Source: Streptomyces sp. HNM0574
Lineage (GTDB): Bacteria; Actinomycetota; Actinomycetes; Streptomycetales; Streptomycetaceae
Assembly: GCF_012726235.1 (NCBI RefSeq)
Contig: NZ_JAASAH010000008.1
Location: 62,001 to 126,000 of the forward strand
DNA length: 64,000 nt
Direction: 5' to 3'
Positions 1 through 64,000 of the stretch are shown here, in pieces. How positions within the stretch are numbered: the first letter of the stretch is position 1; every line of letters begins with the position of its first letter. Below the pieces are notes generated by a model. That model worked only from the letters and a program-made list of their open reading frames with translations, did no database searches and was not told where the DNA came from. Position numbers and translations under genes: made by a program.

Positions 1-580
1 GGTGCGCGAGTACGGGCCCGACGTCGTCCTGATGGACATCCGCATGTCCGGCACCGACGGGTTGACCGCGACGGAGCGGCTTCGCGCCGCGCCGGACGCG
101 CCCGAGGTGCTCGTCCTCACCACCTTCCACGCCGACGCGTACGTGCTGCGCGCCCTGCGGGCGGGAGCGGCCGGGTTCCTCCTCAAGGACAGCGCACCGG
201 AAGCGATCCTCGACGCGGTGCGGAAGGTCGCGGCCGGCGAGCCCGTGCTCTCGCCGGTGGTGACGCGCCGCCTGATCGACCACGTCACCAGCGGTACGGG
301 CGACCGTCGCGGGGAGCGCGCGAGGCAGGCGCTCGCCGCACTCGCCGAACGGGAACGCGAAGTGGCCCTTGCGGTGGGCAGGGGCCATTCCAACGCCGAG
401 ATCGCCGCTGCGCTCTACATGAGCGTCCCCACCGTCAAGACGCACGTCTCCCGCATCCTCACCAAACTGGACCTCAACAACCGCGTCCAGATCGCCCTCC
501 TCGCCCACGACGCCGGGCTCCTCGACGCGGACGGGACGGAGAGCGGCGATGCGGCGGGAGAGTGGGACACCGGGAGGTGA
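1..580 (+). CDS. LuxR/NarL-type response regulator, 5' end cut by window
   Basis: This is the C-terminal part of a two-component DNA-binding response regulator. The receiver domain enters from outside the window. The phospho-acceptor Asp is visible in VVLMDIRM (GAC at 35-37), and the conserved Lys is in GFLLKDSA. A NarL/FixJ helix-turn-helix follows, with LAEREREVAL then SNAEIAAALYMSVPTVKTHV, typical of the family. The GTG at 2 is probably internal, because the start of the receiver domain is missing. The sensor kinase is expected upstream, outside the window. The 3' end overlaps a possible early start (549) of the next gene, although I place that start at 636. The DNA target and signal cannot be read from this fragment. 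Confidence 0.9.
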   Translation, partial: VREYGPDVVLMDIRMSGTDGLTATERLRAAPDAPEVLVLTTFHADAYVLRALRAGAAGFLLKDSAPEAILDAVRKVAAGEPVLSPVVTRRLIDHVTSGTGDRRGERARQALAALAEREREVALAVGRGHSNAEIAAALYMSVPTVKTHVSRILTKLDLNNRVQIALLAHDAGLLDADGTESGDAAGEWDTGR

Positions 581-635
581 CCTGCGTCCGGCTGGTGGCC
601 GGGAATCCTCAGCGCCGCCGTCTGTTGGAACAGAG

Positions 636-1688
636 GTGACTACCGCGCCTCCGCACGACCCCGCCGCACAGTCGGACGCCGCCCCGTTGCTCCGCGGGGT
701 GCGGCTGTCCGTCCTCGACCGTGCCCTCACGCGGCGGGGGGACCATCCCTCGCAGGCGCTGCGGGAAACCGTCCGCTTCGCACAGCAGGTGGAGGAACTG
801 GGCTTCCACCGGTTCTGGGTCGCCGAGCATCACGGAGTCCCCGGGGTGGCCGGGGCCGCCCCGGCGGTGCTGGCCGCGGCGGTCGCTGCTGCCACGTTCC
901 GTATCCGAGTGGGCACCGGCGGTGTGATGCTGCCGAACCATCGTCCGCTGGTCGTGGCCGAACAGTTCGGGGTGCTGGAGTCGCTCCATCCGGGACGGAT
1001 CGACATGGGCCTGGGCCGCTCCGTCGGCTTCACCGGCGCCGTGCGGGAAGCGCTCGGCGTGGGCAGGGAAGCGGCGGAGGACTTCGGTGCGCTGATCGGC
1101 GAACTCCTCGACTACTTCCACGGCGACCGCCCCGTCCACGCCGTGCCCGCCGAGGGACTGAACGTCCCGGCGTACGTCCTGGCCGTCGGCTCGGGGGCGG
1201 AGACGGCGGCGGAACACGGGCTGCCGCTCGTCATCGGCGCGCACCGGGACCTCTCGCGCACCGTCACGGCCGTCGAGCGCTACCGCGCCGGATTCCGCCC
1301 CTCACGGCAGCTCTCCGAGCCGTACGTCGTCGTCGCCGTCAACGCGGCCGTCGCGGCCACGTCCGCGCAGGCGGAGACGCTGCAGATCCCCGAGGCGTGG
1401 GCCACCGTACGGTCCCGCACCCGGGGCGTGTTCGAGCCGCTGGTCCCGGCCGCGGAGGTCCTGGCGTACGACATGACGGAGCGGGAACGCCGGCTCTACG
1501 ACGAGGCGCGGGAGTCCCAACTGCGCGGCGACGAACGGCAGATGGCCCGCACGCTCACCGAACTCGTCGCCCGCACGGGCGCGGACGAACTGCTGCTCAC
1601 GCTCAACACCTACGACCCCGCCGACCGGTTGGACTCCTACCGGCGTCTGGCTCAGCTCGCACGGCAGCCGGAACCGTCCTCCATCTGA
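636..1688 (+). CDS. Luciferase-like flavin monooxygenase (LLM class)
   Basis: This is a TIM-barrel oxidoreductase of the bacterial luciferase family (FMN- or F420-dependent), about 350 residues. Typical segments are FAQQVEELGFHRFWVAEHHG near the N-terminus, then RVGTGGVMLPNHRPLVVAEQF and PGRIDMGLGRSVGF. The arrangement is that of MsnO8/YhbW-like members of unknown substrate. I chose GTG 636 (GGAACAGAGG just upstream) because homology begins at LLRGVRLSVLDRA. A start at 549 would add 29 low-complexity residues and overlap the regulator by 32 bp. It is probably cotranscribed with the regulator and converges on matB after 31 bp. The physiological substrate is unknown. Confidence 0.85.
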   Translation: MTTAPPHDPAAQSDAAPLLRGVRLSVLDRALTRRGDHPSQALRETVRFAQQVEELGFHRFWVAEHHGVPGVAGAAPAVLAAAVAAATFRIRVGTGGVMLPNHRPLVVAEQFGVLESLHPGRIDMGLGRSVGFTGAVREALGVGREAAEDFGALIGELLDYFHGDRPVHAVPAEGLNVPAYVLAVGSGAETAAEHGLPLVIGAHRDLSRTVTAVERYRAGFRPSRQLSEPYVVVAVNAAVAATSAQAETLQIPEAWATVRSRTRGVFEPLVPAAEVLAYDMTERERRLYDEARESQLRGDERQMARTLTELVARTGADELLLTLNTYDPADRLDSYRRLAQLARQPEPSSI

Positions 1689-1711
1689 GCCGGGACGGTC
1701 GCCCCCCCCAA

Positions 1712-1735
1712 CAACCCGGTCAGGCTCCCGGGTTG
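1712..1735 (-). terminator. Hairpin overlapping the matB stop codon
   Basis: A perfect 8-bp inverted repeat, CAACCCGG and CCGGGTTG, is separated by 8 nt. The matB stop lies in the loop. It sits between convergent genes and could terminate the minus-strand transcript. There is no T-tract. Confidence 0.4.
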
Positions 1736-3201
1736 CTCTCCACCGCCTCGTCCGGAGCGCGGAGTTCGCGCTTGAGGATCTTGCCCATGTCGTTGCGGGG
1801 CAGCGAGTCGACGAAGCGCACCGTGCGCGGCCGCTTGTGCGGAGCGAGCTGGGCGGCCACGTGGCCGGAGAGTTCCTCGGCGGCCGGCGGGGCGTCCGGG
1901 TCGGCGGGCACGATCCAGGCGACGACACGTTCGCCGAGGTCGGGGTCCGACTCGCCGGTGACGGCGGCCTCGGCAACGGACGGCAGGGACAGCAGAACGT
2001 TCTCGATCTCGCCCGCGCCGATCTTGTAGCCGCCGCTCTTGATGAGGTCGGTCGCCTTGCGCCCGATGAGCCGCACGTAGCCGTCAGCGTCCCGCGTCGC
2101 CATGTCCCCCGTGCGGAACCAGCCGCCGTCGAACGCCTCGGCCGTCGCGTCCGGGCGGTTGAGGTACTCCGTGAACAGGTTCGGCCCGCGGACCTGCACC
2201 TCTCCGGGCGTCTCCGTGTCCTCGTCGGGGATCCGCTCGCCCGCCTCGTCGACCAGCCGCACGTCCACCGTGCGCAAGGGCGTGCCGACGGTGCCGGGGC
2301 GCGGCTCACCATCCGCGCGGACGCTGGTGTTCATCAGCGTCTCCGTCATTCCGTACCGCTCGATGACACGCCGGCCCGTGGCCGTCCTGATGGCCTCGTG
2401 GTCGGGCAGCGGCAGTGCGGCGGAACCCGACACCAGGAGCCGCGCGCCGGACAGTGCCTCGACGAGCGCCGGTTCACTGTCCAGTGCGGTCGCGATGCGG
2501 TGGTACATGGTGGGGACGCCGAACAGCATGGTGCCGCCGCTCGACAATTCGGCCGCCACACCATCCGTGGTGAACCGTCCCAGATGGCGCACCGAACCAC
2601 CGCGCCGCAGCGGGCCGAGAATGCCGAGCACCAGTCCGTGCACGTGGAACAGCGGCAGACCGTGCACCAGCACGTCGTCCTCCGTCCACTGCCACGCCTC
2701 GGCGAGGTCGTCCAGATTGCTGGCGAGCGCGCGGCGGGAGAGGACGACGCCCTTGGGCGGCCCTGTGGTCCCGGACGTGTAGATGACGAGCGCGGGCGCG
2801 CCCGTGCCCGGTTCGGGCGCCGCCGCCCACGCCGACTCCTCCGCGTCCGGGTCGATGACGATGTCCGTGCGCGGCAGCCCGGACAGCTCCTCGGGGAGTT
2901 CGGCACCGGGTTCGGCCAGGACGCGCGACGGCGCGCTGTCCGCCACGATGTGCGCCAGCTCCCGTGCCCCGCTGCGCGGGTTGACCGGCACGGCGGGCAC
3001 CCCGGCGAGCAGCGCCGCGACCACGGCGACGCAAGTCTCCATCGTGGGCGTCGCCCAGACCGCGACCTGCCCGGAGGTGTCGAGGCGGGACGCCAGGCTG
3101 TTCGCCGCCGCGCTGAGCCGGCGGTAGCTGAGCGACCGGTCGCCGAAGCGCAGCGCGGGCTGCGAGGACGCCGTGTGCAGTGCGGGGAAGAGCAGGGACA
3201 C
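1720..3201 (-). CDS. matB: Malonyl-CoA ligase (malonyl-CoA synthetase) MatB
   Basis: This ANL-superfamily enzyme activates malonate, and often methylmalonate, with ATP and CoA to form the thioester used as a polyketide or fatty-acid extender. It has 493 residues, close to Streptomyces MatB. Motifs in order: the P-loop-like YTSGTTGPPKG, the substrate-pocket stretch HGLPLFHVHGLVLGILGPLRRGG, ERYGMTETLMNTS, GWFRTGDMA, and the catalytic Lys in RNDMGKILKREL near the C-terminus. These match my memory of the S. coelicolor enzyme closely. GTG 3201 is chosen because AAGGAG lies 5 nt upstream and the protein then starts at SLLFPAL. No matA (malonyl-CoA decarboxylase), matC or polyketide synthase is adjacent. 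It may follow the upstream DUF4239 gene after a 122-bp gap. Confidence 0.93.
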   Translation of the reverse strand: MSLLFPALHTASSQPALRFGDRSLSYRRLSAAANSLASRLDTSGQVAVWATPTMETCVAVVAALLAGVPAVPVNPRSGARELAHIVADSAPSRVLAEPGAELPEELSGLPRTDIVIDPDAEESAWAAAPEPGTGAPALVIYTSGTTGPPKGVVLSRRALASNLDDLAEAWQWTEDDVLVHGLPLFHVHGLVLGILGPLRRGGSVRHLGRFTTDGVAAELSSGGTMLFGVPTMYHRIATALDSEPALVEALSGARLLVSGSAALPLPDHEAIRTATGRRVIERYGMTETLMNTSVRADGEPRPGTVGTPLRTVDVRLVDEAGERIPDEDTETPGEVQVRGPNLFTEYLNRPDATAEAFDGGWFRTGDMATRDADGYVRLIGRKATDLIKSGGYKIGAGEIENVLLSLPSVAEAAVTGESDPDLGERVVAWIVPADPDAPPAAEELSGHVAAQLAPHKRPRTVRFVDSLPRNDMGKILKRELRAPDEAVESNPGA

Positions 3202-3323
3202 CCGGACTCCTTCGTGATCTCGTCTCTCGGCAGCCCAGCATCTCACCCGCCGGGACGCCCGGAGGCAGCGCGGGTGCGCGGACCGGTCCGCCTTCCCCTC
3301 GTCCGGCCCGGGCGGGAGGGAGG

Positions 3324-4085
3324 TCAGACGACGTGCGGGAAGAGAGTGAGGAACGGTTCGGTGGAGTCGTCCAGGCCGCGCGCGTACGGCGAGTCGAAGT
3401 GCCAGACCAGGAACAGCAGGAACGCCACCAACGCGGTGAAGAGACCCGCCAGCAGCAGCTCCCTGCCGGAGCGCTGGATCTGGAGGGTGAACAGCATGGC
3501 CACGGACACGGCGGCGCCCGCGATGAGGCCCACCCACACGACGCCCGGCATCGTCGGCTCGGCGCTCGCCGCCCGTTCCGCACGCGCCGCGTCGAGTGCG
3601 GCGACCCGCTCGGTCATGGCCTGGTAGGTCTGCTCCTCCTGCACGTCGGCCGGCTTGTGGGCGGTCACCTGCTGGCGCAGTTCCGCCAGCAACGCGTCGC
3701 CCCTGTCGAGGAGTTCGCCGTTCTTCGCCATGTGCGGCCATTCCTTGTCGACGGCGAAGCGCACGTAGGCGTCGACGTCCTTCTGGATGCGGTCGCGTTC
3801 CGCCTCGGGATAGACCTGAGCCCGCTCGCGGATCTCGTGCAGCGACTGTGCCTCTGTCCGGACGACGTCCTCGGCCACGTTGCGCGCCTCCCAGACACCG
3901 GCGATGGCGAGACCGAGCACGATCGCGTACACCACGCCGATCATCATCGTCATGTACTCGATCACGTCCGGCGTCTCCGACGGATCGTCGTCGTCACCGG
4001 CTCGGCGCTGCCGCAGCACGACGATGAGGAGCACGACGGCGCAGGCCGCCACTGTGCCGAGCGTGAGGATCATCCAGTCGGACAT
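3324..4085 (-). CDS. DUF4239-type membrane protein
   Basis: This is a 253-residue protein with four predicted membrane helices. Two are N-terminal (about residues 5-25 and 45-67) and two C-terminal (about 183-203 and 209-229). A central, mostly helical soluble segment of about 110 residues carries heptad-like charged stretches (SLHEIRERAQVYPEAERDRI). This layout matches the bacterial DUF4239/bestrophin-like family, whose function is not established. ATG 4085 has AGGAG 8 nt upstream. A perfect inverted repeat lies directly upstream of the ribosome-binding site. matB follows on the same strand. Confidence 0.75.
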   Translation of the reverse strand: MSDWMILTLGTVAACAVVLLIVVLRQRRAGDDDDPSETPDVIEYMTMMIGVVYAIVLGLAIAGVWEARNVAEDVVRTEAQSLHEIRERAQVYPEAERDRIQKDVDAYVRFAVDKEWPHMAKNGELLDRGDALLAELRQQVTAHKPADVQEEQTYQAMTERVAALDAARAERAASAEPTMPGVVWVGLIAGAAVSVAMLFTLQIQRSGRELLLAGLFTALVAFLLFLVWHFDSPYARGLDDSTEPFLTLFPHVV

Positions 4086-4101
4086 GAGTGAACTCCTGTG
4101 T

Positions 4102-4126
4102 CGTTCCCGCTGCTTGGGCGGGAACG
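4102..4126. promoter_or_regulatory. Inverted repeat in the leader of the DUF4239 gene
   Basis: CGTTCCCGC and GCGGGAACG form a perfect 9-bp inverted repeat with a 7-nt spacer. It ends about 16 nt before the ATG and close to the AGGAG site. It could be a protein operator or an mRNA hairpin that controls ribosome access. No adjacent regulator gene suggests a ligand. Confidence 0.45.
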
Positions 4127-4216
4127 AGGTGGTTGTAAGGGTGGGGAAAATGGCGCGCGAGGCAGGGGTGTATCGTCGCGCGCCCGGGAGGCGCAGGGGC
4201 GCGCGGCGACGGGCCG

Positions 4217-5182
4217 CTAAGAGGAACTGCCGCTGCTGCCGCGGGGACGCAGCGCCGCGGCAGCCAGTACCGCGGGGGCGACGATGAGCAGCGTCCGGGT
4301 CACGAGGGGGAACCGGGCATCCGCGTGGTCACGTACGGCCGACGACTCCAGGGGCAGGAGACTCCCGTGCGGTGATCTCTTCTCGGGAGACGGGGAGGGC
4401 TCGGGCGCGTCGGGTTGTTCGGGCGCCGGCAGCTCGGGGTGCGGCGCGGGGGCCGCCGTGGCCTTCTCCGGGGGTTCCGAGGCCCGGGGCGGTGGCGGAG
4501 GAGACGGCGACTGTGGCGGCGTGGGGCGTGCGGTCGGCGGGGGCGGAGCACACGAGCCGCGACGGGACGTCAGCCTGATGTCCGGGCCGTCCTCCTGCTG
4601 CACGGTCAGAGAGGAGAGGGAGCCGGGACAGCCGCGCACCGCGCTCATGTCCACCTGTGCGCCACCCGCGCTGACCGACAGCCCGGCACTCTCGTACGGG
4701 GCGGGTCGGCGGTCCTGCGTGCCGCCGTGCGGGGGCAGCGGAGGGACGGGCGAGACGGCCGGTGAGGGGAGCTCGATGTCGCGCGGTGTGCCGGATGAGG
4801 CGCTGGAACTTCCGGCCCAGCTGTGGGCAGAGGCCCCTTCGGTGGCGGGGCGCTCGGGAGACGAAGCAGAAGAGGACTGAGGGGCTGTCTCAGGGCGCGG
4901 GTCCGGATGTAAGGGAGTGGAGGTGAACCGGCCTGTGCCGTGCGGGAGTTCGCCGTTGTGGAGGTCCGGGTGAGGGTTGTCGCTCTGCTCGTCGGAAGGG
5001 TGCGTGGCTTCGACGCCGGTCAGTGGTGCGGGGTCGCCCGGGGGTGCCCAGGCGGCCGCCGCCGGTGCCGCACCGCACAGGGCGAGTGCCGCACCGGCGG
5101 CGGAGGCTGCTGCTGTGCGTCGGAGTCGCCGGACGTCGGGCGGTGAGTGCCAATCACGCGGTGTGTCCACGGAGTTGAGCAT
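4217..5182 (-). CDS. Secreted Pro/Ser-rich protein with C-terminal membrane anchor; contains a TTA codon
   Basis: I do not recognise this family. The 321-residue product has an N-terminal signal sequence (RRLRRTAAASAAGAALALCG, then AAPAAAAW), a long Pro/Ser/Thr-rich low-complexity region, a short ordered part (SAGLSVSAGGAQVDMSAVRG) and a second Pro-rich stretch (about residues 210-260). It ends in one hydrophobic helix (LVTRTLLIVAPAVLAAAAL) and a short basic tail. No LPXTG sortase motif is present. It therefore looks like a surface protein held by a C-terminal transmembrane segment. Codon 91 (TTA, reverse complement of 4910-4912) suggests bldA-dependent, late expression. It lies downstream of the amidase gene on the same strand. 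Confidence 0.7.
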   Translation of the reverse strand: MLNSVDTPRDWHSPPDVRRLRRTAAASAAGAALALCGAAPAAAAWAPPGDPAPLTGVEATHPSDEQSDNPHPDLHNGELPHGTGRFTSTPLHPDPRPETAPQSSSASSPERPATEGASAHSWAGSSSASSGTPRDIELPSPAVSPVPPLPPHGGTQDRRPAPYESAGLSVSAGGAQVDMSAVRGCPGSLSSLTVQQEDGPDIRLTSRRGSCAPPPPTARPTPPQSPSPPPPPRASEPPEKATAAPAPHPELPAPEQPDAPEPSPSPEKRSPHGSLLPLESSAVRDHADARFPLVTRTLLIVAPAVLAAAALRPRGSSGSSS

Positions 5183-5294
5183 GCGCGCTCTGCCCGGCGA
5201 AGATCCTCTCCCACGGCCGATAATCGCCCGATCTGCTGAACTCCCGCATGGTTTGGAGAACCGGTACGGGCCGGCCGGGGTTGGGGACGGTGGC

Positions 5295-5978
5295 TCAGGC
5301 GGCCGACAGCAGTGTCATGTAGCGGTCCCAGTCCCAGTGCTGACCCGGGTCCGTGTGATCGGCGCCCGGTACCTCGTTGTGGCCGATGACGCGCGTACGG
5401 TCCCGGGGAATGCCCCAGGTGTCGCACAGTGACGCGGTGAGGGCCGCCGAGGCCGCGTACATGGCGTCGGTGAACCAGGCGGGGTCGTCGACGAAGCCTT
5501 CGTGTTCGATGCCGATGCTGCGGGTGTTGTAGTCCCAGTTGCCCGCGTGCCAGGCGACGTCCTTGTCGTGCACCATCTGCGCGATGTGGCCGTCGTTGGA
5601 GCGGACGACGTAGTGCGCGGAGACCTTGGCCTCGGGGTTCTGGAAGTGCTGCACCGTGCCGGCGAAGCTGCCCTGAGTCACATGGATGACGACGAACTCG
5701 ATCGGGAACTCCGACGGTCTGTCCGCGGGGGTGAAGTTCGAGCCATTGGCCGGGATCCACTCGGCGTCCGGGTAGTCGGCCGTGGAGATGAGCCCGCCGG
5801 ACCGTGCGGCGGCCGGGCCTGTCGCCATTGCCGTCGCGGCGCCGGCGACGCCCAGGGCGAGGCCGCCGCGCAGCAGGTTGCGGCGCGATGTGGCCCGGGA
5901 GGAGAGCGGTGCGGGGGTGGGGGTGAGAGGGGTGGTGTGGTGGATTGCGTGGGGGGAGTGGTGTCGTGCAGAACTCAT
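5295..5978 (-). CDS. Tat-exported N-acetylmuramoyl-L-alanine amidase (Amidase_2/PGRP)
   Basis: This enzyme cleaves the amide bond between N-acetylmuramic acid and L-Ala in peptidoglycan, outside the cell. The 227-residue protein has a Tat-type signal (SRRNLLRGG followed by a hydrophobic, Ala-rich stretch and AAARS). The Amidase_2 fold then begins near residue 75. Zinc-ligand candidates are the His in EFVVIHVTQG, the His in SIGIEHEG and the terminal HTDPGQHWDWDRY, as in type-2 amidases. The role could be cell-wall turnover or lysis of competitors. The upstream region (5979-6152) carries AATTTGTCA, also present in the xyl operator region. Confidence 0.9.
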   Translation of the reverse strand: MSSARHHSPHAIHHTTPLTPTPAPLSSRATSRRNLLRGGLALGVAGAATAMATGPAAARSGGLISTADYPDAEWIPANGSNFTPADRPSEFPIEFVVIHVTQGSFAGTVQHFQNPEAKVSAHYVVRSNDGHIAQMVHDKDVAWHAGNWDYNTRSIGIEHEGFVDDPAWFTDAMYAASAALTASLCDTWGIPRDRTRVIGHNEVPGADHTDPGQHWDWDRYMTLLSAA

Positions 5979-6152
5979 CGTGGGCTCCCAGTGGGGGATG
6001 GGATCACGGACACGTGCATGACAAATTTACGCGCGTTGATAGTGGCATCGGCGCATCCTTTTGCCAAGGGCGTGGCGCGTTCGCGTTCTTGCGGTGCTGA
6101 CTGTTGATCAGTTCTGACCGCTTCGGGTGTCCAGCTGGAGAGCGGGCCGGTT

Positions 6153-7466
6153 TCAGGAGCGTCCCGCGGCGGAGGCGTGGGACAGCGGTGCGTCGAGCAC
6201 CGTCCGGACCACCGAGTGGGCGGCGCCGAGGAGCGGGCCGTCGGGCCCCAGAGCGGAGACGACGAGTTCCGGGACGGCGCCGGGGGCGGCCGTCCGGCGC
6301 GTCAGCTCTCGGCGCAGAGCCGGCAGCATCCACGGGCCGAGCGGTGCGAGCGTCCCTCCGAGCACTACGGCGCGCGGGTCGAGGAGGTTCACCGCGCCCG
6401 CCAGTGCGATGCCGAGGGCCGTCCCCGCATCCCGCAGCGCGCGACGGGCCCGCGGGTCGCCATCGGCGGCACGGGCCGAGAGGAGGCCCGCGGGGCTGGT
6501 TTCCTGCTCGTGGGCGCCGTCGTTCAGCAGGTGTCGCGCGGAGATCCCGGCGGCCCGCAGGACGGCGGCCTCGCCCGCGTACTGCTCCAGGCAGCCGCGG
6601 CCTCCGCAGCCGCACCGCGGCCCTCCGGGGCGTACGGGCACGTGGCCGAGTTCGCCGGCGAACCCCCGTGTGCCGCGCAGTAGTTCACCGTCCAGCACGA
6701 GCGCGGCGCCGATGCCGGCCTTCGCGGACACATGGATGAAGTCGCGCGGCGGATCACCCGTCATGCCTTCCGCTCCCGTTCCGCTTTCCGCCGTCCGGCC
6801 CGCTTCGCTGCCGGTGTCGGGGGAGCCGTCCTGCCGTCCGCCGAGCCACAGTTCGGCCAGGGCGCCGAGGTTGGCTTCGTTCTCCACCTTGAGCGGCAGT
6901 CCGGCGGGGGAGGGGAAGTGGGCGGCGATGTCGGTGTCGTGCCAGCCGAGGTTGGGCGCCCGTACCACCGTCGTGGTGCCGCGCGCGACGAGCCCGGGGA
7001 CGGAGAGCGTGATGCCGGCGGGAGAGAGCCCCGTCGATGCGGCCTCGGCCACCGCCTGGTGGACCATTTCGCCGAGCCGGGCCAGCACTTCGCCCGGATG
7101 ACTGTCGCGGTTTGCGGAGGCCTCCCGTGCGCGAACCCGGACGCGGCCGCGCAGGTCGACCGCGCACACGCTGAGGTAGTCGACGCCGACCTCGGCGCCG
7201 ATCCCGCACGGCCCCCGGTCGTCCAGCGCCAGAGCACTGCCCGGGCGCCCCACACCTCCATCCGCACGGCCGGGCCCGAGCTCCACCAGGAGCCCGGCGC
7301 GCAGGAGTTCGTCCACGAGCGTGGAGACGGCGGCGCGGGTCAGACCGATCCGGGCGGCGACGGCCGCGCGGGAGGCGCTTCCCTCCTCGCTCACCGCGTG
7401 GAGGACGCGGGAGAGGTTGCGCCGGCGCATCTCCTGCTGCGAATTGGGCGCAGGGGCGGCTGCCAT
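6153..7466 (-). CDS. xylR: ROK-family transcriptional regulator, probable xylose repressor
   Basis: This regulator has an N-terminal winged helix-turn-helix (residues about 10-70: SRAAVAARIGLTRAAVSTLV) fused to a ROK sugar-binding domain. The ROK domain carries ELGHVPV and the zinc-binding CGCGGRGCLEQYAG. A poorly ordered insertion of about 25 residues (SPDTGSEAGRTAESGTGAEG) interrupts the domain before DFIHVSAKAGIG. The start at 7466 has GAGGAGACATCACC directly upstream. It lies 54 bp behind xylB on the same strand and opposite xylA, the classic place for XylR. It most likely represses the xyl genes and is relieved by xylose. The effector is inferred from context. Confidence 0.85.
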   Translation of the reverse strand: MAAAPAPNSQQEMRRRNLSRVLHAVSEEGSASRAAVAARIGLTRAAVSTLVDELLRAGLLVELGPGRADGGVGRPGSALALDDRGPCGIGAEVGVDYLSVCAVDLRGRVRVRAREASANRDSHPGEVLARLGEMVHQAVAEAASTGLSPAGITLSVPGLVARGTTTVVRAPNLGWHDTDIAAHFPSPAGLPLKVENEANLGALAELWLGGRQDGSPDTGSEAGRTAESGTGAEGMTGDPPRDFIHVSAKAGIGAALVLDGELLRGTRGFAGELGHVPVRPGGPRCGCGGRGCLEQYAGEAAVLRAAGISARHLLNDGAHEQETSPAGLLSARAADGDPRARRALRDAGTALGIALAGAVNLLDPRAVVLGGTLAPLGPWMLPALRRELTRRTAAPGAVPELVVSALGPDGPLLGAAHSVVRTVLDAPLSHASAAGRS

Positions 7467-7520
7467 GGTGATGTCTCCTCGCTGAACTCCTGGGCGCGGC
7501 AACGCCCGTGGAGCCCCAGG

Positions 7521-8960
7521 TCACTGCCGTCGCAGCAGCGTATCCGCATCCCGGAGGGCCCCCGCGACGCGGTCGAGTGCCTCGTCGTCGCGCGGAACGG
7601 CCTCGTACGCCGGGCCGTCGGCCGTTCCCCAGCGCCGGGCGACGGCGGCCGGGTCCTCGCCCAGCAGGAGCCCGGCGGCCTGTGCCGCGGCGCCCAGGGC
7701 GACGAGTTCCTCCGCGCGCGGAACCTGGACGGCTCGACCGGAGAGACGGCGCACGGTGTCGCGCCATGCGGTGCCCTTCGCGCCGCCACCGATCAGCAGG
7801 AGTGGGGCCTCGTCTCCGGAGCCCTGTCGGGGCTCGTTCTCCAGTACCGGTTTCAGGGCCCGCAGCAGCGCGAACACGGCTCCGTCGTACGCGGCCTGGA
7901 GCACCTGCCCGCCCGTGGTTGCGTGCCGCAGTCCGGTCAACAGGCCGGAGGAGTGCGGAAGATGGGGCGTGCGCTCTCCGTCCAGGAAGGGGAGCAGGGT
8001 GACCTCGCCGCCGCCTTCGACGGCTTCGCGGCCGAGCCCGAGCAGTGCGGCGATCCGGTCCACCGCGAGGGTGCAGTTGAGGGTGCAGGCCAGCGGCAGC
8101 CAGTCGCCGCGTGCGTCGGCGAACCCGGAGAGGGTGCCTGTGGGGTCGGCCGGACGGTGCGTGGAGACGGCGTAGACGGTGCCCGAGGTGCCGAGGCTGA
8201 GCACCGGCTGTCCAGGATGGAGGCCGAGGCCCAGGGCGGCGGCCATGTTGTCGCCCGTGCCGCCGGCGACCAGCGCGCCTTCGGGCAGCGGCAGGCCGCC
8301 GCCCACCCTGCCCGCCGCTTCGCCCGGCGGCAGGACGCGGGGCAGCAACTCCGAGTCCAGTCGCAGCAGTTCGAGGATCTCCTCGTCGTAGGACTGGGTG
8401 GAAGTGGCCCACCATCCGGTCCCGGAGGCGTCGCCCCTGTCCGTGGTGCCCTCTCCCGTGAGGCGCCCCGTCAGATAGTCGTGCGGCAGACGGACCGCCG
8501 CGGTGGCCGCCGCCGACTCCGGTTCGTGCTCGTGCAGCCAGGCCCATTTGGTCGCGGTGAACGAGGGAGCCGGGACGCTTCCCACGCGCTCGGCACACAG
8601 TTCGGGCCCGCCCAACTGCTCCACCATCCAGTCGCGTTGGGGTGCTGACCGGACGTCGTTCCACAGCATTGCGGGCCGTACGGGACGTCCCGCGCGGTCG
8701 AGGGTGACGAGACCGTGCTGCTGTCCGCCGACCGACACCGCGGCCGCCTCGCCCGCCGCGTGCCCGCACTGCCCGAGCGCCGTCTCCAGGGCCTGCCACC
8801 AGGATTCCGGATCGCTCTCCTGGCCCGGGCCCGGGAGCAGCCGGTGCGGTGCCTGCCCCCGTGCGACGACGTGTCCTGTCCCGGCGTCGACGACGAGTGC
8901 CTTGGTGGACTGTGTGGAACTGTCCACTCCGACGACGAGCGGCCCCTCCGGTGCTGACAT
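7521..8960 (-). CDS. xylB: Xylulokinase
   Basis: This enzyme phosphorylates D-xylulose with ATP to xylulose 5-phosphate, which enters the pentose-phosphate pathway. It is a FGGY-family kinase of 479 residues. The N-terminal phosphate-binding motif is [10 protein letters not shown]. Substrate-site segments are [18 protein letters not shown] and [12 protein letters not shown]. The second-domain adenosine motif is [17 protein letters not shown] 8960 has GGGAAGGGAG upstream. It is divergent from xylA and leads into the ROK regulator gene. Confidence 0.95.
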
Positions 8961-9005
8961 GGACGTCGGCTCCCTTCCCTCGCTGCGTGCGTTGCGCGCA
9001 TACTA

Positions 9006-9028
9006 ATTTGTCAACGCACATGACGAAT
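9006..9028. promoter_or_regulatory. xyl operator candidate
   Basis: ATTTGTCA-N7-TGACGAAT is an inverted repeat with one mismatch in 8-bp arms, located in the 119-bp divergent xylB-xylA region. On the minus strand the left arm includes a perfect TTGACA hexamer, so binding could occlude RNA polymerase. The adjacent ROK regulator is the obvious candidate ligand. Confidence 0.65.
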
Positions 9029-9079
9029 GGACTCGGCAGCTGTGCGCACCGTTTCCGGGCACAGCGGAAAGGCGGCACC

Positions 9080-10246
9080 GTGCGCTACCGGCCCACCCCG
9101 GAGGACAAGTTCAGCTTCGGCCTGTGGACCGTCGGCTGGCAGGGACGGGACCCCTTCGGCGACGCCACCAGGACCGCCCTGGACCCGGCCGAGGCCGTGG
9201 GGAGGCTCGCGGAACTCGGCGCCTGGGGCATCACCTTCCACGACGACGACCTCATCCCCTTCGGCGCCTCGGACCGTGAGCGCGAGCAGCACGTCAAACG
9301 CTTCCGGCAGGCACTGGAGAGCACGGGCATGACCGTGCCCATGGCCACCACCAACCTCTTCAGCCACCCGGTCTTCAAGGACGGCGCGTTCACCGCCAAC
9401 GACCGCTCCGTCCGCCGCTACGCGCTCCGCAAGACCCTGCGCAACATCGACCTCGCCGTGGAACTGGGTGCACGCACCTACGTCGCCTGGGGCGGCAGGG
9501 AGGGAGCCGAATCCGGCGCGGCGAAGGACGTACCGACCGCCCTGGACCGCATGAAGGAAGCCTTCGACCTGCTGGCCGAGTACGTCACCGAGCAGGGGTA
9601 CGACCTCCGGTTCGCCGTGGAGCCGAAACCCAACGAGCCGCGCGGCGACATCCTGCTGCCGACGGTGGGCCACGCGCTCGCCTTCATCGAAAGGCTGGAG
9701 CGGCCCGACCTGTTCGGCGTCAATCCGGAGGTCGGCCACGAGCAGATGGCGGGCCTCAATTTCGCACACGGCATCGCCCAGGCCTTGTGGGCCGGAAAGC
9801 TCTTCCACCTGGACCTCAACGGTCAGTCCGGGATCAAGTACGACCAGGACCTGAGGTTCGGCGCCGGCGACCTCCGGCAGGCGTTCTGGACGGTCGATCT
9901 GCTGGAGAGCGCCGGATACGACGGACCGCGCCACTTCGATTTCAAGCCACCGCGCACGGAGGACTACGAGGGCGTGTGGACCTCTGCCGCGGGCTGCATG
10001 CGCAACTATCTGATCCTGCGCGAGCGTGCGGCCGCCTTCCGGGCCGACCCCGCCGTCCATGACGCGCTCGCCGCCGCACGCCTCCCCGAACTGGTGCGCC
10101 CCACCCTCGCCGAGGGGGAGAGCGTTTCCCAACTGCTCGCCGACCGGAGCGCGTTCGAGGACTTCGACGTCGAGGCCGCAGCGGCGCGCGGCATGGGCTT
10201 CGAAAAGCTCGACCAGCTCGCGACGGAGCACCTGATGGGGCTGTAG
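9080..10246 (+). CDS. xylA: Xylose isomerase
   Basis: This class I xylose isomerase interconverts D-xylose and D-xylulose (and D-glucose and D-fructose). It has 388 residues, the same length I recall for Streptomyces XylA, and is close to it throughout: [15 protein letters not shown], the catalytic-His region [11 protein letters not shown], metal-ligand segments [14 protein letters not shown] and [21 protein letters not shown] and [15 protein letters not shown] 9080 is chosen because GGAAAGG lies 7 nt upstream and the protein then begins [10 protein letters not shown]. It is divergent from xylB and followed by a strong hairpin. Confidence 0.97.
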
Positions 10247-10261
10247 CCGCCCGGACAGCGG

Positions 10262-10301
10262 CCTGCCGTGTGCCCTCCGCGAGGGGAGGGCACACGGCAG
10301 G
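10262..10301. terminator. Bidirectional hairpin between xylA and the sigma-factor gene
   Basis: A perfect 17-bp stem, CCTGCCGTGTGCCCTCC with its complement, closes a 6-nt loop between two convergent genes. There is no T-tract, which is common in high-GC actinomycetes. Confidence 0.75.
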
Positions 10302-10307
10302 TCCGGT

Positions 10308-11327
10308 TCAGCGCCGGGGTGCGTCCGCCGGAATGCTCTCCGGCAGCCCGAACGTACGGAACAGGCGCGGGCCGAAGAACGCGGAGACCGCGCCGACCCG
10401 GTCCTCGGTGAGCGTGAGGACGTGCAGCTGGAACGGCAGGTAGTCGCCGCCCTCGTGTCGGCTGTAGAGGCCGAACGCGGGCTGCCCGTTGGCGTACGTC
10501 GCACGCATGAGGCCCTCGCCCGGGCCGATCGGGCACTGTGCGCCGATGAGCCGCCCGATGGTCTCCCGGCCGCGGAACCATTCCGGGAACGGGGGCATCT
10601 CCCAGGTCGCGTCCTCCTTGAAGAGCTGCACGATCGCCGCCACGTCCGAGTGCTCGAACGCCGTCGCGTACCGCTCCAGAAGCTCGCGTTTCTCCGGCTC
10701 GGTGGGCTCTGTCAGCTCCTCCTCCACCGGAGCCACCTGCTCCAGCTGGGCCCGTGCGCGCTGCAGCGCACTGTTGACGCTCGCCGTGGACGTCTCCATC
10801 AGCTCGGCCACCTCGGCGGCCCGCCACTTCAGTACGTCGCGGAGCAGCAGCACGGCCCGCTGGCGCGGCGGCAGGTGCTGCAGGGCGGCGACCAGGGCCA
10901 GCCGCATGCTGGAGCGGGTCACGGCCATGGCCGCGGGGTCGCTGGGCTGCTCGTCACCGAACATGGTGTCGGGGATGGGTTCCAGCCACGGCACCTCGGG
11001 AGCCTCGACCACGGGGCGTTCCGGGTCGTCACTGGGAGCCCCGATGCCGGACGGCAGGGGCCGGCGCCCCCTGCTCTCGATGGCGGAGAGGCACGCGTTT
11101 GTCGCGATGCGGTACAGCCAGGTGCGCAGCGAGGAGCGGCCCTCGAAGCGGTCGGCGGCCTTCCAGGCCCGCAGATAGGTGTCCTGGACGAGGTCCTCGG
11201 CGTCGTGCACGGAGCCGAGCATCCGGTAACAGTGCGCCAGCAGCTCTCTCCGGTACGGATGCGCACGGTCGAGAAGCTCGTCCCCGATGGACGCCTGGGT
11301 GGAGTCATCGAGGGTCTTGTCTGCCAT
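10308..11327 (-). CDS. SigX5/SigG-like ECF sigma factor with C-terminal SnoaL-like domain
   Basis: This 339-residue sigma factor combines sigma-70 region 2 (YRRELLAHCYRMLGSVHDAEDLVQDTYLRAW) and region 4 (PPRQRAVLLLRDVLKWRAAEVAELMETSTASVNSALQRAR) with a C-terminal NTF2/SnoaL-like domain (LLERYATAFEHSDVAAIVQLFKED onward). In this ECF group (TIGR02960-type) the SnoaL domain is thought to replace a separate anti-sigma factor. No anti-sigma gene is adjacent, which fits. ATG 11327 has AAAGGCG 7 nt upstream. Its regulon and signal are unknown. Confidence 0.9.
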   Translation of the reverse strand: MADKTLDDSTQASIGDELLDRAHPYRRELLAHCYRMLGSVHDAEDLVQDTYLRAWKAADRFEGRSSLRTWLYRIATNACLSAIESRGRRPLPSGIGAPSDDPERPVVEAPEVPWLEPIPDTMFGDEQPSDPAAMAVTRSSMRLALVAALQHLPPRQRAVLLLRDVLKWRAAEVAELMETSTASVNSALQRARAQLEQVAPVEEELTEPTEPEKRELLERYATAFEHSDVAAIVQLFKEDATWEMPPFPEWFRGRETIGRLIGAQCPIGPGEGLMRATYANGQPAFGLYSRHEGGDYLPFQLHVLTLTEDRVGAVSAFFGPRLFRTFGLPESIPADAPRR

Positions 11328-11644
11328 GGTCGTCGCCTTTCGCCTCGCAGCGCTCACCGTCCGCGGCCCCGCGCCGACGGACTGCCCGGTGCGAACGGCC
11401 GGTGGCACCGCACGGAGACGGTCACCGGCCGCGGCCGGTCCGGCTGTCGCCGTCGATTCCGAGCCTACTGGCGGGGCCGCCCGCGCACCTGCCCGATGGG
11501 GAAAGAGCGGCACACCAAAACACCCTGTGCCACGGCCAGTTGCGCAGGGTACAGCGAGGCCCGGAGGGTGTGAGGTGCGGACGCAGAGAGGGGGAGCCTC
11601 TTTCCGGGAGGGCTCTCGCAGCCCCGGCGGAGGCTCCCCGCGGA
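11328..11644. other. Gene-free stretch upstream of the sigma-factor gene
   Basis: These 317 bp separate two minus-strand genes. They hold the hairpin at 11591-11639 and presumably the sigma-factor promoter. I could not fix a convincing promoter, and no open reading frame here looks coding. Confidence 0.5.
11591..11639 (-). terminator. Compound hairpin downstream of the Lys-tailed protein gene
   Basis: An outer 10-bp stem (GGGGAGCCTC with GAGGCTCCCC) encloses a small inner stem. It starts 6 bp beyond the stop codon of the minus-strand gene and has no T-tract. Confidence 0.45.
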
Positions 11645-12022
11645 TCAGTCGTCCTTCTTGCGCTTCTTCTTGTTCTTCTTGCGCGCCTCCCGGCGGCTCC
11701 GGCTGAACAGCCAGCCCGCCGGGGGAGCGTCGGCCCGCCACGGCTGGGGCTCCGGGGGCCGGTCCCGCCAGCGTTCCTGGAGCATGCGGGTGCGGGCGGA
11801 GGGCTCACTCGTCTCGGCCTGGCTGATGAAGTGCTCGTCCAGCACAAGATCGTCGAGTTCGTCCCACCGGATGCCGCTTTCCTTGGACTCCTCTGCGTCA
11901 CCATCCGTGTCCGGGGAGTCGTTCACCGATTCCGTCGTCCCGTCGTGCGGGCGGCCCGGTTCTTCGGGGGTCCGGTCGTCTCTCCCGTGTTCGCCGCCGC
12001 TCTCGTCCTGCCCGTGCTCCAT
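11645..12022 (-). CDS. Hypothetical protein with acidic N-terminus and poly-Lys tail
   Basis: This 125-residue protein is of a family I cannot name. The first 45 residues are acidic and look disordered. A short conserved-looking core follows (IRWDELDDLVLDEHFISQAE, then SARTRMLQERWRD). The last 17 residues are extremely basic (SRREARKKNKKKRKKDD). That tail could bind nucleic acid or membrane, or act on the ribosome, but this is only suggested by charge. It is divergent from the amino-acid permease gene. A hairpin follows its stop. Confidence 0.65.
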   Translation of the reverse strand: MEHGQDESGGEHGRDDRTPEEPGRPHDGTTESVNDSPDTDGDAEESKESGIRWDELDDLVLDEHFISQAETSEPSARTRMLQERWRDRPPEPQPWRADAPPAGWLFSRSRREARKKNKKKRKKDD

Positions 12023-12145
12023 GGACTGCCTCCGTCCGCCGACGTGTGGGTTCCGGCTTCACGTCGGGGCAACGGCCGTGCGTGCGTCCGCGCTCCGTCG
12101 GCACTGCGCACATCGCAGTTCCGAGGATACGCGGATTTCGTTGTT

Positions 12146-12161
12146 TGTGACGCAGATCACA
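12146..12161. promoter_or_regulatory. Perfect Crp-consensus site upstream of the permease gene
   Basis: TGTGACGCAGATCACA has the exact TGTGA-N6-TCACA architecture of cAMP-receptor-protein sites. It abuts TTGACC at 12162-12167, a possible -35 with TCTAGT at 12186-12191 as a weak -10, 18 bp apart. The site centre would lie near -44 and would fit class II activation. The promoter elements are less certain than the palindrome. Confidence 0.6.
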
Positions 12162-12290
12162 TTGACCTGTTCCCGGTTGCGAGGGTCTAGTTTCCCCCTG
12201 AAGCAAGGGCTGGAAGGAGGAGACCCCAAGAGGGAACTCCGAAAACAAGCCAAAACAGGGCCCTGGTCCTGGGAATCAAAGGAACGGTAC

Positions 12291-13742
12291 ATGGGCGTCC
12301 AAACGCCGAGCTCGCCACAGACGTCGAAGGCCGGCAACGCCGAGGGGCAATCCCCCGAAGGGCAGACTTCCGGTGACGCGACCCTCAAGGCGGGCCTGAA
12401 GAACCGGCACTTGTCGATGATCGCCATCGGCGGCGTCATCGGCGCAGGCCTCTTCGTGGGGTCCGGTGCGGGAATCGCCAAGGCCGGACCCGGCATCCTC
12501 ATCTCCTACGCGCTGGCGGGACTGCTCGTCGTCTTCGTCATGCGGATGCTGGGCGAGATGGCGGCCGCCGACCCCTCGTCGGGCTCCTTCTCCACCTACG
12601 CCGACCGCGCCCTGGGCCGCTGGGCCGGATTCACCATCGGCTGGCTGTACTGGTTCTTCTGGGTCGTGGTACTCGCCGTCGAGGCGACCGCCGCCGCGGC
12701 CATCCTCACCAGCTGGATACCGTCCGTGCCCCAATGGGCCTGGGCACTGCTGGTGATGATCCTGCTGACGGCGACGAACCTGGCATCGGTTGGCTCCTAC
12801 GGCGAGTTCGAGTTCTGGTTCGCCGGCATCAAGGTCGTCGCGATCGCCGCCTTCATCGTGATCGCGGGACTCGCCGTCTTCGGCCTGCTGCCCGGGACGG
12901 ACGCCGTCGGTGCCGAAAACCTCACCGGGCAGGGAGGGTTCCTGCCCAACGGGCCAGGAGCGATCCTCTCCGGCATGCTCCTGGTGGTCTTCTCCTTCAT
13001 GGGCAGCGAGATCGTCACGCTGGCCGCGGGCGAGTCCGCCGAGCCTGCGAAGATGGTCCGCCGCGCCACCAACAGCGTGATCTGGCGCATCGGCACCTTC
13101 TACCTCGGTTCCATCCTGCTGGTCGTCACCCTGCTTCCGTGGAACTCCAAGGCGCTGCTGACCGAGGGCCCGTACGTCGCGGCGCTGAACCAGATCGGCA
13201 TCCCGCACGCCGGCACGATCATGGACGTCATCGTCGTCTCCGCCGTGCTCTCCTGCCTCAACTCCGGCCTCTACACGGCCTCGCGGATGGCCTTCTCCCT
13301 CGGCCAGCGCGGTGACGCCCCCAAGGCGTTCGGCAAGCCCGACAAGCGCGGGGTGCCGGCCGTGGCGATCTGGGCCTCCGTGGCCTTCGGATTCGTCGCC
13401 GTCATCTTCAACTACACCTCGCCGGACACCGTGTTCGAGTTCCTGCTGAACTCCTCCGGCGCCGTGGCACTGTTCGTCTGGCTCGTCATCTGCCTCTCGC
13501 AGCTGAAGATGCGGCCGATCATCGAGAGGGAGATGCCGGAGCGGCACACCGTCCGCATGTGGCTGTTCCCCTACCTCACGTACGCCACCATCGGCCTGAT
13601 CATCTTCGTCATCGGCTTCATGTTCTACGACCCCGAGGGGCGGCATCAGATGATCATGTCCGTCGCGGTGGGCGCACTGGTGCTGGGCATCGGCATCGGC
13701 CGCCAGGTCAAGGCGAAGCGGGACGCTTCCGTCACCTCCTGA
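12291..13742 (+). CDS. gabP: Amino-acid permease, GABA-permease type
   Basis: This APC-superfamily secondary transporter in the cytoplasmic membrane has 483 residues and about 12 transmembrane helices. The first helix carries the family signature GGVIGAGLFVGSG. The sequence LKNRHLSMIAIGGVIGAG and GEMAAADPSSGSFSTYA resembles the AnsP/GabP/CycA branch most closely, so 4-aminobutyrate or another small amino acid is the likely substrate. ATG 12291 is preceded by AAAGGAACGGTAC. The first 33 residues are a Ser/Gln-rich cytoplasmic extension. A Crp-like site lies upstream and a strong terminator follows. Substrate assignment is an inference. Confidence 0.88.
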   Translation: MGVQTPSSPQTSKAGNAEGQSPEGQTSGDATLKAGLKNRHLSMIAIGGVIGAGLFVGSGAGIAKAGPGILISYALAGLLVVFVMRMLGEMAAADPSSGSFSTYADRALGRWAGFTIGWLYWFFWVVVLAVEATAAAAILTSWIPSVPQWAWALLVMILLTATNLASVGSYGEFEFWFAGIKVVAIAAFIVIAGLAVFGLLPGTDAVGAENLTGQGGFLPNGPGAILSGMLLVVFSFMGSEIVTLAAGESAEPAKMVRRATNSVIWRIGTFYLGSILLVVTLLPWNSKALLTEGPYVAALNQIGIPHAGTIMDVIVVSAVLSCLNSGLYTASRMAFSLGQRGDAPKAFGKPDKRGVPAVAIWASVAFGFVAVIFNYTSPDTVFEFLLNSSGAVALFVWLVICLSQLKMRPIIEREMPERHTVRMWLFPYLTYATIGLIIFVIGFMFYDPEGRHQMIMSVAVGALVLGIGIGRQVKAKRDASVTS

Positions 13743-13772
13743 CGACGGCCCCGCCGCATCCCTCGCGCGACA

Positions 13773-13810
13773 GCGGCCCCGGAGCAATGGCGCTCCGGGG
13801 CCGCTTTTTA
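13773..13810 (+). terminator. Rho-independent terminator of the permease gene
   Basis: A perfect 14-bp stem (AGCGGCCCCGGAGC with its complement) closes a 6-nt loop and is followed by a run of T. It is the best canonical terminator in the window. Confidence 0.9.
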
Positions 13811-13936
13811 GCGCACACTGCCGGGCGCATCGTGCGCTGTGGGGAGGGGAGTTGGGGCATCACCCTCGTCCGGCACCGCTCCTGGGACGGAGGTGCGCGT
13901 CACGTTTGGCCGGCCGGTGAGTCCGGCACGGCTCAT

Positions 13937-13963
13937 ACCCCGCGGCGGGTCATGCCGCGGGGT
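13937..13963 (-). terminator. Hairpin overlapping the stop of the ATPase gene
   Basis: ACCCCGCGGC and GCCGCGGGGT form a 10-bp stem with a 7-nt loop. One arm covers the last codons of the minus-strand ATPase gene. It may end that transcript against the convergent permease gene. Confidence 0.5.
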
Positions 13964-14468
13964 TCTCCAGGGTGCGGGTGCAGGGGAGTTCGGCCCAGAC
14001 CGCGTGGCCGTTGTTCTCCGTGCCGCTGTCGCTCTCCGGGCGGATGCCCCAGTCCTCGGCGAGCGCGCTGACGAGCAGCAGCCCCCGGCCGCTCTCGCCG
14101 TCGGTGTCGAGGGCCCGTTCGGAGCCGGGCTCCTCGGGCTGCGCGCCGCCGCCCTGGTCGGCGACCTCCATCCGCAGCCGGAGACCGCTCAGCCACAGCA
14201 CGCAGCTGACCTTCTCGCTCGCCGTGTGACGGACCGCGTTCGTGAAGAGTTCGGAGACCAGGAGCTGGGCGTCCTCGCACGTCTGCCGGTCGATGTGCCA
14301 CTCCTGCAATCGCTCGACGACTCTTCTGCGCGCCGCGGCCACCGAGGCGTCGAGCGCGGGCAGATGGAAGGAGTCCTGGAGCTGCCGGGCGAGCGCGGAA
14401 GCGGAGCTGTGTCCTAACGAGAAGGCGTCATGGGAGGGAGCCACGCGCTCCACTATGCGGTTTGTCAC
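13950..14468 (-). CDS. HATPase_c (RsbW/SpoIIAB-like) ATP-binding protein of a WhiJ-type triad; contains a TTA codon
   Basis: This small GHKL-fold ATPase resembles anti-sigma kinases. Visible boxes are LLVSELFTNAVRHT (N box), MEVADQGGG (G1) and GRGLLLVSALAEDWG (G2). About 172 residues result if the GTG at 14468 is used. A GTG at 14444 with GGAG 6 nt upstream is an equally good start. It is divergent from an HTH/DUF5753 regulator followed by DUF397. This arrangement recurs in Streptomyces (whiJ and abaA-type loci), where the ATPase is thought to act in development. TTA at 14415-14417 lies close to the N-terminus and predicts bldA control. Confidence 0.85.
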   Translation of the reverse strand: MTNRIVERVAPSHDAFSLGHSSASALARQLQDSFHLPALDASVAAARRRVVERLQEWHIDRQTCEDAQLLVSELFTNAVRHTASEKVSCVLWLSGLRLRMEVADQGGGAQPEEPGSERALDTDGESGRGLLLVSALAEDWGIRPESDSGTENNGHAVWAELPCTRTLENPAA

Positions 14469-14583
14469 TGACGGATGGCAAGGATCAACCTGTAATTTGC
14501 AGAATCGTTCAGGGCAGGCTGTCGCGCCCCCGCGGTGGCATGTCAAACTGCCTAACCATGACGGCAGTTGGAGGCGAGCAGTA

Positions 14584-15453
14584 GTGGTGGACTCACGGGC
14601 GGGCGGCGGTGCCCCCACCGTGCTGCGTGTGGTGCTCGGCAGGCGGCTGCAGCATCTGCGCGAGAAGGCCGGTCTGTCCTACGAGGAGGCGGGCCGGGCC
14701 CTCGACGTCACGCACGCCACCATCCGCAGGATGGAGAAGGCCGAAGTCGGCCTCAAGGTGCCCTACGTGGAGAAGCTGCTCCACACCTACGGGCTCGAGG
14801 AGGAGGGCGAGGTAGAGGAGTTCCTCGGACTCGCCCGGCAGGCCAACAGGCCCGGATGGTGGCACCGTTACCGCGACGTGCTGCCCGAATGGTTCAGCGC
14901 ATTCGTCAGCCTGGAGAGCGAGTCCCGGGTGATCCGGGCGTACGAGCCGCACTACGTGCCCGGGCTGCTGCAGACGGAGAACTACGCGCGGGCCGTGCTG
15001 CGTTCCGGCATGCCGCACGCTCCCGAGGAGGAGATCCAGCGCCAGGTGGCCCTCCGGATGGAGCGGCAGACGGTGCTGACGCGTGAGGAACCGCCGCTGC
15101 TGTGGGTCGTCGTGGACGAGACGGTCCTGCGCAGGCCCATCGGAGGCGAGGAGGTCATGCGCGAACAGATCGACTATCTGGCAGAGGTGTCCGCGCGGCC
15201 GAACGTCCAGTTGCAGATCATGCCGTTCAGCGCCGGGCCCCACCCGGCCATGTACGGGCCGTTCCACCTCTTCAGGTTCCCCATCGTGGAACTCCCGGAC
15301 GTCGCCTGTGCGGAGAGCCTGGTCGGGGCCGTGTACTTCGACCACGGCGACGACGTCTCGACGTTCCTGGAAGCACTGGACCGGATGTGCGCGCAGGCCG
15401 CGCCGTTGTCGCGGACCGAGGCGATTCTCAGTGGGATGCGCAAGGAGATCTGA
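14584..15453 (+). CDS. XRE-family regulator with DUF5753 (WhiJ-like)
   Basis: This 289-residue regulator has an N-terminal XRE helix-turn-helix (LQHLREKAGLSYEEAGRAL then THATIRRMEKAEVG). The C-terminal DUF5753 domain begins near RDVLPEWFSAFVSLESESR and carries the family motif YVPGLLQTENYARAV. GTG 14584 is chosen because GGAGG at 14570-14574 is well spaced. The stop of a potential 8-codon reading frame (14558-14584) overlaps it. In WhiJ-type systems the HTH protein represses development genes and is modulated by a small DUF397 partner, here encoded 3 bp downstream. That function is inferred from paralogues. Confidence 0.92.
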   Translation: MVDSRAGGGAPTVLRVVLGRRLQHLREKAGLSYEEAGRALDVTHATIRRMEKAEVGLKVPYVEKLLHTYGLEEEGEVEEFLGLARQANRPGWWHRYRDVLPEWFSAFVSLESESRVIRAYEPHYVPGLLQTENYARAVLRSGMPHAPEEEIQRQVALRMERQTVLTREEPPLLWVVVDETVLRRPIGGEEVMREQIDYLAEVSARPNVQLQIMPFSAGPHPAMYGPFHLFRFPIVELPDVACAESLVGAVYFDHGDDVSTFLEALDRMCAQAAPLSRTEAILSGMRKEI

Positions 15454-15456
15454 ACC

Positions 15457-15693
15457 ATGGATCCTATATACAACGGCATGCCCGCCCGCCAACTCGGCAC
15501 CGAGGGCTGGCACAAGCCGTGGAGCGGCGGCAACGGCGGCAGCTGTGTAGAGGCGCTCAAGCTCTCGGACGGCCGCGTCGCGCTACGGCAGTCGACCGAT
15601 CCCGACGGCCCCGCGCTGATCTACACGCCGCACGAGATCGAGACGTTCATCCAGGGAGCGAAGGCCGGGGAGGCCGACTTCCTGCTCGCGTAG
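15457..15693 (+). CDS. DUF397 small protein, partner of the upstream HTH regulator
   Basis: This 78-residue DUF397 protein contains WHKPWSGGNGGSCVEALKL and DPDGPALIYTPHEIETFIQG, both hallmarks of the family. It lies 3 bp after the XRE/DUF5753 gene, so they form one operon. Family members are proposed to bind and tune the cognate WhiJ-like regulator, acting rather like an antitoxin or anti-repressor. It has no signal peptide or membrane helix. A hairpin follows. Confidence 0.92.
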   Translation: MDPIYNGMPARQLGTEGWHKPWSGGNGGSCVEALKLSDGRVALRQSTDPDGPALIYTPHEIETFIQGAKAGEADFLLA

Positions 15694-15715
15694 GGCTCCG
15701 TTCGGAGCTCGACGG

Positions 15716-15742
15716 GGGCTCGCACTGCTTCGTGCGGAGCCC
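15716..15742 (+). terminator. Hairpin after DUF397
   Basis: GGGCTCGCAC pairs with GTGCGGAGCCC, leaving one bulged base and a short loop. There is no T-tract. Confidence 0.45.
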
Positions 15743-16053
15743 GTGCACATGGAGAACCTTGTCCGGGCCGGCCACGGGGAGGCCCGGACTCCGCCCGTCC
15801 CCGCCTCCGGTGCGGCGGACGTGGACAGCGGCGCGGTGACCGCGGCCGACCCCCGAAGTGAGGGGTTTGACGGCCGTGGTTCCCGCGCCGTCCGTCTGCG
15901 GACGCCCCGTCAAATATGGCCGGGTGTAGGGATCTTGTCCCGGCGGAACCACGTATTCGGCACTCCGGCCGAATGCTGGACGACGTTCGAGTGAGGCCAG
16001 AAACGCTCATCGGGAGCACCGGTACCGCGCCTCTTGCCGGTCGTTTCCGCTGG

Positions 16054-16079
16054 TGGCATGCGACGTCGTTGTTGGCATG
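16054..16079. promoter_or_regulatory. Tandem TGGCATG repeat upstream of the lipase gene
   Basis: TGGCATG occurs at 16054-16060 and again at 16073-16079. The 19-bp period places both copies on roughly the same helical face, about 90 bp before the ATG. It is a possible activator site, and no regulator is adjacent. Confidence 0.35.
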
Positions 16080-16158
16080 GACACATCTGTTCGGCCAGTG
16101 CCCTGTCACGTACCCGTGGCGGATGCTCCCTCCATGTCACCCCCCCATGAGAGGTCCC

Positions 16159-16962
16159 ATGAAACTGAACAGAGGGGCAGTAGCGGCCACCGCCGCCTTC
16201 GCCCTCACCGGACTCACCACCCTTACCGGGGCTGCTCCCGCCACCGCGCAGGAAGCAGCCCCTGCGTATGTCGCCCTCGGCGACTCGTACTCCTCCGGCC
16301 TCGGAGCGGGCAGTTACGACTCGGGCAGCGGCTCCTGCAAACGCAGCGCCAAGGCGTATCCGCAGCTCTGGTCCGACGCCAACTCCCCCTCGTCCTTCGA
16401 CTTCACGGCCTGCGCGGGCGCCCGCACGGACGACGTGATCAACGGACAGCTCGGCCCGCTCAACGACTCCACCGGACTGGTCAGCATCAGCATCGGCGGC
16501 AACGACGCCGGCTTCGGCGACACCATGACCACCTGCGTGCTCAAGGGCGAGAGCGCGTGCCTGCAAAAGGTCGAGCAGGCCCGCGAGTACATCGCGAACA
16601 CCCTTCCCGGGCGGCTCGACAGCGTCTACGACGAGATCCGGGGCAAGGCACCCTCGGCCAAGGTGGTCGTGCTCGGCTACCCGCGCATGTACCAACTGGA
16701 GGGCCAGTGCAACGTCGGCCTCAGTGAGAAGTCCCGCGCGGCCATCAACTCGGCCTCGGACGACCTGAACGACGTCACGGCGAAGCGGGCGGCGGACCAC
16801 GGTTTCACCTTCGGTGACGTGCGCGAGGGCTTCACCGGGCACGAGATCTGCTCGCCCGCGCCCTGGCTGCACAGCGTCGCCTACCCCGTCGACGAGTCGT
16901 ACCACCCGACAGCGGAGGGCCAGTCGGGCGGCTACCTGCCCGCGATGGACGGCGCCGCCTGA
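16159..16962 (+). CDS. Secreted SGNH/GDSL lipase-esterase
   Basis: This is a secreted serine esterase of the Streptomyces GDSL lipase type, 267 residues. A signal peptide with a hydrophobic core ends near ATAQ (about residue 31). Block I is YVALGDSYSSG with nucleophile Ser43. Block III is ISIGGNDAGFGD, and block V supplies the His in ESYHPTAEGQ. Three Cys pairs are spaced as in known extracellular members. ATG 16159 is preferred to 16147 because GAGAGG lies just upstream and the protein then begins MKLNRG. It probably hydrolyses extracellular acyl esters. Confidence 0.92.
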   Translation: MKLNRGAVAATAAFALTGLTTLTGAAPATAQEAAPAYVALGDSYSSGLGAGSYDSGSGSCKRSAKAYPQLWSDANSPSSFDFTACAGARTDDVINGQLGPLNDSTGLVSISIGGNDAGFGDTMTTCVLKGESACLQKVEQAREYIANTLPGRLDSVYDEIRGKAPSAKVVVLGYPRMYQLEGQCNVGLSEKSRAAINSASDDLNDVTAKRAADHGFTFGDVREGFTGHEICSPAPWLHSVAYPVDESYHPTAEGQSGGYLPAMDGAA

Positions 16963-16998
16963 CGGCTGCCGGCCGGGCTGCTGCGGTCGCCCCGTGAC

Positions 16999-17030
16999 GG
17001 GAGGCGTGAGCGTGCGCGCTCACGCCTCCC
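16999..17030. terminator. Bidirectional hairpin between the lipase and SWIM genes
   Basis: A perfect 14-bp stem (GGGAGGCGTGAGCG) with a TGCG tetraloop lies between convergent genes. Confidence 0.8.
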
Positions 17031-17033
17031 GTG

Positions 17034-18443
17034 TCATTCCGCTCCGGAGCGTGCCACCGCGAGGGCCGCCGCCGGGTCCCGCTCGGCGCCGCCCGCCGGC
17101 CACCACGCGCCGTGCTCGCGGCGGAAGGGCCACCAGCGGCCGTCCCGCCCGAGGCGCAACTGGGAGTCCTTTCCGGCGTCCGTCCAGCGGTTCGCCTCTG
17201 CCCGGAGCGGGGGCCGAGCCCCCTCGTGCTCCCAGGCGGACTCCAACTGGGCCTGTGCCCGGGCCAGTTCATCGGCGTCCGGGTTCCAGGTGTCCTCCAG
17301 CACGGCGAGTGCGGCGGCTCCGCCGAACTTCCAGGCGGCCACGGCCCGTTGCAGTGCCGCGTCGGCGTGCTCCGTACGGCCTCGGTCCGTTCCGGCCGGG
17401 CCACTGTCCGCGGTGTTCCGGGCCGAGGCCAGCCGCCGCACGGCGTCCGGTGTCGCGCTGTGGGTGGCGGCCATCCGGACGGCGTCCTGGTTCTCGGTCA
17501 GCGGCGTTCCCGGTGCGCTGTCCGCGTGCCCCGGAGAGAGGGCTTCGCGGAGCATCCTCCGCGCACGCGCGGCCGTGTCTGCGACGACGAACTCCAGTGC
17601 ACCCGCGTCGAGTTCGGACCCCCGAGGGCCGCCGGAGCCGAGCGTAGGCGCAGTACCCGGCGTCTCCACCGGGGTGGGCGGCGGAGGCAGGGGCGGCAGG
17701 ACGGCACCGAGGAAGAAGGCTTCCTCGGCCGGTACTCCGCTCGCCTCATCGGGGCTGTCGGGAGCTGCCGGGAGAAGGGAATCGGCCTCACTCTCTTCCG
17801 CGTCCCCGCGCGACGCTCCGTCGATGTCCGTCCCGTCCGGTGCGGTGGCCCGGGCGGCGGAGCGGGTCTGGAGTTCGTCCAGGACGGACCGTTCGGTCCT
17901 GCCGCGCAACAGCAGCAGGACGCACGGGTCCTCGTCGAGGATCCGTGCCGTCTGGTAGCAGAGGGCCGCCGTGTGTACGCAGTGGTCCCACGCGCCGCAG
18001 GTGCACTCCGCGTCCAGATCGCCGATCCCCGGCAGGAGTTCGACCCCCGCGTCCGCCGCGTCCTCGACCAGGCGTGGCGGCATGTCACGGTCGAGCAGTG
18101 CCGCGATGTGCCCCGCCTCACCGGCCGCCGTCTCCAGCAGCCTGTGCCACGCAGCGGCGTCCAGCTCCTGGAGCGTGACGTCGGCGCGGTTGTCCGTCCC
18201 GTCGCCGTCGCGCACCATCGCGGTGATCCGGCCGGGCCGGACGGACACGGCGCCGACGGCGCCCCGCCGGGCCTGTGAGCGCCCCTTCCGCAACTGCTGA
18301 CTGTCGAGCGCCGAATCCTCCAGCGCGTCCACCCACTGCCGCCCCCACCAGGTGCGGGCGAAGCCGCGCCCCCGAGCCGGCGGCAAGGGAGCGAAGACGC
18401 GCTCGTGGCCGTCTTCCTGTGTGTTTCCGTCCCGCTGTGTCAT
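17034..18443 (-). CDS. SWIM zinc-finger protein, partner of the SNF2 helicase
   Basis: This 469-residue protein has an N-terminal domain (RTWWGRQWVDALEDSALDSQQL). Its SWIM finger CTCGAWDHCVHTAAL has the CxC-x(n)-CxH zinc ligands at about residue 150. A low-complexity Pro/Glu-rich linker follows, and then an Ala-rich helical C-terminal domain. SWIM domains bind nucleic acid or protein. The ATG overlaps the stop of the SNF2 helicase gene by 4 bp, so the two are translationally coupled and presumably act in one complex. The pairing recurs in actinobacteria, but to my knowledge its role is not settled. Confidence 0.88.
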   Translation of the reverse strand: MTQRDGNTQEDGHERVFAPLPPARGRGFARTWWGRQWVDALEDSALDSQQLRKGRSQARRGAVGAVSVRPGRITAMVRDGDGTDNRADVTLQELDAAAWHRLLETAAGEAGHIAALLDRDMPPRLVEDAADAGVELLPGIGDLDAECTCGAWDHCVHTAALCYQTARILDEDPCVLLLLRGRTERSVLDELQTRSAARATAPDGTDIDGASRGDAEESEADSLLPAAPDSPDEASGVPAEEAFFLGAVLPPLPPPPTPVETPGTAPTLGSGGPRGSELDAGALEFVVADTAARARRMLREALSPGHADSAPGTPLTENQDAVRMAATHSATPDAVRRLASARNTADSGPAGTDRGRTEHADAALQRAVAAWKFGGAAALAVLEDTWNPDADELARAQAQLESAWEHEGARPPLRAEANRWTDAGKDSQLRLGRDGRWWPFRREHGAWWPAGGAERDPAAALAVARSGAE

Positions 18444-21400
18444 CGGTCGTTCCCCCGGAGTGCGACGAGGCCGGCCAGTTCGTTGTCGGTCAGTTCGGTC
18501 AGTGCGGACTCGCCGGAACCGAGGACGGCGTCGGCCAGCTCCTGCTTGCGTGCCAGCATCTCCGCGATCCGGTCCTCCAACGTCCCCTCGGCGATCAGAC
18601 GGTGCACCTGTACGGGCCTGGTCTGGCCGATGCGGTACGCGCGGTCCGTGGCCTGGGCCTCGACGGCGGGGTTCCACCAGCGGTCGTAGTGGACGACGTG
18701 CTCGGCGCGGGTCAGGTTCAGGCCCGTGCCCGCGGCCTTCAACGACAGCAGGAAGACCGGCACTTCACCGTCCTGGAAACGGCGCACCATGTCCTCGCGC
18801 TGCGCCACGGGCGTCCCGCCGTGCAGCAACTGTGAGGGAATGCCACGGGACGCCAGATGCTGCTCTAGAAGCCGCGCCATCTGCACGTACTGCGTGAAGA
18901 CGAGCACTCCCGGGGGAGCGGCCCCGTCCCCGTGCTCGGTGAGCACGGTGTCGAGCAGCTCGTCCAGGAGCTCCAGTTTCCCGGACCGGCCGGGGAGACG
19001 TGGGTGTTCCTCCTTGAGGTACTGCGCGGGATGGTTGCAGATCTGCTTGAGGGACGTGAGCAGCCGGACGACCAGACCGCGCCGTGCGAAGCCGTCCGTG
19101 CCCGACACCTCGTCCAGTCCTTCGCGTACCACCGCCTCGTACAGTCCCGCCTGTTCCGCCGTGAGGGACACCGCACGGTCGGTCTCCGTCTTCGCCGGGA
19201 GCTCGGGGGCGATGCCGGGGTCCGTCTTGCGGCGCCGGAGCAGGAAGGGGCGGACGAGGGCGGACAGCCGTTCCGTCGCGGCGGGGTCGCCGCCCTCCAC
19301 CGCGTCGGCGTGCAGGCGGCGGAAGGTGCCCAGCCGTCCCAGGAGCCCGGGGGTGCACCAGTCGAGAAGGGACCACAGTTCGGAGAGGTTGTTCTCCACC
19401 GGCGTCCCGGTGAGGGCCACCCGCGCACGCGCGGGAACGGTGCGCAGTGCCTTCGCCGTCGCCGAGAAGGAGTTCTTGACGTGCTGCGCCTCGTCCGTGA
19501 CGACCAGACCCCACGACGGAGCGGGAAGCGAGGCCAGCCGCTGCGCGTCGAGCCGCATCGTCCCGTAGGTGGTGAGCACGAACTCGCCGTCCCCCAGCCC
19601 CTCCAGGCTGCGCGCTCCGCCGTGGTACCGGCGTACGGGAACACCGGGTGCGAAGCGCTCGATCTCGCGCTGCCAGTTGCCCATCAGGGACGTGGGGCAG
19701 ACGACGAGGGTGGGGCCTGCGGTCTGGGGCCGCTGTTGCCGGTGCAGATGGAGGGCGATCAGGGTCACCGTCTTGCCGAGCCCCATGTCGTCGGCGAGGC
19801 AGCCGCCGAGACCGAGCGAGGTCATCCGGTCCAGCCAGGCCAGTCCCCGCAGTTGGTAGTCCCGCAGGGAGGCGGCCAGGCCCTCCGGCTCGGTCAGGAG
19901 CGGGTGTCGGCCGTCCTCGGGCTCGGCCAGGTACGCGCGCAGGCGCTCCAGGCCTCCGCCCGCGTGGACCTCCACCTGCTCACCGTCGTCCTCCGCCTTC
20001 CCCATGAGGACCGTGCCGAGGGCGGTCAGGGGCGTCACTTTCCGGCCGGCCCGGCGGTGCGCCCTGCGCAGGGCCGCCGGGTCGACGAGCATCCACTGGC
20101 CGCGGAGGCGCACCAGCGGGCGTCCGGACTCGGCGAGCTGGTCGAGTTCGGCCCGGCTGAGCTCCGCGTCGCCCAGGGCGAAGCGCCAGTCGAACGTCAG
20201 CAGGGCGTCGGGTCCGAGGAACGACGGCAGCCCCGAATCCTCCTCGGCCCAGGCTGCGGTGCCGTGCTCCATTCCGTCGCCGCGAAGCGGCTCTCCGTCC
20301 GGGGTGATGACGGCCCGGGTGGTGAGCGTTCTGGCGAGCGCCTTCGGCCAGTGCACCTGTACGCCGGCGGCTTCCAGGGCGCGGGCGACGGGCGTGCTCA
20401 GCAGCTCGCCGATTTCCTCGTCGGCGAGTTCGAGCGCGTCCGGTACCGCGGCGGACAGCAGCGGTTCCAGCGGTGTCCAGGCGGCGGCCGCGCGACGGAG
20501 GGTGAGCAGCAGGTCCTGGCGGGCCCGCGGCCCGAAGTCCGCCGCCGCCCGCGACGCTCCCGACCAGACGTCCGCCGCGTCCGCCACCAGAGCGGGATCC
20601 GACATGCTGTGCAGCTGGAGCACCCCACGGAAGCGCGGAGCACCCTCCGGGGCGGCGTCGACGTCCTCCGTTCCGCCGCCGTCCGGCAGTCCGGTGATCT
20701 CCACACGGAGGGACAGCCGGACCCCCGCGTCGTGGCCGGCGGCGACCTCGGCCGTCCAGTCGCGCAGGTGCGGCACGTGCTGGGGCGCCTCGGCGGTGAA
20801 CGCGTCGCAGCCCGCAGCGAGTGGTGCGGCGGGGGTGCGGGGCAGGGTGTCGGCGACGCTGTCGAGGAATGCGCGCAGCAGGTGGTCGGGCGCGGGCAGC
20901 CGCAGCGTCTCCGCTCCTTCCGCGAGCGGTGTGGCGTGCGCGTGCGGTGGCATGGCGGCGACGAGCAGACCGATCCGCTCGTGGTCCTCGGCGTCCAGCG
21001 GGCCGAGCCGCCACGCGTCGTGACCGGACGGGCTCAGCCCGGGCAGCAGCCGCCCGCGTGCCGCCAGATGGAGGGCGAGCAGCGTCGCGGCTCCCCAGAA
21101 CTCGGCCGACGAGGAGGCTGGTTCCGTGTCGTCGCCGCTCCGTCCCGCGGTCCGGGCGCGTGCGCGGGTGAGGACGGGCAGGGCGTCGCGCACGGGCAGC
21201 GACAGGGCGGGCACCTCCCGCGCTCGTATGTCCCCCGAGACGTCCGGCAGCGCGACGGTCAGTGTCACGAAATCGGCGCCGCCGGGGAGTGGCGGGGTTC
21301 CGTGGGTGTGCCAGAAGGCGATGCGGGCGGTGCGGGGCGGGTCGCCGGGGAGGAGGACGGCGTGGCAGGAGGTGAGGTCGTGGAGGTGGGCCGAGGAGAA

Positions 21401-21445
21401 AGGAGGGGAGGGAACGGGGGCGGACGGAGCCACGGGCTGTGCCAC
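18440..21445 (-). CDS. SNF2-family DEAD/H helicase (HelZ-like)
   Basis: This is a Swi2/Snf2 superfamily-2 ATPase of about 1000 residues. The N-terminal half is poorly characterised and contains a domain found in bacterial SNF2 proteins (residues about 400-470: AGRKVTPLTALGTVLMGK). The motor begins at LRDYQLRGLAWLDRM. Motif I is DDMGLGKT, motif II TDEAQH, motif III ALTGTPVENN and motif VI ATDRAYRIGQTRPVQ. It should translocate on duplex DNA or remodel protein-DNA complexes. The GTG at 21445 is uncertain, and a TTG at 21463 would add six residues. The next gene, encoding the SWIM protein, overlaps by 4 bp. Confidence 0.9.
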   Translation of the reverse strand: MAQPVAPSAPVPSPPFSSAHLHDLTSCHAVLLPGDPPRTARIAFWHTHGTPPLPGGADFVTLTVALPDVSGDIRAREVPALSLPVRDALPVLTRARARTAGRSGDDTEPASSSAEFWGAATLLALHLAARGRLLPGLSPSGHDAWRLGPLDAEDHERIGLLVAAMPPHAHATPLAEGAETLRLPAPDHLLRAFLDSVADTLPRTPAAPLAAGCDAFTAEAPQHVPHLRDWTAEVAAGHDAGVRLSLRVEITGLPDGGGTEDVDAAPEGAPRFRGVLQLHSMSDPALVADAADVWSGASRAAADFGPRARQDLLLTLRRAAAAWTPLEPLLSAAVPDALELADEEIGELLSTPVARALEAAGVQVHWPKALARTLTTRAVITPDGEPLRGDGMEHGTAAWAEEDSGLPSFLGPDALLTFDWRFALGDAELSRAELDQLAESGRPLVRLRGQWMLVDPAALRRAHRRAGRKVTPLTALGTVLMGKAEDDGEQVEVHAGGGLERLRAYLAEPEDGRHPLLTEPEGLAASLRDYQLRGLAWLDRMTSLGLGGCLADDMGLGKTVTLIALHLHRQQRPQTAGPTLVVCPTSLMGNWQREIERFAPGVPVRRYHGGARSLEGLGDGEFVLTTYGTMRLDAQRLASLPAPSWGLVVTDEAQHVKNSFSATAKALRTVPARARVALTGTPVENNLSELWSLLDWCTPGLLGRLGTFRRLHADAVEGGDPAATERLSALVRPFLLRRRKTDPGIAPELPAKTETDRAVSLTAEQAGLYEAVVREGLDEVSGTDGFARRGLVVRLLTSLKQICNHPAQYLKEEHPRLPGRSGKLELLDELLDTVLTEHGDGAAPPGVLVFTQYVQMARLLEQHLASRGIPSQLLHGGTPVAQREDMVRRFQDGEVPVFLLSLKAAGTGLNLTRAEHVVHYDRWWNPAVEAQATDRAYRIGQTRPVQVHRLIAEGTLEDRIAEMLARKQELADAVLGSGESALTELTDNELAGLVALRGNDR

Positions 21446-21608
21446 GATGCTGGCATTCCTCAAATTTGACTACTCTGGCGGGTCGCCGAGGGTACCCGAC
21501 GCCGGACCTCTTCCGGAAACAGTTGTGGAACCTCAGCCTGGAAAGAGGCGTTCAATGGAGAAAGCGGCAGATGTGTGGCAGCCCTGCCGCCCTGAGGAGG
21601 GATGGGAA

Positions 21609-21791
21609 ATGACCAACAGAGGCAAGATCGCCGTAGGCGGTGTGGCCGTGGGGCTGCTGCTGTGGTGGCTCACCTCGTTCTGGATCGCACTCCTGGTGAT
21701 CGTCGGCGTTCCCGCGATCGCCTACCTTGCGCTGGACCCCTCCCAGCGCAAGCGGCTGCGCCGGGTGACGCGCAAGGAGATCGGCAGCTGA
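21609..21791 (+). CDS. Small membrane protein, 60 aa
   Basis: This 60-residue protein has a hydrophobic segment of about 35 residues (VAVGLLLWWLTSFWIALLVI onward), probably two tight helices, and a basic C-terminus (SQRKRLRRVTRKEIGS). ATG 21609 has a strong AGGAGG 11 nt upstream, which supports real translation. The family seems common in Streptomyces, but I know no function. It is divergent from the SNF2 gene and followed by a very strong hairpin. Confidence 0.75.
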   Translation: MTNRGKIAVGGVAVGLLLWWLTSFWIALLVIVGVPAIAYLALDPSQRKRLRRVTRKEIGS

Positions 21792-21800
21792 AGTACAAGC

Positions 21801-21840
21801 GATGGAGGGGCCCGCCGGATGTCCGGCGGGCCCCTCCATC
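21801..21840. terminator. Perfect 19-bp hairpin, bidirectional
   Basis: Arms 21801-21819 and 21822-21840 are exactly complementary (GATGGAGGGG... with ...CCCCTCCATC). The stem lies between two convergent genes and has a minimal loop. Confidence 0.85.
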
Positions 21841-21898
21841 GGCTGCGTTCGGGAGCAGGATCCCGGCCCGGCTCCGAGCGGTGCCGCCGTAGGGACGC

Positions 21899-22684
21899 TC
21901 AGGCCGCCGGCCGGACGGCGATGTCGTCGAGAGCCTTCAGCAGACCGGGCAGCTCCGGGCCGCGGCCCACCGGCAGTACCTCGCCCGGTTCGTCGTCGAG
22001 CAACAGGAAAGCGATGTCGTCGGTGCGGGCCACCATGCTCCAGCCCGGCCCGTCCACCCGCAGCGCACGGGCCTCGCCCGAGGCGAAGGCGGACCGTATG
22101 CGCCCGGGGGGCGGAGGCCGGTCGACGTACGCGCGCATGTCCGCCAGCGCCTTCCGGATGCCGCTGTTCGGCTCCTGACCCGGCTCGACGAACTCCACGT
22201 CGCCGTCGACCTGTTCACGCCACGCGGCCCACTGGAGCGCGATCTCGTCGGCGCCCATGCGCCGCTGCGCCGGCCCCCAGTGCTCCGTGTCCGGCGGCAC
22301 CAGAGGGGCGTGCCCGGCTTCCTGGCCGGGCTCGGGCTCGGGGTCGTGCGGGGCGGGGACGCCCGGGGCCGACACGGCCAGCACCAGAGGCCAGCCGGGA
22401 AGCGCCGCGGCGATGGAACTGTCGCCGGGCGAGAGGTCGTATTCCATGCCGCAGTCCCAGGCGGCGATCGCACAGGCCACCAGCGTCACGTCGTCCGTGG
22501 CCACCGTCCAGCGGGCGCCCGTCCCGTCCTGCCCAAGCACCAGGCCGTAGCCCTCGGCGTACGGCTCCAGGCCGAGGGCGGCGCAGGCCTCCGGGTAGTC
22601 GTCGCCGAGCACGCTCGGGAACTGAGCGGGAGTGAGCAGCACTGCCGTCAGCACATACAGCGCATCGTCGTCCTCGGCGGTCAC
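21899..22684 (-). CDS. Hypothetical protein (Streptomyces-type, no recognised domain)
   Basis: I do not recognise a domain in this 261-residue soluble, acidic protein. It starts DDDALYVLTAVLLTPAQFPSVLGDDYPEAC, contains WTVATDDVTLVACAIAAWDCGMEYD, then a Pro-rich linker (VPAPHDPEPEPGQEAG). The ordered C-terminal part ends in SMVARTDDIAFLLLDDEPGE. There is no signal peptide or membrane helix. The fold of the last 100 residues reads like a small alpha/beta module. It is divergent from the DUF2236 gene across 96 bp, so the two may share regulation. Confidence 0.7.
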   Translation of the reverse strand: MTAEDDDALYVLTAVLLTPAQFPSVLGDDYPEACAALGLEPYAEGYGLVLGQDGTGARWTVATDDVTLVACAIAAWDCGMEYDLSPGDSSIAAALPGWPLVLAVSAPGVPAPHDPEPEPGQEAGHAPLVPPDTEHWGPAQRRMGADEIALQWAAWREQVDGDVEFVEPGQEPNSGIRKALADMRAYVDRPPPPGRIRSAFASGEARALRVDGPGWSMVARTDDIAFLLLDDEPGEVLPVGRGPELPGLLKALDDIAVRPAA

Positions 22685-22780
22685 CCTGTCTCCCCTCTCG
22701 GCCAGTTGTCCGGGGAACCCTAACTCTAGAATCGGCGGACGGACAGAGCGGTTTGGTCAGCATCAGGGAAAGGACGCGAC

Positions 22781-23698
22781 GTGCGGCGTTTCGATCGGCT
22801 TCAGAAGATTCTCCAACTCGACCCGGAAGAGGACTTCCTGGAGATCTACCGCTTAACGGCGGTCTACGAGTTCCCGTGGGACTTCGCCCGCGCCCTGGAA
22901 CTCGCCCTCTATCGCACCTACGCCGTTCCCAGCATCGGCCGACTCCTCGCGGAGACGGCGGAACTGACGGACCGTACGCAGAAGCGGTACGACGACACGG
23001 CCCTCCTGCTGGACGCGGTGGTGGAGCACGGATTCGACTCCCGGGACGGGCGCACGGCGATCCGCCGCATGAACCAGATGCACCGCAGTTACGACATCTC
23101 CAACGAGGAGATGCGCTACGTCCTGTGCACCTTTGTCGTCTCCCCGAAGCGCTGGCTGGACGTGTACGGCTGGCGCCGCATGTCCGAGCACGAACTGCAT
23201 GCGAGCGCGGTCTACTACCGCACTCTCGGCCAGCACATGGGCATCCGTGAACTGCCCCGGAACTACGCCGAGTTCGAGAAATGCCTGGACGACTACGAGG
23301 ACGCCCATTTCGACTGGGACGAGGGTGGACGGAAGGTCGCCGACTCCACCCTGGACCTCATGGCGTCCTGGTATCCGGCGCCGCTCGCCCCTGCGGTGCG
23401 AAGCGCCAGCAAGGCCCTGCTGGACGACTCCCTGCTGCGTGCGTTCCGTTTCGAGCAGCCACGGCCGGCGGTGCGCGCGCTGGCACGCGGAGCCCTGCGC
23501 CTGCGCGGCCGGGCGGTGCGCCTGATGCCGCCGCGAAGCACCCCGCACTACGCGCGGCAGAACCCCGAGATCAAGGGGTACCCGGGCTATCCGGTCGGCT
23601 ACGACGTCGCCGATCTCGGTACGTTCCCCGGCACTTCGGGCCCGCGCGTGTCCGGCTGTCCCGTGCCGCACGGAACTCGCGACACCGCCCAGGACTGA
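22781..23698 (+). CDS. Oxygenase MpaB-type (DUF2236) protein; contains a TTA codon
   Basis: This 305-residue protein belongs to the MpaB/DUF2236 family, whose characterised members are haem-linked oxygenases such as latex-clearing protein and MpaB. Family features include EIYRLTAVYEFPWDFARALELAL, VEHGFDSRDGRTAIRRMNQMHRSY with the conserved His, and VSPKRWLDVYGWR. GTG 22781 follows GGAAAGGACGCGAC. Codon 25 is TTA (22853-22855), rare in this genome and predicting dependence on the bldA tRNA. Its substrate is unknown. The C-terminal 60 residues are basic and then low-complexity. Confidence 0.85.
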   Translation: MRRFDRLQKILQLDPEEDFLEIYRLTAVYEFPWDFARALELALYRTYAVPSIGRLLAETAELTDRTQKRYDDTALLLDAVVEHGFDSRDGRTAIRRMNQMHRSYDISNEEMRYVLCTFVVSPKRWLDVYGWRRMSEHELHASAVYYRTLGQHMGIRELPRNYAEFEKCLDDYEDAHFDWDEGGRKVADSTLDLMASWYPAPLAPAVRSASKALLDDSLLRAFRFEQPRPAVRALARGALRLRGRAVRLMPPRSTPHYARQNPEIKGYPGYPVGYDVADLGTFPGTSGPRVSGCPVPHGTRDTAQD

Positions 23699-23730
23699 GG
23701 GCCGCCGGGGCGGCGCGGGGATCCGGCGCG

Positions 23731-24390
23731 TCAGTCCGTGGTGCGTACCGCCAGGGCCAGATAGCGGTCCGGTTCGTCGGTGAAGGACGTCAGGCGCCAG
23801 CCCGTACGGGCAAGCAGCGGGCCCAGGTTGGGCTCCGCGCGCAGGTCGTCCGGAGCCGGCTGCCGCCCGTGCCGGGCGGCGAGCGCGGCACGGCCGATGG
23901 GATGGAACAGCGCGAGCTGCCCGTCGGGCCGCACTGTCCTGGCGAGTTCGCGCAAGCCGGCCTCCGGGCCGGGCAGATGGGAGATCAGCCCCGCCCCGAA
24001 GACCGCGTCGAGGGCGCCGTCGCATACCGGCAGCCGGGAGACGTCGGCGACGGTCAGCCCGGCGTCCCGCTGCCGTCCTTTTCGGACCGCCGTGTCGATC
24101 ATCTCCGGCGTGAGGTCCACTCCCAGCACGGTGCCTTCGGCACCGACTGCCGCCCGGAGCGCGGCCAGGGCCCGCCCTGTCCCGCAGCCCGCGTCGAGGA
24201 CCGTGTCACCGGGGCGGAGCCCCATTTCGGCGACGGCCGCCTCGAAGGCCGGCCCGTCCTCGGGGAACTTCTCGTCCCAGCGGTCTGCACGGGCGGCGAA
24301 GAACTCCCGCACACTGTCCGGGTCGTTGGACTCGTTCCGGTCCGGACGGGGCTGGGCGGCGTCCGGGGCGTGCGTCGCGTCGTGAGGCAT
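23731..24390 (-). CDS. SAM-dependent methyltransferase, class I
   Basis: This is a Rossmann-fold methyltransferase of 219 residues. The SAM-binding motif I is VLDAGCGTGRALAAL. Motif II has the acidic Asp in VLGVDLTPEMIDTA, followed by VADVSRLPVCDGALDAVFGAG and a post-motif LARTVRPDGQLALF. It resembles UbiE/Methyltransf_11 members acting on small molecules. The N-terminal 40 residues are low-complexity and may be partly artefactual. It follows the F420-type enzyme gene on the same strand after 76 bp. The acceptor substrate is unknown. Confidence 0.88.
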   Translation of the reverse strand: MPHDATHAPDAAQPRPDRNESNDPDSVREFFAARADRWDEKFPEDGPAFEAAVAEMGLRPGDTVLDAGCGTGRALAALRAAVGAEGTVLGVDLTPEMIDTAVRKGRQRDAGLTVADVSRLPVCDGALDAVFGAGLISHLPGPEAGLRELARTVRPDGQLALFHPIGRAALAARHGRQPAPDDLRAEPNLGPLLARTGWRLTSFTDEPDRYLALAVRTTD

Positions 24391-24466
24391 GCATCCATTC
24401 TCGCCATTCGCCGGGCGAACGGTGCACTGTGCGGCCGGGGACCGTGCACCGCTCGCCCCGTACGTC

Positions 24467-24895
24467 TCAGTCGGCGACGTCGGACAGTGCGACGACCTTG
24501 TCGACAGCCACCCTGACGAGGACTTCTCCGGGGACGGCGTTGCGGGCTCCGTACTCCTCCGCCTTGTCCTCGCCCATGTACCTGGCCGCGATCCGGGTGG
24601 CCCAGAACTGCCCCTCGTTCAGGTCGTCACTCATCCGTGCCCGGCCCTCGAGGACGACGAACCCGAAGGGTGGCTTCTCGTCGTCCACGCACAGGGCGAT
24701 GTGGCCGTCCCTGGCGAGATTCCTGCCCTTCACGGTGTTCGCGCCGGTGTTGAACACCAGGTCGTCTCCGTCCAGTACGAACCAGACCGGGGCGACGTGC
24801 GGCCGGCCGTCGGCGCGTACCGTCGCCAGCTTGCCGGTGCGGGTGCCCTGGGAGACGAACGTCTGCCACTCCTGTTTGCTCATCTTCTCTGCCAT
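24467..24895 (-). CDS. PPOX-class F420-dependent oxidoreductase
   Basis: This 142-residue split-barrel flavin/deazaflavin-binding protein has the typical KLATVRADGRPHVAPVWFVLDGDDLVFNT, the strand ARDGHIALCVDDEKPPFGFV and EGQFWATRIAARYMG. This type usually binds F420 in actinobacteria and reduces small organic molecules or acts as a chaperone for the cofactor. Starts at 24895 and at the second ATG (24883) are both plausible, and I use the first. It is divergent from the roadblock gene. Confidence 0.88.
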   Translation of the reverse strand: MAEKMSKQEWQTFVSQGTRTGKLATVRADGRPHVAPVWFVLDGDDLVFNTGANTVKGRNLARDGHIALCVDDEKPPFGFVVLEGRARMSDDLNEGQFWATRIAARYMGEDKAEEYGARNAVPGEVLVRVAVDKVVALSDVAD

Positions 24896-25024
24896 GCGCC
24901 CATCCTGGCGCCGAGCTGTCTGGTTTGCTCGGCTTGAACGCCTGGTGTCCGGCTGATGGTTGCTCACCGCACTGTCATGGGTAAGGGTGGCACGGCAGGT
25001 GCCGAGGAGAAGGGGGACACGGGG

Positions 25025-25417
25025 ATGGCACTGAACACAGAGCTCGACTGGCTGCTGGACGATCTCACCCAGCGGCTCTCTTCCGTACGGCACGGGCTGA
25101 TTCTCTCCACCGACGGACTTGTCACGGCCAAGAGCCAGACCATCGAACGGCAGGACGCGGAGCACCTCGCAGCCGTCGCCTCCGGTCTGCACAGCCTCGC
25201 CAAGGGCTCCGGTACGCATTTCTCCGCCGGACAGGTCAGACAGACGATGATCGAGTTCGAGGAAGGCGTGCTGTTCGTGACGGCCGCGGGCGACGGAAGC
25301 TGCCTGTGCGTGCTGACGGGGCCGGACGCCGACATGGGGCACGTGGCCTACGAGATGACGCTGCTGCTGAACCGGGTCGGCGAACACCTCGGCCTGTCCG
25401 CGCGCAATACGCAGTAG
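25025..25417 (+). CDS. Orphan roadblock/LC7 protein (CvnB/MglB-like)
   Basis: This 130-residue roadblock/LC7 protein has the core LDWLLDDLTQRLSSVRHGLILSTDGLV and GDGSCLCVLTGPDADMGHVAYEM. In Streptomyces such proteins are usually the second gene of a conservon (sensor-like CvnA, CvnB, DUF742, small GTPase), where they probably act on the GTPase. None of those partners is present here, so this is an orphan copy that may serve a GTPase encoded elsewhere. ATG 25025 is chosen because the family starts at this point. The ribosome-binding site is a loose GGGGACACGGGG. Confidence 0.85.
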   Translation: MALNTELDWLLDDLTQRLSSVRHGLILSTDGLVTAKSQTIERQDAEHLAAVASGLHSLAKGSGTHFSAGQVRQTMIEFEEGVLFVTAAGDGSCLCVLTGPDADMGHVAYEMTLLLNRVGEHLGLSARNTQ

Positions 25418-25495
25418 GCGCCGGCTCGCCTCCCGAACTGTCGTGCCGGTCGGCCGAGTTGCCGCCCGTACGCCTCTGACCTGCGGTTTCGAGAG

Positions 25496-25504
25496 TTATC
25501 CACA
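25496..25504. promoter_or_regulatory. Consensus DnaA box
   Basis: TTATCCACA is an exact match to the DnaA-binding consensus, about 83 bp before the next start codon. A single box may mark DnaA-linked control. No cluster of boxes is present, so this is not an origin. Confidence 0.5.
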
Positions 25505-25586
25505 GGGGCAGAGAAAATCTTGATCTGTCGCTATCGTCATGATTCACCGTAGTGGGAACGCAGCGAGTGATGACGGGGGCGACCGT

Positions 25587-26615
25587 ATGGGGAAGAACGT
25601 CGCGATGGCCAGGGCAGCCAGGGAACTCGGCCTCAAGCCGAAGGAGTTGGAACTCGCCGTGCGGGAGGGCGAGGTGCACACGGTGCCGGGCCGCGAGGGC
25701 GAAGCCCGCAGGGTGATGCCGCGCGCGGAGCTCGACAGGCTCAAACAGATCCCGGGACGGGCCGACGGCCTGCGGGAACGGGTCCGGACGGTGACCACGA
25801 AGGGAGGCGCGGAGCTGCTGGGCATCGCACCGGCCCGGTTCCTCCGCCTCGCCCGGGGCGGTTGCTTCAGCCCCGCCCGGTTCTACGTCAACCGTTACGG
25901 CAGCACCGTCTGGCTCTATCTCGTCTCGGAGCTGCGGGAGTTCGCCGCCCGCAGGCCCGAACTGCTCAGCGGCAGGACGCCCACCGGGCTGCGGGTCCTG
26001 CTCGCCGAGGGCGCCGACTACCGCGCCAGGGAGTGGCGGAACCGCCGCGTCGGCCAACTTGTCCGCGAGGCCGTCGGCCCGTGGGAGCGGGCCGCCGCCC
26101 GTGCCGCCGTGCTCGACGACGAGGCGCTGCAGCAGGCCGTCCCCGTCGCGGAGGAGCGGGTGCGGCTGCTCTCGCTGCGGCCGCCGCTGGTAACCGTTCC
26201 GGAGGGGGCGGAGCCCACCCGGCGGGCCGCGGCGGTGATCTGCCGCGCCTCCGAGGAGGACGAAATCTTCTGCAGCCGACTGCTGTTGACGGCCGAACTC
26301 GAGGAGGCCCGCGCCGCAGACCTCGCCGGCACGGCATTCGACCCGTTCACCCCGCTGACCACATCGGTGCCGGGGATGAACGGGGAGTCCGGGCCCGAGC
26401 CGGCCGGAACCGGAGCCGGGACGCGGTCCCGCACGGCGACCGGCGGCCCCGCAACGGAAGCCCGCCCGGTCGACGGCCGCACACGCTCGTCCGCGCACCG
26501 CCCCCGCAGGCGGGCCCGACGCTGGTACGACCGGCTGCGCGGCGCCCGCAGGGCCGCCGCAGCGGGCAACGGACCGGCCGCACGCCTCGCACGGCTCAGC
26601 CGTTCAACGCCCTGA
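25587..26615 (+). CDS. DNA-binding-like Streptomyces protein (resembles DUF6397)
   Basis: This 342-residue protein has an N-terminal helix-turn-helix-like part (MARAARELGLKPKELELAVREGEV) and a second similar module (TKGGAELLGIAPARFLRLAR). Charged helical segments follow, and then a disordered, Arg-rich tail (HRPRRRARRWYDRLRGARR). From memory it matches a Streptomyces-restricted family catalogued as DUF6397. The function is unknown. ATG 25587 has GGGGGCG upstream. A DnaA box lies in the promoter region. Its last 20 bp overlap the 3' end of the convergent thioesterase gene. Confidence 0.72.
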   Translation: MGKNVAMARAARELGLKPKELELAVREGEVHTVPGREGEARRVMPRAELDRLKQIPGRADGLRERVRTVTTKGGAELLGIAPARFLRLARGGCFSPARFYVNRYGSTVWLYLVSELREFAARRPELLSGRTPTGLRVLLAEGADYRAREWRNRRVGQLVREAVGPWERAAARAAVLDDEALQQAVPVAEERVRLLSLRPPLVTVPEGAEPTRRAAAVICRASEEDEIFCSRLLLTAELEEARAADLAGTAFDPFTPLTTSVPGMNGESGPEPAGTGAGTRSRTATGGPATEARPVDGRTRSSAHRPRRRARRWYDRLRGARRAAAAGNGPAARLARLSRSTP

Positions 26616-27462
26616 ACAGCCCTTCCTGCATGACGGACACGATCAGACGGCCCTGACGGTCGAAGATCTGCCCGCGCGCCAGCCCGCGCGCACCCGTGGC
26701 GATGGGCGATTCCTGCTGGTACAGGAACCACTCGTCGGCCCGGAACGGACGGTGGAACCACATCGCGTGATCGAGGGAGGCCATGTCGAAACCGCGCTCG
26801 CCCCACAGCGGCTCGACGGGGATACGCACCGCGTCCAGCAACGTCATGTCGCTCGCGTAAGTGAGGGCGCAGGTGTGCACCAGCGGGTCGTCGCCGAGCG
26901 AGCCGGTGACCCGCATCCACACACCGCTGCGCGGCTCCACGTCGCGCAGTTCCTCCTCGCTCCACTTGAGCCGCTCCACATAGCGGATGTCGAACGCCAT
27001 GCGGCGCTCCATCCGCTCCAGGGACTCCGGCAGTTCACCGAGATGGCTGCGGAGCTCGTCGGGCAGGCTCGGCAGGCTCTCCGGAGCGGGTACGTCCGGC
27101 ATCCGCACCTGATGTTCGAAACCGGACTCCGGCTGATGGAAGGAGGCAGTCAGATTGAAGATCGTCCGGCCTTCCTGGACGGCCGTCACCCGCCGGGTGG
27201 TGAACGACCGCCCGTCCCGCACCCGTTCGACCTGGTACACGATCGGCACCCCCGGGATGCCGGGCCGCAGGAAGTACGAGTGCAGCGAGTGCACCGGGCG
27301 CCCGGCCTCCGTCGTGCGCCCCGCCGCGACGAGCGCCTGCCCGGCCACCTGCCCGCCGAAGACCCGCTGGAGGGACTCCTGCGGACTGCGTCCCCGGAAA
27401 ATGTTCACCTCGATCTGCTCCAGGTCGAGCAGATCCACGAGCCGTTCGGCTGGGCTGGTCAC
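26596..27462 (-). CDS. tesB: Acyl-CoA thioesterase II (TesB family)
   Basis: This double-hotdog thioesterase of 288 residues hydrolyses medium- and long-chain acyl-CoA. Motifs are LEQIEVNIFRGRSPQE and RVFGGQVAGQALVAAGRT in the first hotdog, then SLHSYFLRPGIPGVPIVY. In the second are CALTYASDMTLLDAVRIP and SLDHAMWFHRPFRADEWFLY with the catalytic Asp, ending in GLARGQIFDRQGRLIVSV. It probably adjusts free CoA during fatty-acid degradation. The stop region overlaps that of the convergent neighbour by 20 bp. The helicase gene follows after 73 bp. Confidence 0.93.
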   Translation of the reverse strand: MTSPAERLVDLLDLEQIEVNIFRGRSPQESLQRVFGGQVAGQALVAAGRTTEAGRPVHSLHSYFLRPGIPGVPIVYQVERVRDGRSFTTRRVTAVQEGRTIFNLTASFHQPESGFEHQVRMPDVPAPESLPSLPDELRSHLGELPESLERMERRMAFDIRYVERLKWSEEELRDVEPRSGVWMRVTGSLGDDPLVHTCALTYASDMTLLDAVRIPVEPLWGERGFDMASLDHAMWFHRPFRADEWFLYQQESPIATGARGLARGQIFDRQGRLIVSVMQEGLFRALNG

Positions 27463-27535
27463 GGCAGGCGCTCCTTCACGGTGGTCATGGCTGTCCCGGC
27501 TCCGCCGGCGTGCGCGGCCGGGGCCGCGCGGGTGC

Positions 27536-30055
27536 TCACATCTGGCCGACGTCGGTCACCTTGATCACGGCCCGGCCCTCTTCGTCGGAGGCGGTGAGGT
27601 CGACCTCGGCGGAGATTCCCCAGTCATGGTCGCCGTTCGGGTCCGCGAATGTCTGACGGACGCGCCAGAGCCCGTCCTCGGGCAGCTCCTCGATCTGCAG
27701 CAGCTTCGGGCCACGCGCGTCGGGGCCGGTGCCCAGCTCCTCGTACTCCTCCCAGTACGCGTCCATCGCCTCGCCCCAGGCGTCCTCGTCCCAGCCGGAC
27801 TCGGCGTCCAGCTCGCCGAGCTCGCCCACCTTGTCCAGCGCGGCCAGCTCGACCCGGCGGAACATCGCGTTGCGCACCAGCACCCGGAACGCCCGGGAGT
27901 TGGCCGTGACGGGCCGGACGTGGTCGGCGCGCTCCTGGGCCTCCTCGGCGCTCTCGTCCTCGGGGTTGGCCAGCTGCTCCCACTCGTCGAGGAGGCTCGA
28001 GTCGACCTGGCGGACCATCTCGCCCAGCCACTCGATGATGTCCTGGAAGTCCTCGGACTTCAGGTCGTCGGGCACCGTGTGCTCCAGTGCCTTGTACGCG
28101 CTCGCGAGGTAGCGCAGCACGATGCCCTCGGTGCGGGCGAGCTCGTAGAAGGAGACGAACTCGCTGAACGTCATGGCCCGTTCGTACATGTCCCGCACGA
28201 CGGACTTGGGGGACAGCGGATGGTCGCCCACCCAGGGGTGCGACTTCCGGTAGAGGCCGTACGCGTGGAACAGCAGCTCCTCCAGCGGCTGCGGATAGCT
28301 GATGTCCATCAGCCGTTCCATGCGGTCCTCGTACTCGACGCCGTCGGCCTTCATCTCGGCGACGGCCTCGCCCTTGGCCTTGTTCATCTGCGCGGCCAGG
28401 ATCTGCCGCGGGTCGTCCAGCGTCGACTCGACGACCGAGGTCATGTCCAGCGCGTAGCCCGGGGATTCGGGGTCCAGCAGCTCGAACGCCGCCAGCGCGA
28501 AGGTGGACAGCGGCTGGTTCAGGGCGAAGTCCTGCTGGAGGTCGACCGTCAGGCGGATGGTGCGGCCCTCCGCGTCCGGCTCGTCCAGCTTCTCGACGAT
28601 CCCGCCGTCCACCAGCGACCGGTAGATGGCGATGGCCCGGCGGATGTGCCGCAGCTGGGACTTGCGGTCCTCGTGGTTGTCCTCCAGCAGCTTCCGCATG
28701 GCGCTGAAGGCGTCACCGGGCCGCGCGATCACCGACAGCAGCATCGCGTGCGTCACCCGGAACCGGGAGACCAGTGGCTCGGGTTCGGAGGCGATCAGCT
28801 TCTCGAAGGTCTGCTGGCTCCAGCCCACGAACCCCTCGGGGGCCTTCTTCCGTGTCACCTTCCGGCGCTTCTTCGGGTCGTCGCCCGCCTTCGCCAGCGC
28901 CTTCTCGTTCTCGATCACGTGCTCCGGCGCCTGCGCCACGACGAACCCGGAGGTGTCGAAGCCGGCACGGCCCGCACGCCCCGCGATCTGGTGGAACTCC
29001 CGCGCGCGCAGGGTGCGGACGCGGCTGCCGTCGTACTTGGTGAGCGCGGTGAACAGCACCGTGCGGATGGGCACGTTGACGCCGACGCCGAGGGTGTCGG
29101 TACCGCAGATCACCTTCAGCAGGCCGGCCTGCGCCAGCCGTTCCACCAGCCGCCGGTACTTCGGCAGCATGCCCGCGTGGTGGACGCCGATGCCGTGCCG
29201 CACGTACCGGGAGAGGTTGCGGCCGAACTTCGTCGTGAAGCGGAAGTCACCGATGATCTTGGCGATCTCGTCCTTCTCCGCCCGCGAGCACATGTTGATG
29301 CTCATCAGCGCCTGCGCCCGCTCCACCGCCTGCGCCTGCGTGAAGTGCACGATGTACACCGGCGCCTGCCGCGTCTCCAGCAGCTCGGTCAGCGTCTCCG
29401 TCAGCGAGGTGGTGCGGTACTCGTACGAGAGCGGCACCGGTCGGGTGGCCGAGCGGACGACGGCCGTCTCGCGCCCGGTGCGCCGGCTGAGGTCCTTCTC
29501 GAAGCGGCTGACGTCGCCCAGCGTGGCCGACATCAGCACGAACTGGGCCTGCGGCAGCTCCAGAAGCGGAATCTGCCAGGCCCAGCCGCGGTCCGGCTCG
29601 GCGTAGAAGTGGAACTCGTCCATCACGACCTGGCCGATGTCGGCGTTCGCGCCGTCCCGCAGCGCGATGGACGCCAGCACCTCCGCCGTGCAGCAGATCA
29701 CGGGCGCGTCCGCGTTGACCGAGGCGTCGCCGGTCAGCATGCCGACGTTCTCCGTGCCGAAGATCTTGCACAGGTCGAAGAACTTCTCCGAGACCAGCGC
29801 CTTGATCGGAGCGGTGTAGAAGGTCACCTCGTCGCGGGCCAGCGCGGCGAAGTGCGCCCCCGCGGCGACCAGACTCTTCCCGGACCCGGTGGGGGTCGAC
29901 AGGACGACGTTCGCCCCGGAGACCACCTCGATCAAGGCTTCTTCCTGGGCGGGATAGAGCGTGATGCCCCTCTCCTCGGCCCACCCGGAGAACTTCTCGA
30001 AGAGGGCGTCGGGGTCGGGGGTGCTCGGGATCTGGTCGATGAGGGTGGCTGTCAC
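27536..30055 (-). CDS. DEAD/DEAH-box helicase with C-terminal DUF3516
   Basis: This 839-residue superfamily-2 helicase is related to Ski2/HelY-type RNA helicases. Motif I is STPTGSGKS, motif II VVMDEFHFY, motif III LMSATLGD and motif VI HQIAGRAGRAG. The C-terminal half (from about residue 400) matches the actinobacterial DUF3516 region, starting near TRKKAPEGFVGWSQQTFEKL. Likely substrates are structured RNA or DNA, but the role is not established. GTG 30055 starts at TATLIDQIP. The ribosome-binding signal is weak (GGGGG immediately upstream). It is divergent from the metal-dependent hydrolase gene. Confidence 0.93.
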   Translation of the reverse strand: MTATLIDQIPSTPDPDALFEKFSGWAEERGITLYPAQEEALIEVVSGANVVLSTPTGSGKSLVAAGAHFAALARDEVTFYTAPIKALVSEKFFDLCKIFGTENVGMLTGDASVNADAPVICCTAEVLASIALRDGANADIGQVVMDEFHFYAEPDRGWAWQIPLLELPQAQFVLMSATLGDVSRFEKDLSRRTGRETAVVRSATRPVPLSYEYRTTSLTETLTELLETRQAPVYIVHFTQAQAVERAQALMSINMCSRAEKDEIAKIIGDFRFTTKFGRNLSRYVRHGIGVHHAGMLPKYRRLVERLAQAGLLKVICGTDTLGVGVNVPIRTVLFTALTKYDGSRVRTLRAREFHQIAGRAGRAGFDTSGFVVAQAPEHVIENEKALAKAGDDPKKRRKVTRKKAPEGFVGWSQQTFEKLIASEPEPLVSRFRVTHAMLLSVIARPGDAFSAMRKLLEDNHEDRKSQLRHIRRAIAIYRSLVDGGIVEKLDEPDAEGRTIRLTVDLQQDFALNQPLSTFALAAFELLDPESPGYALDMTSVVESTLDDPRQILAAQMNKAKGEAVAEMKADGVEYEDRMERLMDISYPQPLEELLFHAYGLYRKSHPWVGDHPLSPKSVVRDMYERAMTFSEFVSFYELARTEGIVLRYLASAYKALEHTVPDDLKSEDFQDIIEWLGEMVRQVDSSLLDEWEQLANPEDESAEEAQERADHVRPVTANSRAFRVLVRNAMFRRVELAALDKVGELGELDAESGWDEDAWGEAMDAYWEEYEELGTGPDARGPKLLQIEELPEDGLWRVRQTFADPNGDHDWGISAEVDLTASDEEGRAVIKVTDVGQM

Positions 30056-30082
30056 ACCCCCATACTGCCTTCCCGGCCTCGC

Positions 30083-30112
30083 GATCACGGAACCGGTGGG
30101 TCTGCCGTGATC
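30083..30112. promoter_or_regulatory. Inverted repeat in the helicase/hydrolase divergent region
   Basis: GATCACGG and CCGTGATC form a perfect 8-bp inverted repeat with a 14-bp spacer (centre-to-centre 22 bp). It lies in the 246-bp divergent region, 28 bp from the helicase start, and could be an operator. No local regulator is evident. Confidence 0.35.
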
Positions 30113-30301
30113 ACCGGACGCTACGCTGTGTCGCCGACCGGTCGTCAGAAGCCGCAGGCCCGTCGGCCCGCGACATGAGGACACCCGGGCCAACTGCCCC
30201 GGCGGCCAAGGCCGCTGAGCGGCGGAGCCCGGACGCGGTACGGGACGACGGTGCCGGAAGGACCACGGCACCAAGAGCGACAACAAGGGTGGGGTACGAC
30301 C

Positions 30302-31096
30302 ATGATGGGACCGGCGCATTCGCTGTCCGGGGCAGCGGCCTGGCTGGGGGTGGGTGCAGCCGCGCAGGCACTGGATCACCCGATGCCCTGGCCCGTGCTC
30401 GTCGTCGGCGCGCTGATCTGCTCGGGGGCCGCGCTGGCGCCCGACCTCGACCAGAAGTCGGCGACCATCTCCCGGGCCTTCGGCCCGATCTCCCGAGGGC
30501 TGTGCGGGGTGATCGACAAGCTGTCCGAGGCCGTCTACAACGCCACCCGCGCCAAGGGCGAACGCCGCCGCAACGGCGGGCACCGCACCCTCACCCACAC
30601 CGCGCCCTGGGCCGTGGCCGTCGGCGCCGGCTTCTCCGCCGCCGCCGTCCTGGGCGACAGGTGGGCGGTGCTGGTGATCCTCTTCATCCACATGGTGCTG
30701 GCCGTCGAAGGGCTCCTGTGGCGAGCCGCCCGCGTCTCCAGCGACGTCCTCGTCTGGCTGCTGGGAGCGGCGACGGCGTGGATCCTCGCCGGGGTGATGG
30801 ACCAGCCGGGGAACGGGTCGAACTGGCTCTTCACCGGTGAGGGCCAGGAGTACATGTGGCTCGGGCTGCCGATCGTGCTCGGGGCGCTGGTGCACAGCAT
30901 CGGCGACGCCCTCACCATCTCCGGCTGCCCGATCCTCTGGCCGCTGCCGATAGCGGGCAAGCGCTGGTACCCGCTGGGCACGCCCCGGTTCATGCGCTTC
31001 CGGGCGGGGGCGAAGGTGGAGACCAAGGTGCTCATGCCGCTGTTCATGGTGCTCGGCGGCGCGGGCGGCCTGGTGGCGCTCGGCCTCTTCGGCTGA
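30302..31096 (+). CDS. Membrane-bound metal-dependent hydrolase (YdjM/DUF457 family)
   Basis: This 264-residue protein has about five membrane helices and metal-binding residues at their ends: AHSLSGAAAWLG at the N-terminus, LAPDLDQKSA, GGHRTLTHT and HSIGDALTISGCP. These are diagnostic of the YdjM/LexA-regulated membrane hydrolase family (DUF457), proposed to act on membrane-embedded substrates. Two adjacent ATG codons (30302 and 30305) both follow AAGGGTGGGG. It ends 12 bp from the convergent ABC exporter gene. Confidence 0.85.
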   Translation: MMGPAHSLSGAAAWLGVGAAAQALDHPMPWPVLVVGALICSGAALAPDLDQKSATISRAFGPISRGLCGVIDKLSEAVYNATRAKGERRRNGGHRTLTHTAPWAVAVGAGFSAAAVLGDRWAVLVILFIHMVLAVEGLLWRAARVSSDVLVWLLGAATAWILAGVMDQPGNGSNWLFTGEGQEYMWLGLPIVLGALVHSIGDALTISGCPILWPLPIAGKRWYPLGTPRFMRFRAGAKVETKVLMPLFMVLGGAGGLVALGLFG

Positions 31097-31108
31097 CTCC
31101 CGCCCCGG

Positions 31109-32929
31109 TCACTCCGGGGTGCGTGAGCCGTGCCACGAGTGCCAGAGCGCGGAGTACGGGCCGCCCGCCGCGACGAGCGTGTCGTGCGGGCCGAGCTCGC
31201 TGATCCGTCCGTCCTCCACGACGGCGATCACGTCGGCGTCGTGCGCGGTGTGCAGACGGTGCGCGATGGCGACGACGGTGCGGCCCTCCAGCACCTGGGC
31301 CAGGGAGCGTTCCAGGTCGCGGGCCGCCCGCGGGTCCAGCAGCGAGGTCGCCTCGTCGAGCACCAGGGTGTGCGGGTCCGCCAGCACCAGCCGGGCCAGC
31401 GCGATCTGTTGGGCCTGCGCGGGCGTGACGGCGAGCCCGCCGGAGCCGACCTCGGTGTCCAGCCCGTCGTCCAGGGCGTCCGCCCAGCGGTCGGCGTCGA
31501 CGGCGCGCAGCGCCTCCCGGAGCTGGGCGTCGTCCGCGTCGGTGCGGGCGAGCAGCAGGTTGTCACGCAGGGAGCCGACGAAGACGTGGTGCTCCTGGTT
31601 GACGAGCGCGACGTGCCGGCGCACCGACTCGGCGGGCATGCGGGCGAGTTCGGCTCCGCCGAGGGTGACCTCGCCCGTGCGTGGCCCGTAGATCCCGGCG
31701 AGCAGCCTGCCCAGGGTGGACTTTCCCGCGCCCGAGGGGCCGACGAGCGCGACGCGGGTTCCCGTCGGCACGCTCATCGTCACGCCGTGCAGCACGTCGC
31801 TGCCGGCGTAGTAGCCGAACCGCACGTCGTCGGCGGCCACGTCCCGCCCCTCGGGGGAGACGGAACCGTCGCCCGCATCGACCGCGATCTCGCGGACGCC
31901 CACCAGCCGGGCCAGCGACACATGGGCGGTCTGGAGCTCGTCGTACCAGCGCAGGATGAGCCCGACCGGGTCGACGAGCATCTGGGCCAGCAGCGCGCCC
32001 GTCGTCAGCTGGCCGACGCCGATCCAGCCCCGGCTGACGAAGTAGCCGCCGGCCATCAGCACGACCCCGATGATCAGGACGTTGGAGACGTTGATGACGG
32101 GGAAGAGGACCGAGCGGAGGTACAGCGTGTAGCGCTCCCATGCCGTCCACTCCCGGATGCGCCGCTCCGACAGGTCGACGCGCCGCCCGCCGAGGCGGTG
32201 CGCCTCCACGGTGCGTCCCGCGTCCACCGTCTCCGCCAGCGCGGCGGCGACAGCGGCGTAACCGGCGGCCTCCGAGCGGTACGAGGCAGGCGCGCGGCGG
32301 TAGTACCAGACGCAGCCGACGAGCAGCACCGGTGCGGCGATCAGCGCGACCAGCAGCAGCGGGGGAGCGGTCACCCCCAGGGCCCCGAGCAGCAGCGCCG
32401 CCCACACCACGCCGATCGACAGCTGCGGCACGGCCTCGCGCATGGCGGAGGCGAGGCGGTCGATGTCGGTGGTGATGCGGGACAGCAGGTCGCCCGTCCC
32501 GGCGCGCTCCAGCACGCCGGGCGGCAGCCCCACGGAGCGTACGAGGAAGTCCTCCCGCAGGTCCGCCAGCATCTGCTCACCCAGCATGGCCCCGCGCAGC
32601 CGCACCTCCCGCACGAACACCGTCTGGACGGTGAGGGCGACCACGAACACCGCGACGGTACGCCCGAGATGGAGGTCGTCACGCTCGCCCGAGGCCAGTT
32701 CGTCGACGACGTGGCCCAGCAGGTACGGGCCGACCATCGAGGCCGTGACGGCGAGGGTGTTGACCGTGATGAGCGTCAGGAACGCCCTGCGGTGACGCCG
32801 CAGCAGCTCCCGCACGTAGGCGCGTACGGTCGCGGGCCTGCCGACGGGCAGGATGGTGACGTCCTCCGGGGCGGCCGGATCGTATGCGGGCGGGCTGAGG
32901 CCGATGCGGCGGCCGGTGCCGGACCTCAT
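31109..32929 (-). CDS. ABC exporter subunit with intact Walker motifs but degenerate signature
   Basis: This 606-residue half-transporter has six membrane helices (TVNTLAVTASMVGPYLLGHV to about residue 330) and an ATPase domain. Walker A is GPSGAGKST, Walker B TLVLDEATS and the switch His IAHRL, all canonical. The signature is VTPAQAQQIALAR instead of LSGGQ. The upstream subunit has the opposite pattern, so the pair forms one competent and one degenerate ATP site. The ATG overlaps the partner stop codon by 4 bp (ATGA). The cargo is unknown; drugs, lipids or peptides are typical for this class. Confidence 0.92.
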   Translation of the reverse strand: MRSGTGRRIGLSPPAYDPAAPEDVTILPVGRPATVRAYVRELLRRHRRAFLTLITVNTLAVTASMVGPYLLGHVVDELASGERDDLHLGRTVAVFVVALTVQTVFVREVRLRGAMLGEQMLADLREDFLVRSVGLPPGVLERAGTGDLLSRITTDIDRLASAMREAVPQLSIGVVWAALLLGALGVTAPPLLLVALIAAPVLLVGCVWYYRRAPASYRSEAAGYAAVAAALAETVDAGRTVEAHRLGGRRVDLSERRIREWTAWERYTLYLRSVLFPVINVSNVLIIGVVLMAGGYFVSRGWIGVGQLTTGALLAQMLVDPVGLILRWYDELQTAHVSLARLVGVREIAVDAGDGSVSPEGRDVAADDVRFGYYAGSDVLHGVTMSVPTGTRVALVGPSGAGKSTLGRLLAGIYGPRTGEVTLGGAELARMPAESVRRHVALVNQEHHVFVGSLRDNLLLARTDADDAQLREALRAVDADRWADALDDGLDTEVGSGGLAVTPAQAQQIALARLVLADPHTLVLDEATSLLDPRAARDLERSLAQVLEGRTVVAIAHRLHTAHDADVIAVVEDGRISELGPHDTLVAAGGPYSALWHSWHGSRTPE

Positions 32930-34827
32930 GTGCTCACTGCTCCTTCTCCTTCGCCGGCCCCGCGCGGGGCGCCCGCGCTCTCGCCGTCCCGATGTTGTTG
33001 CGGGTCTCCGTTGATGCGGGACGGCGCGGACGAGGTGGCGTCGCGGGTGACGGCGGCGCGGTAGGCGCCGTCGGACTCCAGCAGTTCCCGGTGCGTACCC
33101 GAAGCCGTCGCCTTGCCGTCCGGGAGGAACACGACGTGCTGGGCGCGGGCCAGCAGCAGCGGACTGGAGGTGATGACCACGGTGGTGCGCCCCTCGCGCA
33201 GCCGCTCCACGGACCGTGCGATGCGTGCCTCGGTGTGCGTGTCCACGGCGGACGTCGGCTCGTCGAGCACCAGGACGGGTGGGTCGGTGATCAACGACCG
33301 TGCCAGGGACAGCCGTTGACGCTGGCCGCCCGACAGTGAGCGCCCGCGCTCCGTGATGCGCGCGGCGAGCGGATCGCCCGCAGCGTCGGGGCTGCCCTGC
33401 AGCAGGGCCTGCAGGACGTCGTCGCACTGCGCTGCCTCCAGCGCCCGCTCCCTCGTCACCGCACCGGACGTGGGGACGTCCAGCAGCTCGCCCAACGTGC
33501 CGGAGAGCAGCACGGGGTCCTTGTCCTGGACGAGTACGGCGCTGCGCGCGGCGTCCAGCGTCACGGCGTCGAGCGGTACGTGGCCCAGCCGCACCGACTC
33601 CTCGTCGTTCCCGCCGGGAGGGTGGCCGCCGAGCCGCTCGGCGAGCGTTCCGGCGGTGTCGGGGTCGCCGCAGACCACGGCGGTGAGCGTCCCGGCCGGG
33701 ACGAGCAGGCCGCTGGCCGGGTCGAACAGGTCGCCGCGGAGGGCCGATTCGGGCACCTGCGCCGGTGTCCCTTCCTCCGCACGAGGGGAGGCCGGTTCCG
33801 GTGTCCGAACCGTGCCGCTGTCCCCGGCTGTCTCACGGCGGAGGGCGAGGACGCGGGCGGCGCGTTTGGCGGAGGGGCGGGAGAAGGAGTACGCCATGGC
33901 GAACTCCTGGAACATCCGCAGCGGGAAGAGCAGGAAGGTCACCGCGCCGTAGACGGTGACCAGTTCGCCCACTCCGATCTCTCCGGCGAGTGCGAGCCCC
34001 GTGCCGCGCCACACCACGCCGACCAGCAGGAGGCCGGGCAGGGCGACCTGCACGGCGGCGATGAGCGCCCACATCCGCGCCGTCCGCACAGCCGCGCGCC
34101 GCACCTCCTGCGAGGCGTTCCGGTAGCGGGTGAGGAACAGCTCCTCACCGCCGATGCCGCGCAGCACCCGGAGCCCCGCGACGGTGTCGGCGGCCAGTTC
34201 CGTGGCCCGGCCCGCCTTGTCCCGCTGTGTGTCGGCGCGGCGGGTCGCGGGCGGCAGCAGCGGCAGGACGCACAGCGCGAGGACGAGCACGCCGATGGAG
34301 ACCAGCACGCCCAACTGCGGCTGGTAGAGCACGAGTCCGCCGCACACCCCGAGCGTCACCAGCAGCGCCGAACTGAAGCGTGAAGTGGCCTCCACGCACC
34401 AGCCGATCTTCTCGATGTCACCCGTCGACACGGCGACGACCTCACCGGCGGCCACCCGCCGCGTCAGGGCGGCCCCGAGGGCGGCCGTACGCCGGGCCAG
34501 GAGCTGTTGGGTACGTGCCGCCGAGGTGATCCAGTTGGTGATGGCGGCCCGGTGCAGCAGCGTGTCGCCGACCGAGACCGTCACGGCGATCACGGCGAGG
34601 AGCAGGCCGGCGCGGGCGAGCTGCGTCCCGGACCGGGCGACCGCCGCCTCCACGGCGATCCCCGCGGCGACGGGCAGCGCGGCGACGGATCCCATGTGCA
34701 CGACGCCCCAGGCGAGCGCGCGGAGTTGGCCGCCGATCTGGCTGCGGCCGAGCCACAGGAGGAAGCGGAAGCCGGACCGGACGTCCGGCGTACCGGGGTC
34801 GGCATACGGAAGGTCACGGATCTGCAT
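32926..34827 (-). CDS. ABC exporter subunit lacking Walker A and switch His
   Basis: This 633-residue half-transporter is encoded upstream of, and coupled to, its partner. About six membrane helices occupy residues 35-320. In the nucleotide-binding domain the expected Walker A is CGDPDTAGTLAERLGG, without the GKS/T core, and the switch His is replaced (VVITSSPLL). The signature RSLSGGQRQRLSLAR and Walker B VLVLDEPTS are intact. It therefore donates the functional signature to the partner and is unlikely to bind ATP canonically at its own P-loop. The C-terminal 30 residues are low-complexity. Confidence 0.92.
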   Translation of the reverse strand: MQIRDLPYADPGTPDVRSGFRFLLWLGRSQIGGQLRALAWGVVHMGSVAALPVAAGIAVEAAVARSGTQLARAGLLLAVIAVTVSVGDTLLHRAAITNWITSAARTQQLLARRTAALGAALTRRVAAGEVVAVSTGDIEKIGWCVEATSRFSSALLVTLGVCGGLVLYQPQLGVLVSIGVLVLALCVLPLLPPATRRADTQRDKAGRATELAADTVAGLRVLRGIGGEELFLTRYRNASQEVRRAAVRTARMWALIAAVQVALPGLLLVGVVWRGTGLALAGEIGVGELVTVYGAVTFLLFPLRMFQEFAMAYSFSRPSAKRAARVLALRRETAGDSGTVRTPEPASPRAEEGTPAQVPESALRGDLFDPASGLLVPAGTLTAVVCGDPDTAGTLAERLGGHPPGGNDEESVRLGHVPLDAVTLDAARSAVLVQDKDPVLLSGTLGELLDVPTSGAVTRERALEAAQCDDVLQALLQGSPDAAGDPLAARITERGRSLSGGQRQRLSLARSLITDPPVLVLDEPTSAVDTHTEARIARSVERLREGRTTVVITSSPLLLARAQHVVFLPDGKATASGTHRELLESDGAYRAAVTRDATSSAPSRINGDPQQHRDGESAGAPRGAGEGEGAVST

Positions 34828-35102
34828 GGCGTCCCAGGCTGTTCGTTGGACCGACGGTGCGGACGGTGTGGCGGCGGATGGAGGCGAGCGGCCGGAAGCG
34901 GAGGCTCCGGGCCCTCAGCGTTCCCGAGCCTCGACGTGCTGAAGTCGCAGTCTCGAATGGTGCCTTGAGGAAGGGCGGATGGCGGCGAGTCGGCAGGTCG
35001 GTGTGCCGTCGCGTTGACCGTGCAAGGCTTGCGGCATTCCATCCGTAAAGCAACGGGTTTTTCACCCTCCCCGCGGGGCCGGGTGAGTGCGAGCATGGGT
35101 AC

Positions 35103-35957
35103 ATGCGCATAACCGGGGCACAGTGGCCGAGGCGCGTACGGAGCGGCGGGTCCGCGAGGTCAGCGGGCAGATCCGCCCTCGCCTGCGTGACGGCCGTGGT
35201 GCTCGCCGCCACGCTCGCGGGCTGCGGTGAGGACGGCCCCCGGGACGGCGCGACGGACGGCGCACGGGACGACGGAACGCGCCGGGGGAGCGTGTTACCG
35301 GGCGCGAGTGAGGCCGGCCGCCCCAACAGCGCTGCGGGCACCGGAAGTTCAGGGTGGACGGGCGGGTTCGCCAACCCCACGCGCGTACCGGGCATCGGCG
35401 ACCGCATGTGGGCGAAGGTCCCCCGCGAGGCCCGCCAGGTCGTCACGGTGCACGGCGAAGGGCCCGACTCGCCGGACGCGACTGTGCGGCTCTACACCCG
35501 GAAGCAGAGCACTTGGACGCGTGAGCACACCTGGCCCGCGCACAACGGCCGCAAGGGCTGGACACCGAACCACAGGGAGAACGACAAGCGGAGCCCCGTC
35601 GGGGTGTTCACGCTGTCGGACGCCGGCGGCCTGCTGCCCGACCCGGGAAGCGCGCTGCCGTACGAGCACAACGAGGCCTTCACCCCGCCGTCGTACTGGC
35701 CGGACGCCAAGCGGAACGACTTCGACCACGTCATCGCCGTCGACTACAACCGCGTCAGGGGCACCACCCCGCTCGATCCGACGCGCCCCCGCGGCCAGTC
35801 GAAGGGCGGCGGCATCTGGCTGCATCTGGACCACGGGTACGGCACGTCCGGCTGCGTGAGCCTGCCCCGTGAAGCGATCGTCTCGCTGCTGCGCACCCTC
35901 GACCCCGCGGACCATCCGGTGGTCGTCATGGGCGACAAGAAGACACTCTCCCGCTGA
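35103..35957 (+). CDS. L,D-transpeptidase-like (YkuD) lipoprotein; contains a TTA codon
   Basis: This 284-residue lipoprotein has the lipobox LAATLAGC (Cys41), a Gly/Asp-rich linker and a C-terminal YkuD-type catalytic domain. The domain begins near VVTVHGEGPDSPDATVRLY. The active site is HLDHGYGTSGCVSLP with Cys251 and the upstream His. Such enzymes make 3-3 cross-links in peptidoglycan or attach proteins to it. Codon 65 is TTA (35295-35297), suggesting bldA-dependent expression in aerial growth. No clear ribosome-binding site precedes ATG 35103. It is divergent from the ABC pair across 275 bp. Confidence 0.85.
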   Translation: MRITGAQWPRRVRSGGSARSAGRSALACVTAVVLAATLAGCGEDGPRDGATDGARDDGTRRGSVLPGASEAGRPNSAAGTGSSGWTGGFANPTRVPGIGDRMWAKVPREARQVVTVHGEGPDSPDATVRLYTRKQSTWTREHTWPAHNGRKGWTPNHRENDKRSPVGVFTLSDAGGLLPDPGSALPYEHNEAFTPPSYWPDAKRNDFDHVIAVDYNRVRGTTPLDPTRPRGQSKGGGIWLHLDHGYGTSGCVSLPREAIVSLLRTLDPADHPVVVMGDKKTLSR

Positions 35958-35983
35958 ACCGGGCCGTGTGGTCGGCCCGTTCA
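35956..35983 (+). terminator. Weak hairpin after the L,D-transpeptidase gene
   Basis: CGGGCCG and CGGCCCG form a 7-bp stem with a 6-nt loop, extended by GAAC/GTTC with one bulge. It begins at the stop codon. Confidence 0.4.
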
Positions 35984-36177
35984 CGGTTCCCCTTTCCTCC
36001 CGCCCGGCTGCCCCCGGGCGCCCGATGGCTGGTTCCGGCCGGTGCGCCCGTGTGTCGGCTGGTCCCGATCTGCACCGGTCCGTAGGGGATTGGTGGCCTG
36101 AAGTTTTCCAGCGAAGTGACGCACAGGTCTTCCGGAGGGGACGGAGCGTCCGATTGGGTGTCGGCGCGGAAGTGAAA

Positions 36178-36192
36178 TTCCGCATAACAGAA
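36178..36192. promoter_or_regulatory. IclR-like half-palindrome before the symporter gene
   Basis: TTCCG-N5-CAGAA has one mismatch and resembles IclR-family boxes (TTCCG-N5-CGGAA) known in Streptomyces. It lies 24 bp before the TTG start. GCGGAA-N6-TTCCGC overlaps it. Confidence 0.35.
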
Positions 36193-36215
36193 TCCGTCCT
36201 CTCGGAGGATCCACC

Positions 36216-37658
36216 TTGTCGAACGCAGCCCTGGCTCCGTCCATGCCACGGCGCGCACTGCGAATGCTGCGCACGTCCCTCTTCGCGCAGGTCCTCTGCG
36301 CACTGGCCCTCGGCCTTCTCGTCGGCCGCCTGTGGCCGGACATCGGTACGGCCGTACAGCCCCTCGGCGACGGCTTCATCCGCCTCATCAAGACCCTGAT
36401 CGCCCCCATCGTGTTCTGCGTCGTCGTCGCGGGCATCACGAAGGCCGGCGACCTGAAGGCCTTCGGCCGGATCGGGCTGAAGGCCCTGATCTGGTTCGAA
36501 GTGGCCACCACCGCCGCCCTCGTACTGGGCCTGCTCGCCGCCAACGTCGCAGGACCCGGGCACGGAATGGAGGTCGACCCGTCCAAGCTCGACGCCTCCG
36601 CGGTGGCCGAGCAGACCGGTGGCGAGAAGCTGCCCTCCACATCCGAGTTCCTGCTGCACGCACTGCCGGACAGTGCAGTGGGAGCCTTCGCCGAGAACGA
36701 GCTGCTCCAAGTGCTCGTCCTGGCCTGCCTCGTGGGCGCCGCGCTGCTGCACCTCGGCCAGACGAAGGTGCCCGCGATCCTCCCGGCGATCGAGCAGGCG
36801 CAGCACGTCGTCTTCACGATCGTCGGCTACATCATGAAGCTGGCCCCGCTCGCCGTCTTCGGCGCCACCGCCCACCTGGTCGGCGAGTACGGGCTCGGCG
36901 TGATGTCCCAGTACGGGCAGCTCATCGCGCTCTGCTACGGCGTCGCGCTGGCCTTCCTGGTGCTGCTCGCCCTGGTGCTGAAGCTCATCACGGGGGTGAA
37001 CCTCTGGCAGTTCGTCCGCTACTGCCGTGAGGAGATCCTGCTGGCGCTGGGCACCGCGTCCAGCGAGGCCGTCATGCCGCGCATGATGGAGAAGCTGCGC
37101 AAGGCCGGGTGCCGGGAGGACTCGGTCGGGCTCGTGCTGCCGACGGGCTACTCGTTCAACCTGGACGGCGCCTCCATCTACCTCTCCATCGGCATGCTGT
37201 TCATCGCCCAGGCGGTGGGCGTCGACCTGACGCTCGGCCAGCAGGTCACGGTGGTACTCGTGCTGATGCTCACCAGCAAGGGCATGGCGGGCGTCCCCGG
37301 CTCGGCCTTCCTCGCGCTGTCCGCGACCGCATCCGCCCTGGGCGTCATCCCCGCGGGCGCGGTGGCGCTCCTGCTGGGCGTCGACCGGATCATGGACTCC
37401 ATGCGGGTAGTCACGAACCTCCTGGGCAACTGCGTCGCCGTCTTCGTCGTCTCCCGCTGGGAAGGCGCCCTGGACTCCGTACGCGCCAAGAGGGTCCTGG
37501 GCGGAACCGAGCCCGACGACACCACGGACCAGGCGGACGGCACGAACGAGCCGGCGGATGCGAAGGCACCGGAGGGAGCCGAGCCCCCGGCCACCGACAA
37601 GGCCGCCGCGCCCGCGACGTCCCCCGCGCAGACCGCACCACCCGGCGCGGACCGATAG
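36216..37658 (+). CDS. dctA: C4-dicarboxylate/cation symporter (DctA type)
   Basis: This 480-residue DAACS-family transporter imports succinate, fumarate or malate with protons or Na+. It has about nine hydrophobic segments. Family motifs are IRLIKTLIAPIVFCVVVAGI, the serine-rich re-entrant LALGTASSEAVMPRMMEKL, LVLPTGYSFNLDG and TSKGMAGVPGSAF. TTG 36216 is supported by CGGAGG 7 nt upstream. The last 55 residues are a disordered, Ala/Pro-rich cytoplasmic tail. No dctBS-like two-component system is adjacent. Confidence 0.93.
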   Translation: MSNAALAPSMPRRALRMLRTSLFAQVLCALALGLLVGRLWPDIGTAVQPLGDGFIRLIKTLIAPIVFCVVVAGITKAGDLKAFGRIGLKALIWFEVATTAALVLGLLAANVAGPGHGMEVDPSKLDASAVAEQTGGEKLPSTSEFLLHALPDSAVGAFAENELLQVLVLACLVGAALLHLGQTKVPAILPAIEQAQHVVFTIVGYIMKLAPLAVFGATAHLVGEYGLGVMSQYGQLIALCYGVALAFLVLLALVLKLITGVNLWQFVRYCREEILLALGTASSEAVMPRMMEKLRKAGCREDSVGLVLPTGYSFNLDGASIYLSIGMLFIAQAVGVDLTLGQQVTVVLVLMLTSKGMAGVPGSAFLALSATASALGVIPAGAVALLLGVDRIMDSMRVVTNLLGNCVAVFVVSRWEGALDSVRAKRVLGGTEPDDTTDQADGTNEPADAKAPEGAEPPATDKAAAPATSPAQTAPPGADR

Positions 37659-37677
37659 CCGGCCGGACGACGGCTCG

Positions 37678-37711
37678 GGGCCGGTCGCTCCCTCCAGGGT
37701 GCGACCGGCCC
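37678..37711. terminator. Hairpin between dctA and the GH109-type gene
   Basis: A perfect 11-bp stem (GGGCCGGTCGC) with a 12-nt loop lies between convergent genes. Confidence 0.65.
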
Positions 37712-37751
37712 ACGCCTCTCCGCAGACACGCAGCGAAGTCGGCCCCGGCGG

Positions 37752-39164
37752 TCAGGACTTGGCCGCGTCCGGCTTCTCCGAGTCGATGCCCGGGCGTTCC
37801 TTCTCCCAGAGTCCGCGGGTGAAGTCGGGCAGTTCCTGCGGTGCGCCGTTGGCCTTGATGGAGGCGTGGCTCAGGGGTACGGGGGCGCTCCAGGTGGCGG
37901 CGTCGTACACGTCGAAGTCGGGGACGAGGCCGAGCCGCATGCACTGCACGAGCCGGAGCAGCATGATGTAGTCCATGCCGTCGTGGCCGCCGGGCGGATT
38001 GGTGTTCTCCTTCCAGAGCCAGTGGTCCCACCGCGCGTAGTCCTCGAAGTTGCCCCATTCGTGCCCGCTCATGTCGGGCTCCAGGTAGATGCGCGGCGGA
38101 TAGTCCTCGAAGACACCCTTCGTGCCGCCGAGGACGTTGAGTCTGCTGTAGGGGTGTGGATTGGAGACGTTCTGCTCCAGCCGTATGACCCGTCCCTTGG
38201 CGGTCTGGACGAGGCTCATCGCCATGTCGCTCTTGATGTAGCTCTCCTTCCAGCTCTCGTGCCCGCGCGGCATGTTCTCCTCGCGGTAAGCGGCCAGGCC
38301 GAGGGAGGGAGAGCCGAAACTGGAGATGCGCACGGCACGGTCGCCGCGGTTGACGTCCATGTAGTTGGCCGCAGGCCCGAACCCGTGGTTGGGATAGAGG
38401 TCGCCCTTCAGCCGGGTGTGCCACAGCCGCCGCCAGGGACCCTCGTAGTACTCCGGGTCGAACATCAGCTCGCGCAGGTCGTGGATGTAGGCGCCCGCGC
38501 TGTGCAGCAGGTCGCCGAAGAGGCCCTCGTGCGCCATGCGGAGTACCCGCATCTCGTTCTGGCCGTACGCGCAGTTCTCCAGCTGGAGGCAGTGTCTGCG
38601 GTGGCGCTCCGAGAGGTCGACGAGCTCCCACAGTTCGTCCACCGTCATGGCGGCGGGGCACTCGACGCCGACGTGTTTGCCCTGCGTCATGGCCGACTTG
38701 GCCATCGCGAAGTGCCAGTCCCACGGGGTGGCGACGTACACGAAGTCGACGTCGCCGCGTTCGCAGAGCCGGGCGTAGTCCTCGTCCCCCTTCGTGTAGA
38801 GGGCGGGGGTGTCCTGGCCCGCGTCGGTGACCTTCTTGGCTGCCTTCTCGGCCTTCTCCCGCACGGTGTCGCACAGGGCCACGACCCGTACGCCCTCCAG
38901 CGAGAGGAAGATGTCGATCATGCTGCCGCCGCGCTGCCCGAGCCCGATGATGCCGATCCGTACCGTGTCCCTGCCTTCGAACGGTACGCCGATCATGGTT
39001 TCGCCCTGCCGGGGCGGTGTCGCGGCGGAGCCGGCCGCCGCGTCGGCGGCGGTGCCCGGAGCGGCCGCGGAACTTCCCGCTCCCAGGCCGCCGATGCCCA
39101 GCCCCACTCCGGCGACGCCGGCGGTCCGCAGTACGGAACGGCGGCTGAATCCTTGGTCGTTCAT
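37752..39164 (-). CDS. Tat-exported GH109-like glycosidase (Gfo/Idh/MocA fold)
   Basis: This 470-residue protein has the Tat signal [13 protein letters not shown] and an NAD-binding Rossmann motif [16 protein letters not shown]. The sequence continues [53 protein letters not shown] and [21 protein letters not shown]. These match NAD-dependent GH109 enzymes such as alpha-N-acetylgalactosaminidase as I remember them, rather than ordinary sugar dehydrogenases. It probably removes terminal GalNAc-type residues outside the cell. ATG 39164 has GGAGG 5 nt upstream. It is divergent from the amylase gene across 329 bp. Confidence 0.8.
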
Positions 39165-39493
39165 CGAGCCTCCAGCAGTCCTCTGACCCGTGGGATGCGT
39201 GAACTCCGAGCAGGACACTGGCCGTTGGTGCTCCTGGTGCGCAAGGGAGCCGCCTTTGGACTCTTGAGGTGCGTGGATGGACTTCTGTGCGCGGCACCGG
39301 CCTTCGCGGGGACAGCGGGGCCGAACAGGCGCCGCACAGCAAGAAGTTGCTGAAAGAGGATGGAAAATATTGCGAGTCTCTTGACGTGTACAGGCCGCGA
39401 CGGCAGGCTCCCACAGCGAACCCCCACCTGCGGCCAGGCGCGTGGCTGCGCTCCGGGCACTGCTGTGCCCGACTCACGAAGGAGCCGCACACC
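39165..39493. other. Gene-free divergent region between GH109-type and amylase genes
   Basis: These 329 bp hold the promoters of two divergent carbohydrate enzymes. A LacI-type palindrome lies at 39337-39352. TTGACG at 39381-39386 with CAGGCT at 39404-39409, 17 bp apart, is a possible amylase promoter. No coding frame is convincing. Confidence 0.5.
39337..39352. promoter_or_regulatory. LacI/MalR-type operator candidate upstream of the amylase gene
   Basis: CAGCAA-GAAG-TTGCTG is a perfect 6-bp inverted repeat 28 bp before the possible -35. Streptomyces amylase genes are controlled by MalR/Reg1-like LacI proteins that bind similar GCAA/TTGC repeats. Confidence 0.45.
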
Positions 39494-40906
39494 ATGAGAA
39501 AACGTCTGTACGGCGGCGTCATGGCCGGAGTGCTGACGGCCGGCGGCCTGCTGACCATGGGCCCCTGGCAGTCACAGGCCGTTCCCGCCGCCTCCGAGCC
39601 CTCACGTTCCGCCGAGGAGGCCGCACCGCCCGGCGGGAAGGCCGTCACGGCCACGCTGTTCGAGCGGCCGTTCACCTCCGTGGCCCAGGAGTGCAAGGAC
39701 ACGCTGGGTCCGGCCGGTTACGGCTACGTCGAGGTCTCGCCCGCGACCGAGCACATCACCGGCGACCAGTGGTGGACCTCGTACCAGCCGGTGAGCTACA
39801 AGATCGCCGGACGTCTCGGCGACGAGAGCGACTTCAAGAGCATGGTGAACGCCTGCCACGAGGCCGGCGTCAAGGTCGTCGCGGACGCCGTCATCAACCA
39901 CATGTCGGCCGGTTCCGGAACCGGCACCGGCGGCACCGAGTACGCGAAGTACGACTACCCCGGCACCTACGGCGACGCCGACTTCCACGGCTGCCGGAAG
40001 GACATCCAGGACTACACCAACCGCGAGGACGTGCAGAACTGCGAACTCGTCGGACTCTCCGACCTCGACACCGGCAGCGACCAGGTACGGTCCACCATCG
40101 CCAAGTACCTCGACCGGCTGCGCGAGTTGGGCGTCGACGGCTTCCGGATCGACGCGGCCAAGCACATGGCCGCGCAGGACGTGGAGGCCATCAAGGGCAA
40201 GATGGCCGACCCCGGGTACTGGGTGTCCGAGGTCATCGCCGGAGAGAACGAGGCCGTCCGCCCCGAGGAGTACACCGGCCTGGGCGATGTGGACGAGTTC
40301 CGCTACGGCACCCACCTCAAGAGCGCCTTCCAGGGAGGCGACCTGGGCGGTCTGGGCGGCATCGCGGACGGCAAGCTCGACAGCGGCAGCGCCCGCACCT
40401 TCGTCGACAACTGGGACACCGAGCGCAACGGTTCGACCCTCACCTACAAGGACGCGGGGCTGTACAAGCTGGCCAACACCTTCATGCTGGCCCACCCGTA
40501 CGGCTCGCCGAACGTCTACTCCGGCTACGAGTGGTCCGAGAAGGACGCGGGCCCGCCGAGCGGCGGGGACGGCTGGACGCAGATGCATGCGGACCCGCAG
40601 ATCACGGGAATGGTGGGCTTCCGCAACGCTGTTGGTGACGCGGAGCTCTCCGACTGGTGGGCCGAAGGCGGCGCTCTCGCCTTCAGCCGCGCGGGCAAGG
40701 GCTTCGTGGCGCTCAACTCCGGTGACGGCGAACTGAAGCGGACGTTCGCCACCTCGCTGCCCGCGGGCGCCTACTGCAACGTCGCACAGGGCACGCCCGA
40801 GGGCGGCTGCGAGGGCGACCCGGTGAAGGTCGGCGACGACGGCAAGGCGGAGGTCACCGTTCCCGCCGGCGGCGCGGTCGCCCTCCACACGGAGGCCACC
40901 GGGTAA
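39494..40906 (+). CDS. Secreted alpha-amylase (GH13, animal-type), no starch-binding domain
   Basis: This 470-residue secreted amylase cleaves internal alpha-1,4 bonds in starch. It has a signal peptide (residues about 1-30) and the animal-type GH13 sequence [19 protein letters not shown]. Conserved regions are DAVINHMS (I), GFRIDAAKH with nucleophile Asp220 (II), WVSEVIAGE with Glu246 (III) and FVDNWDTER with Asp308 (IV). In region IV the usual subsite His is Trp307. It ends after the beta-sandwich domain C and lacks the C-terminal CBM20 present in some Streptomyces amylases. ATG 39494 has AAGGAG 9 nt upstream. Confidence 0.95.
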
Positions 40907-40980
40907 CCCTCCAGACCGGCCACCGCACCGTCCGGTACGTGCCTCCCCGCAGTCCCGGACAGCGGCTCGCCCCCGGACCC

Positions 40981-41030
40981 GGGGCCCGGTCTCCTCCCGC
41001 TTCCCCCACAGCGGAAGGAGACCGGGCCCC
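40981..41030. terminator. Long bidirectional hairpin after the amylase gene
   Basis: Arms of 15 bp (GGGGCCCGGTCTCCT with its complement) enclose a second 5-bp stem. It lies between convergent genes. Confidence 0.8.
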
Positions 41031-41038
41031 GCAGCAGT

Positions 41039-44011
41039 TCAGGACGGCCGGGTAGCGCGCTCCAGCTCGAGCAGCACGGAGCGGTACCCGCGGCCGCCGG
41101 TGGCCTCGTCCATGCCGATCTCGCACATGCGATTGGCGGACAGGTGGGCGTCGAAGTGCCGGGCGCGCACCTCGGCGGCCTCGTGCTCGGTCGCCGAGGC
41201 GGTCAGCTCCTTGTGCAGCATGCCGCGGTCGCCGGCGAACCCGCAGCAGCGGACGTCCAGCGGCACCACGACCTCCTCGGCGCACGCCTCGGCGACCTCG
41301 CGCAGCGCGTCGGCGTCGTCCAAGTGCCGCATGGAGCACGTCGGATGGAGCACCGCCGAGGCGAGCCGCCGCTCGACGGTCAGCCGGGGCAGCAGCTCCT
41401 CGGCGGCCCACACCACCGAGTCGACGACGGTCAGCCGCTCGTGCAGTTTCCGGTTCGCGGGGGTCAGGTACGGCACCACCTCGTGGGCGATGCCGAGCGT
41501 GCACGAGGAGGCGTCCACCACGAGCGGAAGCTCGCCTCCGTCCGTCCACCGCCAGGCGGACTCGACGATCCGGTTGGCCATCAGCACGTTGCCCTCGGCG
41601 TACCCCTTGGAGTGCCAGATGGTGGCGCAGCACGTTCCCGTGACGTCCTCCGGAATGTGCACCGGACGTCCCGCGCGCGCCGACACCACGACCGTCGCCT
41701 CCGGCAGGGACGGCTCCCCGTGGCCTTCGGGCCCGCCGAAGATGCGGTTGACGCAGGCCGGGTAGTAGACCGCGCTTGCCGTCGCCCGGTCCGTCGCGGG
41801 AAGCCGTTTGGCGGCGGGGCCGGGGAGTTGCGGCAGCCACTCCGGTACGAGATCGGGCCGGACGGCCCGGCGTGCGGCGCCCGTCAGCGTCTCCAGCGCC
41901 GCGTCACCGCGCCGCGGCAGCACCCGCCGCCGCAGCGTGTCCGCCGAGGCGACGGCCAGCCGGGCGGCCCGTTCCACCGCCCCGAAATGGCGCGCGGTAC
42001 GGGCGGCCGCACGCTCCTCGCGGCCCGTGTGCCGTGCGCCGCGGAAGGACTTCATCATGGCGCCGGTGTCGATGCCGACGGGGCAGTCCAGCATGCAGGT
42101 GGAATCGCCGGCGCAGGTGTCGACGGCGTCGTACGTGTACGAGCGCAGCAGACTGTCGTTGACCGGGGACGCCGGGTCCTGGCGCATCATCTCCCGGCGC
42201 AGCACGATCCGTTGGCGCGGTGTGGTGGTCAGGTCACCGCTGGGGCAGGTGGGTTCGCAGAAGCCGCACTCGATGCAGGGGTCGGCCACGTCCTCCACGC
42301 GGGGGATGGTCTTCAGGCCGCGCAGATGGGCGTGCGGGTCGCGGTCGAGCAGGACGCGCGGGGCGAGCACGCCTGCCGGGTCGAGGAGTTGCTTGATCCG
42401 CCACATCAGGGACGTGGCCTTCTCGCCCCATTCCAGCTCCAGGAAGGGGGCGATGTTCCGTCCCGTGGCGTGCTCGGCCTTGAGCGAGCCGTCGAAGCGC
42501 TCGACGGTCAGTGCGCAGAACTCGTCCATGAAGTCGGCGTACCGTCGCACGTCGTCGGTCTTCGACGCGTCGAAGGCCAGCAGGAAGTGCAGGTTGCCGT
42601 GGGCCGCGTGGCCCGCGACGGCGGCGTCGAAACCGTGCCTCTCCTGCAGCTCCAGCAGCGCGCCGCACGCTTCGGCCAGACGGGACGGAGGCACGGCGAA
42701 GTCCTCCGTGATGAGCGTCGTTCCGGAGGGGCGGGAGCCGCCCACGGCCGTGACGAACGCCTTCCGTGCCTTCCAGTAGAAGGCGATGGTCTTTGCGTCC
42801 CGGGTGAAGGCGTTGGTGACGGATTCGACGGGGGCGACCAGGTCGAGGCCGGACATGACCTCGGCCGCCCGCTGTTCGTACTCCTGCTGCGCGGCCTCGT
42901 CCGGGGCGCGGAACTCCACGAGCAGCGCGGCGGTTTCCTTCGGCAGCCGTGCCCAGTCCTTGGGTACGCCCGCGACGCTGACCGAGGCGCGGAGCGTGTT
43001 GCCGTCCATCACCTCCACGGCGAGCGCGCCGGCCTCGTTGAACCGGGGCACCGCGGCCGCCGCCGCGCTGAGCGAGGGGAAGAACAGCAGCCCGGTGGAG
43101 GTGCGCCGGTGCAGTGGCACGGTTGCGAAGACGAGCTCGGAGAGGAATCCGAGCGTCCCTTCCGAACCCACCATCAGTCCGCGCAGGATGCGTACCGGAC
43201 TGTCGCCGTCAAGGAAGGCGTCCAGCCGGTAGCCGTTGGTGTTCTTTAGCTCATACTTGGCGCGGATGCGGGCGGTCAGCTCCGGGTCGGACTCGATCTC
43301 CGCCTTGAGTGCCATCAGCCCTTCGCACAGCGCCGGTTCGGCGTCTGCCAGCGCCTCGTCGGCCGCCGGATCACCGGTGTCGACGACGGTGCCGGACGGC
43401 AGCACCACGGTGAGCGAGGACACCGTGCGGTACGAGTTGCGGGTGGTTCCCGCCGTCATGCCCGAGGCGTTGTTGGCGACGACCCCGCCGAGGGTGCAGG
43501 CGATCGCGCTGGCCGGATCCGGGCCCAGCGTCCTGCCGTACGGCGCCAGCGCGGCGTTGGCCCGCACCACGGTCGTGCCCGGCCGGATGCGCGCGCGGGC
43601 GCCGTCCTCGTCGAGCACCTCCACGCCGGCCCAGTGACGCCGCACGTCGACGAGGATGTCCTCGCCCTGCGCCTGCCCGTTGAGCGAGGTCCCCGCCGCG
43701 CGGAAGACCACGTGACGCCCGTTGCCCCGCGCGTACGACAGCACGGCCGAGACGTCGTCGACGTCCTCCGCGAGGACGACGACCCGGGGGACGAAGCGGT
43801 ACGGGCTGGCGTCCGAGGCGTAGCGCACCAGATCCGATACCGAACCGAGCACCTTCCGCCCGTCCGGGTCACCCAGCAGCGCCCGCAGTTCGCTCAGCAG
43901 GGGTTCGGGGGAGCCCGTGGCCATACCGTCCGGTACGCGGTCTCCCGCGGGGGTGTGACCGTCCGTGGGACGTGGCCGCAGGGCGCCGGGATCGGGTTCG
44001 AGCAGCGGCAT
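41039..44011 (-). CDS. FAD-linked dehydrogenase fused to Fe-S subunit (GlcD-GlcF / D-lactate dehydrogenase type)
   Basis: This 990-residue fusion oxidises a 2-hydroxy acid (D-lactate or glycolate) and feeds electrons to the respiratory chain. The N-terminal half is a FAD_binding_4/oxidase C-terminal unit (VVFRAAGTSLNGQAQGEDILVD). The C-terminal half is a GlpC/GlcF-like module with two 4Fe-4S motifs (CIECGFCEPTCPSG; CAGDSTCMLDCPVG) and two CCG motifs (GTCCATIWHSKG; RCCGFAGDRGML). The start at 44011 has GGGAG 5 nt upstream, and GTG 44017 is the alternative. It lies 70 bp from the MarR gene and 7.5 kb from lutABC, so lactate oxidation seems to be encoded twice. Confidence 0.9.
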   Translation of the reverse strand: MPLLEPDPGALRPRPTDGHTPAGDRVPDGMATGSPEPLLSELRALLGDPDGRKVLGSVSDLVRYASDASPYRFVPRVVVLAEDVDDVSAVLSYARGNGRHVVFRAAGTSLNGQAQGEDILVDVRRHWAGVEVLDEDGARARIRPGTTVVRANAALAPYGRTLGPDPASAIACTLGGVVANNASGMTAGTTRNSYRTVSSLTVVLPSGTVVDTGDPAADEALADAEPALCEGLMALKAEIESDPELTARIRAKYELKNTNGYRLDAFLDGDSPVRILRGLMVGSEGTLGFLSELVFATVPLHRRTSTGLLFFPSLSAAAAAVPRFNEAGALAVEVMDGNTLRASVSVAGVPKDWARLPKETAALLVEFRAPDEAAQQEYEQRAAEVMSGLDLVAPVESVTNAFTRDAKTIAFYWKARKAFVTAVGGSRPSGTTLITEDFAVPPSRLAEACGALLELQERHGFDAAVAGHAAHGNLHFLLAFDASKTDDVRRYADFMDEFCALTVERFDGSLKAEHATGRNIAPFLELEWGEKATSLMWRIKQLLDPAGVLAPRVLLDRDPHAHLRGLKTIPRVEDVADPCIECGFCEPTCPSGDLTTTPRQRIVLRREMMRQDPASPVNDSLLRSYTYDAVDTCAGDSTCMLDCPVGIDTGAMMKSFRGARHTGREERAAARTARHFGAVERAARLAVASADTLRRRVLPRRGDAALETLTGAARRAVRPDLVPEWLPQLPGPAAKRLPATDRATASAVYYPACVNRIFGGPEGHGEPSLPEATVVVSARAGRPVHIPEDVTGTCCATIWHSKGYAEGNVLMANRIVESAWRWTDGGELPLVVDASSCTLGIAHEVVPYLTPANRKLHERLTVVDSVVWAAEELLPRLTVERRLASAVLHPTCSMRHLDDADALREVAEACAEEVVVPLDVRCCGFAGDRGMLHKELTASATEHEAAEVRARHFDAHLSANRMCEIGMDEATGGRGYRSVLLELERATRPS

Positions 44012-44081
44012 GGTCACTCCCTGATGCTGGACACCCCCGGGCTGCGTCCATGCTAGGTCCGCCTCCGCGCCACGGGCGGTC

Positions 44082-44534
44082 TCAGTGTTCGTGCGGGGCG
44101 CCCGCGTCGAGCAGGGTGAGCAGGCCGCTCAGTTCCTCGCGCTGCGCGGAGGAGAGCGGCGCGAGTAGTTCCTCGGCCGCCGACTTGCGGGCCTTGCGCA
44201 GTTCCTTGAGCGCGTCGGTGCCGCCGTCGGTGAGCCTGATCCGGGTCACCCGCCGGTTCGCCGGGTCGGGCTCCCGGCGCACCAGGCCGCGTTCCTCCAG
44301 CGCGTCGACCAGAGTGGTCACCTGCCGGGGGACGACGCCGAGGCGTTCGGCGAGGTCGGCCATGCGGGGCGGTTCGCCGTGCCGGGCGAGGGTGCGCAGC
44401 AGACGCCCCTGGGCGGGGGTGACGCCGACGGGGGCGAAGTTGTGCCGGTGTGCGTGGTTCAGGCGGCGCGTGAGGCGCAGCAACTGCTCGGCGAGGTCGC
44501 CGTCGGTCTCGTCGTGCGGGTGGGGCGCTGGCAT
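44082..44534 (-). CDS. MarR-family regulator
   Basis: This 150-residue winged-helix repressor has the recognition region MADLAERLGVVPRQVTTLVDALEERGLVRREPDPANRRV, which contains the MarR wing DPANRR. It is divergent from an ABC exporter gene, and a perfect inverted repeat lies between them. It probably represses both and is released by a small aromatic or drug-like ligand. The downstream FAD/Fe-S gene lies on the same strand with a 70-bp gap and might be co-regulated. Confidence 0.92.
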   Translation of the reverse strand: MPAPHPHDETDGDLAEQLLRLTRRLNHAHRHNFAPVGVTPAQGRLLRTLARHGEPPRMADLAERLGVVPRQVTTLVDALEERGLVRREPDPANRRVTRIRLTDGGTDALKELRKARKSAAEELLAPLSSAQREELSGLLTLLDAGAPHEH

Positions 44535-44557
44535 GGCGGCAGGTTAACAGGGCACCA

Positions 44558-44584
44558 TTCATTGTGAGTATAGGTAACAATGAA
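44558..44584. promoter_or_regulatory. MarR operator candidate with overlapping exporter promoter
   Basis: TTCATTGT-N11-ACAATGAA is a perfect 8-bp inverted repeat in the 125-bp divergent region. TTGTGA at 44562-44567 with TATGCT 18 bp downstream gives a plausible exporter promoter lying inside the repeat, so a bound MarR dimer would block it. Confidence 0.7.
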
Positions 44585-44659
44585 CTATGCTCCCTGTTGG
44601 TGGAGTGCGCGGAAATCACGCCGCGCACCGGCCCGTGAACCCGACCCCAGAGGAGCCCG

Positions 44660-46477
44660 TTGCGACCCGACGCCATTCCGTGGGAACCGCCTGCCACTCC
44701 GCGTGGCGCACCCGAACCGCCGGCCCAGATCCGCCGCATCCTGCGCCTGTTCAGGCCCTACCGGGGACGGCTCGCCCTCGTCGGCCTCCTGGTCGGCGCC
44801 TCGTCCCTGGTCTCCGTCGCCCAGCCCTTCCTGCTGCGCGAGATCCTCGACGTCGCCATACCCGACCAGCGCACCGGACTCCTCGGGCTGCTGGCCCTCG
44901 GGCTCGTCGCCACGGCCGTGATGACGAGCGTCTTCGGCGTGCTCCAGACGTTCCTGTCCACCACCGTCGGACAGCGCGTCATGCACAACCTGCGCACCGA
45001 GGTCTACGCCAAGCTCCAGCGCATGCCCCTGGCCTTCTTCACCAGGACACGCACCGGCGAGGTGCAGTCACGCATCGCCAACGACATCGGCGGCATGCAG
45101 GCCACGGTCACCTCCACGGCGACGTCCCTGGTCTCCAACCTGACGGGAGTGGTGGCCTCCGTCGTGGCGATGCTCGCGCTCGACTGGCGGCTCACCGTCG
45201 CGTCCCTGCTCCTGCTGCCGTTCTTCGTCTGGATCAGCCGCAGGGTCGGCCGCGAGCGGAAGCAGATCACCACCCAGCGGCAGAAGCAGATGGCGTCCAT
45301 GTCGGCGATCGTCACCGAGTCCCTGTCCGTGAGCGGAATCGTGCTCGGCCGCACCATGGGCCGTGCCGAATCGCTCACGCGCGGCTTCTCCGACGAGTCG
45401 GAGCGCCTCCTCGACCTGGAGGTCCGCTCCCACATGGCTGGCCGCTGGCGCATGGCCACCATCGGGATCGTCATGGGCGCCATTCCGCCGCTGCTCTATC
45501 TGACCGCCGGCCTGCTCGTCCATTTCGGCGGCCCCGGCCTGTCCATCGGCACCCTCGTCGCCTTCGTCGGCCTCCAGCAGGGGCTCCTGCGGCCCACCGT
45601 CTCGCTGCTGTCGACCGGCGTCGAGATGCAGACCTCCCTCGCGCTGTTCCAGCGCATCTTCGAGTACCTGGACCTCCGGGTGGACATCACCGAACCGGAG
45701 CGGCCCGTCCGGCTCCCCTCCGTCCGCGGCGAAGTCCGTTTCGAGAACGTCGACTTCGGCTACGGACAGCAGGACCCGGGCGGCACACTGCACGGCATCG
45801 ACCTCGCCGTCCCCGCCGGCACCACGCTCGCCGTCGTCGGCCCGACCGGGTCCGGCAAGAGCACGCTCAGCCACCTGGTGCCGCGCCTCTACGACGTCAC
45901 CGGCGGCCGGGTCACCCTCGACGGGGTGGACGTCCGCGACCTCGACTTCGACACTCTGTCCCGAGCGGTCGGCGTGGTCTCCCAGGAGACCTACCTCTTC
46001 CACTCCTCCATCGCCGACAACCTCCGCTTCGCCAAACCCGACGCCACGGACGCCCAGTTGCGTGCCGCCGCCAGGGCGGCCCAGATCCACGACGCCATCG
46101 AGTCACTGCCCGACGGCTACGACACCCTCGTCGGCGAACGCGGCCACCGCTTCTCCGGAGGAGAGAAGCAGCGCCTCGCACTGGCCAGGACGATCCTGCG
46201 CGACCCGCCCGTCCTCATCCTCGACGAGGCCACCAGCGCACTCGACACCCGCACCGAACGAGCCGTGCAGCAGGCGGTCGACGCGCTCTCCCGGGGACGC
46301 ACCACACTGACCATCGCCCACCGCCTGTCCACCATCAGGGACGCCGACCAGATCGTCGTGCTCAACGGCGGGCACATCGCCGAACGCGGCACCCACGACG
46401 AACTCATGGCGAGGGACGGCCAGTACGCGGCCCTCGTACGCCGCGACGCGCACACCGCGGACGCCCCGGCCAGCTGA
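44660..46477 (+). CDS. ABC exporter, full half-transporter (homodimer type)
   Basis: This 605-residue MsbA/LmrA-like transporter has six membrane helices (residues about 35-310) and a canonical ATPase domain. Walker A is GPTGSGKST, the Q-loop is VVSQETYLFHSS, the signature RFSGGEKQRLALAR, Walker B VLILDEATSALD, and the switch His is in TIAHRLS. All sites are intact, unlike the pair at 31-35 kb. TTG 44660 has AGAGGAG 6 nt upstream. It is controlled from the MarR operator region and is likely to export drugs or toxic metabolites. Tandem hairpins follow. Confidence 0.95.
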   Translation: MRPDAIPWEPPATPRGAPEPPAQIRRILRLFRPYRGRLALVGLLVGASSLVSVAQPFLLREILDVAIPDQRTGLLGLLALGLVATAVMTSVFGVLQTFLSTTVGQRVMHNLRTEVYAKLQRMPLAFFTRTRTGEVQSRIANDIGGMQATVTSTATSLVSNLTGVVASVVAMLALDWRLTVASLLLLPFFVWISRRVGRERKQITTQRQKQMASMSAIVTESLSVSGIVLGRTMGRAESLTRGFSDESERLLDLEVRSHMAGRWRMATIGIVMGAIPPLLYLTAGLLVHFGGPGLSIGTLVAFVGLQQGLLRPTVSLLSTGVEMQTSLALFQRIFEYLDLRVDITEPERPVRLPSVRGEVRFENVDFGYGQQDPGGTLHGIDLAVPAGTTLAVVGPTGSGKSTLSHLVPRLYDVTGGRVTLDGVDVRDLDFDTLSRAVGVVSQETYLFHSSIADNLRFAKPDATDAQLRAAARAAQIHDAIESLPDGYDTLVGERGHRFSGGEKQRLALARTILRDPPVLILDEATSALDTRTERAVQQAVDALSRGRTTLTIAHRLSTIRDADQIVVLNGGHIAERGTHDELMARDGQYAALVRRDAHTADAPAS

Positions 46478-46482
46478 GCCCC

Positions 46483-46530
46483 GGCTCCACGCGCACCGGA
46501 GCCCCGAGGCTCGTCCCACGCGGACGAGCC
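46483..46530 (+). terminator. Tandem hairpins after the ABC exporter gene
   Basis: GGCTCC-N9-GGAGCC is followed by GGCTCGTCC-N5-GGACGAGCC (9 bp perfect). There is no T-tract. Confidence 0.65.
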
Positions 46531-46708
46531 CCCTCCGCCCTCTGCTCCAGCCGCTGGGCGGGCTACACCTCGGTCGCCGTCGCCATGAACGCGGAGATCT
46601 TCCCCGCCGGCATCGTCTACCTGCGCCTGCCGGAAGGAGCGAAGAAGGAACCGGACCGCTGACCGGAACCGTGCGGTGAGAGGAGACGTGAGCAGAGAGA
46701 GGGGCGGC

Positions 46709-47146
46709 TCACCTGTCGCGGTGCCGCGGATCGTGCCCGCCGGGCGAATCGTGGTGCGCGTGCGAGGGGTACGCCTCGCTGTGCGGGTCCTTCCTCGGCT
46801 CGAACACGCAGAACTCGTTGCCCTCCGGGTCCGCGAGGACGTCCCAGTCGATCGTGTCGTCCCTCCGGCGCACCAGCGTCGCGCCCATGGCGAGCAGTTT
46901 CGCCGTGTCCCCGTAGACGTCCATGTGCATCCGGTTCTTGCCGGACTTGGGCTCCGTCACGGGGTTGATCCACAGTGAGGGACCGCGCCCCTCCTTGTCG
47001 TACAGCAGCACCGGCCACTCCGGCGGCCACTCCGTCCGCCCGGCGGGCGGCTGCCTCCGCTGGTACCCGATGGCGGCGCTCCACCAGTCGGCCATCCGCT
47101 GGTGGTCGAGGGCGTCCAGGGCGATGTCCTTGAAACGTGCGGGCAT
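46709..47146 (-). CDS. VOC-family (glyoxalase-like) protein
   Basis: This 145-residue vicinal-oxygen-chelate protein has the first beta-alpha-beta unit DIALDALDHQRMADWWSAAIGY and the second NRMHMDVYGDTAKLLAMGATLV. The conserved DVLADPEGNEFCVFEP carries the metal-ligand Glu. The His-rich tail (SHAHHDSPGGHDPRHRDR) is unusual. Such single-copy members are often of unknown substrate or serve in antibiotic resistance. It ends 231 bp from the convergent exporter and follows NamZ upstream, with no evident functional link. Confidence 0.88.
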   Translation of the reverse strand: MPARFKDIALDALDHQRMADWWSAAIGYQRRQPPAGRTEWPPEWPVLLYDKEGRGPSLWINPVTEPKSGKNRMHMDVYGDTAKLLAMGATLVRRRDDTIDWDVLADPEGNEFCVFEPRKDPHSEAYPSHAHHDSPGGHDPRHRDR

Positions 47147-47165
47147 GCGGGGAGCTTAAACGCCG

Positions 47166-48512
47166 TCAGCCGTACAGGAAGTACCTCCGCCGGGTGTGGT
47201 CGAAAGCGCGGGTTTCGGTCTTCCAGGCGGACGCGCACTGGTGTGCGTCGTGGCCTTCGTCGAGCATCGTGCGGAGCCGGGGTGAGCCGGAGAGTTTGTC
47301 GATCCAGAAGGGGTGCTCGGTGTTGGCGTCCTCGCGCCAGGCGAAGCCGTCGTACGCGCGTGCCTCCGCCAGCATGGCCACGGCGGTGAGCACGGGGCGG
47401 TAGCGGTGCGGGTCGGTGAGGTGGAGCTGGACGCCCGCGCAGGTCTTGTCCTTGTGCTTGCTGAACGTCGGCACGAAGTACGCCTCGCGGAACCGCACTC
47501 CGGGCAGGTCGAGCGCGTTGAGGCGGTCGCTGTAGCGGTGGTCCAGGTAGGGGGCGCCGACGAGCGCGAACGGGGAGGTGGTGCCGCGCCCCTCGGACAG
47601 GTTGGTGCCCTCGAAGTAGCCCGTGCCGGCGTAGACGGTGGCGGTGTCCGGGGTGGGCATGTTGGGCGAGGGCGGCACCCAGGGCAGGCCGTGGTCCTGT
47701 GCGAGGTCGTCCGGCGCGAGGCCCTCGGCCCGTACCACCTCCAGCTCGACCCGGCCGTGCCCGGCGCCCTCGCGCTGTTCCGGAGAGTGCCCCGGTTTCC
47801 GCGTCTTCCTGACGGGCGGTTCGTCCGGGAGCAGCTCGCCGTTGAAGTAGCGGGCCAGTTCGCCGACGGTCATGCCGTGCTGCTGGAGGATGGGTTTCAG
47901 GCCGACTCCCGAGGCGAACTCCTCGGTCATCATCGGCCCGTCGGCGCGCCGCCCCAGCGGGTTGGGGCGGTCGAGGACGACGAAGCGGGCGCCGACGTCC
48001 CGGGCACCCACCATCGCCTGGTACATCGTCCAGATGTACGTGTAGAAGCGGACGCCCACGTCCTGGATGTCGAAGACGATGGTGTCCGCGCCCGCTTTGG
48101 TGAACAGTTCCGCCATCTTCGCCGCGTCGGCGCCGTACGCGTCGTACACCGTCAGTCCGGTCCGCGGATCCTTGAACTCCGGCTCGGACTCGCCGGCCTG
48201 GGCGCTGCCGCGGAAACCGTGCTCCGGGCCGAACACGCCCACCACGTCCAGCTCTTGGGCGGCCATCGAGTCGACGATGTGCCGGGTGTCGCGCAGTACG
48301 CCCGTCGGGTTGCTGACCACGCCGACCTTCCGGCCGCGCAGCATCCGCCACTTGCGGGCGGCGGCGACGTCGGCGCCCGGCACGGCCCCGGACGGGGCTC
48401 CGCGACCCGGCGGTTCGGCGGCGCGGGCGGCGCCGGACAGCAGCAGGGGAGCGGTGAGAGCCGTCGCCGTACCGCCGGTGACGAGTGCGCGACGAGAGGG
48501 GGAGCTGGGCAT
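47166..48512 (-). CDS. namZ: Exo-beta-N-acetylmuramidase NamZ (DUF1343), Tat-exported
   Basis: This 448-residue DUF1343 protein matches the NamZ family (GH171), which removes terminal MurNAc from peptidoglycan fragments. It has a twin-arginine signal SPSRRALVTGG and an Ala-rich hydrophobic core. Core motifs are GRKVGVVSNPTGVLRD, VGVFGPEHGFRG, GADTIVFDIQDVGVRFYTYI and VVLDRPNPLG. At the C-terminal side are NMPTPDTATVYAGTGYFEGTNLSEGRGTT and PYLDHRYSDRLNAL. ATG 48512 has GGAAGGAAG upstream. It is divergent from an ECF sigma gene. With the amidase at 5.3 kb it suggests wall recycling. Confidence 0.92.
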   Translation of the reverse strand: MPSSPSRRALVTGGTATALTAPLLLSGAARAAEPPGRGAPSGAVPGADVAAARKWRMLRGRKVGVVSNPTGVLRDTRHIVDSMAAQELDVVGVFGPEHGFRGSAQAGESEPEFKDPRTGLTVYDAYGADAAKMAELFTKAGADTIVFDIQDVGVRFYTYIWTMYQAMVGARDVGARFVVLDRPNPLGRRADGPMMTEEFASGVGLKPILQQHGMTVGELARYFNGELLPDEPPVRKTRKPGHSPEQREGAGHGRVELEVVRAEGLAPDDLAQDHGLPWVPPSPNMPTPDTATVYAGTGYFEGTNLSEGRGTTSPFALVGAPYLDHRYSDRLNALDLPGVRFREAYFVPTFSKHKDKTCAGVQLHLTDPHRYRPVLTAVAMLAEARAYDGFAWREDANTEHPFWIDKLSGSPRLRTMLDEGHDAHQCASAWKTETRAFDHTRRRYFLYG

Positions 48513-48744
48513 CACGGACTTCCTTCCCCTGGGGGCCGGTGAGCTGGAGGCGCAAGCTATACGACGCCGGGACCGGCTGCCAGAGTGCGCGCGGCCCCGG
48601 GCGGGCGCGGGCAACGACAGGCGCGCGGAGTGAGGATGACCCGGATGCCGGGCTTCCCGGAAGGCGCACAGCCGCGCGGAAGCGGAGGGGAGAGGTTCAG
48701 TCGCCTCACCGGATTTCCACGGCCGGATTTCGCTGCTCGTTCAT

Positions 48745-49515
48745 GTGCTGACCAGCACTATGGCAGGTGTGGCTGGTGAGCGTGGTGGGTGCGCGTGTGG
48801 TGAACCGGAGGGCGGGCCCGGCTTCGCCGACGCCCTGCTGAGGACCGTCTTCGACGGGTACCGGCCCGCACTGCTCCGGTACGTCGGACGCCTCACGTAC
48901 GGGGACTCGCACCGTGCGGAGGACATCGTCCAGGAGACCCTGCTGCGCGCCTGGTTGAGAGCGGACCGCCTCACGTTCGCCGGGCCCGGCACACCCGACG
49001 GCCACGAGGGGCACGAAGGCAGCGCGGAGCCTCGCGCCGAACCGGGGCTCGGTCCCTGGCTGTTCACCGTCGCCCGTAATCTCGCGGTGGACTTTCACCG
49101 TCGGGAACGCGCCGTTCCGGTGGGCACCACACCGGAGGAGGACGGCGGGCGGGTTCCGGCCACCGACGATCCGGCCGACTCCGTGGTGGACCGGTACGTC
49201 GTCGCCCGCGCCCTCGCCAGGGTCTCGCCCGAGCACCGTGCCGTACTGGTGCTCACCCACCTGCTGGGGTGCTCCGGAGCGGAGACATCTCGGGCCCTGG
49301 GCATCCCGCGCGGCACGGTCAAGTCCCGTACGCACTATGCCCTGTTGGCGATACGGCGTGAGCTGGGGCTGGCCGAGGAGCCGGCCGCGCAGGCGCGCAT
49401 CCCGGCGCAGCGGGCACCGGCCGAGAGGCAGTCACGGGCCCCGGACGTCGGGGCACCGGCCCGCCGCCCTGCCGCGCACACCGTCACCCCCGGCCCCGGC
49501 AACGTGGTGGCCTGA
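48745..49515 (+). CDS. ECF sigma factor (RNA polymerase sigma-70 family)
   Basis: This 256-residue extracytoplasmic-function sigma factor has region 2 YRPALLRYVGRLTYGDSHRAEDIVQETLLRAW and region 4 VSPEHRAVLVLTHLLGCSGAETSRALGIPRGTVKSRTHYALLAIRREL. A disordered tail of about 55 residues follows region 4. No anti-sigma gene follows, because the next gene is convergent. The start is uncertain: GTG 48745, ATG 48760 and GTG 48769 are all possible, and none has a good ribosome-binding site. It may be a leaderless mRNA. Its regulon is unknown. Confidence 0.88.
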   Translation: MLTSTMAGVAGERGGCACGEPEGGPGFADALLRTVFDGYRPALLRYVGRLTYGDSHRAEDIVQETLLRAWLRADRLTFAGPGTPDGHEGHEGSAEPRAEPGLGPWLFTVARNLAVDFHRRERAVPVGTTPEEDGGRVPATDDPADSVVDRYVVARALARVSPEHRAVLVLTHLLGCSGAETSRALGIPRGTVKSRTHYALLAIRRELGLAEEPAAQARIPAQRAPAERQSRAPDVGAPARRPAAHTVTPGPGNVVA

Positions 49516-49609
49516 CCCCTGGAGCGCGATCCGTCACCACACGGGACGGAGAGCCGGAAACGCATCTGCTCAACAGGCACGCAGAATCGGGCCGATGAGG
49601 CGACGGTCT

Positions 49610-50488
49610 CTACGGCCGCCCGGACCGGGCCAGCCAGCGGCCGTCCTGGCGGGAGACTTCGATAGGGCGGCCGAAACTCGCCGTCATCCGCTCGCCCGTG
49701 AGGACCTCCCCGGCAGGACCGCACGCCATCGTCCTGCCCTCGCGCAGCAACAGCGCGTGGCTCGTCGTGGGCGGCAGCTCCTCCAGGTGGTGCGTGACGG
49801 TGACGGTGGCCAGCTCGGGCCGGTTCCCGGCCAGGCGGCGCAGTGCGTCGATCAGGTCCTCGCGGGAGGGCAGGTCCAGCGCGTTGAACGGCTCGTCGAG
49901 CAGCAGCAGCGCGGGGTCGGGCATCAGCGCGCGAGCGACGAGAACGCGTGCGCGCTGGCCGCCCGAGCACACGCCGTACGGGCGGTCGGCGAAGTCCTTG
50001 CAGTCCAGTTCGGCGAGCAGCTCGTCGGCCCGCTCCTTGATCTCGTCCGTGTACTGCTTCCACAGCGGCTGCACGGTGCCGGAGGCGCCGGTGAGGACGA
50101 CCGTGCGGGCCGGCATGTCCTGCGGCACCCGCTGGGACGTCGACACGTGCCCGATCTCGCTGCGCAGCTGCCGCACGTCGACCCGGCCCAGGGTGCTGCC
50201 CAGGACGGAGACGGTGCCGTCCGTCGGGTGCATCGTCGCGCCGACGAGGCGCAGCAGCGTCGTCTTCCCGGCGCCGTTGGCGCCCAGCAGGGCCCAGTGC
50301 TCGCCGGGCCGCACCGTCCAGTCGACGCCGTCCAGGATCACCTGTCCCGTGGTGTACCGGCGCACGCTCACACCCGAGACCTCCACGACGGCGGAACCCG
50401 CGTCGCGGCCCTCCGCGCCGGAGGCCGCCGGGCCGTCCGGCAGGGTCGCGTCCGCGGCTGCGGAGCCGTGCGGGCGGGTCTGCTCCAT
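49610..50488 (-). CDS. Stand-alone ABC transporter ATP-binding protein
   Basis: This 292-residue ATPase resembles ModF/YlmA-type proteins, with no permease gene nearby. Walker A is GANGAGKTTLLRL, the Q-loop is around HVSTSQRV, the signature VCSGGQRARVLVARAL, Walker B LLLLDEPFNALD and the switch His VTHHLEELPP. The first 50 residues are low-complexity. The start at 50488 has GGGAGGCAGCC upstream. It may serve a remote permease or act in a non-transport role. It follows the MBL-fold gene on the same strand after 107 bp and a hairpin. Confidence 0.88.
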   Translation of the reverse strand: MEQTRPHGSAAADATLPDGPAASGAEGRDAGSAVVEVSGVSVRRYTTGQVILDGVDWTVRPGEHWALLGANGAGKTTLLRLVGATMHPTDGTVSVLGSTLGRVDVRQLRSEIGHVSTSQRVPQDMPARTVVLTGASGTVQPLWKQYTDEIKERADELLAELDCKDFADRPYGVCSGGQRARVLVARALMPDPALLLLDEPFNALDLPSREDLIDALRRLAGNRPELATVTVTHHLEELPPTTSHALLLREGRTMACGPAGEVLTGERMTASFGRPIEVSRQDGRWLARSGRP

Positions 50489-50529
50489 GGCTGCCTCCCT
50501 GGCAGGACGGTGCGTGATCAGACGGTGCA

Positions 50530-50562
50530 CCGTCGCACGGCCGCGAACGGGCCGTGCGACGG
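50530..50562 (-). terminator. Hairpin after the MBL-fold gene
   Basis: A perfect 13-bp stem (CCGTCGCACGGCC) with a 7-nt loop lies beyond the stop of the minus-strand MBL gene. It may reduce read-through into the ABC gene. Confidence 0.65.
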
Positions 50563-50595
50563 GGGCCGCGTACGCACGAAGGGTGCGCGAGCAGA

Positions 50596-51402
50596 CTAGC
50601 TGTAGAGGGCAGCCGCTTCGTACAGGGCCTTCACTCCCTGCCCGACCACGGGTGATCCGTGACCGAAACAGAGCGTTTCCGCCTCCAGTCCGGAGAGACG
50701 GCCCAGTGACGCGACCGCACGGGCACGGTGCGTGTTGAAGGGCCCGAGGATCACGCCGGAGGACGAGGCGCCCTCCTCGGCGGCGGCACGGCCGGCATCC
50801 TCCTGTGCCGTGCCGTGGAACGCGGCGACGGCCGCGTCCGTCCGCGCCACCGTGTCACCGGTGAACAGCGTGCGGTGCGCGGGCAGATGGAGGGCGATGC
50901 TGCCGTCCGTGTGCCCCGGAACGTGCACCACCCAGGCACCGCCGCCGAAGTCGAGCACGTCCCCGTCCGTCAGCTCCTGGTCGACGGGGCAGGCGGGCGC
51001 CGAGGGCAGGACGGGATGGTCGGCGCTCAGCCCGTAGGCGGCCGTCTGGTGCTCGAAGAGCGTCCGCTCCCACTCCCGCGCCTCGGAGAAGTCCGGTGCC
51101 GGCGGGGCGACTTCGCCCCGGACGACGGGCGCGTCCGCGCGGTGTGCCAGCACGGGCGCACGCAGCCGTGCCGCCAGTTCGGCGGCCGATCCCGCGTGGT
51201 CCTCGTGGAAGTGGGTGAGGACGATGCGCCGCAGGGCGCCCGGGGCGTGCCCGAGCGAACGGATCGCCCGCTCGATCTGCTCGCCGGAGCCCGGAGGGCC
51301 GGTGTCGATCAGGGTGAGCGCGTCACCGTCACGCCACAGGTACGCCTGCCCGACCGGGAAACGGAGCATGTGCAGCCGCTCGTGGATTTCGACGCATTCC
51401 AT
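50596..51402 (-). CDS. MBL-fold metallo-hydrolase
   Basis: This 268-residue metallo-beta-lactamase-fold protein has the metal motif VLTHFHEDHAGSAAEL (HxHxDH), plus VVHVPGHTDGSIALHL, LFTGDTVAR and the terminal CFGHGSP. It is of the glyoxalase-II-like class that acts on thioesters or small lactones. It lies 65 bp downstream of the lutC stop but has its own terminator. The substrate cannot be deduced. Confidence 0.9.
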   Translation of the reverse strand: MECVEIHERLHMLRFPVGQAYLWRDGDALTLIDTGPPGSGEQIERAIRSLGHAPGALRRIVLTHFHEDHAGSAAELAARLRAPVLAHRADAPVVRGEVAPPAPDFSEAREWERTLFEHQTAAYGLSADHPVLPSAPACPVDQELTDGDVLDFGGGAWVVHVPGHTDGSIALHLPAHRTLFTGDTVARTDAAVAAFHGTAQEDAGRAAAEEGASSSGVILGPFNTHRARAVASLGRLSGLEAETLCFGHGSPVVGQGVKALYEAAALYS

Positions 51403-51467
51403 GCGCGCAAGCTAAGCCGCTCTCCCAGACGGACGGAGCGCCTTACGCCCGTGGCGTACTCGGCCGC

Positions 51468-52118
51468 TCAGTGCTCGCCCGCCAGGACGACCTCCAAGGT
51501 GCGCGGGCCGTGCACGCCCTCCACCCGGTCGAGTTCGATGTCGCTGGTGGCGGACGGGCCGGAGATCCAGGTCTGCGGCCGTGCCGGGTCCAGCCGCTCC
51601 AGCGCCTCCGGCACGGCCGCGACCACCTGCGAGGGCACCCGCACCACGCAGATGTGGTGGTCCGGTACGAGCGTGATCCGCCGTCGTCCCTGCCCGGGGC
51701 CGGCGTCCAGCACGATGGTGCCGGTCTCGGCGACGGCCACGGCGCAGCCCGTGACGACGCTGTCGACCGTGTCCAGCCGGTGAGGTGTGAGGCCCGGCGC
51801 GTCCGCGAGCCGCTCGATCCCGTCCGGCTCCGGCAGCCACTCGGCGGGCAGCCCGGAAGGGACGACGACGCTCCGCGCTCCGCGGGCCCGCAGCAGCTCG
51901 CCGACCATCCTCGGCACCGCGGCGGCCTCGCAACGGTGCACCACCGCGCGGTAGTCGGCGAGGTTCTCCGCGAGCAGACCCGCGATCTGCGCCTGCGTCC
52001 GCGCCCCGTGGGCGCGCGCGTACTCCCGTGGCACGGGGGTGTCCTCCGGCCCCTCCCCGCGCGGTACATCGCTCAGGGCGCGGCGCACGCGGGCCAGGAC
52101 GACGTCGCGGCTGCTCAT
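51468..52118 (-). CDS. lutC: Lactate utilisation protein C (LUD domain)
   Basis: This 216-residue LUD-domain (DUF162/YkgG) protein is the third subunit of the LutABC L-lactate oxidation complex. Conserved stretches are ARSVVVPSGLPAEWL, DSVVTGCAVAVAETGTIVLDAG and the C-terminal SDIELDRVEGVHGPRTLEVVL, the typical LutC ending. The ATG overlaps the lutB stop by 4 bp and has GGAGAGG 7 nt upstream. It is needed for growth on lactate in other bacteria, although its exact chemistry is not established. Confidence 0.93.
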   Translation of the reverse strand: MSSRDVVLARVRRALSDVPRGEGPEDTPVPREYARAHGARTQAQIAGLLAENLADYRAVVHRCEAAAVPRMVGELLRARGARSVVVPSGLPAEWLPEPDGIERLADAPGLTPHRLDTVDSVVTGCAVAVAETGTIVLDAGPGQGRRRITLVPDHHICVVRVPSQVVAAVPEALERLDPARPQTWISGPSATSDIELDRVEGVHGPRTLEVVLAGEH

Positions 52119-53632
52119 TCCGTCCCCTCTCCGTCTCGCCCGTCCGGGCCTTGCGGGGTGCCGTTCGCGCCCCGCGTGCGGCGCCACCAGTCGCGGAACG
52201 TCTCGGCGGGCAGGCTCGGCAGGTCGCGGCTCTGCGACCAGGCGCGGGCCGGGCCCGGAAGCGGGAGGCGGCGCGGCTGGAACCGGCGCACGCGGGTGGC
52301 CAGCCGCTGGCCGCGCCCGAGCGCCAGCGGGTGCTCGAACGCCCAGCGCGCGGCGCGCATCGCCGCGCGCTCCGCCGCGTGCCCCTTCGCGGGCCGGATG
52401 GTGGTCTTCTGCCCGCGCACCATGACCTCCCCGCCCTCCACGACCCGCTGTCGCAGATGGACGAGGACCTCCGGGATGTCGATGGCGACGGGACAGACCT
52501 CGTAGCAGGCACCGCAGAGCGACGAGGCGTACGGCAGCGAGGCGTCCAGTTCCGTTCCCGTGCCGCGCAGTTGGGGCGTCAGGATCGCGCCGATCGGACC
52601 GGGGTAGGGCGAGCCGTACGCGTGTCCGCCGGCCCGCTCGTACACGGGGCAGACGTTGAGGCAGGCCGAGCAGCGGATGCAGCGCAGCGCCTGCCGTCCC
52701 ACCGTGTCGGAGAGCGCGTCGGTCCGCCCGTTGTCCAGCAGCACCAGATGGAAGGTGCGGGGTCCGTCCCCGTCGGTGGTGCCCGTCCAGGTGGAGGTGT
52801 ACGGGTTCATCCGTTCAGCGGTGGAGGAGCGGGGGAGTAGCTGGAGGAAGACCTCCAGGTCCCGCCAGGTGGGCACCACCTTCTCGATGCCGACGACGGA
52901 GATCAGCGTCTCGGGCAGCGTCAGACACATCCGGCCGTTGCCCTCGGACTCGACGACGACGAGGGTGCCGCTCTCGGCGACCATGAAGTTCGCCCCGGAG
53001 ACGCCGACTTTGGCGTTGAGGAACTTCTCCCGCAGATGGAGCCGCGCGGCCTCGGCCAGTTCGGCGGGATCGTCACTCAGTCCGGCCGGCGCCGGGAGTC
53101 CCCAATCAGCCATCCGCGCACGGAAGATGTCCCGGATCTGGTCCCGGTTGCGGTGGATCGCCGGGACGAGGATGTGGGACGGAAGGTCGTCGCCCAGCTG
53201 CACGATCAACTCGGCCAGGTCCGTCTCGTACGCGGTGATCCCGGCGCCTGCCAGAGCCTCGTTGAGGCCGGTCTCCTGGGTGGCCATCGACTTGACCTTG
53301 ACCACCTCGCGCTCACCGGTCTCCCGCACCAGCCGGGTCACGATCCGGTTCGCCTCGTCGGCGTCGGCCGCCCAGTGCACGTGCCCGCCGGCGGCGGTGA
53401 CGGCCTCCTCCAACTGCACGAGATAGTGGTCGAGATGGCGCAGTGTGCGGTTCTTGACGGCCGCGCCGGCCTCGCGGAGTGCGGACCAGTCGTCCAGTTC
53501 GGCGACGGCGCGCTCCCGTTTGGCGCGGATGGTGTGCGTGGCGTGCCGTAGGTTGCCCCGCAGCCGCATGTCCCGGGTGGACGCTTCGGCGGCCTCGGGG
53601 AACGCGGGCATGCCCAGGTACGTGCCGCTCAC
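52115..53632 (-). CDS. lutB: Lactate utilisation Fe-S protein B
   Basis: This 505-residue protein has an N-terminal LUD domain (VVKVKSMATQETGLNEALAG; GVSGANFMVAESGTLVVVE) and a C-terminal ferredoxin-like module with CIRCSACLNVCPVY and CGACYEVCPVAI, which bind two 4Fe-4S clusters. It should pass electrons from lactate oxidation. GTG 53632 overlaps the lutA stop (GTGA), giving strict coupling. The last about 60 residues are basic and low-complexity. It lies in a three-gene operon whose promoter is near 54.4 kb. Confidence 0.94.
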   Translation of the reverse strand: MSGTYLGMPAFPEAAEASTRDMRLRGNLRHATHTIRAKRERAVAELDDWSALREAGAAVKNRTLRHLDHYLVQLEEAVTAAGGHVHWAADADEANRIVTRLVRETGEREVVKVKSMATQETGLNEALAGAGITAYETDLAELIVQLGDDLPSHILVPAIHRNRDQIRDIFRARMADWGLPAPAGLSDDPAELAEAARLHLREKFLNAKVGVSGANFMVAESGTLVVVESEGNGRMCLTLPETLISVVGIEKVVPTWRDLEVFLQLLPRSSTAERMNPYTSTWTGTTDGDGPRTFHLVLLDNGRTDALSDTVGRQALRCIRCSACLNVCPVYERAGGHAYGSPYPGPIGAILTPQLRGTGTELDASLPYASSLCGACYEVCPVAIDIPEVLVHLRQRVVEGGEVMVRGQKTTIRPAKGHAAERAAMRAARWAFEHPLALGRGQRLATRVRRFQPRRLPLPGPARAWSQSRDLPSLPAETFRDWWRRTRGANGTPQGPDGRDGEGTE

Positions 53633-54345
53633 AGCGGTGCCTCCTTCGTCCCGGCGAGGATCTCGGCGATGTGCACGGGCCGTACCGCCGAGCCCCTGCG
53701 GGCGAGGGTGCCGCCGATGTGCATCAGGCAGGAGTTGTCGACCGTGCACACCGCTTCGGCGTCGGTCTCCTCGATGTGCCGTGCCTTGTCGGCGCCCATC
53801 GCGGCCGAGACGGCGGGGTTCTTGACGGCGAAGGTGCCGCCGAAACCGCAGCACTCCTCCTGCCCCTCCAGCGGTTTCAGCCGCAGCCCCTCGACGTGCT
53901 CCAGCAGCCTGTGCGGACGCTCGCCCAGCCCGAGCATCCGCAGCCCGTGACAGGTCGGGTGGTAGGTCACCGTGTGCGGGTAGTACGCGCCGACGTCCTC
54001 CACACCCAGCACGTCCACCAGGAACTCCGTCAGTTCGTAGGTCCGCGCCACGGCGTCGGCCGTTCCCGGGCCGTCGATGCGCGGGTACTGGTCGCGCACC
54101 ATGGCCGCGCAGGAGCCCGAGGGCACGATCACGTAGTCGTACGCGCGGAAGGTCTCCGCGTAGCGGCGGGCGAGGGGTTCGGCCTCGGTGCGGTAGCCGG
54201 TGTTGAACTGCGGCTGGCCACAGCAGGACTGCTCCTGGGGGAAGTCCACCTGGACGCCCAGCCGTTCGAGGAGCGTGACGACGGCCTGCCCCGTGCGGGG
54301 GTAGAGCGTGTCGTTGACGCAGGTGACGAAGAGAGCTACCCGCAC
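53629..54345 (-). CDS. lutA: Lactate utilisation protein A (CCG-domain, GlcF-like)
   Basis: This 238-residue protein of the heterodisulfide-reductase-type CCG family is the first subunit of LutABC. It carries two CCG motifs, SCCGQPQFNTGY and ECCGFGGTFAVKNP, which probably ligate an Fe-S cluster. GTG 54345 has AAAGGATGG 4-8 nt upstream, and the family starts at RVALFVTCVNDTLYP. A candidate promoter, CTGCAC (54410-54415) and CAGTAT (54386-54391) with an 18-bp gap, lies just upstream. No LldR-type regulator is adjacent. Confidence 0.94.
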   Translation of the reverse strand: MRVALFVTCVNDTLYPRTGQAVVTLLERLGVQVDFPQEQSCCGQPQFNTGYRTEAEPLARRYAETFRAYDYVIVPSGSCAAMVRDQYPRIDGPGTADAVARTYELTEFLVDVLGVEDVGAYYPHTVTYHPTCHGLRMLGLGERPHRLLEHVEGLRLKPLEGQEECCGFGGTFAVKNPAVSAAMGADKARHIEETDAEAVCTVDNSCLMHIGGTLARRGSAVRPVHIAEILAGTKEAPL

Positions 54346-54385
54346 GGTCCATCCTTTCGTCAAGATCACCCGGGGCGGGGGGCTC

Positions 54386-54415
54386 ATACTGCCGCAGTCG
54401 CCACGCGTTGTGCAG
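54386..54415 (-). promoter_or_regulatory. Candidate lutABC promoter
   Basis: CTGCAC-N18-CAGTAT on the minus strand gives a leader of about 35 nt. TGCACAAC at its -35 recurs at the -35 of the promoter for the 19-aa ORF. Confidence 0.4.
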
Positions 54416-54549
54416 TAGTCGTCGCGGACTGGCATGTCGGGAGCCGGAGGGGCGACGGTTTCGGCGCACTGTCCGAACCGGCCCCGGAGAGCGGGCCGTT
54501 GAGGCAGAGGCACGTTGGCGGTGCCGCACTGTGCCCCGGAAACGCGGAA

Positions 54550-54583
54550 GCGCCGCCTCCCCGTGGGACGGGGGAGACGGCGC
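54550..54583 (-). terminator. Hairpin after the 19-aa ORF
   Basis: A 13-bp stem (GCGCCGTCTCCCC on the minus strand, one G-T pair) with an 8-nt loop begins about 17 nt after the ORF stop. No T-tract follows. Confidence 0.65.
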
Positions 54584-54599
54584 CTTCAGCGGCCGTGCG

Positions 54600-54659
54600 T
54601 CAGACGAGCCAGCCCACGAAGTGGACGACGCCTGCGAGCACGTTGGTGATGAGGTCCAT
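54600..54659 (-). CDS. 19-residue hydrophobic peptide
   Basis: This tiny frame encodes MDLITNVLAGVVHFVGWLV, one transmembrane-length hydrophobic helix with a single acidic residue near the start. Evidence for translation is a strong AAGGAG 10-14 nt before the ATG and isolation from other genes. A candidate promoter (54765-54794) lies upstream and a terminator (54550-54583) downstream. I do not recognise the peptide. Size and character recall small membrane peptides, including type I toxins such as Ibs and membrane-complex accessory peptides. No function can be claimed. It lies between lutA and a decayed ACR3 gene. Confidence 0.55.
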   Translation of the reverse strand: MDLITNVLAGVVHFVGWLV

Positions 54660-54764
54660 GGTGGTGCTTCTCCTTGCGTTTCTTTGGGACATCACTCCGG
54701 TCCGCCGTGGGACTGGGGTCCGGAGGCGCCTGCACGGTCTGCAGCCCGTCGCTTGCGCACTGTA

Positions 54765-54794
54765 AGCATCATGCGACGAACGGCAGTTGTGCAA
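54765..54794 (-). promoter_or_regulatory. Candidate promoter of the 19-aa ORF
   Basis: TTGCAC-N18-GATGCT on the minus strand precedes the 19-aa ORF by about 105 nt. The leader would be about 95 nt long. The octamer TGCACAAC is shared with the lutA promoter. Confidence 0.35.
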
Positions 54795-54876
54795 CGAAAT
54801 CCGGAGCGACCACGCGTTCGGGCGAACAGCCGCTCCCGTGTTCGTCTGTTCCCGACATTCGGAGCAGGTACCGCCG

Positions 54877-55342
54877 TCACGTCCGGTGCGCGAACTTCCG
54901 GCGCCAGGCGAGCGATACGTACACCAGGGCCACCAGGAGGGGCACCTCGATGAGCGGTCCGACGACGCCGGAGAGCGCCTGGCCGCTCGTGACGCCGAAG
55001 GCGGCGATGGCGAGTTCGGAGTTGTTCCCGCAGCCGTGAAGGCGAGGGTCGTGCTGCGGTCGTACGGGAGGCCGATGCCCTTGCCGAGGGCGAAGGTGCC
55101 GAACTGCATGAGCGCGAAGTGCGCCAGCGGCGGCAGCGCGATACGGGCGACGTCCCAGGGCTGCGAGGTGATCGTCTTCCCCTGGAGGGCGAAGAGCAGC
55201 ACGATCGTGAACAGCAGTCCGTACAGACCGAACGGGCCGATCCGGGGCAGGAATCGGTTCTGTTCGCGGCCGAGCCTCCGCTCCCCGACGCGGCGGGTGA
55301 GGAAGCCGGCGAGCAGCGGGACGCCGAGGAAGGCGAGCACGT
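54877..55342 (-). pseudogene. Truncated and frameshifted ACR3 arsenite efflux gene
   Basis: These are remains of an ACR3-family arsenite permease. The C-terminal half is readable: VLAFLGVPLLAGFLTRRVGE, then FLPRIGPFGLYGLLFTIVLL and RSTTLAFTAAG. It then changes frame near 55020 to NNSELAIAAFGVTSGQALSG and PLIEVPLLVALVYVSL. The frame change falls inside the conserved AGNNFELAIA motif, and a few residues there are missing as well. The whole N-terminal half, about 200 residues in intact ACR3, is absent. No arsC or arsR gene is nearby. It is a dead gene unless the assembly is wrong. Confidence 0.85.
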
Positions 55343-55389
55343 TCAGACAAGATCAGGTCCCGCGTCGAGGCACTCGTCGTGGACATCGT

Positions 55390-55686
55390 CCCGGGGAGGG
55401 GAGACGCGAGCCTCAGGCCCACCAGCCCGACGGCGAGGGCCATGCCCGCGAACAGCACCAGTTGGTACGCGCTGTTGGGCACGGTGCTGCGCGAGTATGG
55501 ACGGCGAGAAGCCCGCCCAGGCAATTGAGGCCACCAGGAAGGCGAACGGCTTCCTGCCGGCCCGCGCGGAGTCCTCCGGCGTCACTCCGGTCAGCTTCCG
55601 CCAGGTGGAGCCGAAGAGCCCCAGTCGCTGTAGCAGCCCCGGACGACCGCCAGCCCGACCACCGCAGTCGGCCAATTGACGCTCAA
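55390..55686 (-). pseudogene. Frameshifted DUF1761 membrane-protein gene
   Basis: These are fragments of a small DUF1761 membrane protein in three frames. SVNWPTAVVGLAVV is the usual N-terminus. After a frame change comes LFGSTWRKLTGVTPEDSARAGRKPFAFLVASIAW, and after another comes NSAYQLVLFAGMALAVGLVGL, the usual C-terminal helix. At least two lesions break it. It directly abuts the truncated ACR3 gene on the same strand, so the whole block appears to be decaying. The function of intact members is unknown. Confidence 0.7.
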
Positions 55687-55817
55687 CCCCGCGGGGAACT
55701 TCTCCACATGGCGCCCCAATACGGCCGCCGTCCACTGTGAGGGAACAAACCGGCCAGCTCCCGCACGACGTCGAAATGGGTTGGCGAGAGCCGTCCTGTC
55801 GGCGGCATCCTGATGCC

Positions 55818-56633
55818 ATGCCCGACGAAGCACAGGCACCCGAGCCCTCCCGGCAGCTCGACGAGGCACAGGTCAGGGCGTTCGTCGACGACGGTTTCGT
55901 CCACGTCGAGGGGGCGTTCCCACGGGAGACCGCCGACGCGTGCCGTGATGTGCTGTGGCGAAGCACCGGCGCCGATCCGCGCGACCCGGACGGATGGCCG
56001 CCTGCGGCCGTGGGGATCGGGGAGCGGACGGAGGAGTCGTTCCGGGAGGCGGCCACGGCGTCCGCACTGCGCGCGGCGTTCGACGTGCTCGTGGGCCCCG
56101 GGCGCTGGCAAGTGCCGGACGGGCTGGGCGGATTCGTCGTCCGGTTCCCCGGCGGGCGGCCCGCGGTGGTGGACGGCTGGCACGTCGACGTCAGCTTCCC
56201 CGGCGAAGACCTCGAACCGGGTTCCACCGACTACATGCGCTGGCGCGCGAACGTCACCTCCAGGGACTGTGCGCTCCGGATGTTCTTCCTGTTCTCGGAC
56301 GTGGGGGAGGACGACGCGCCCACCCGCATGCGCCGCGGCTCCCACCGGGACGTCGCTCGCCTCCTGGAGCCCGCGGGGGAGGCGGGGCTCGACGCCCGGG
56401 AGCTGGCCCGGCGCGCCGGAGCCGCCAGTGCCCACCGCCCCGTCGTCCACGCCACGGGACGCGCGGGGGACGTCTATCTGTGCCATCCGTTCCTGGTGCA
56501 CGCCGGACAGCCGCACCGCGGGACGCGCCCGCGCTTCCTGGGCCAGCCCAAGCTCGTCCCCTCCCGGCCGCTGTGCGGAGACGGTGGCCGCTCACCCGTC
56601 GAGGCGGTAATCCGGCAGGCGCTCGCCGGCTGA
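55818..56633 (+). CDS. Phytanoyl-CoA dioxygenase family (PhyH) protein
   Basis: This 271-residue non-haem Fe(II)/2-oxoglutarate dioxygenase has the metal triad in WHVDVSFPGEDL (HxD) and HPFLVHAGQPHRG (distal His). The co-substrate Arg probably lies in RPRFLGQPK. The N-terminal part FVDDGFVHVEGAFPRETADACRDVLW is typical of PhyH. ATG 55818 is preferred because homology begins there and upstream codons look out of character. It is a hydroxylase or tailoring enzyme of unknown substrate. It lies downstream of the decayed block, on the opposite strand. Confidence 0.88.
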   Translation: MPDEAQAPEPSRQLDEAQVRAFVDDGFVHVEGAFPRETADACRDVLWRSTGADPRDPDGWPPAAVGIGERTEESFREAATASALRAAFDVLVGPGRWQVPDGLGGFVVRFPGGRPAVVDGWHVDVSFPGEDLEPGSTDYMRWRANVTSRDCALRMFFLFSDVGEDDAPTRMRRGSHRDVARLLEPAGEAGLDARELARRAGAASAHRPVVHATGRAGDVYLCHPFLVHAGQPHRGTRPRFLGQPKLVPSRPLCGDGGRSPVEAVIRQALAG

Positions 56634-56751
56634 GCCAGGCCGGGTGAGGGTCCTGATCTGTGGGGTACCTGTCCGTTCGGACATGGCGGACGGTTCCTCT
56701 CACGCCGCAGGCTGGATCCGTCCGCACGCACCGTCACGACAGGAGGCCACC

Positions 56752-57402
56752 ATGACGGACAAGGGCGACGAGGTGCTCGCGGGGATCGCGGTTCCGGACA
56801 CCGCTGTCGCGGCCGAGGCGACGGAGCTCGTCCGGGACACCACCGACGAGCTGATCTACCACCATTCGCGCCGCGTCTACTGGTTCGGCAGCCTGCAGGG
56901 CCGCCGTCGCGGACTGAGCTTCGATCCCGAACTGCTCTACATCGGCGCCATGTTCCACGACCTCGGGCTGAACGAGAGCTTCCGCGACAGCGGGCGCAGG
57001 TTCGAGGTGGACAGCGCGGACGAGGCCCGGCGGTTCCTCCAGTCCCGGGGCGTCCCCGAGGACAGCGTGCGCCGGGTGTGGACGGCGATCGCGCTGCACA
57101 CCACTCCCGGCATCCCGGAGTTCATGGAGCCGGAGGTCGCCCTCGTCACGGCCGGCGTCGAGTACGACGTGCTGGGCATCGGCTACCACGACATCGACGC
57201 GGCCGACCGGTCCGCGATCGTCGCCGCGCACCCCCGGCCGGACTTCAAGCGCCGCATCCTCGGCGCGTTCACCGAGGGCATCGCGCCCAAGCCGGAGACG
57301 ACGTTCGGCAACGTCAAGGCGGACGTCCTGGAGCACTTCGTGCCCGGCTTCGTCCGCGGCGACTTCGTCCGGACGATCGAGAACAGCGACTGGCCGGAGT
57401 GA
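56752..57402 (+). CDS. HD-domain phosphohydrolase-like protein (cyanamide hydratase type)
   Basis: This 216-residue HD-superfamily protein has metal ligands in YHHSRRVYWFG, the HD doublet in AMFHDLGLN, and TAIALHTTPGIP and YDVLGIGYHDID downstream. It resembles HD proteins related to cyanamide hydratase and Ddi2/3. ATG 56752 has AGGAGG 5 nt upstream. The stop overlaps the GTG of the following GlxA-type regulator by 4 bp, so the regulator may control it or share its substrate. The substrate is unknown. Confidence 0.9.
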   Translation: MTDKGDEVLAGIAVPDTAVAAEATELVRDTTDELIYHHSRRVYWFGSLQGRRRGLSFDPELLYIGAMFHDLGLNESFRDSGRRFEVDSADEARRFLQSRGVPEDSVRRVWTAIALHTTPGIPEFMEPEVALVTAGVEYDVLGIGYHDIDAADRSAIVAAHPRPDFKRRILGAFTEGIAPKPETTFGNVKADVLEHFVPGFVRGDFVRTIENSDWPE

Positions 57403-58394
57403 GCCGGGAGGGCGCGGCGGCGCGCAGCGGCCGTGAGATCGTCGTCGTCGCCTTCGACCGGGTCCAACTCCTCGACGTCACGGGCCCGGTGGAGGTGTTG
57501 ACCACGGCCAACGGTTACGGGGCCGACTACCGGCTGTGGCTGGTCTCGCCCGGCGGGGCCGATCCGCGCAGCTCGTCCGGGATGCGGATCGGGGTCGACG
57601 GGCCCGCCTCCGCGCTGCCCCCGCGCGTCGACACACTGATCGTGCCGGGCCGCGCCGACTGGCGTACCGCCGTCGCGGACCCGCACCTGACCGGCCTGGT
57701 CGCCGGACTCGCCGGGCGGGCCCGGCGGATCACCTCGGTGTGCGCCGGCGCGTTCCTGCTCGCCGCGGCCGGGTTGCTGGACGGCCGCAGGGCGGTGACG
57801 CACTGGCAGCTCACCGACGAACTGGCCCGCTGGTACCCGCGGGTCCGCGTCGAACCCGACCCGCTGTTCGTGCGCGACGGGCCGGTGACCACCTCGGCCG
57901 GGGTGAGCGCCGGTATCGACCTCAGCCTTGCCCTCACGGAGGACGATTACGGGCCCGACGTCGCCCGGGCGACGGCCAGGTTCCTCGTCCTCCATATGGC
58001 GCGCCCCGGCGGGCAGTCGCAGTTCAGTGCCCGGGTGAGCGCCCACCCCACCCGGAACGCGACGGTCCGCGACGCGATGGACGCCGTCACCGCCGACCCC
58101 GCCGGCCCGCACGACCTGGGCACCCTCGCGCGCCGGGCCGGGGTCAGCCCGCGTCACCTGGCGCGGCTCTTCCGGGTGGAGACGGGGCTCACGCCGGGCC
58201 GGTACGTGGAGTCGGTGCGGGTCGAGGCGGCCCGCGCGCTGCTGGAGTCCGGTGAGGACCCGGTGGACACGGTGGCCAGGCGGTCCGGGTTCGGTTCGGC
58301 TGAGTCGATGCGGCGCAGCTTCCGGGACCACCTGTCCGTCACCCCGTCCGCCTACCGCTCCGGCTTCCGTACGACGGCGCCGGAACGGAGCTGA
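57399..58394 (+). CDS. GlxA-family AraC-type regulator with DJ-1/PfpI domain
   Basis: This 331-residue regulator has an N-terminal DJ-1/PfpI-like domain (IVVVAFDRVQLLDVTGPVEVL; the elbow Cys in ITSVCAGAFLLAAAGLLDGR). The C-terminal AraC double helix-turn-helix is DLGTLARRAGVSPRHLARLFR and DTVARRSGFGSAESMRRSF. GTG 57399 overlaps the HD gene stop. Such regulators commonly respond to small nitrogen or sulfur metabolites. The effector here is unknown, and the coupled HD enzyme is a likely regulatory target. Confidence 0.92.
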   Translation: MSREGAAARSGREIVVVAFDRVQLLDVTGPVEVLTTANGYGADYRLWLVSPGGADPRSSSGMRIGVDGPASALPPRVDTLIVPGRADWRTAVADPHLTGLVAGLAGRARRITSVCAGAFLLAAAGLLDGRRAVTHWQLTDELARWYPRVRVEPDPLFVRDGPVTTSAGVSAGIDLSLALTEDDYGPDVARATARFLVLHMARPGGQSQFSARVSAHPTRNATVRDAMDAVTADPAGPHDLGTLARRAGVSPRHLARLFRVETGLTPGRYVESVRVEAARALLESGEDPVDTVARRSGFGSAESMRRSFRDHLSVTPSAYRSGFRTTAPERS

Positions 58395-58419
58395 ACAGAG
58401 TTCACGACCCCTGCACCGT

Positions 58420-59499
58420 TCAGCCCACCGGCTCCGGCTCCCGTGCGAGCAGCTTGCGGATGTCGCGTACGGCGGCGCGGCCCGCGCGGTTGGCGCCGAT
58501 GGTGCTGGCGGACGGGCCGTAGCCGACGAGGTGGACCCTCGGGTCCCGCACGGCGCGGGTGCCGTCCATGCGGATGCCGCCGCCCGGCTCGCGGAGCCCC
58601 AGCGGCGCCAGGTGGGCGACGACGGGGCGGAAGCCGGTGGCCCACAGCAGCGAGTCCGCCGCGATCTCCCGTCCCCCGTCCCAGGCGACGCCGTCCGGCG
58701 TGATCCGGTCGAACATCGGCAGCCGCTCCAGCACCCCGGATTCCCTGGCCGCGCGCATCTCCTCCGTCATCGGCAGCCCCGTCACCGAGACGACGCTGCG
58801 CGGCGGCAGCCCGTCCCGTACTCGCTGCTCCACCAGGGAGACGGCCTCCCTGCCGCGTTCCTCGGTGAACGGGCCCTCGCGGAACACGGGGGGCCGCCGC
58901 GTCACCCAGGTCGTCGACGCGGCCACCCGGGACACCTCCAGCAGGTGCTGAACCGCGGACGTGCCGCCCCCGATGACGACGACGCGCTCCCCGGCGAACG
59001 CCTCGGGGCCCGGGTAGCGCGCGGTGTGCACCTGCCGGCCGCGGAAGAGTTCCTGGCCGGGGAGGTACGGCTGGAACGGGCGGTCCCAGGTGCCGGTCGC
59101 GTTGATCACGGCGCGGGCCGCCCAGGTGCCGGCCGAGGTCTCCACGAGCAGCCGCCCGTCCGACTCGCCGCTGCCCTCGCGCACGGCGCGCACGTGCACC
59201 GGGCGCCGGACGGCGAGGCGGAAGGTGCGCTCGTAGTCGGCGAAGTACTCGCCGATCACCTCGGAGGAGGGCCGTTCCGGGTCGGCTCCGGTGAGCTCCA
59301 TTCCGGGCAGTGCGTGCATGCCGTGCACCCGGCCGTACGTCAGTGTGGGCCAGCGGAACTGCCAGGCTCCGCCGGGCCGTGGCGCGTGGTCCAGGACGAC
59401 GAAGTCCCGCCCCGGTTCGAAGCCGGACCGCCGCAGGTGGAACGCGCTCGACAGTCCCGCCTGCCCTGCCCCGATCACCACCACGTCCACGTAGTTCAT
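58420..59499 (-). CDS. Flavin-containing monooxygenase-type FAD oxidoreductase
   Basis: This 359-residue two-dinucleotide-binding flavoprotein has the FAD site VVVIGAGQAGLSSAFHLRRSGF and the NADPH site VVVIGGGTSAVQHLLEVSRV. It also has the ATG-type motif LLWATGFRP and VHLVGYGPSASTIGANRAGR. It is close to CzcO/putative Baeyer-Villiger-like monooxygenases. The start at 59499 (NYVDVVVIGAG) has only a weak GGTAGA upstream. It is divergent from the padR gene, whose operator lies 105 bp away, so both could be regulated together. Confidence 0.9.
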   Translation of the reverse strand: MNYVDVVVIGAGQAGLSSAFHLRRSGFEPGRDFVVLDHAPRPGGAWQFRWPTLTYGRVHGMHALPGMELTGADPERPSSEVIGEYFADYERTFRLAVRRPVHVRAVREGSGESDGRLLVETSAGTWAARAVINATGTWDRPFQPYLPGQELFRGRQVHTARYPGPEAFAGERVVVIGGGTSAVQHLLEVSRVAASTTWVTRRPPVFREGPFTEERGREAVSLVEQRVRDGLPPRSVVSVTGLPMTEEMRAARESGVLERLPMFDRITPDGVAWDGGREIAADSLLWATGFRPVVAHLAPLGLREPGGGIRMDGTRAVRDPRVHLVGYGPSASTIGANRAGRAAVRDIRKLLAREPEPVG

Positions 59500-59603
59500 G
59501 GTTCTACCAACACCGGGAGGCGTCGCAGGCTTCCCGGGGCTCCGTGACGACCGCGGCTGCCCGCCCGGGGTGAGCCGTATCTCAGCTGTCCTGCGCGGCT
59601 TGT

Positions 59604-59623
59604 CTATGCAACGAGTTGCATAG
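59604..59623. promoter_or_regulatory. PadR operator candidate, perfect 20-bp palindrome
   Basis: CTATGCAACGAGTTGCATAG is fully symmetric (9-bp arms, GA centre), 13 bp before the padR ATG. The ATGCAA...TTGCAT core matches sites of the AphA/PadR family. It overlaps where a padR promoter should be, so autorepression is likely. Confidence 0.8.
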
Positions 59624-59635
59624 AAGGATTCGGGC

Positions 59636-60208
59636 ATGGCGCTTGAGCACGCGATCCTCGTCTCGCTGTTGGAGAAGCCGGGCTCCGGCTACGAGCTGGC
59701 CCGGCGCTTCGACCGGTCCATCGGGTACTTCTGGACCGCGACGCATCAGCAGATCTACCGGGTGCTCAAGCGCATGGAGAGCGACGGCTGGGTCGCCGCG
59801 CGCGAGGTCGCGCAGCAGGCCAGGCCGGACAAGAAGGAGTTCTCCGTGGCCGCTCCCGGCCGGGAGTCGCTGGCCCGGTGGCTGCACGAGCCGATCGAGC
59901 CGGAGAGCGTCCGGCACGAGCTCGCCGTGAAGATCCGCGGCGCCGCCTTCGACGACCCGGCCGCGCTGATCCGCGAGGTGGAGCGGCACCGCCGGGCGCA
60001 CGAGGACCGGCTCGCGCACTATCTCGCGGGCGAGCGGCGCGACTTCACCGGGGACGCCCATGGCGGGCCGGAAGCCCCCGCGCAGCCCGACGCCGGGCAG
60101 GAGCTCCAGCACGTCGTCCTCCGCGGCGGCATCGCGTACGAACGCATGACGCTCGACTGGCTGGACGACGTGCTCGCCACCCTGCACCGGCTCGCACCCG
60201 GCCACTGA
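59636..60208 (+). CDS. PadR-family transcriptional regulator
   Basis: This 190-residue PadR protein has the winged helix LEHAILVSLLEKPGSGYELARRF, ATHQQIYRVLKRMESDGWVAAREV and PDKKEFSVAAPGRESLARWL. A C-terminal dimerisation coil of the AphA/VirR type follows. ATG 59636 has GAAGGAT 5 nt upstream. A perfect palindrome precedes it. The acyl-CoA dehydrogenase gene follows after 56 bp, so PadR probably controls that gene and itself, and perhaps the divergent flavoprotein. Confidence 0.93.
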   Translation: MALEHAILVSLLEKPGSGYELARRFDRSIGYFWTATHQQIYRVLKRMESDGWVAAREVAQQARPDKKEFSVAAPGRESLARWLHEPIEPESVRHELAVKIRGAAFDDPAALIREVERHRRAHEDRLAHYLAGERRDFTGDAHGGPEAPAQPDAGQELQHVVLRGGIAYERMTLDWLDDVLATLHRLAPGH

Positions 60209-60264
60209 CCCCCAGCCCCAGCTCTTCCCCTCACCACCCTCCCGAGCCGAAAGGCGTACCAGGC

Positions 60265-61989
60265 ATGTCCGACCCGCTGCTGTTCAACCCGCGCACCTAC
60301 GACCCGGCGCACTTCGACCCCGAGACCCGCAGGCTGCTGCGCGCCACGGTCGACTGGTTCGAGGCCCGCGGCAAGCGCCGGCTGATCGAGGACTACCGCA
60401 CCCGCGCCTGGCTGTCGGACTTCCTCGAATTCGCCGCCAAGGAAGGGCTGTTCGCCACCTTCCTCACCCCGGAGGCCGACGCCGGCCCGGAGCAGGGCGA
60501 CAAGCGCTGGGACACCGCCCGGATCGCCGCACTGAACGAGATCTTCGGCTTCTACGGGCTCGACTACTGGTACGCCTGGCAGGTCACCATTCTGGGGCTC
60601 GGCCCCGTCTGGCAGAGCGACAACGCCGCCGCCCGCGCCCGCGCCGCCGAACTCCTCGACCAGGGCGAGGTGTTCGCCTTCGGCCTCTCCGAGAAGAGCC
60701 ACGGCGCCGACATCTACAACACCGACATGCTCCTCGAACCCGACGGCAACGGCGGCTTCCTGGCCAGCGGTTCGAAGTACTACATCGGCAACGGCAACGC
60801 CGCCGGACTCGTCTCCGTGTTCGGCCGCCGCACCGACGTCGAGGGCCCCGAGGGCTACGTCTTCTTCGCCGCCGACAGCCGCCACGAGGCGTACCGGCTG
60901 GTGAAGAACGTCGTCGACTCCTCCAAGTACGTCAGCGAGTTCCGCCTCGACAACTACCCGGTGGGCCCGGACGACGTCCTGCACACCGGCAAGGCCGCCT
61001 TCGACGCCGCGCTGAACACCGTCAACGTCGGCAAGTTCAACCTCTGCACCGCCTCGATCGGCATCTGCGAGCACGCGATGTACGAGGCCGTCACGCATGC
61101 CCACAACCGCGTGCTCTACGGCCGCCCCGTCACCGCCTTCCCGCACGTGCGCCGGGAGCTGACCGACGCCTACGTCCGCCTCGTCGGGATGAAGCTGTTC
61201 AGCGACCGCGCCGTCGACTACTTCCGCTCCGCCGGGCCCGACGACCGCCGCTACCTCCTCTTCAACCCCATGACGAAGATGAAGGTGACCACCGAGGGCG
61301 AGAAGGTCATCGACCTCATGTGGGACGTCATCGCCGCGAAGGGCTTCGAGAAGGACAACTACTTCGCGCAGGCGGCCGTCGAAATCCGCGGTCTGCCCAA
61401 GCTGGAGGGCACCGTCCACGTCAACCTGGCGCTCATCCTCAAGTTCATGGGCAGCCACCTGCTCAAGCCGGCCGAGTACGCGCCCGTACCGACCCGGCTG
61501 GACGCGGCCGACGACGACTTCCTCTTCCGGCAGGGCCCGGCCAGGGGCCTCGGCGCCATCCGCTTCCACGACTGGCGCACCGCGTGCGACGCGTACGCCG
61601 AGGTGCCCAACGTCGCCCGCTTCCGCGAACAGGCCGACGCGCTCTGCGAGTTCGTCACCACGGCGGCGCCCGACGAGGAGCAGAGCCGCGACCTCGACCT
61701 GCTGCTCGCCGTCGGCCAGCTGTTCGCCCTCGTCGTGCACGGCCAGCTGATCCTGGAGCAGGCCCGCCTGACCGGTCTGGAGCAGGACGTGCTCGACGAG
61801 CTCTTCGGCGTACTCGTCCGCGACTTCTCCGAGCACGCCGTCGCACTGCACGGAAAGGATTCGGCCACCGAGGCACAGCAGCGCTGGGCCCTGGACGCGG
61901 TCCGCCGCCCGGTCGTCGACGAGGCCCGCACGTCCCGCGTCTGGTCCCGCGTCGAGGCACTGTCGGGGACGTACGAGATGGCGCAGTAG
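60265..61989 (+). CDS. Acyl-CoA dehydrogenase-like flavoenzyme
   Basis: This 574-residue acyl-CoA dehydrogenase-fold protein is larger than the usual 380 residues because of an extra C-terminal helical region (from about residue 440). FAD-site stretches are FAFGLSEKSHGADIYN and ASGSKYYIGNGNAAG. The C-terminal domain contains NVGKFNLCTASIGICEHAM and HNRVLYGRPVTAFPHVR. The usual catalytic Glu position is not obvious to me. It is probably cotranscribed with padR. The substrate could be a medium- or branched-chain acyl-CoA. Confidence 0.88.
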   Translation: MSDPLLFNPRTYDPAHFDPETRRLLRATVDWFEARGKRRLIEDYRTRAWLSDFLEFAAKEGLFATFLTPEADAGPEQGDKRWDTARIAALNEIFGFYGLDYWYAWQVTILGLGPVWQSDNAAARARAAELLDQGEVFAFGLSEKSHGADIYNTDMLLEPDGNGGFLASGSKYYIGNGNAAGLVSVFGRRTDVEGPEGYVFFAADSRHEAYRLVKNVVDSSKYVSEFRLDNYPVGPDDVLHTGKAAFDAALNTVNVGKFNLCTASIGICEHAMYEAVTHAHNRVLYGRPVTAFPHVRRELTDAYVRLVGMKLFSDRAVDYFRSAGPDDRRYLLFNPMTKMKVTTEGEKVIDLMWDVIAAKGFEKDNYFAQAAVEIRGLPKLEGTVHVNLALILKFMGSHLLKPAEYAPVPTRLDAADDDFLFRQGPARGLGAIRFHDWRTACDAYAEVPNVARFREQADALCEFVTTAAPDEEQSRDLDLLLAVGQLFALVVHGQLILEQARLTGLEQDVLDELFGVLVRDFSEHAVALHGKDSATEAQQRWALDAVRRPVVDEARTSRVWSRVEALSGTYEMAQ

Positions 61990-62001
61990 GCACCGTGGCG
62001 C

Positions 62002-62030
62002 CCCGCCCGCCCCGGACCGGGGCGGGCGGG
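62002..62030 (+). terminator. Hairpin after the acyl-CoA dehydrogenase gene
   Basis: CCCGCCCGCCCC pairs with GGGGCGGGCGGG across a 5-nt loop, just beyond the stop codon. It also lies upstream of the penicillin acylase gene on the same strand. Confidence 0.7.
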
Positions 62031-62125
62031 AGGCCGTACGACACGACCGTCCCACAACCTTGTGCCGCCCCCGCCCCCGCCCCCGCGCTAGAACTCCCGC
62101 AAACCGATCGATGCGGGAGGTCGCA

Positions 62126-64000
62126 GTGGACGTGGGCCGGATACGGGTCTCCCGGAGAAGCGCGCTCGCGGCCGGCGCGGCGGGGATCGCGGGGGCGGGC
62201 GGACTGGCGGGCGGGACGGCGAGCGCGGAGCCGCCACGGCACATCCGGGTGCGGGGGCTGCGCGAGCCCGTCGAGCTGATCGAGGACCGCTACGGCGTTC
62301 CGCACCTCTACGCCCGCAACGAGGACGACGTCTTCCTCGCCCAGGGCTTCAACGCGGCCCGCGTCCGGCTCTTCCAGATCGACCTGTGGCGCCGCCGCGG
62401 CCTGGGGCGCCTGTCCGAGGTGCTCGGCCCCGACTACGTCGCCCAGGACCGTGCCACCCGCCTGTTCCTGTACCGCGGCGACATGGCGGCCGAATGGGCG
62501 CGCTACTCGCCGGACGCGCGGCGCATCGCGACCCGCTTCACCGCAGGGATCAACGCCTACGTCGACTGGTTGGACGCCCATCCGGACCGGCTGCCCGAGG
62601 AGTTCGGCCTCCTCGGCTACCGTCCGGCCCGCTGGGAGCCCGAGGACGTGGTCCGCATCCGCAGCCACGGCCTGACCCGCAACCTCACCGGCGAGGTCGA
62701 GCGCGCCCGCGTCGCCTGCGCCGCCGGGCCCGACGCCGACCTGGTCCGCCAGGGCCTGCAACCGGACCACAGGGTGACCGTGCCCGAGGGCTTCGACCCG
62801 TGCGCCCTGCCCGAGGACGTGCTCGACGTCTTCGAACTGGCCACCCGGAACGTCGAGTTCACCGACGGCGCCATCCGCACCACCGCGCCCCGCGACCGCG
62901 CCAACGAGGGCAGCAACAACTGGGTGGTCAGCGGCCGGCGCACCGCCACCGGGCGCCCCGTCCTGGCCAACGACCCGCACCGCGCCTACGCCGCACCGTC
63001 CCTGCGCTACCTCGCCCACCTGAGCGCCCCCGGGCTGGACGTCATCGGCGCGGGGGAACCCGCCCTGCCCGGCATCTCCATCGGCCACAACGGAACCGTC
63101 GCCTTCGGCCTGACGATCTTCCCCGTCGACCAGGAGGACCTGTACGTCTACGCACTGGACCCGGCCGACCCCCGCCGCTACCGCTACCGCGACGGCTGGG
63201 AGCGGATGACGGTGCTGCGCGAGCGCGTGCCGGTGGCGGGGGAGAAGGACCACACCGTCGAACTGGCCTTCACCCGGCACGGACCGGTGATCCGCACCGA
63301 CGAGCGGCGCGGCCTCGCGTACGCGGTGCGCACCGCGTGGCTGGAACCCGGCATGTCCCCCTACTTCGGCAGCGTCGCCTACATGCGGGCGCGCACCTTC
63401 CGCGAGTTCACCGAGGCGATGCGCAACTGGGGCGCCCCGACGGAGAACCAGATCTACGCCGACACCGCGGGCAACATCGGCTGGGTCCCCGGCGGCCTGG
63501 CCCCCCGACGCGCCGACTACGACGGCCTGCTCCCGGTGCCCGGCGACGGCCGCTACGAATGGGACGGATTCCACTCCGGCGACGACCTGCCGCGCAGCCT
63601 GAACCCCGCCGAGGGCTTCATCGCCACCGCCAACCAGTTCAACCTGCCACCCGAGTACCGCGACATGAGACTCGGCTACGAGTGGACCAACCCCTTCCGC
63701 CACCAGCGGATCACCGAGGTGCTCACGAAGCAGCACCGGCACACCGTCGCCGACTCACGGGCCCTCCAGAACGACCAACTCTCCATTCCGGCCCGCAGGT
63801 TGACCGCCCTGCTCACCGGCCTGGACAGCCGCGACCCCGGACTGCGGCGCGCACTGCGCCTGCTGCGCGGCTGGGACGCCGTCGAATCGGCCGACTCGGC
63901 GGCCGCCGCCCTCTTCGAGGTGTGGCTCTCCCAGCACCTCGGCCCCGGTTTCGTACGGGCCGCCGTGCCGAAGGCCGCCGGGATCATCAAGGACGCCGAC
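62126..64000 (+). CDS. Penicillin acylase family Ntn-hydrolase, Tat-exported, 3' end cut by window
   Basis: These 625 codons are the 5' part of an S45 penicillin amidase precursor. The signal has the twin arginine VSRRSALAAG. The alpha-chain contains ELIEDRYGVPHLYARNEDDVFLAQGF. The spacer ends at ANEGSNNWVVSG, where Ser263 would become the N-terminal nucleophile of the beta-chain after self-cleavage. ALPGISIGHNGTVAFGLTIF and TENQIYADTAGNIGWVPGG follow. GTG 62126 has GGGAGG 5 nt upstream. Likely substrates are N-acyl compounds: beta-lactams, acyl-homoserine lactones or cyclic lipopeptides. The 3' end lies outside the window. Confidence 0.93.
   Translation, partial: MDVGRIRVSRRSALAAGAAGIAGAGGLAGGTASAEPPRHIRVRGLREPVELIEDRYGVPHLYARNEDDVFLAQGFNAARVRLFQIDLWRRRGLGRLSEVLGPDYVAQDRATRLFLYRGDMAAEWARYSPDARRIATRFTAGINAYVDWLDAHPDRLPEEFGLLGYRPARWEPEDVVRIRSHGLTRNLTGEVERARVACAAGPDADLVRQGLQPDHRVTVPEGFDPCALPEDVLDVFELATRNVEFTDGAIRTTAPRDRANEGSNNWVVSGRRTATGRPVLANDPHRAYAAPSLRYLAHLSAPGLDVIGAGEPALPGISIGHNGTVAFGLTIFPVDQEDLYVYALDPADPRRYRYRDGWERMTVLRERVPVAGEKDHTVELAFTRHGPVIRTDERRGLAYAVRTAWLEPGMSPYFGSVAYMRARTFREFTEAMRNWGAPTENQIYADTAGNIGWVPGGLAPRRADYDGLLPVPGDGRYEWDGFHSGDDLPRSLNPAEGFIATANQFNLPPEYRDMRLGYEWTNPFRHQRITEVLTKQHRHTVADSRALQNDQLSIPARRLTALLTGLDSRDPGLRRALRLLRGWDAVESADSAAAALFEVWLSQHLGPGFVRAAVPKAAGIIKDAD

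What the first reader, a model, noticed from the sequence alone, without database searches (positions are those of the whole stretch)
54550..54794. 19-residue hydrophobic ORF with its own promoter, ribosome-binding site and terminator
On the minus strand a complete miniature expression unit is visible: TTGCAC-N18-GATGCT, about 95 nt of leader, AAGGAG, a 20-codon frame (MDLITNVLAGVVHFVGWLV) and a 13-bp hairpin 17 nt after the stop. It is isolated between lutA and a decayed gene block. Such short genes are usually missed by annotation. Possibilities include a small membrane regulator, a type I toxin or a leader peptide.
Basis: partly seen in the sequence, partly recalled or inferred. Interest (0 to 1): 0.6.

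Follow-up and report, generated by a model that had tools for sequence, protein, structure and literature searches.

The report
Conserved 19-residue membrane-type peptide gene
A tiny gene for a 19-residue helical, membrane-type peptide, with its own promoter, structured RNA leader and terminator, is kept in roughly a quarter to a third of the Streptomyces genomes sampled, matches no known family tested, and has an unknown job.

Summary
The frame at window 54600-54659 (-) is a real gene, not a chance ORF. Full-length relatives occur in 63 of 199 same-genus genomes. Of 178 distinct units collected, 175 are exactly ATG + 18 codons + stop; T5, A9 and G16 are invariant. A search using only leader RNA found 47 genomes with a genuine leader; the peptide follows in all 47.

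lutA follows directly in only 3 of 178 units, so it is unlikely to be a lut leader peptide.

Conserved columns fit an amphipathic alpha-helix. Best reading: a stand-alone, RNA-regulated membrane peptide. A dual-function RNA (RNAIII/psm-mec-like) and a type I toxin remain open; the antisense strand shows no promoter signal above shuffles. Two 20-aa relatives match no Pfam, NCBIfam or PADLOC family at cut-off, and Rfam has no match. Transcription, translation, targets and phenotype are untested.

The parts
54600..54659 (-). 19-codon ORF plus stop, MDLITNVLAGVVHFVGWLV*
   Evidence: Read directly; 178 distinct relatives, T5, A9, G16 invariant; 47 of 47 peptide-blind leaders carry it
54670..54675 (-). 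Shine-Dalgarno AAGGAG, 10 nt before ATG
   Evidence: Read directly; AGGAG in 151 of 178 units, some SD-like word in 175 of 178
54765..54770 (-). -10 element GATGCT (conserved block GATGCTTAC)
   Evidence: Conserved GAT..TTAC block; best-scoring sense promoter lies at -84 to -81 from ATG in 64 of 177 units (leader lengths differ)
54789..54794 (-). -35 element TTGCAC, 18-nt spacer
   Evidence: Read directly; TTGC-type hexamers 18 nt before the -10 are the commonest class in relatives
54815..54851 (-). Upstream conserved element: GAACA, CGAACA N10 TGTTCG, CGAACG; presumed regulator site
   Evidence: Conserved in the alignment; CGAACA-N10-TGTTCG has two perfect sites in this genome, the other inside a coding region as I read it
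54734..54749 (-). Leader hairpin 1: ACGG(G.A)C-UGCA-G..CCGU, inside an outer GCGC/GCGC stem 54758-54755 with 54729-54726
   Evidence: Changes on both sides at 4 of 5 pairs, covariation score 0.262 against 0.086 shuffled, 0/500; formed in the minimum-energy fold of the window transcript; CGGNCTGCAGNCCG occurs at one place in the genome
54695..54725 (-). Leader hairpin 2: CUCCGG ... CCGGAG with GUCCCAC (54713-54707) in the loop
   Evidence: Fold of the window transcript; similar stems in folds of the long leaders L040, L077, L127
54685..54690 (-). GUCCCA motif in the leader just upstream of the SD
   Evidence: GTCCC in 177 of 178 leaders of 140 nt, 0.21 per leader expected from base-shuffled leaders
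54546..54587 (-). Terminator hairpin with GUCCCA (54569-54564) in its loop
   Evidence: Stem; GTCCC within 90 nt after the stop in 173 of 178 units, 0.26 expected from shuffles; terminator-loop copy unpaired with probability 0.65-1.0 in 11 of 11 folds printed

Best explanation
It is a stand-alone gene, normally one copy per genome, for a 19-residue amphipathic-helical peptide that acts at or in the cytoplasmic membrane. Shown in silico: the gene is conserved; the product is hydrophobic with one small/polar face (N2, T5, N/D6, A9, G10, H13, G16, W17); the mRNA carries a covarying 5' hairpin, a GUCCC motif in the leader and another exposed in the terminator loop. Inferred: transcription is switched by a regulator at the upstream inverted repeat; the leader hairpin and the GUCCC motifs control translation or decay of the mRNA, probably by pairing with a partner RNA that carries UGGGAC; the peptide inserts in the membrane and modulates a membrane process or a partner protein. 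It most likely acts in trans, because its neighbouring genes change between clades while the unit does not.
For: Full-length rows in 63 of 199 same-genus genomes and 99 of 394 family genomes in four genera, after discounting two genomes with weak partial rows from the 101 reported; one of the 99 (L135) is degenerate. Of 178 distinct units 175 have the exact frame; 47 of 47 peptide-blind leaders carry it. At codons 3, 4, 8, 15, 18 and 19 the second base is T in 126 of 126 distinct ORFs while the first base at codons 3, 4 and 15 takes three or four letters: hydrophobicity is kept. Helical moment at 100 degrees 0.368 against 0.145 (sd 0.062) for permuted columns, 0 of 200 as high; 5 of 102 distinct peptides have any K or R. 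Hairpin covariation. GUCCC in leader and after the stop; 45 of the 59 GTCCC hairpin registers found in the flanking loci scanned were assigned to the unit. The inverted placement is one supported clade, and placements need 9 changes on the tree if 15 unassigned rows are left out, 18 if they count as a group.
Against: No transcript, ribosome footprint or peptide has been shown. Mean dN/dS is only 0.51, and frame +1 gives a lower pN/pS than the true frame. Most sampled genomes lack the gene and 7 of 27 empty sites show remnants, so it is dispensable. Hairpin 1 appears in the minimum-energy fold of only 5 of 11 single sequences; 22 of 140 pair cells are unpaired, and the commonest version (68 of 177 units) does not pair at the outermost position. 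The leader GUCCC motif is predicted mostly paired in 3 of 11 folds. Membrane location is inferred from composition alone. No partner RNA or protein was identified.
Confidence: 0.55

Rival explanations
1. Dual-function RNA: besides encoding the peptide, the transcript regulates other mRNAs by pairing its exposed UCCC loops with G-rich Shine-Dalgarno regions, in the manner of S. aureus RNAIII (delta-hemolysin) or psm-mec RNA.
For: GUCCC is kept in leader and after the stop and unpaired in the terminator loop in 11 of 11 folds printed; accessible UCCC motifs in hairpins are described as a possible general signature of RNAs that control translation initiation (PMC3861533, passages); psm-mec is a peptide-gene RNA that inhibits agrA translation (PMC3617227, abstract and outline).
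Against: No target identified; the motif could equally be where this mRNA is itself regulated. The leader copy is not always predicted accessible.
Confidence: 0.25
2. Type I toxin: a membrane-damaging peptide whose mRNA is silenced by an antisense or trans RNA antitoxin.
For: Length and hydrophobicity like known type I toxins (recalled: Ibs, Fst); structured leader; repeated motif in leader and terminator loop resembling par_pAD1 (recalled); losses.
Against: Antisense promoter scores around leader and start are below shuffled controls (5.88 against 7.15, while the sense region scores 7.77 against 6.77). In one search the best antisense site fell at one position in 16 of 177 units and at four adjacent positions in 42 of 177 (sense: 64 of 177), which I put down to relatedness. 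The only multi-copy genome looks like an assembly artefact. Almost no positive charge.
Confidence: 0.2
3. Secreted signal: the conserved C-terminal HFVGWLV is released as a hydrophobic pheromone-type peptide.
For: C-terminal residues are highly conserved (H13 173, G16 178, W17 170, L18 177 of 178).
Against: N-terminal T5 and A9 are just as conserved; no basic N-terminal export signal; no receptor or exporter gene is common to the different neighbourhoods, though an ABC transporter gene adjoins many units.
Confidence: 0.08
4. Leader peptide or attenuator of the downstream lut operon.
For: lutA follows directly on the same strand in the window, L134 and L128; it lies about 1.6 kb on, same strand, in 11 further units and is near the unit on the replicon of L281. 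Two carriers outside the genus (L127, L128) have this neighbourhood, so it may be ancestral.
Against: Terminator right after the frame; in the 11 a convergent MFS gene stands between; in the large clades the next gene is an ABC transporter, an unidentified gene (F19) or a subtilase.
Confidence: 0.04

Closest known systems
S. aureus RNAIII / psm-mec RNA (dual-function peptide-coding RNAs)
   Same: Transcript with its own promoter and terminator; encodes a 20-odd-residue amphipathic helical peptide (recalled); UCCC motifs in loops, here in the terminator loop.
   Different: No detectable sequence kinship (best NCBIfam row PSM alpha, E 0.087, 12.6 bits against a cut-off of 30); almost no lysines; no trans target shown; relatives found only in one family in the genomes searched.
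Type I toxin peptides (Ibs/Sib, Fst/RNAII, TisB/IstR; recalled)
   Same: Tiny hydrophobic peptide, strong RBS, structured mRNA, own promoter and terminator.
   Different: No antisense promoter signal; single copy; toxicity untested.
Small membrane proteins that tune larger membrane complexes (e.g. CydX, KdpF, MgtS; recalled)
   Same: One short hydrophobic helix with a conserved small-residue face.
   Different: Only 19 residues, no constant partner operon, and conserved RNA elements.

Membership tests
Type I toxin-antitoxin | Short hydrophobic membrane-type peptide | tested here: met
   19 aa, mean GRAVY 1.59 over 102 distinct peptides, amphipathic helix pattern
Type I toxin-antitoxin | Antisense RNA antitoxin encoded with it | tested here: inconclusive
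   No antisense promoter signal above shuffles around leader and start; other sigma factors and a trans-encoded antitoxin were not covered
Type I toxin-antitoxin | Overproduction of the peptide stops growth | not testable with these tools
   Needs expression
Dual-function RNA of the RNAIII/psm-mec type | Encodes a short amphipathic peptide | tested here: met
   by sequence only
Dual-function RNA of the RNAIII/psm-mec type | Accessible UCCC motifs in loops | tested here: met
   Terminator loop in 11 of 11 folds; leader copy above 0.5 unpaired in 8 of 11; prediction only
Dual-function RNA of the RNAIII/psm-mec type | Pairs with and represses other mRNAs | not testable with these tools
   Needs RNA interactome or reporter data
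Phenol-soluble modulins | Score above the curated family cut-off | tested here: not met
   12.6 bits against 30 for one natural 20-aa relative, no row for the other; 19-mers are too short for the tool
Leader peptide of an attenuated operon | Same gene directly downstream in relatives | tested here: not met
   lutA directly downstream in 3 of 178 units; other genes in other clades
Known Rfam RNA families | Gathering score reached | tested here: not met
   No match in the window or in 10 relatives' loci; permissive search of the window stretch gave two weak rows

The most novel reading that the evidence does not exclude
A Streptomyces counterpart of RNAIII: one small transcript that both encodes an amphipathic membrane peptide and, through its UCCC loops, controls the translation of other genes; my nine paper searches showed no such actinobacterial case, though they covered only open-licence papers.
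Probability: 0.25. Interest if true: 0.8.

Novelty: new variant of a known kind. Interest (0 to 1): 0.6.

Why it matters
Streptomyces annotation tends to miss genes of this size; this one is kept under strict residue and RNA-structure constraint across much of the genus, so it presumably does something. A conserved peptide together with conserved UCCC loops would bring peptide-coding regulatory RNAs, known from staphylococci, into the main antibiotic-producing genus, which lacks Hfq (recalled). The relatives listed make deletion and tagging feasible in common laboratory species such as S. griseus (L255).

Tried and rejected
Chance ORF: rejected. I raised that rival from 0.02 to 0.04. Mobile element: considered because one intergenic place holds the unit in both orientations; the inverted state is one supported clade and placements need 9 changes (15 unassigned rows left out) or 18 (with them) on a quick tree, so mostly vertical inheritance with losses. 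CTGCAG as a DNA palindrome or a kissing loop: CTTCGG, CAGCGG and ATACGT break the self-complementary six-mer while the stem is kept, but CCGCGG and ATGCAT keep it, so the hairpin fits better without excluding a palindrome role. Triple copy in G362 (L126): near-perfect inverted repeats, taken as an assembly artefact; a copy from the same contig (L196) is still among the 178. Shared regulon by the upstream repeat: the one other perfect site lies inside a coding region. Structure prediction not run: the peptide is below the tool's minimum length. Mean dN/dS did not separate the true frame from frame +1. Control against the hairpin: sliding the partner by -3 to +1 drops the score to 0.026 or less, but +2 and +3, with fewer pairs counted, keep 0.142 and 0.193. 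Promoter scan: averaged by position, the sense scores peak elsewhere (+34), because leaders differ in length. Papers: nine full-text searches listed no paper on this peptide as far as titles and abstract starts show; S. griseus, S. coelicolor and comparative RNA-seq papers were looked at by term only, one also by outline and abstract. Moody et al. mention four of 58 conserved sRNAs that might encode a protein; the table was not available, so one of them could be this unit.

Rows dropped: six of 34 distinct hairpin words were left out (from L032, L033, L131, L132, L133, L196: a different hairpin type, off-register, or the artefact contig); L135 was left out of the hairpin and promoter counts. 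L082, L083 (not relatives), L108's artefact copy and the weak class-level loci L122-L125 were left out of the unit set. G019, one of the 63 genomes, was not read.

Full report
Check of the observation. A DNA search found one copy in the genome.

It is a real gene. Searching the 19 residues in 199 same-genus genomes gave full-length rows in 63 (69 genomes at E<=10, the weakest six being chance-like); 62 of the 63 were read and have ATG and stop. A profile search in 394 family genomes reported 101, of which I discount two with weak partial rows; three of the remaining 99 lie outside the genus, each in a different genus, and one (L135) has lost start and stop. In 197 class-level genomes the six good rows were all of the same genus; four more are weak and partial. 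A scan of named genomes reported 192 relatives and returned 80: 79 titled Streptomyces and one Microtetraspora; that the window's genus is Streptomyces is inferred from these titles. From 211 units I kept 178 distinct: 175 have ATG, 18 codons and stop; two have one extra in-frame codon (L139, L140); one is L135. T5, A9 and G16 are invariant in 178; L18 is kept in 177, H13 in 173, L8 in 172, W17 in 170. AGGAG precedes the start in 151 of 178.

Because peptide searches favour intact frames, I searched the leader RNA alone in the same 199 genomes. 49 genomes matched, against 3 matches of the reversed control. A check read the 30 loci returned: 28 have the intact frame, and the two without (G035, G090) are taken as chance. 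The 19 other genomes all match next to the peptide hit. So the frame is present in 47 of 47. In 40 genomes without the peptide, nine had the bare 14-base hairpin word (seven reversed-control matches), and none of the nine looks like a unit, so absence is real there.

Coding evidence. Average dN/dS is 0.51 and frame +1 gives a lower pN/pS, so this ratio alone is not decisive. The codon pattern is telling: at codons 3, 4, 8, 15, 18 and 19 the second base is T in 126 of 126 distinct ORFs, and in 125 at codon 11, while the first base at codons 3, 4, 11 and 15 takes three or four letters. I, L, V and F replace each other and little else does. Positions 2, 5, 6, 9, 10, 13, 16 and 17 lie within one 140-degree sector of a helix. 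The helical moment at 100 degrees is 0.368 against 0.145 (sd 0.062) for permuted columns, 0 of 200 as high, and 100 is the best angle tried. The product is thus constrained as an amphipathic, strongly hydrophobic alpha-helix; membrane location is inferred from this.

RNA features. The leader begins with a hairpin ACGG(G.A)C-UGCA-G..CCGU. On 28 of 34 distinct versions, 4 of 5 pairs show changes on both sides, 84.3% of cells pair (74.7% shuffled), and the covariation score is 0.262 against 0.086 (0 of 500 shuffles). Examples are C-G to A-U at the loop-closing pair and G-C to C-G, A-U or U-A in the stem; the loop may be UGCA, UUCG, CGCG, AGCG or UACG. Against it: 22 of 140 cells are unpaired, partners slid by +2 or +3 keep scores of 0.142 and 0.193 on fewer pairs, related sequences make shuffles too kind, and only 5 of 11 single-sequence folds show the hairpin (L089, L041, L054, L040, L127). 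GUCCC is in 177 of 178 leaders and within 90 nt after the stop in 173 of 178, where base shuffles give 0.21 per leader and 0.26. In 11 folds the terminator-loop copy is unpaired with probability 0.65-1.0; at least one leader copy exceeds 0.5 in 8 of 11 and none does in L035, L036 and L067. Of 59 GTCCC hairpin registers in the flanking loci scanned, 45 were assigned to the unit. Rfam has no match at gathering level.

Promoter and upstream element. The GAT..TTAC block and a TTGC-type hexamer 18 nt before it recur; the sense region scores above shuffles (7.77 against 6.77). Upstream lies CGAACA-N10-TGTTCG flanked by further GAAC words. In this genome the repeat has one other perfect site, inside a coding region, and the hairpin word CGGNCTGCAGNCCG occurs at one place. 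These suggest control dedicated to this gene; the regulator is unknown.

Surroundings. The usual places are between a YceG-like (MltG) gene and an ABC transporter near a flavoprotein gene; between a carboxylase-like gene and a subtilase next to an AMP-binding enzyme; or between the flavoprotein gene and a convergent MFS gene. lutA lies directly downstream in the window, L134 and L128, and about 1.6 kb downstream behind the MFS gene in 11 more of 178 units; most loci hold only about 2 kb on that side, so this is a lower bound. Both L127 and L128 come from outside the genus and have the lut neighbourhood, so it may be the ancestral one. The unit lies in both orientations between the YceG-like gene and the ABC gene; the inverted state is one supported clade, and in it the last codons of the ABC gene are read from the unit's upstream element. 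Of 27 sites without the unit where the ABC gene was also found, seven carry remnants by eye. Two units lie on large Streptomyces replicons filed as plasmids; one gene table (570 features) lists nothing at the place, the other has one feature in all. The unit has thus been kept as a block in changing company and lost often.

Mechanism. Shown by sequence: conservation, helix pattern, hairpin, motif, independence of any one neighbour. Inferred: membrane insertion; control by the leader hairpin and by RNA pairing at GUCCC; a trans role. A type I toxin with a cis antitoxin would predict an antisense promoter; antisense scores lie below shuffles (5.88 against 7.15), which argues against that but not against an antitoxin encoded elsewhere. 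The closest known design is RNAIII/psm-mec: a short amphipathic peptide in an RNA with UCCC loops (PMC3861533, passages; PMC3617227, abstract and outline). I found no sequence kinship, so this is a likeness in working, not membership.

Novelty. Two natural 20-residue relatives match no Pfam or PADLOC family and only a sub-threshold PSM row in NCBIfam. Nine full-text searches listed no paper on it. Moody et al. 2013 report four of 58 conserved Streptomyces sRNAs that may encode a protein, in a table I could not read (PMC3765725, passages), so a trace of it may be in print. That the carboxylase/subtilase place matches SCO2444-SCO2446 of S. coelicolor is my recollection and untested.

Noticed in passing
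window 54880-55340 (-): Broken transporter gene upstream of the unit; one of two pieces scores as the Sodium Bile acid symporter family (PF01758, E 1.3e-8), resembling an ACR3-type arsenite transporter (recalled).
   Followed up: partly
L036, L046, L067 (upstream element of the unit): The C-terminal codons and stop of an ABC transporter gene are read from the unit's upstream element in the clade with the inverted unit.
   Followed up: partly
L176, L183-L187, L168: Genomes without the gene keep scraps of it (a GAACGTGTGATCGT-like word at the ABC gene's end; terminator plus upstream repeat in L168), a sign of loss.
   Followed up: partly
L039, L077, L079, L127, L128, L134 and others: lut genes recur near the unit in one neighbourhood, including two carriers outside the genus; a functional link to lactate use is untested.
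   Followed up: partly
L126 5947-6832 (contig also in L196): Three copies in near-perfect inverted repeats in a Streptomyces tardus contig; probably an assembly artefact.
   Followed up: partly
L245: Record titled Microtetraspora glauca NRRL B-3735 carries a Streptomyces-type unit, and same-genus handle G076 has a contig of the same length (346160): probably a mislabelled Streptomyces.
   Followed up: no
window 50599-54345 (-): lutA-like (CCG), lutB-like (LUD, Fer4_8, LutB_C) and lutC-like (LUD) genes followed by a metallo-beta-lactamase-fold gene.
   Followed up: no
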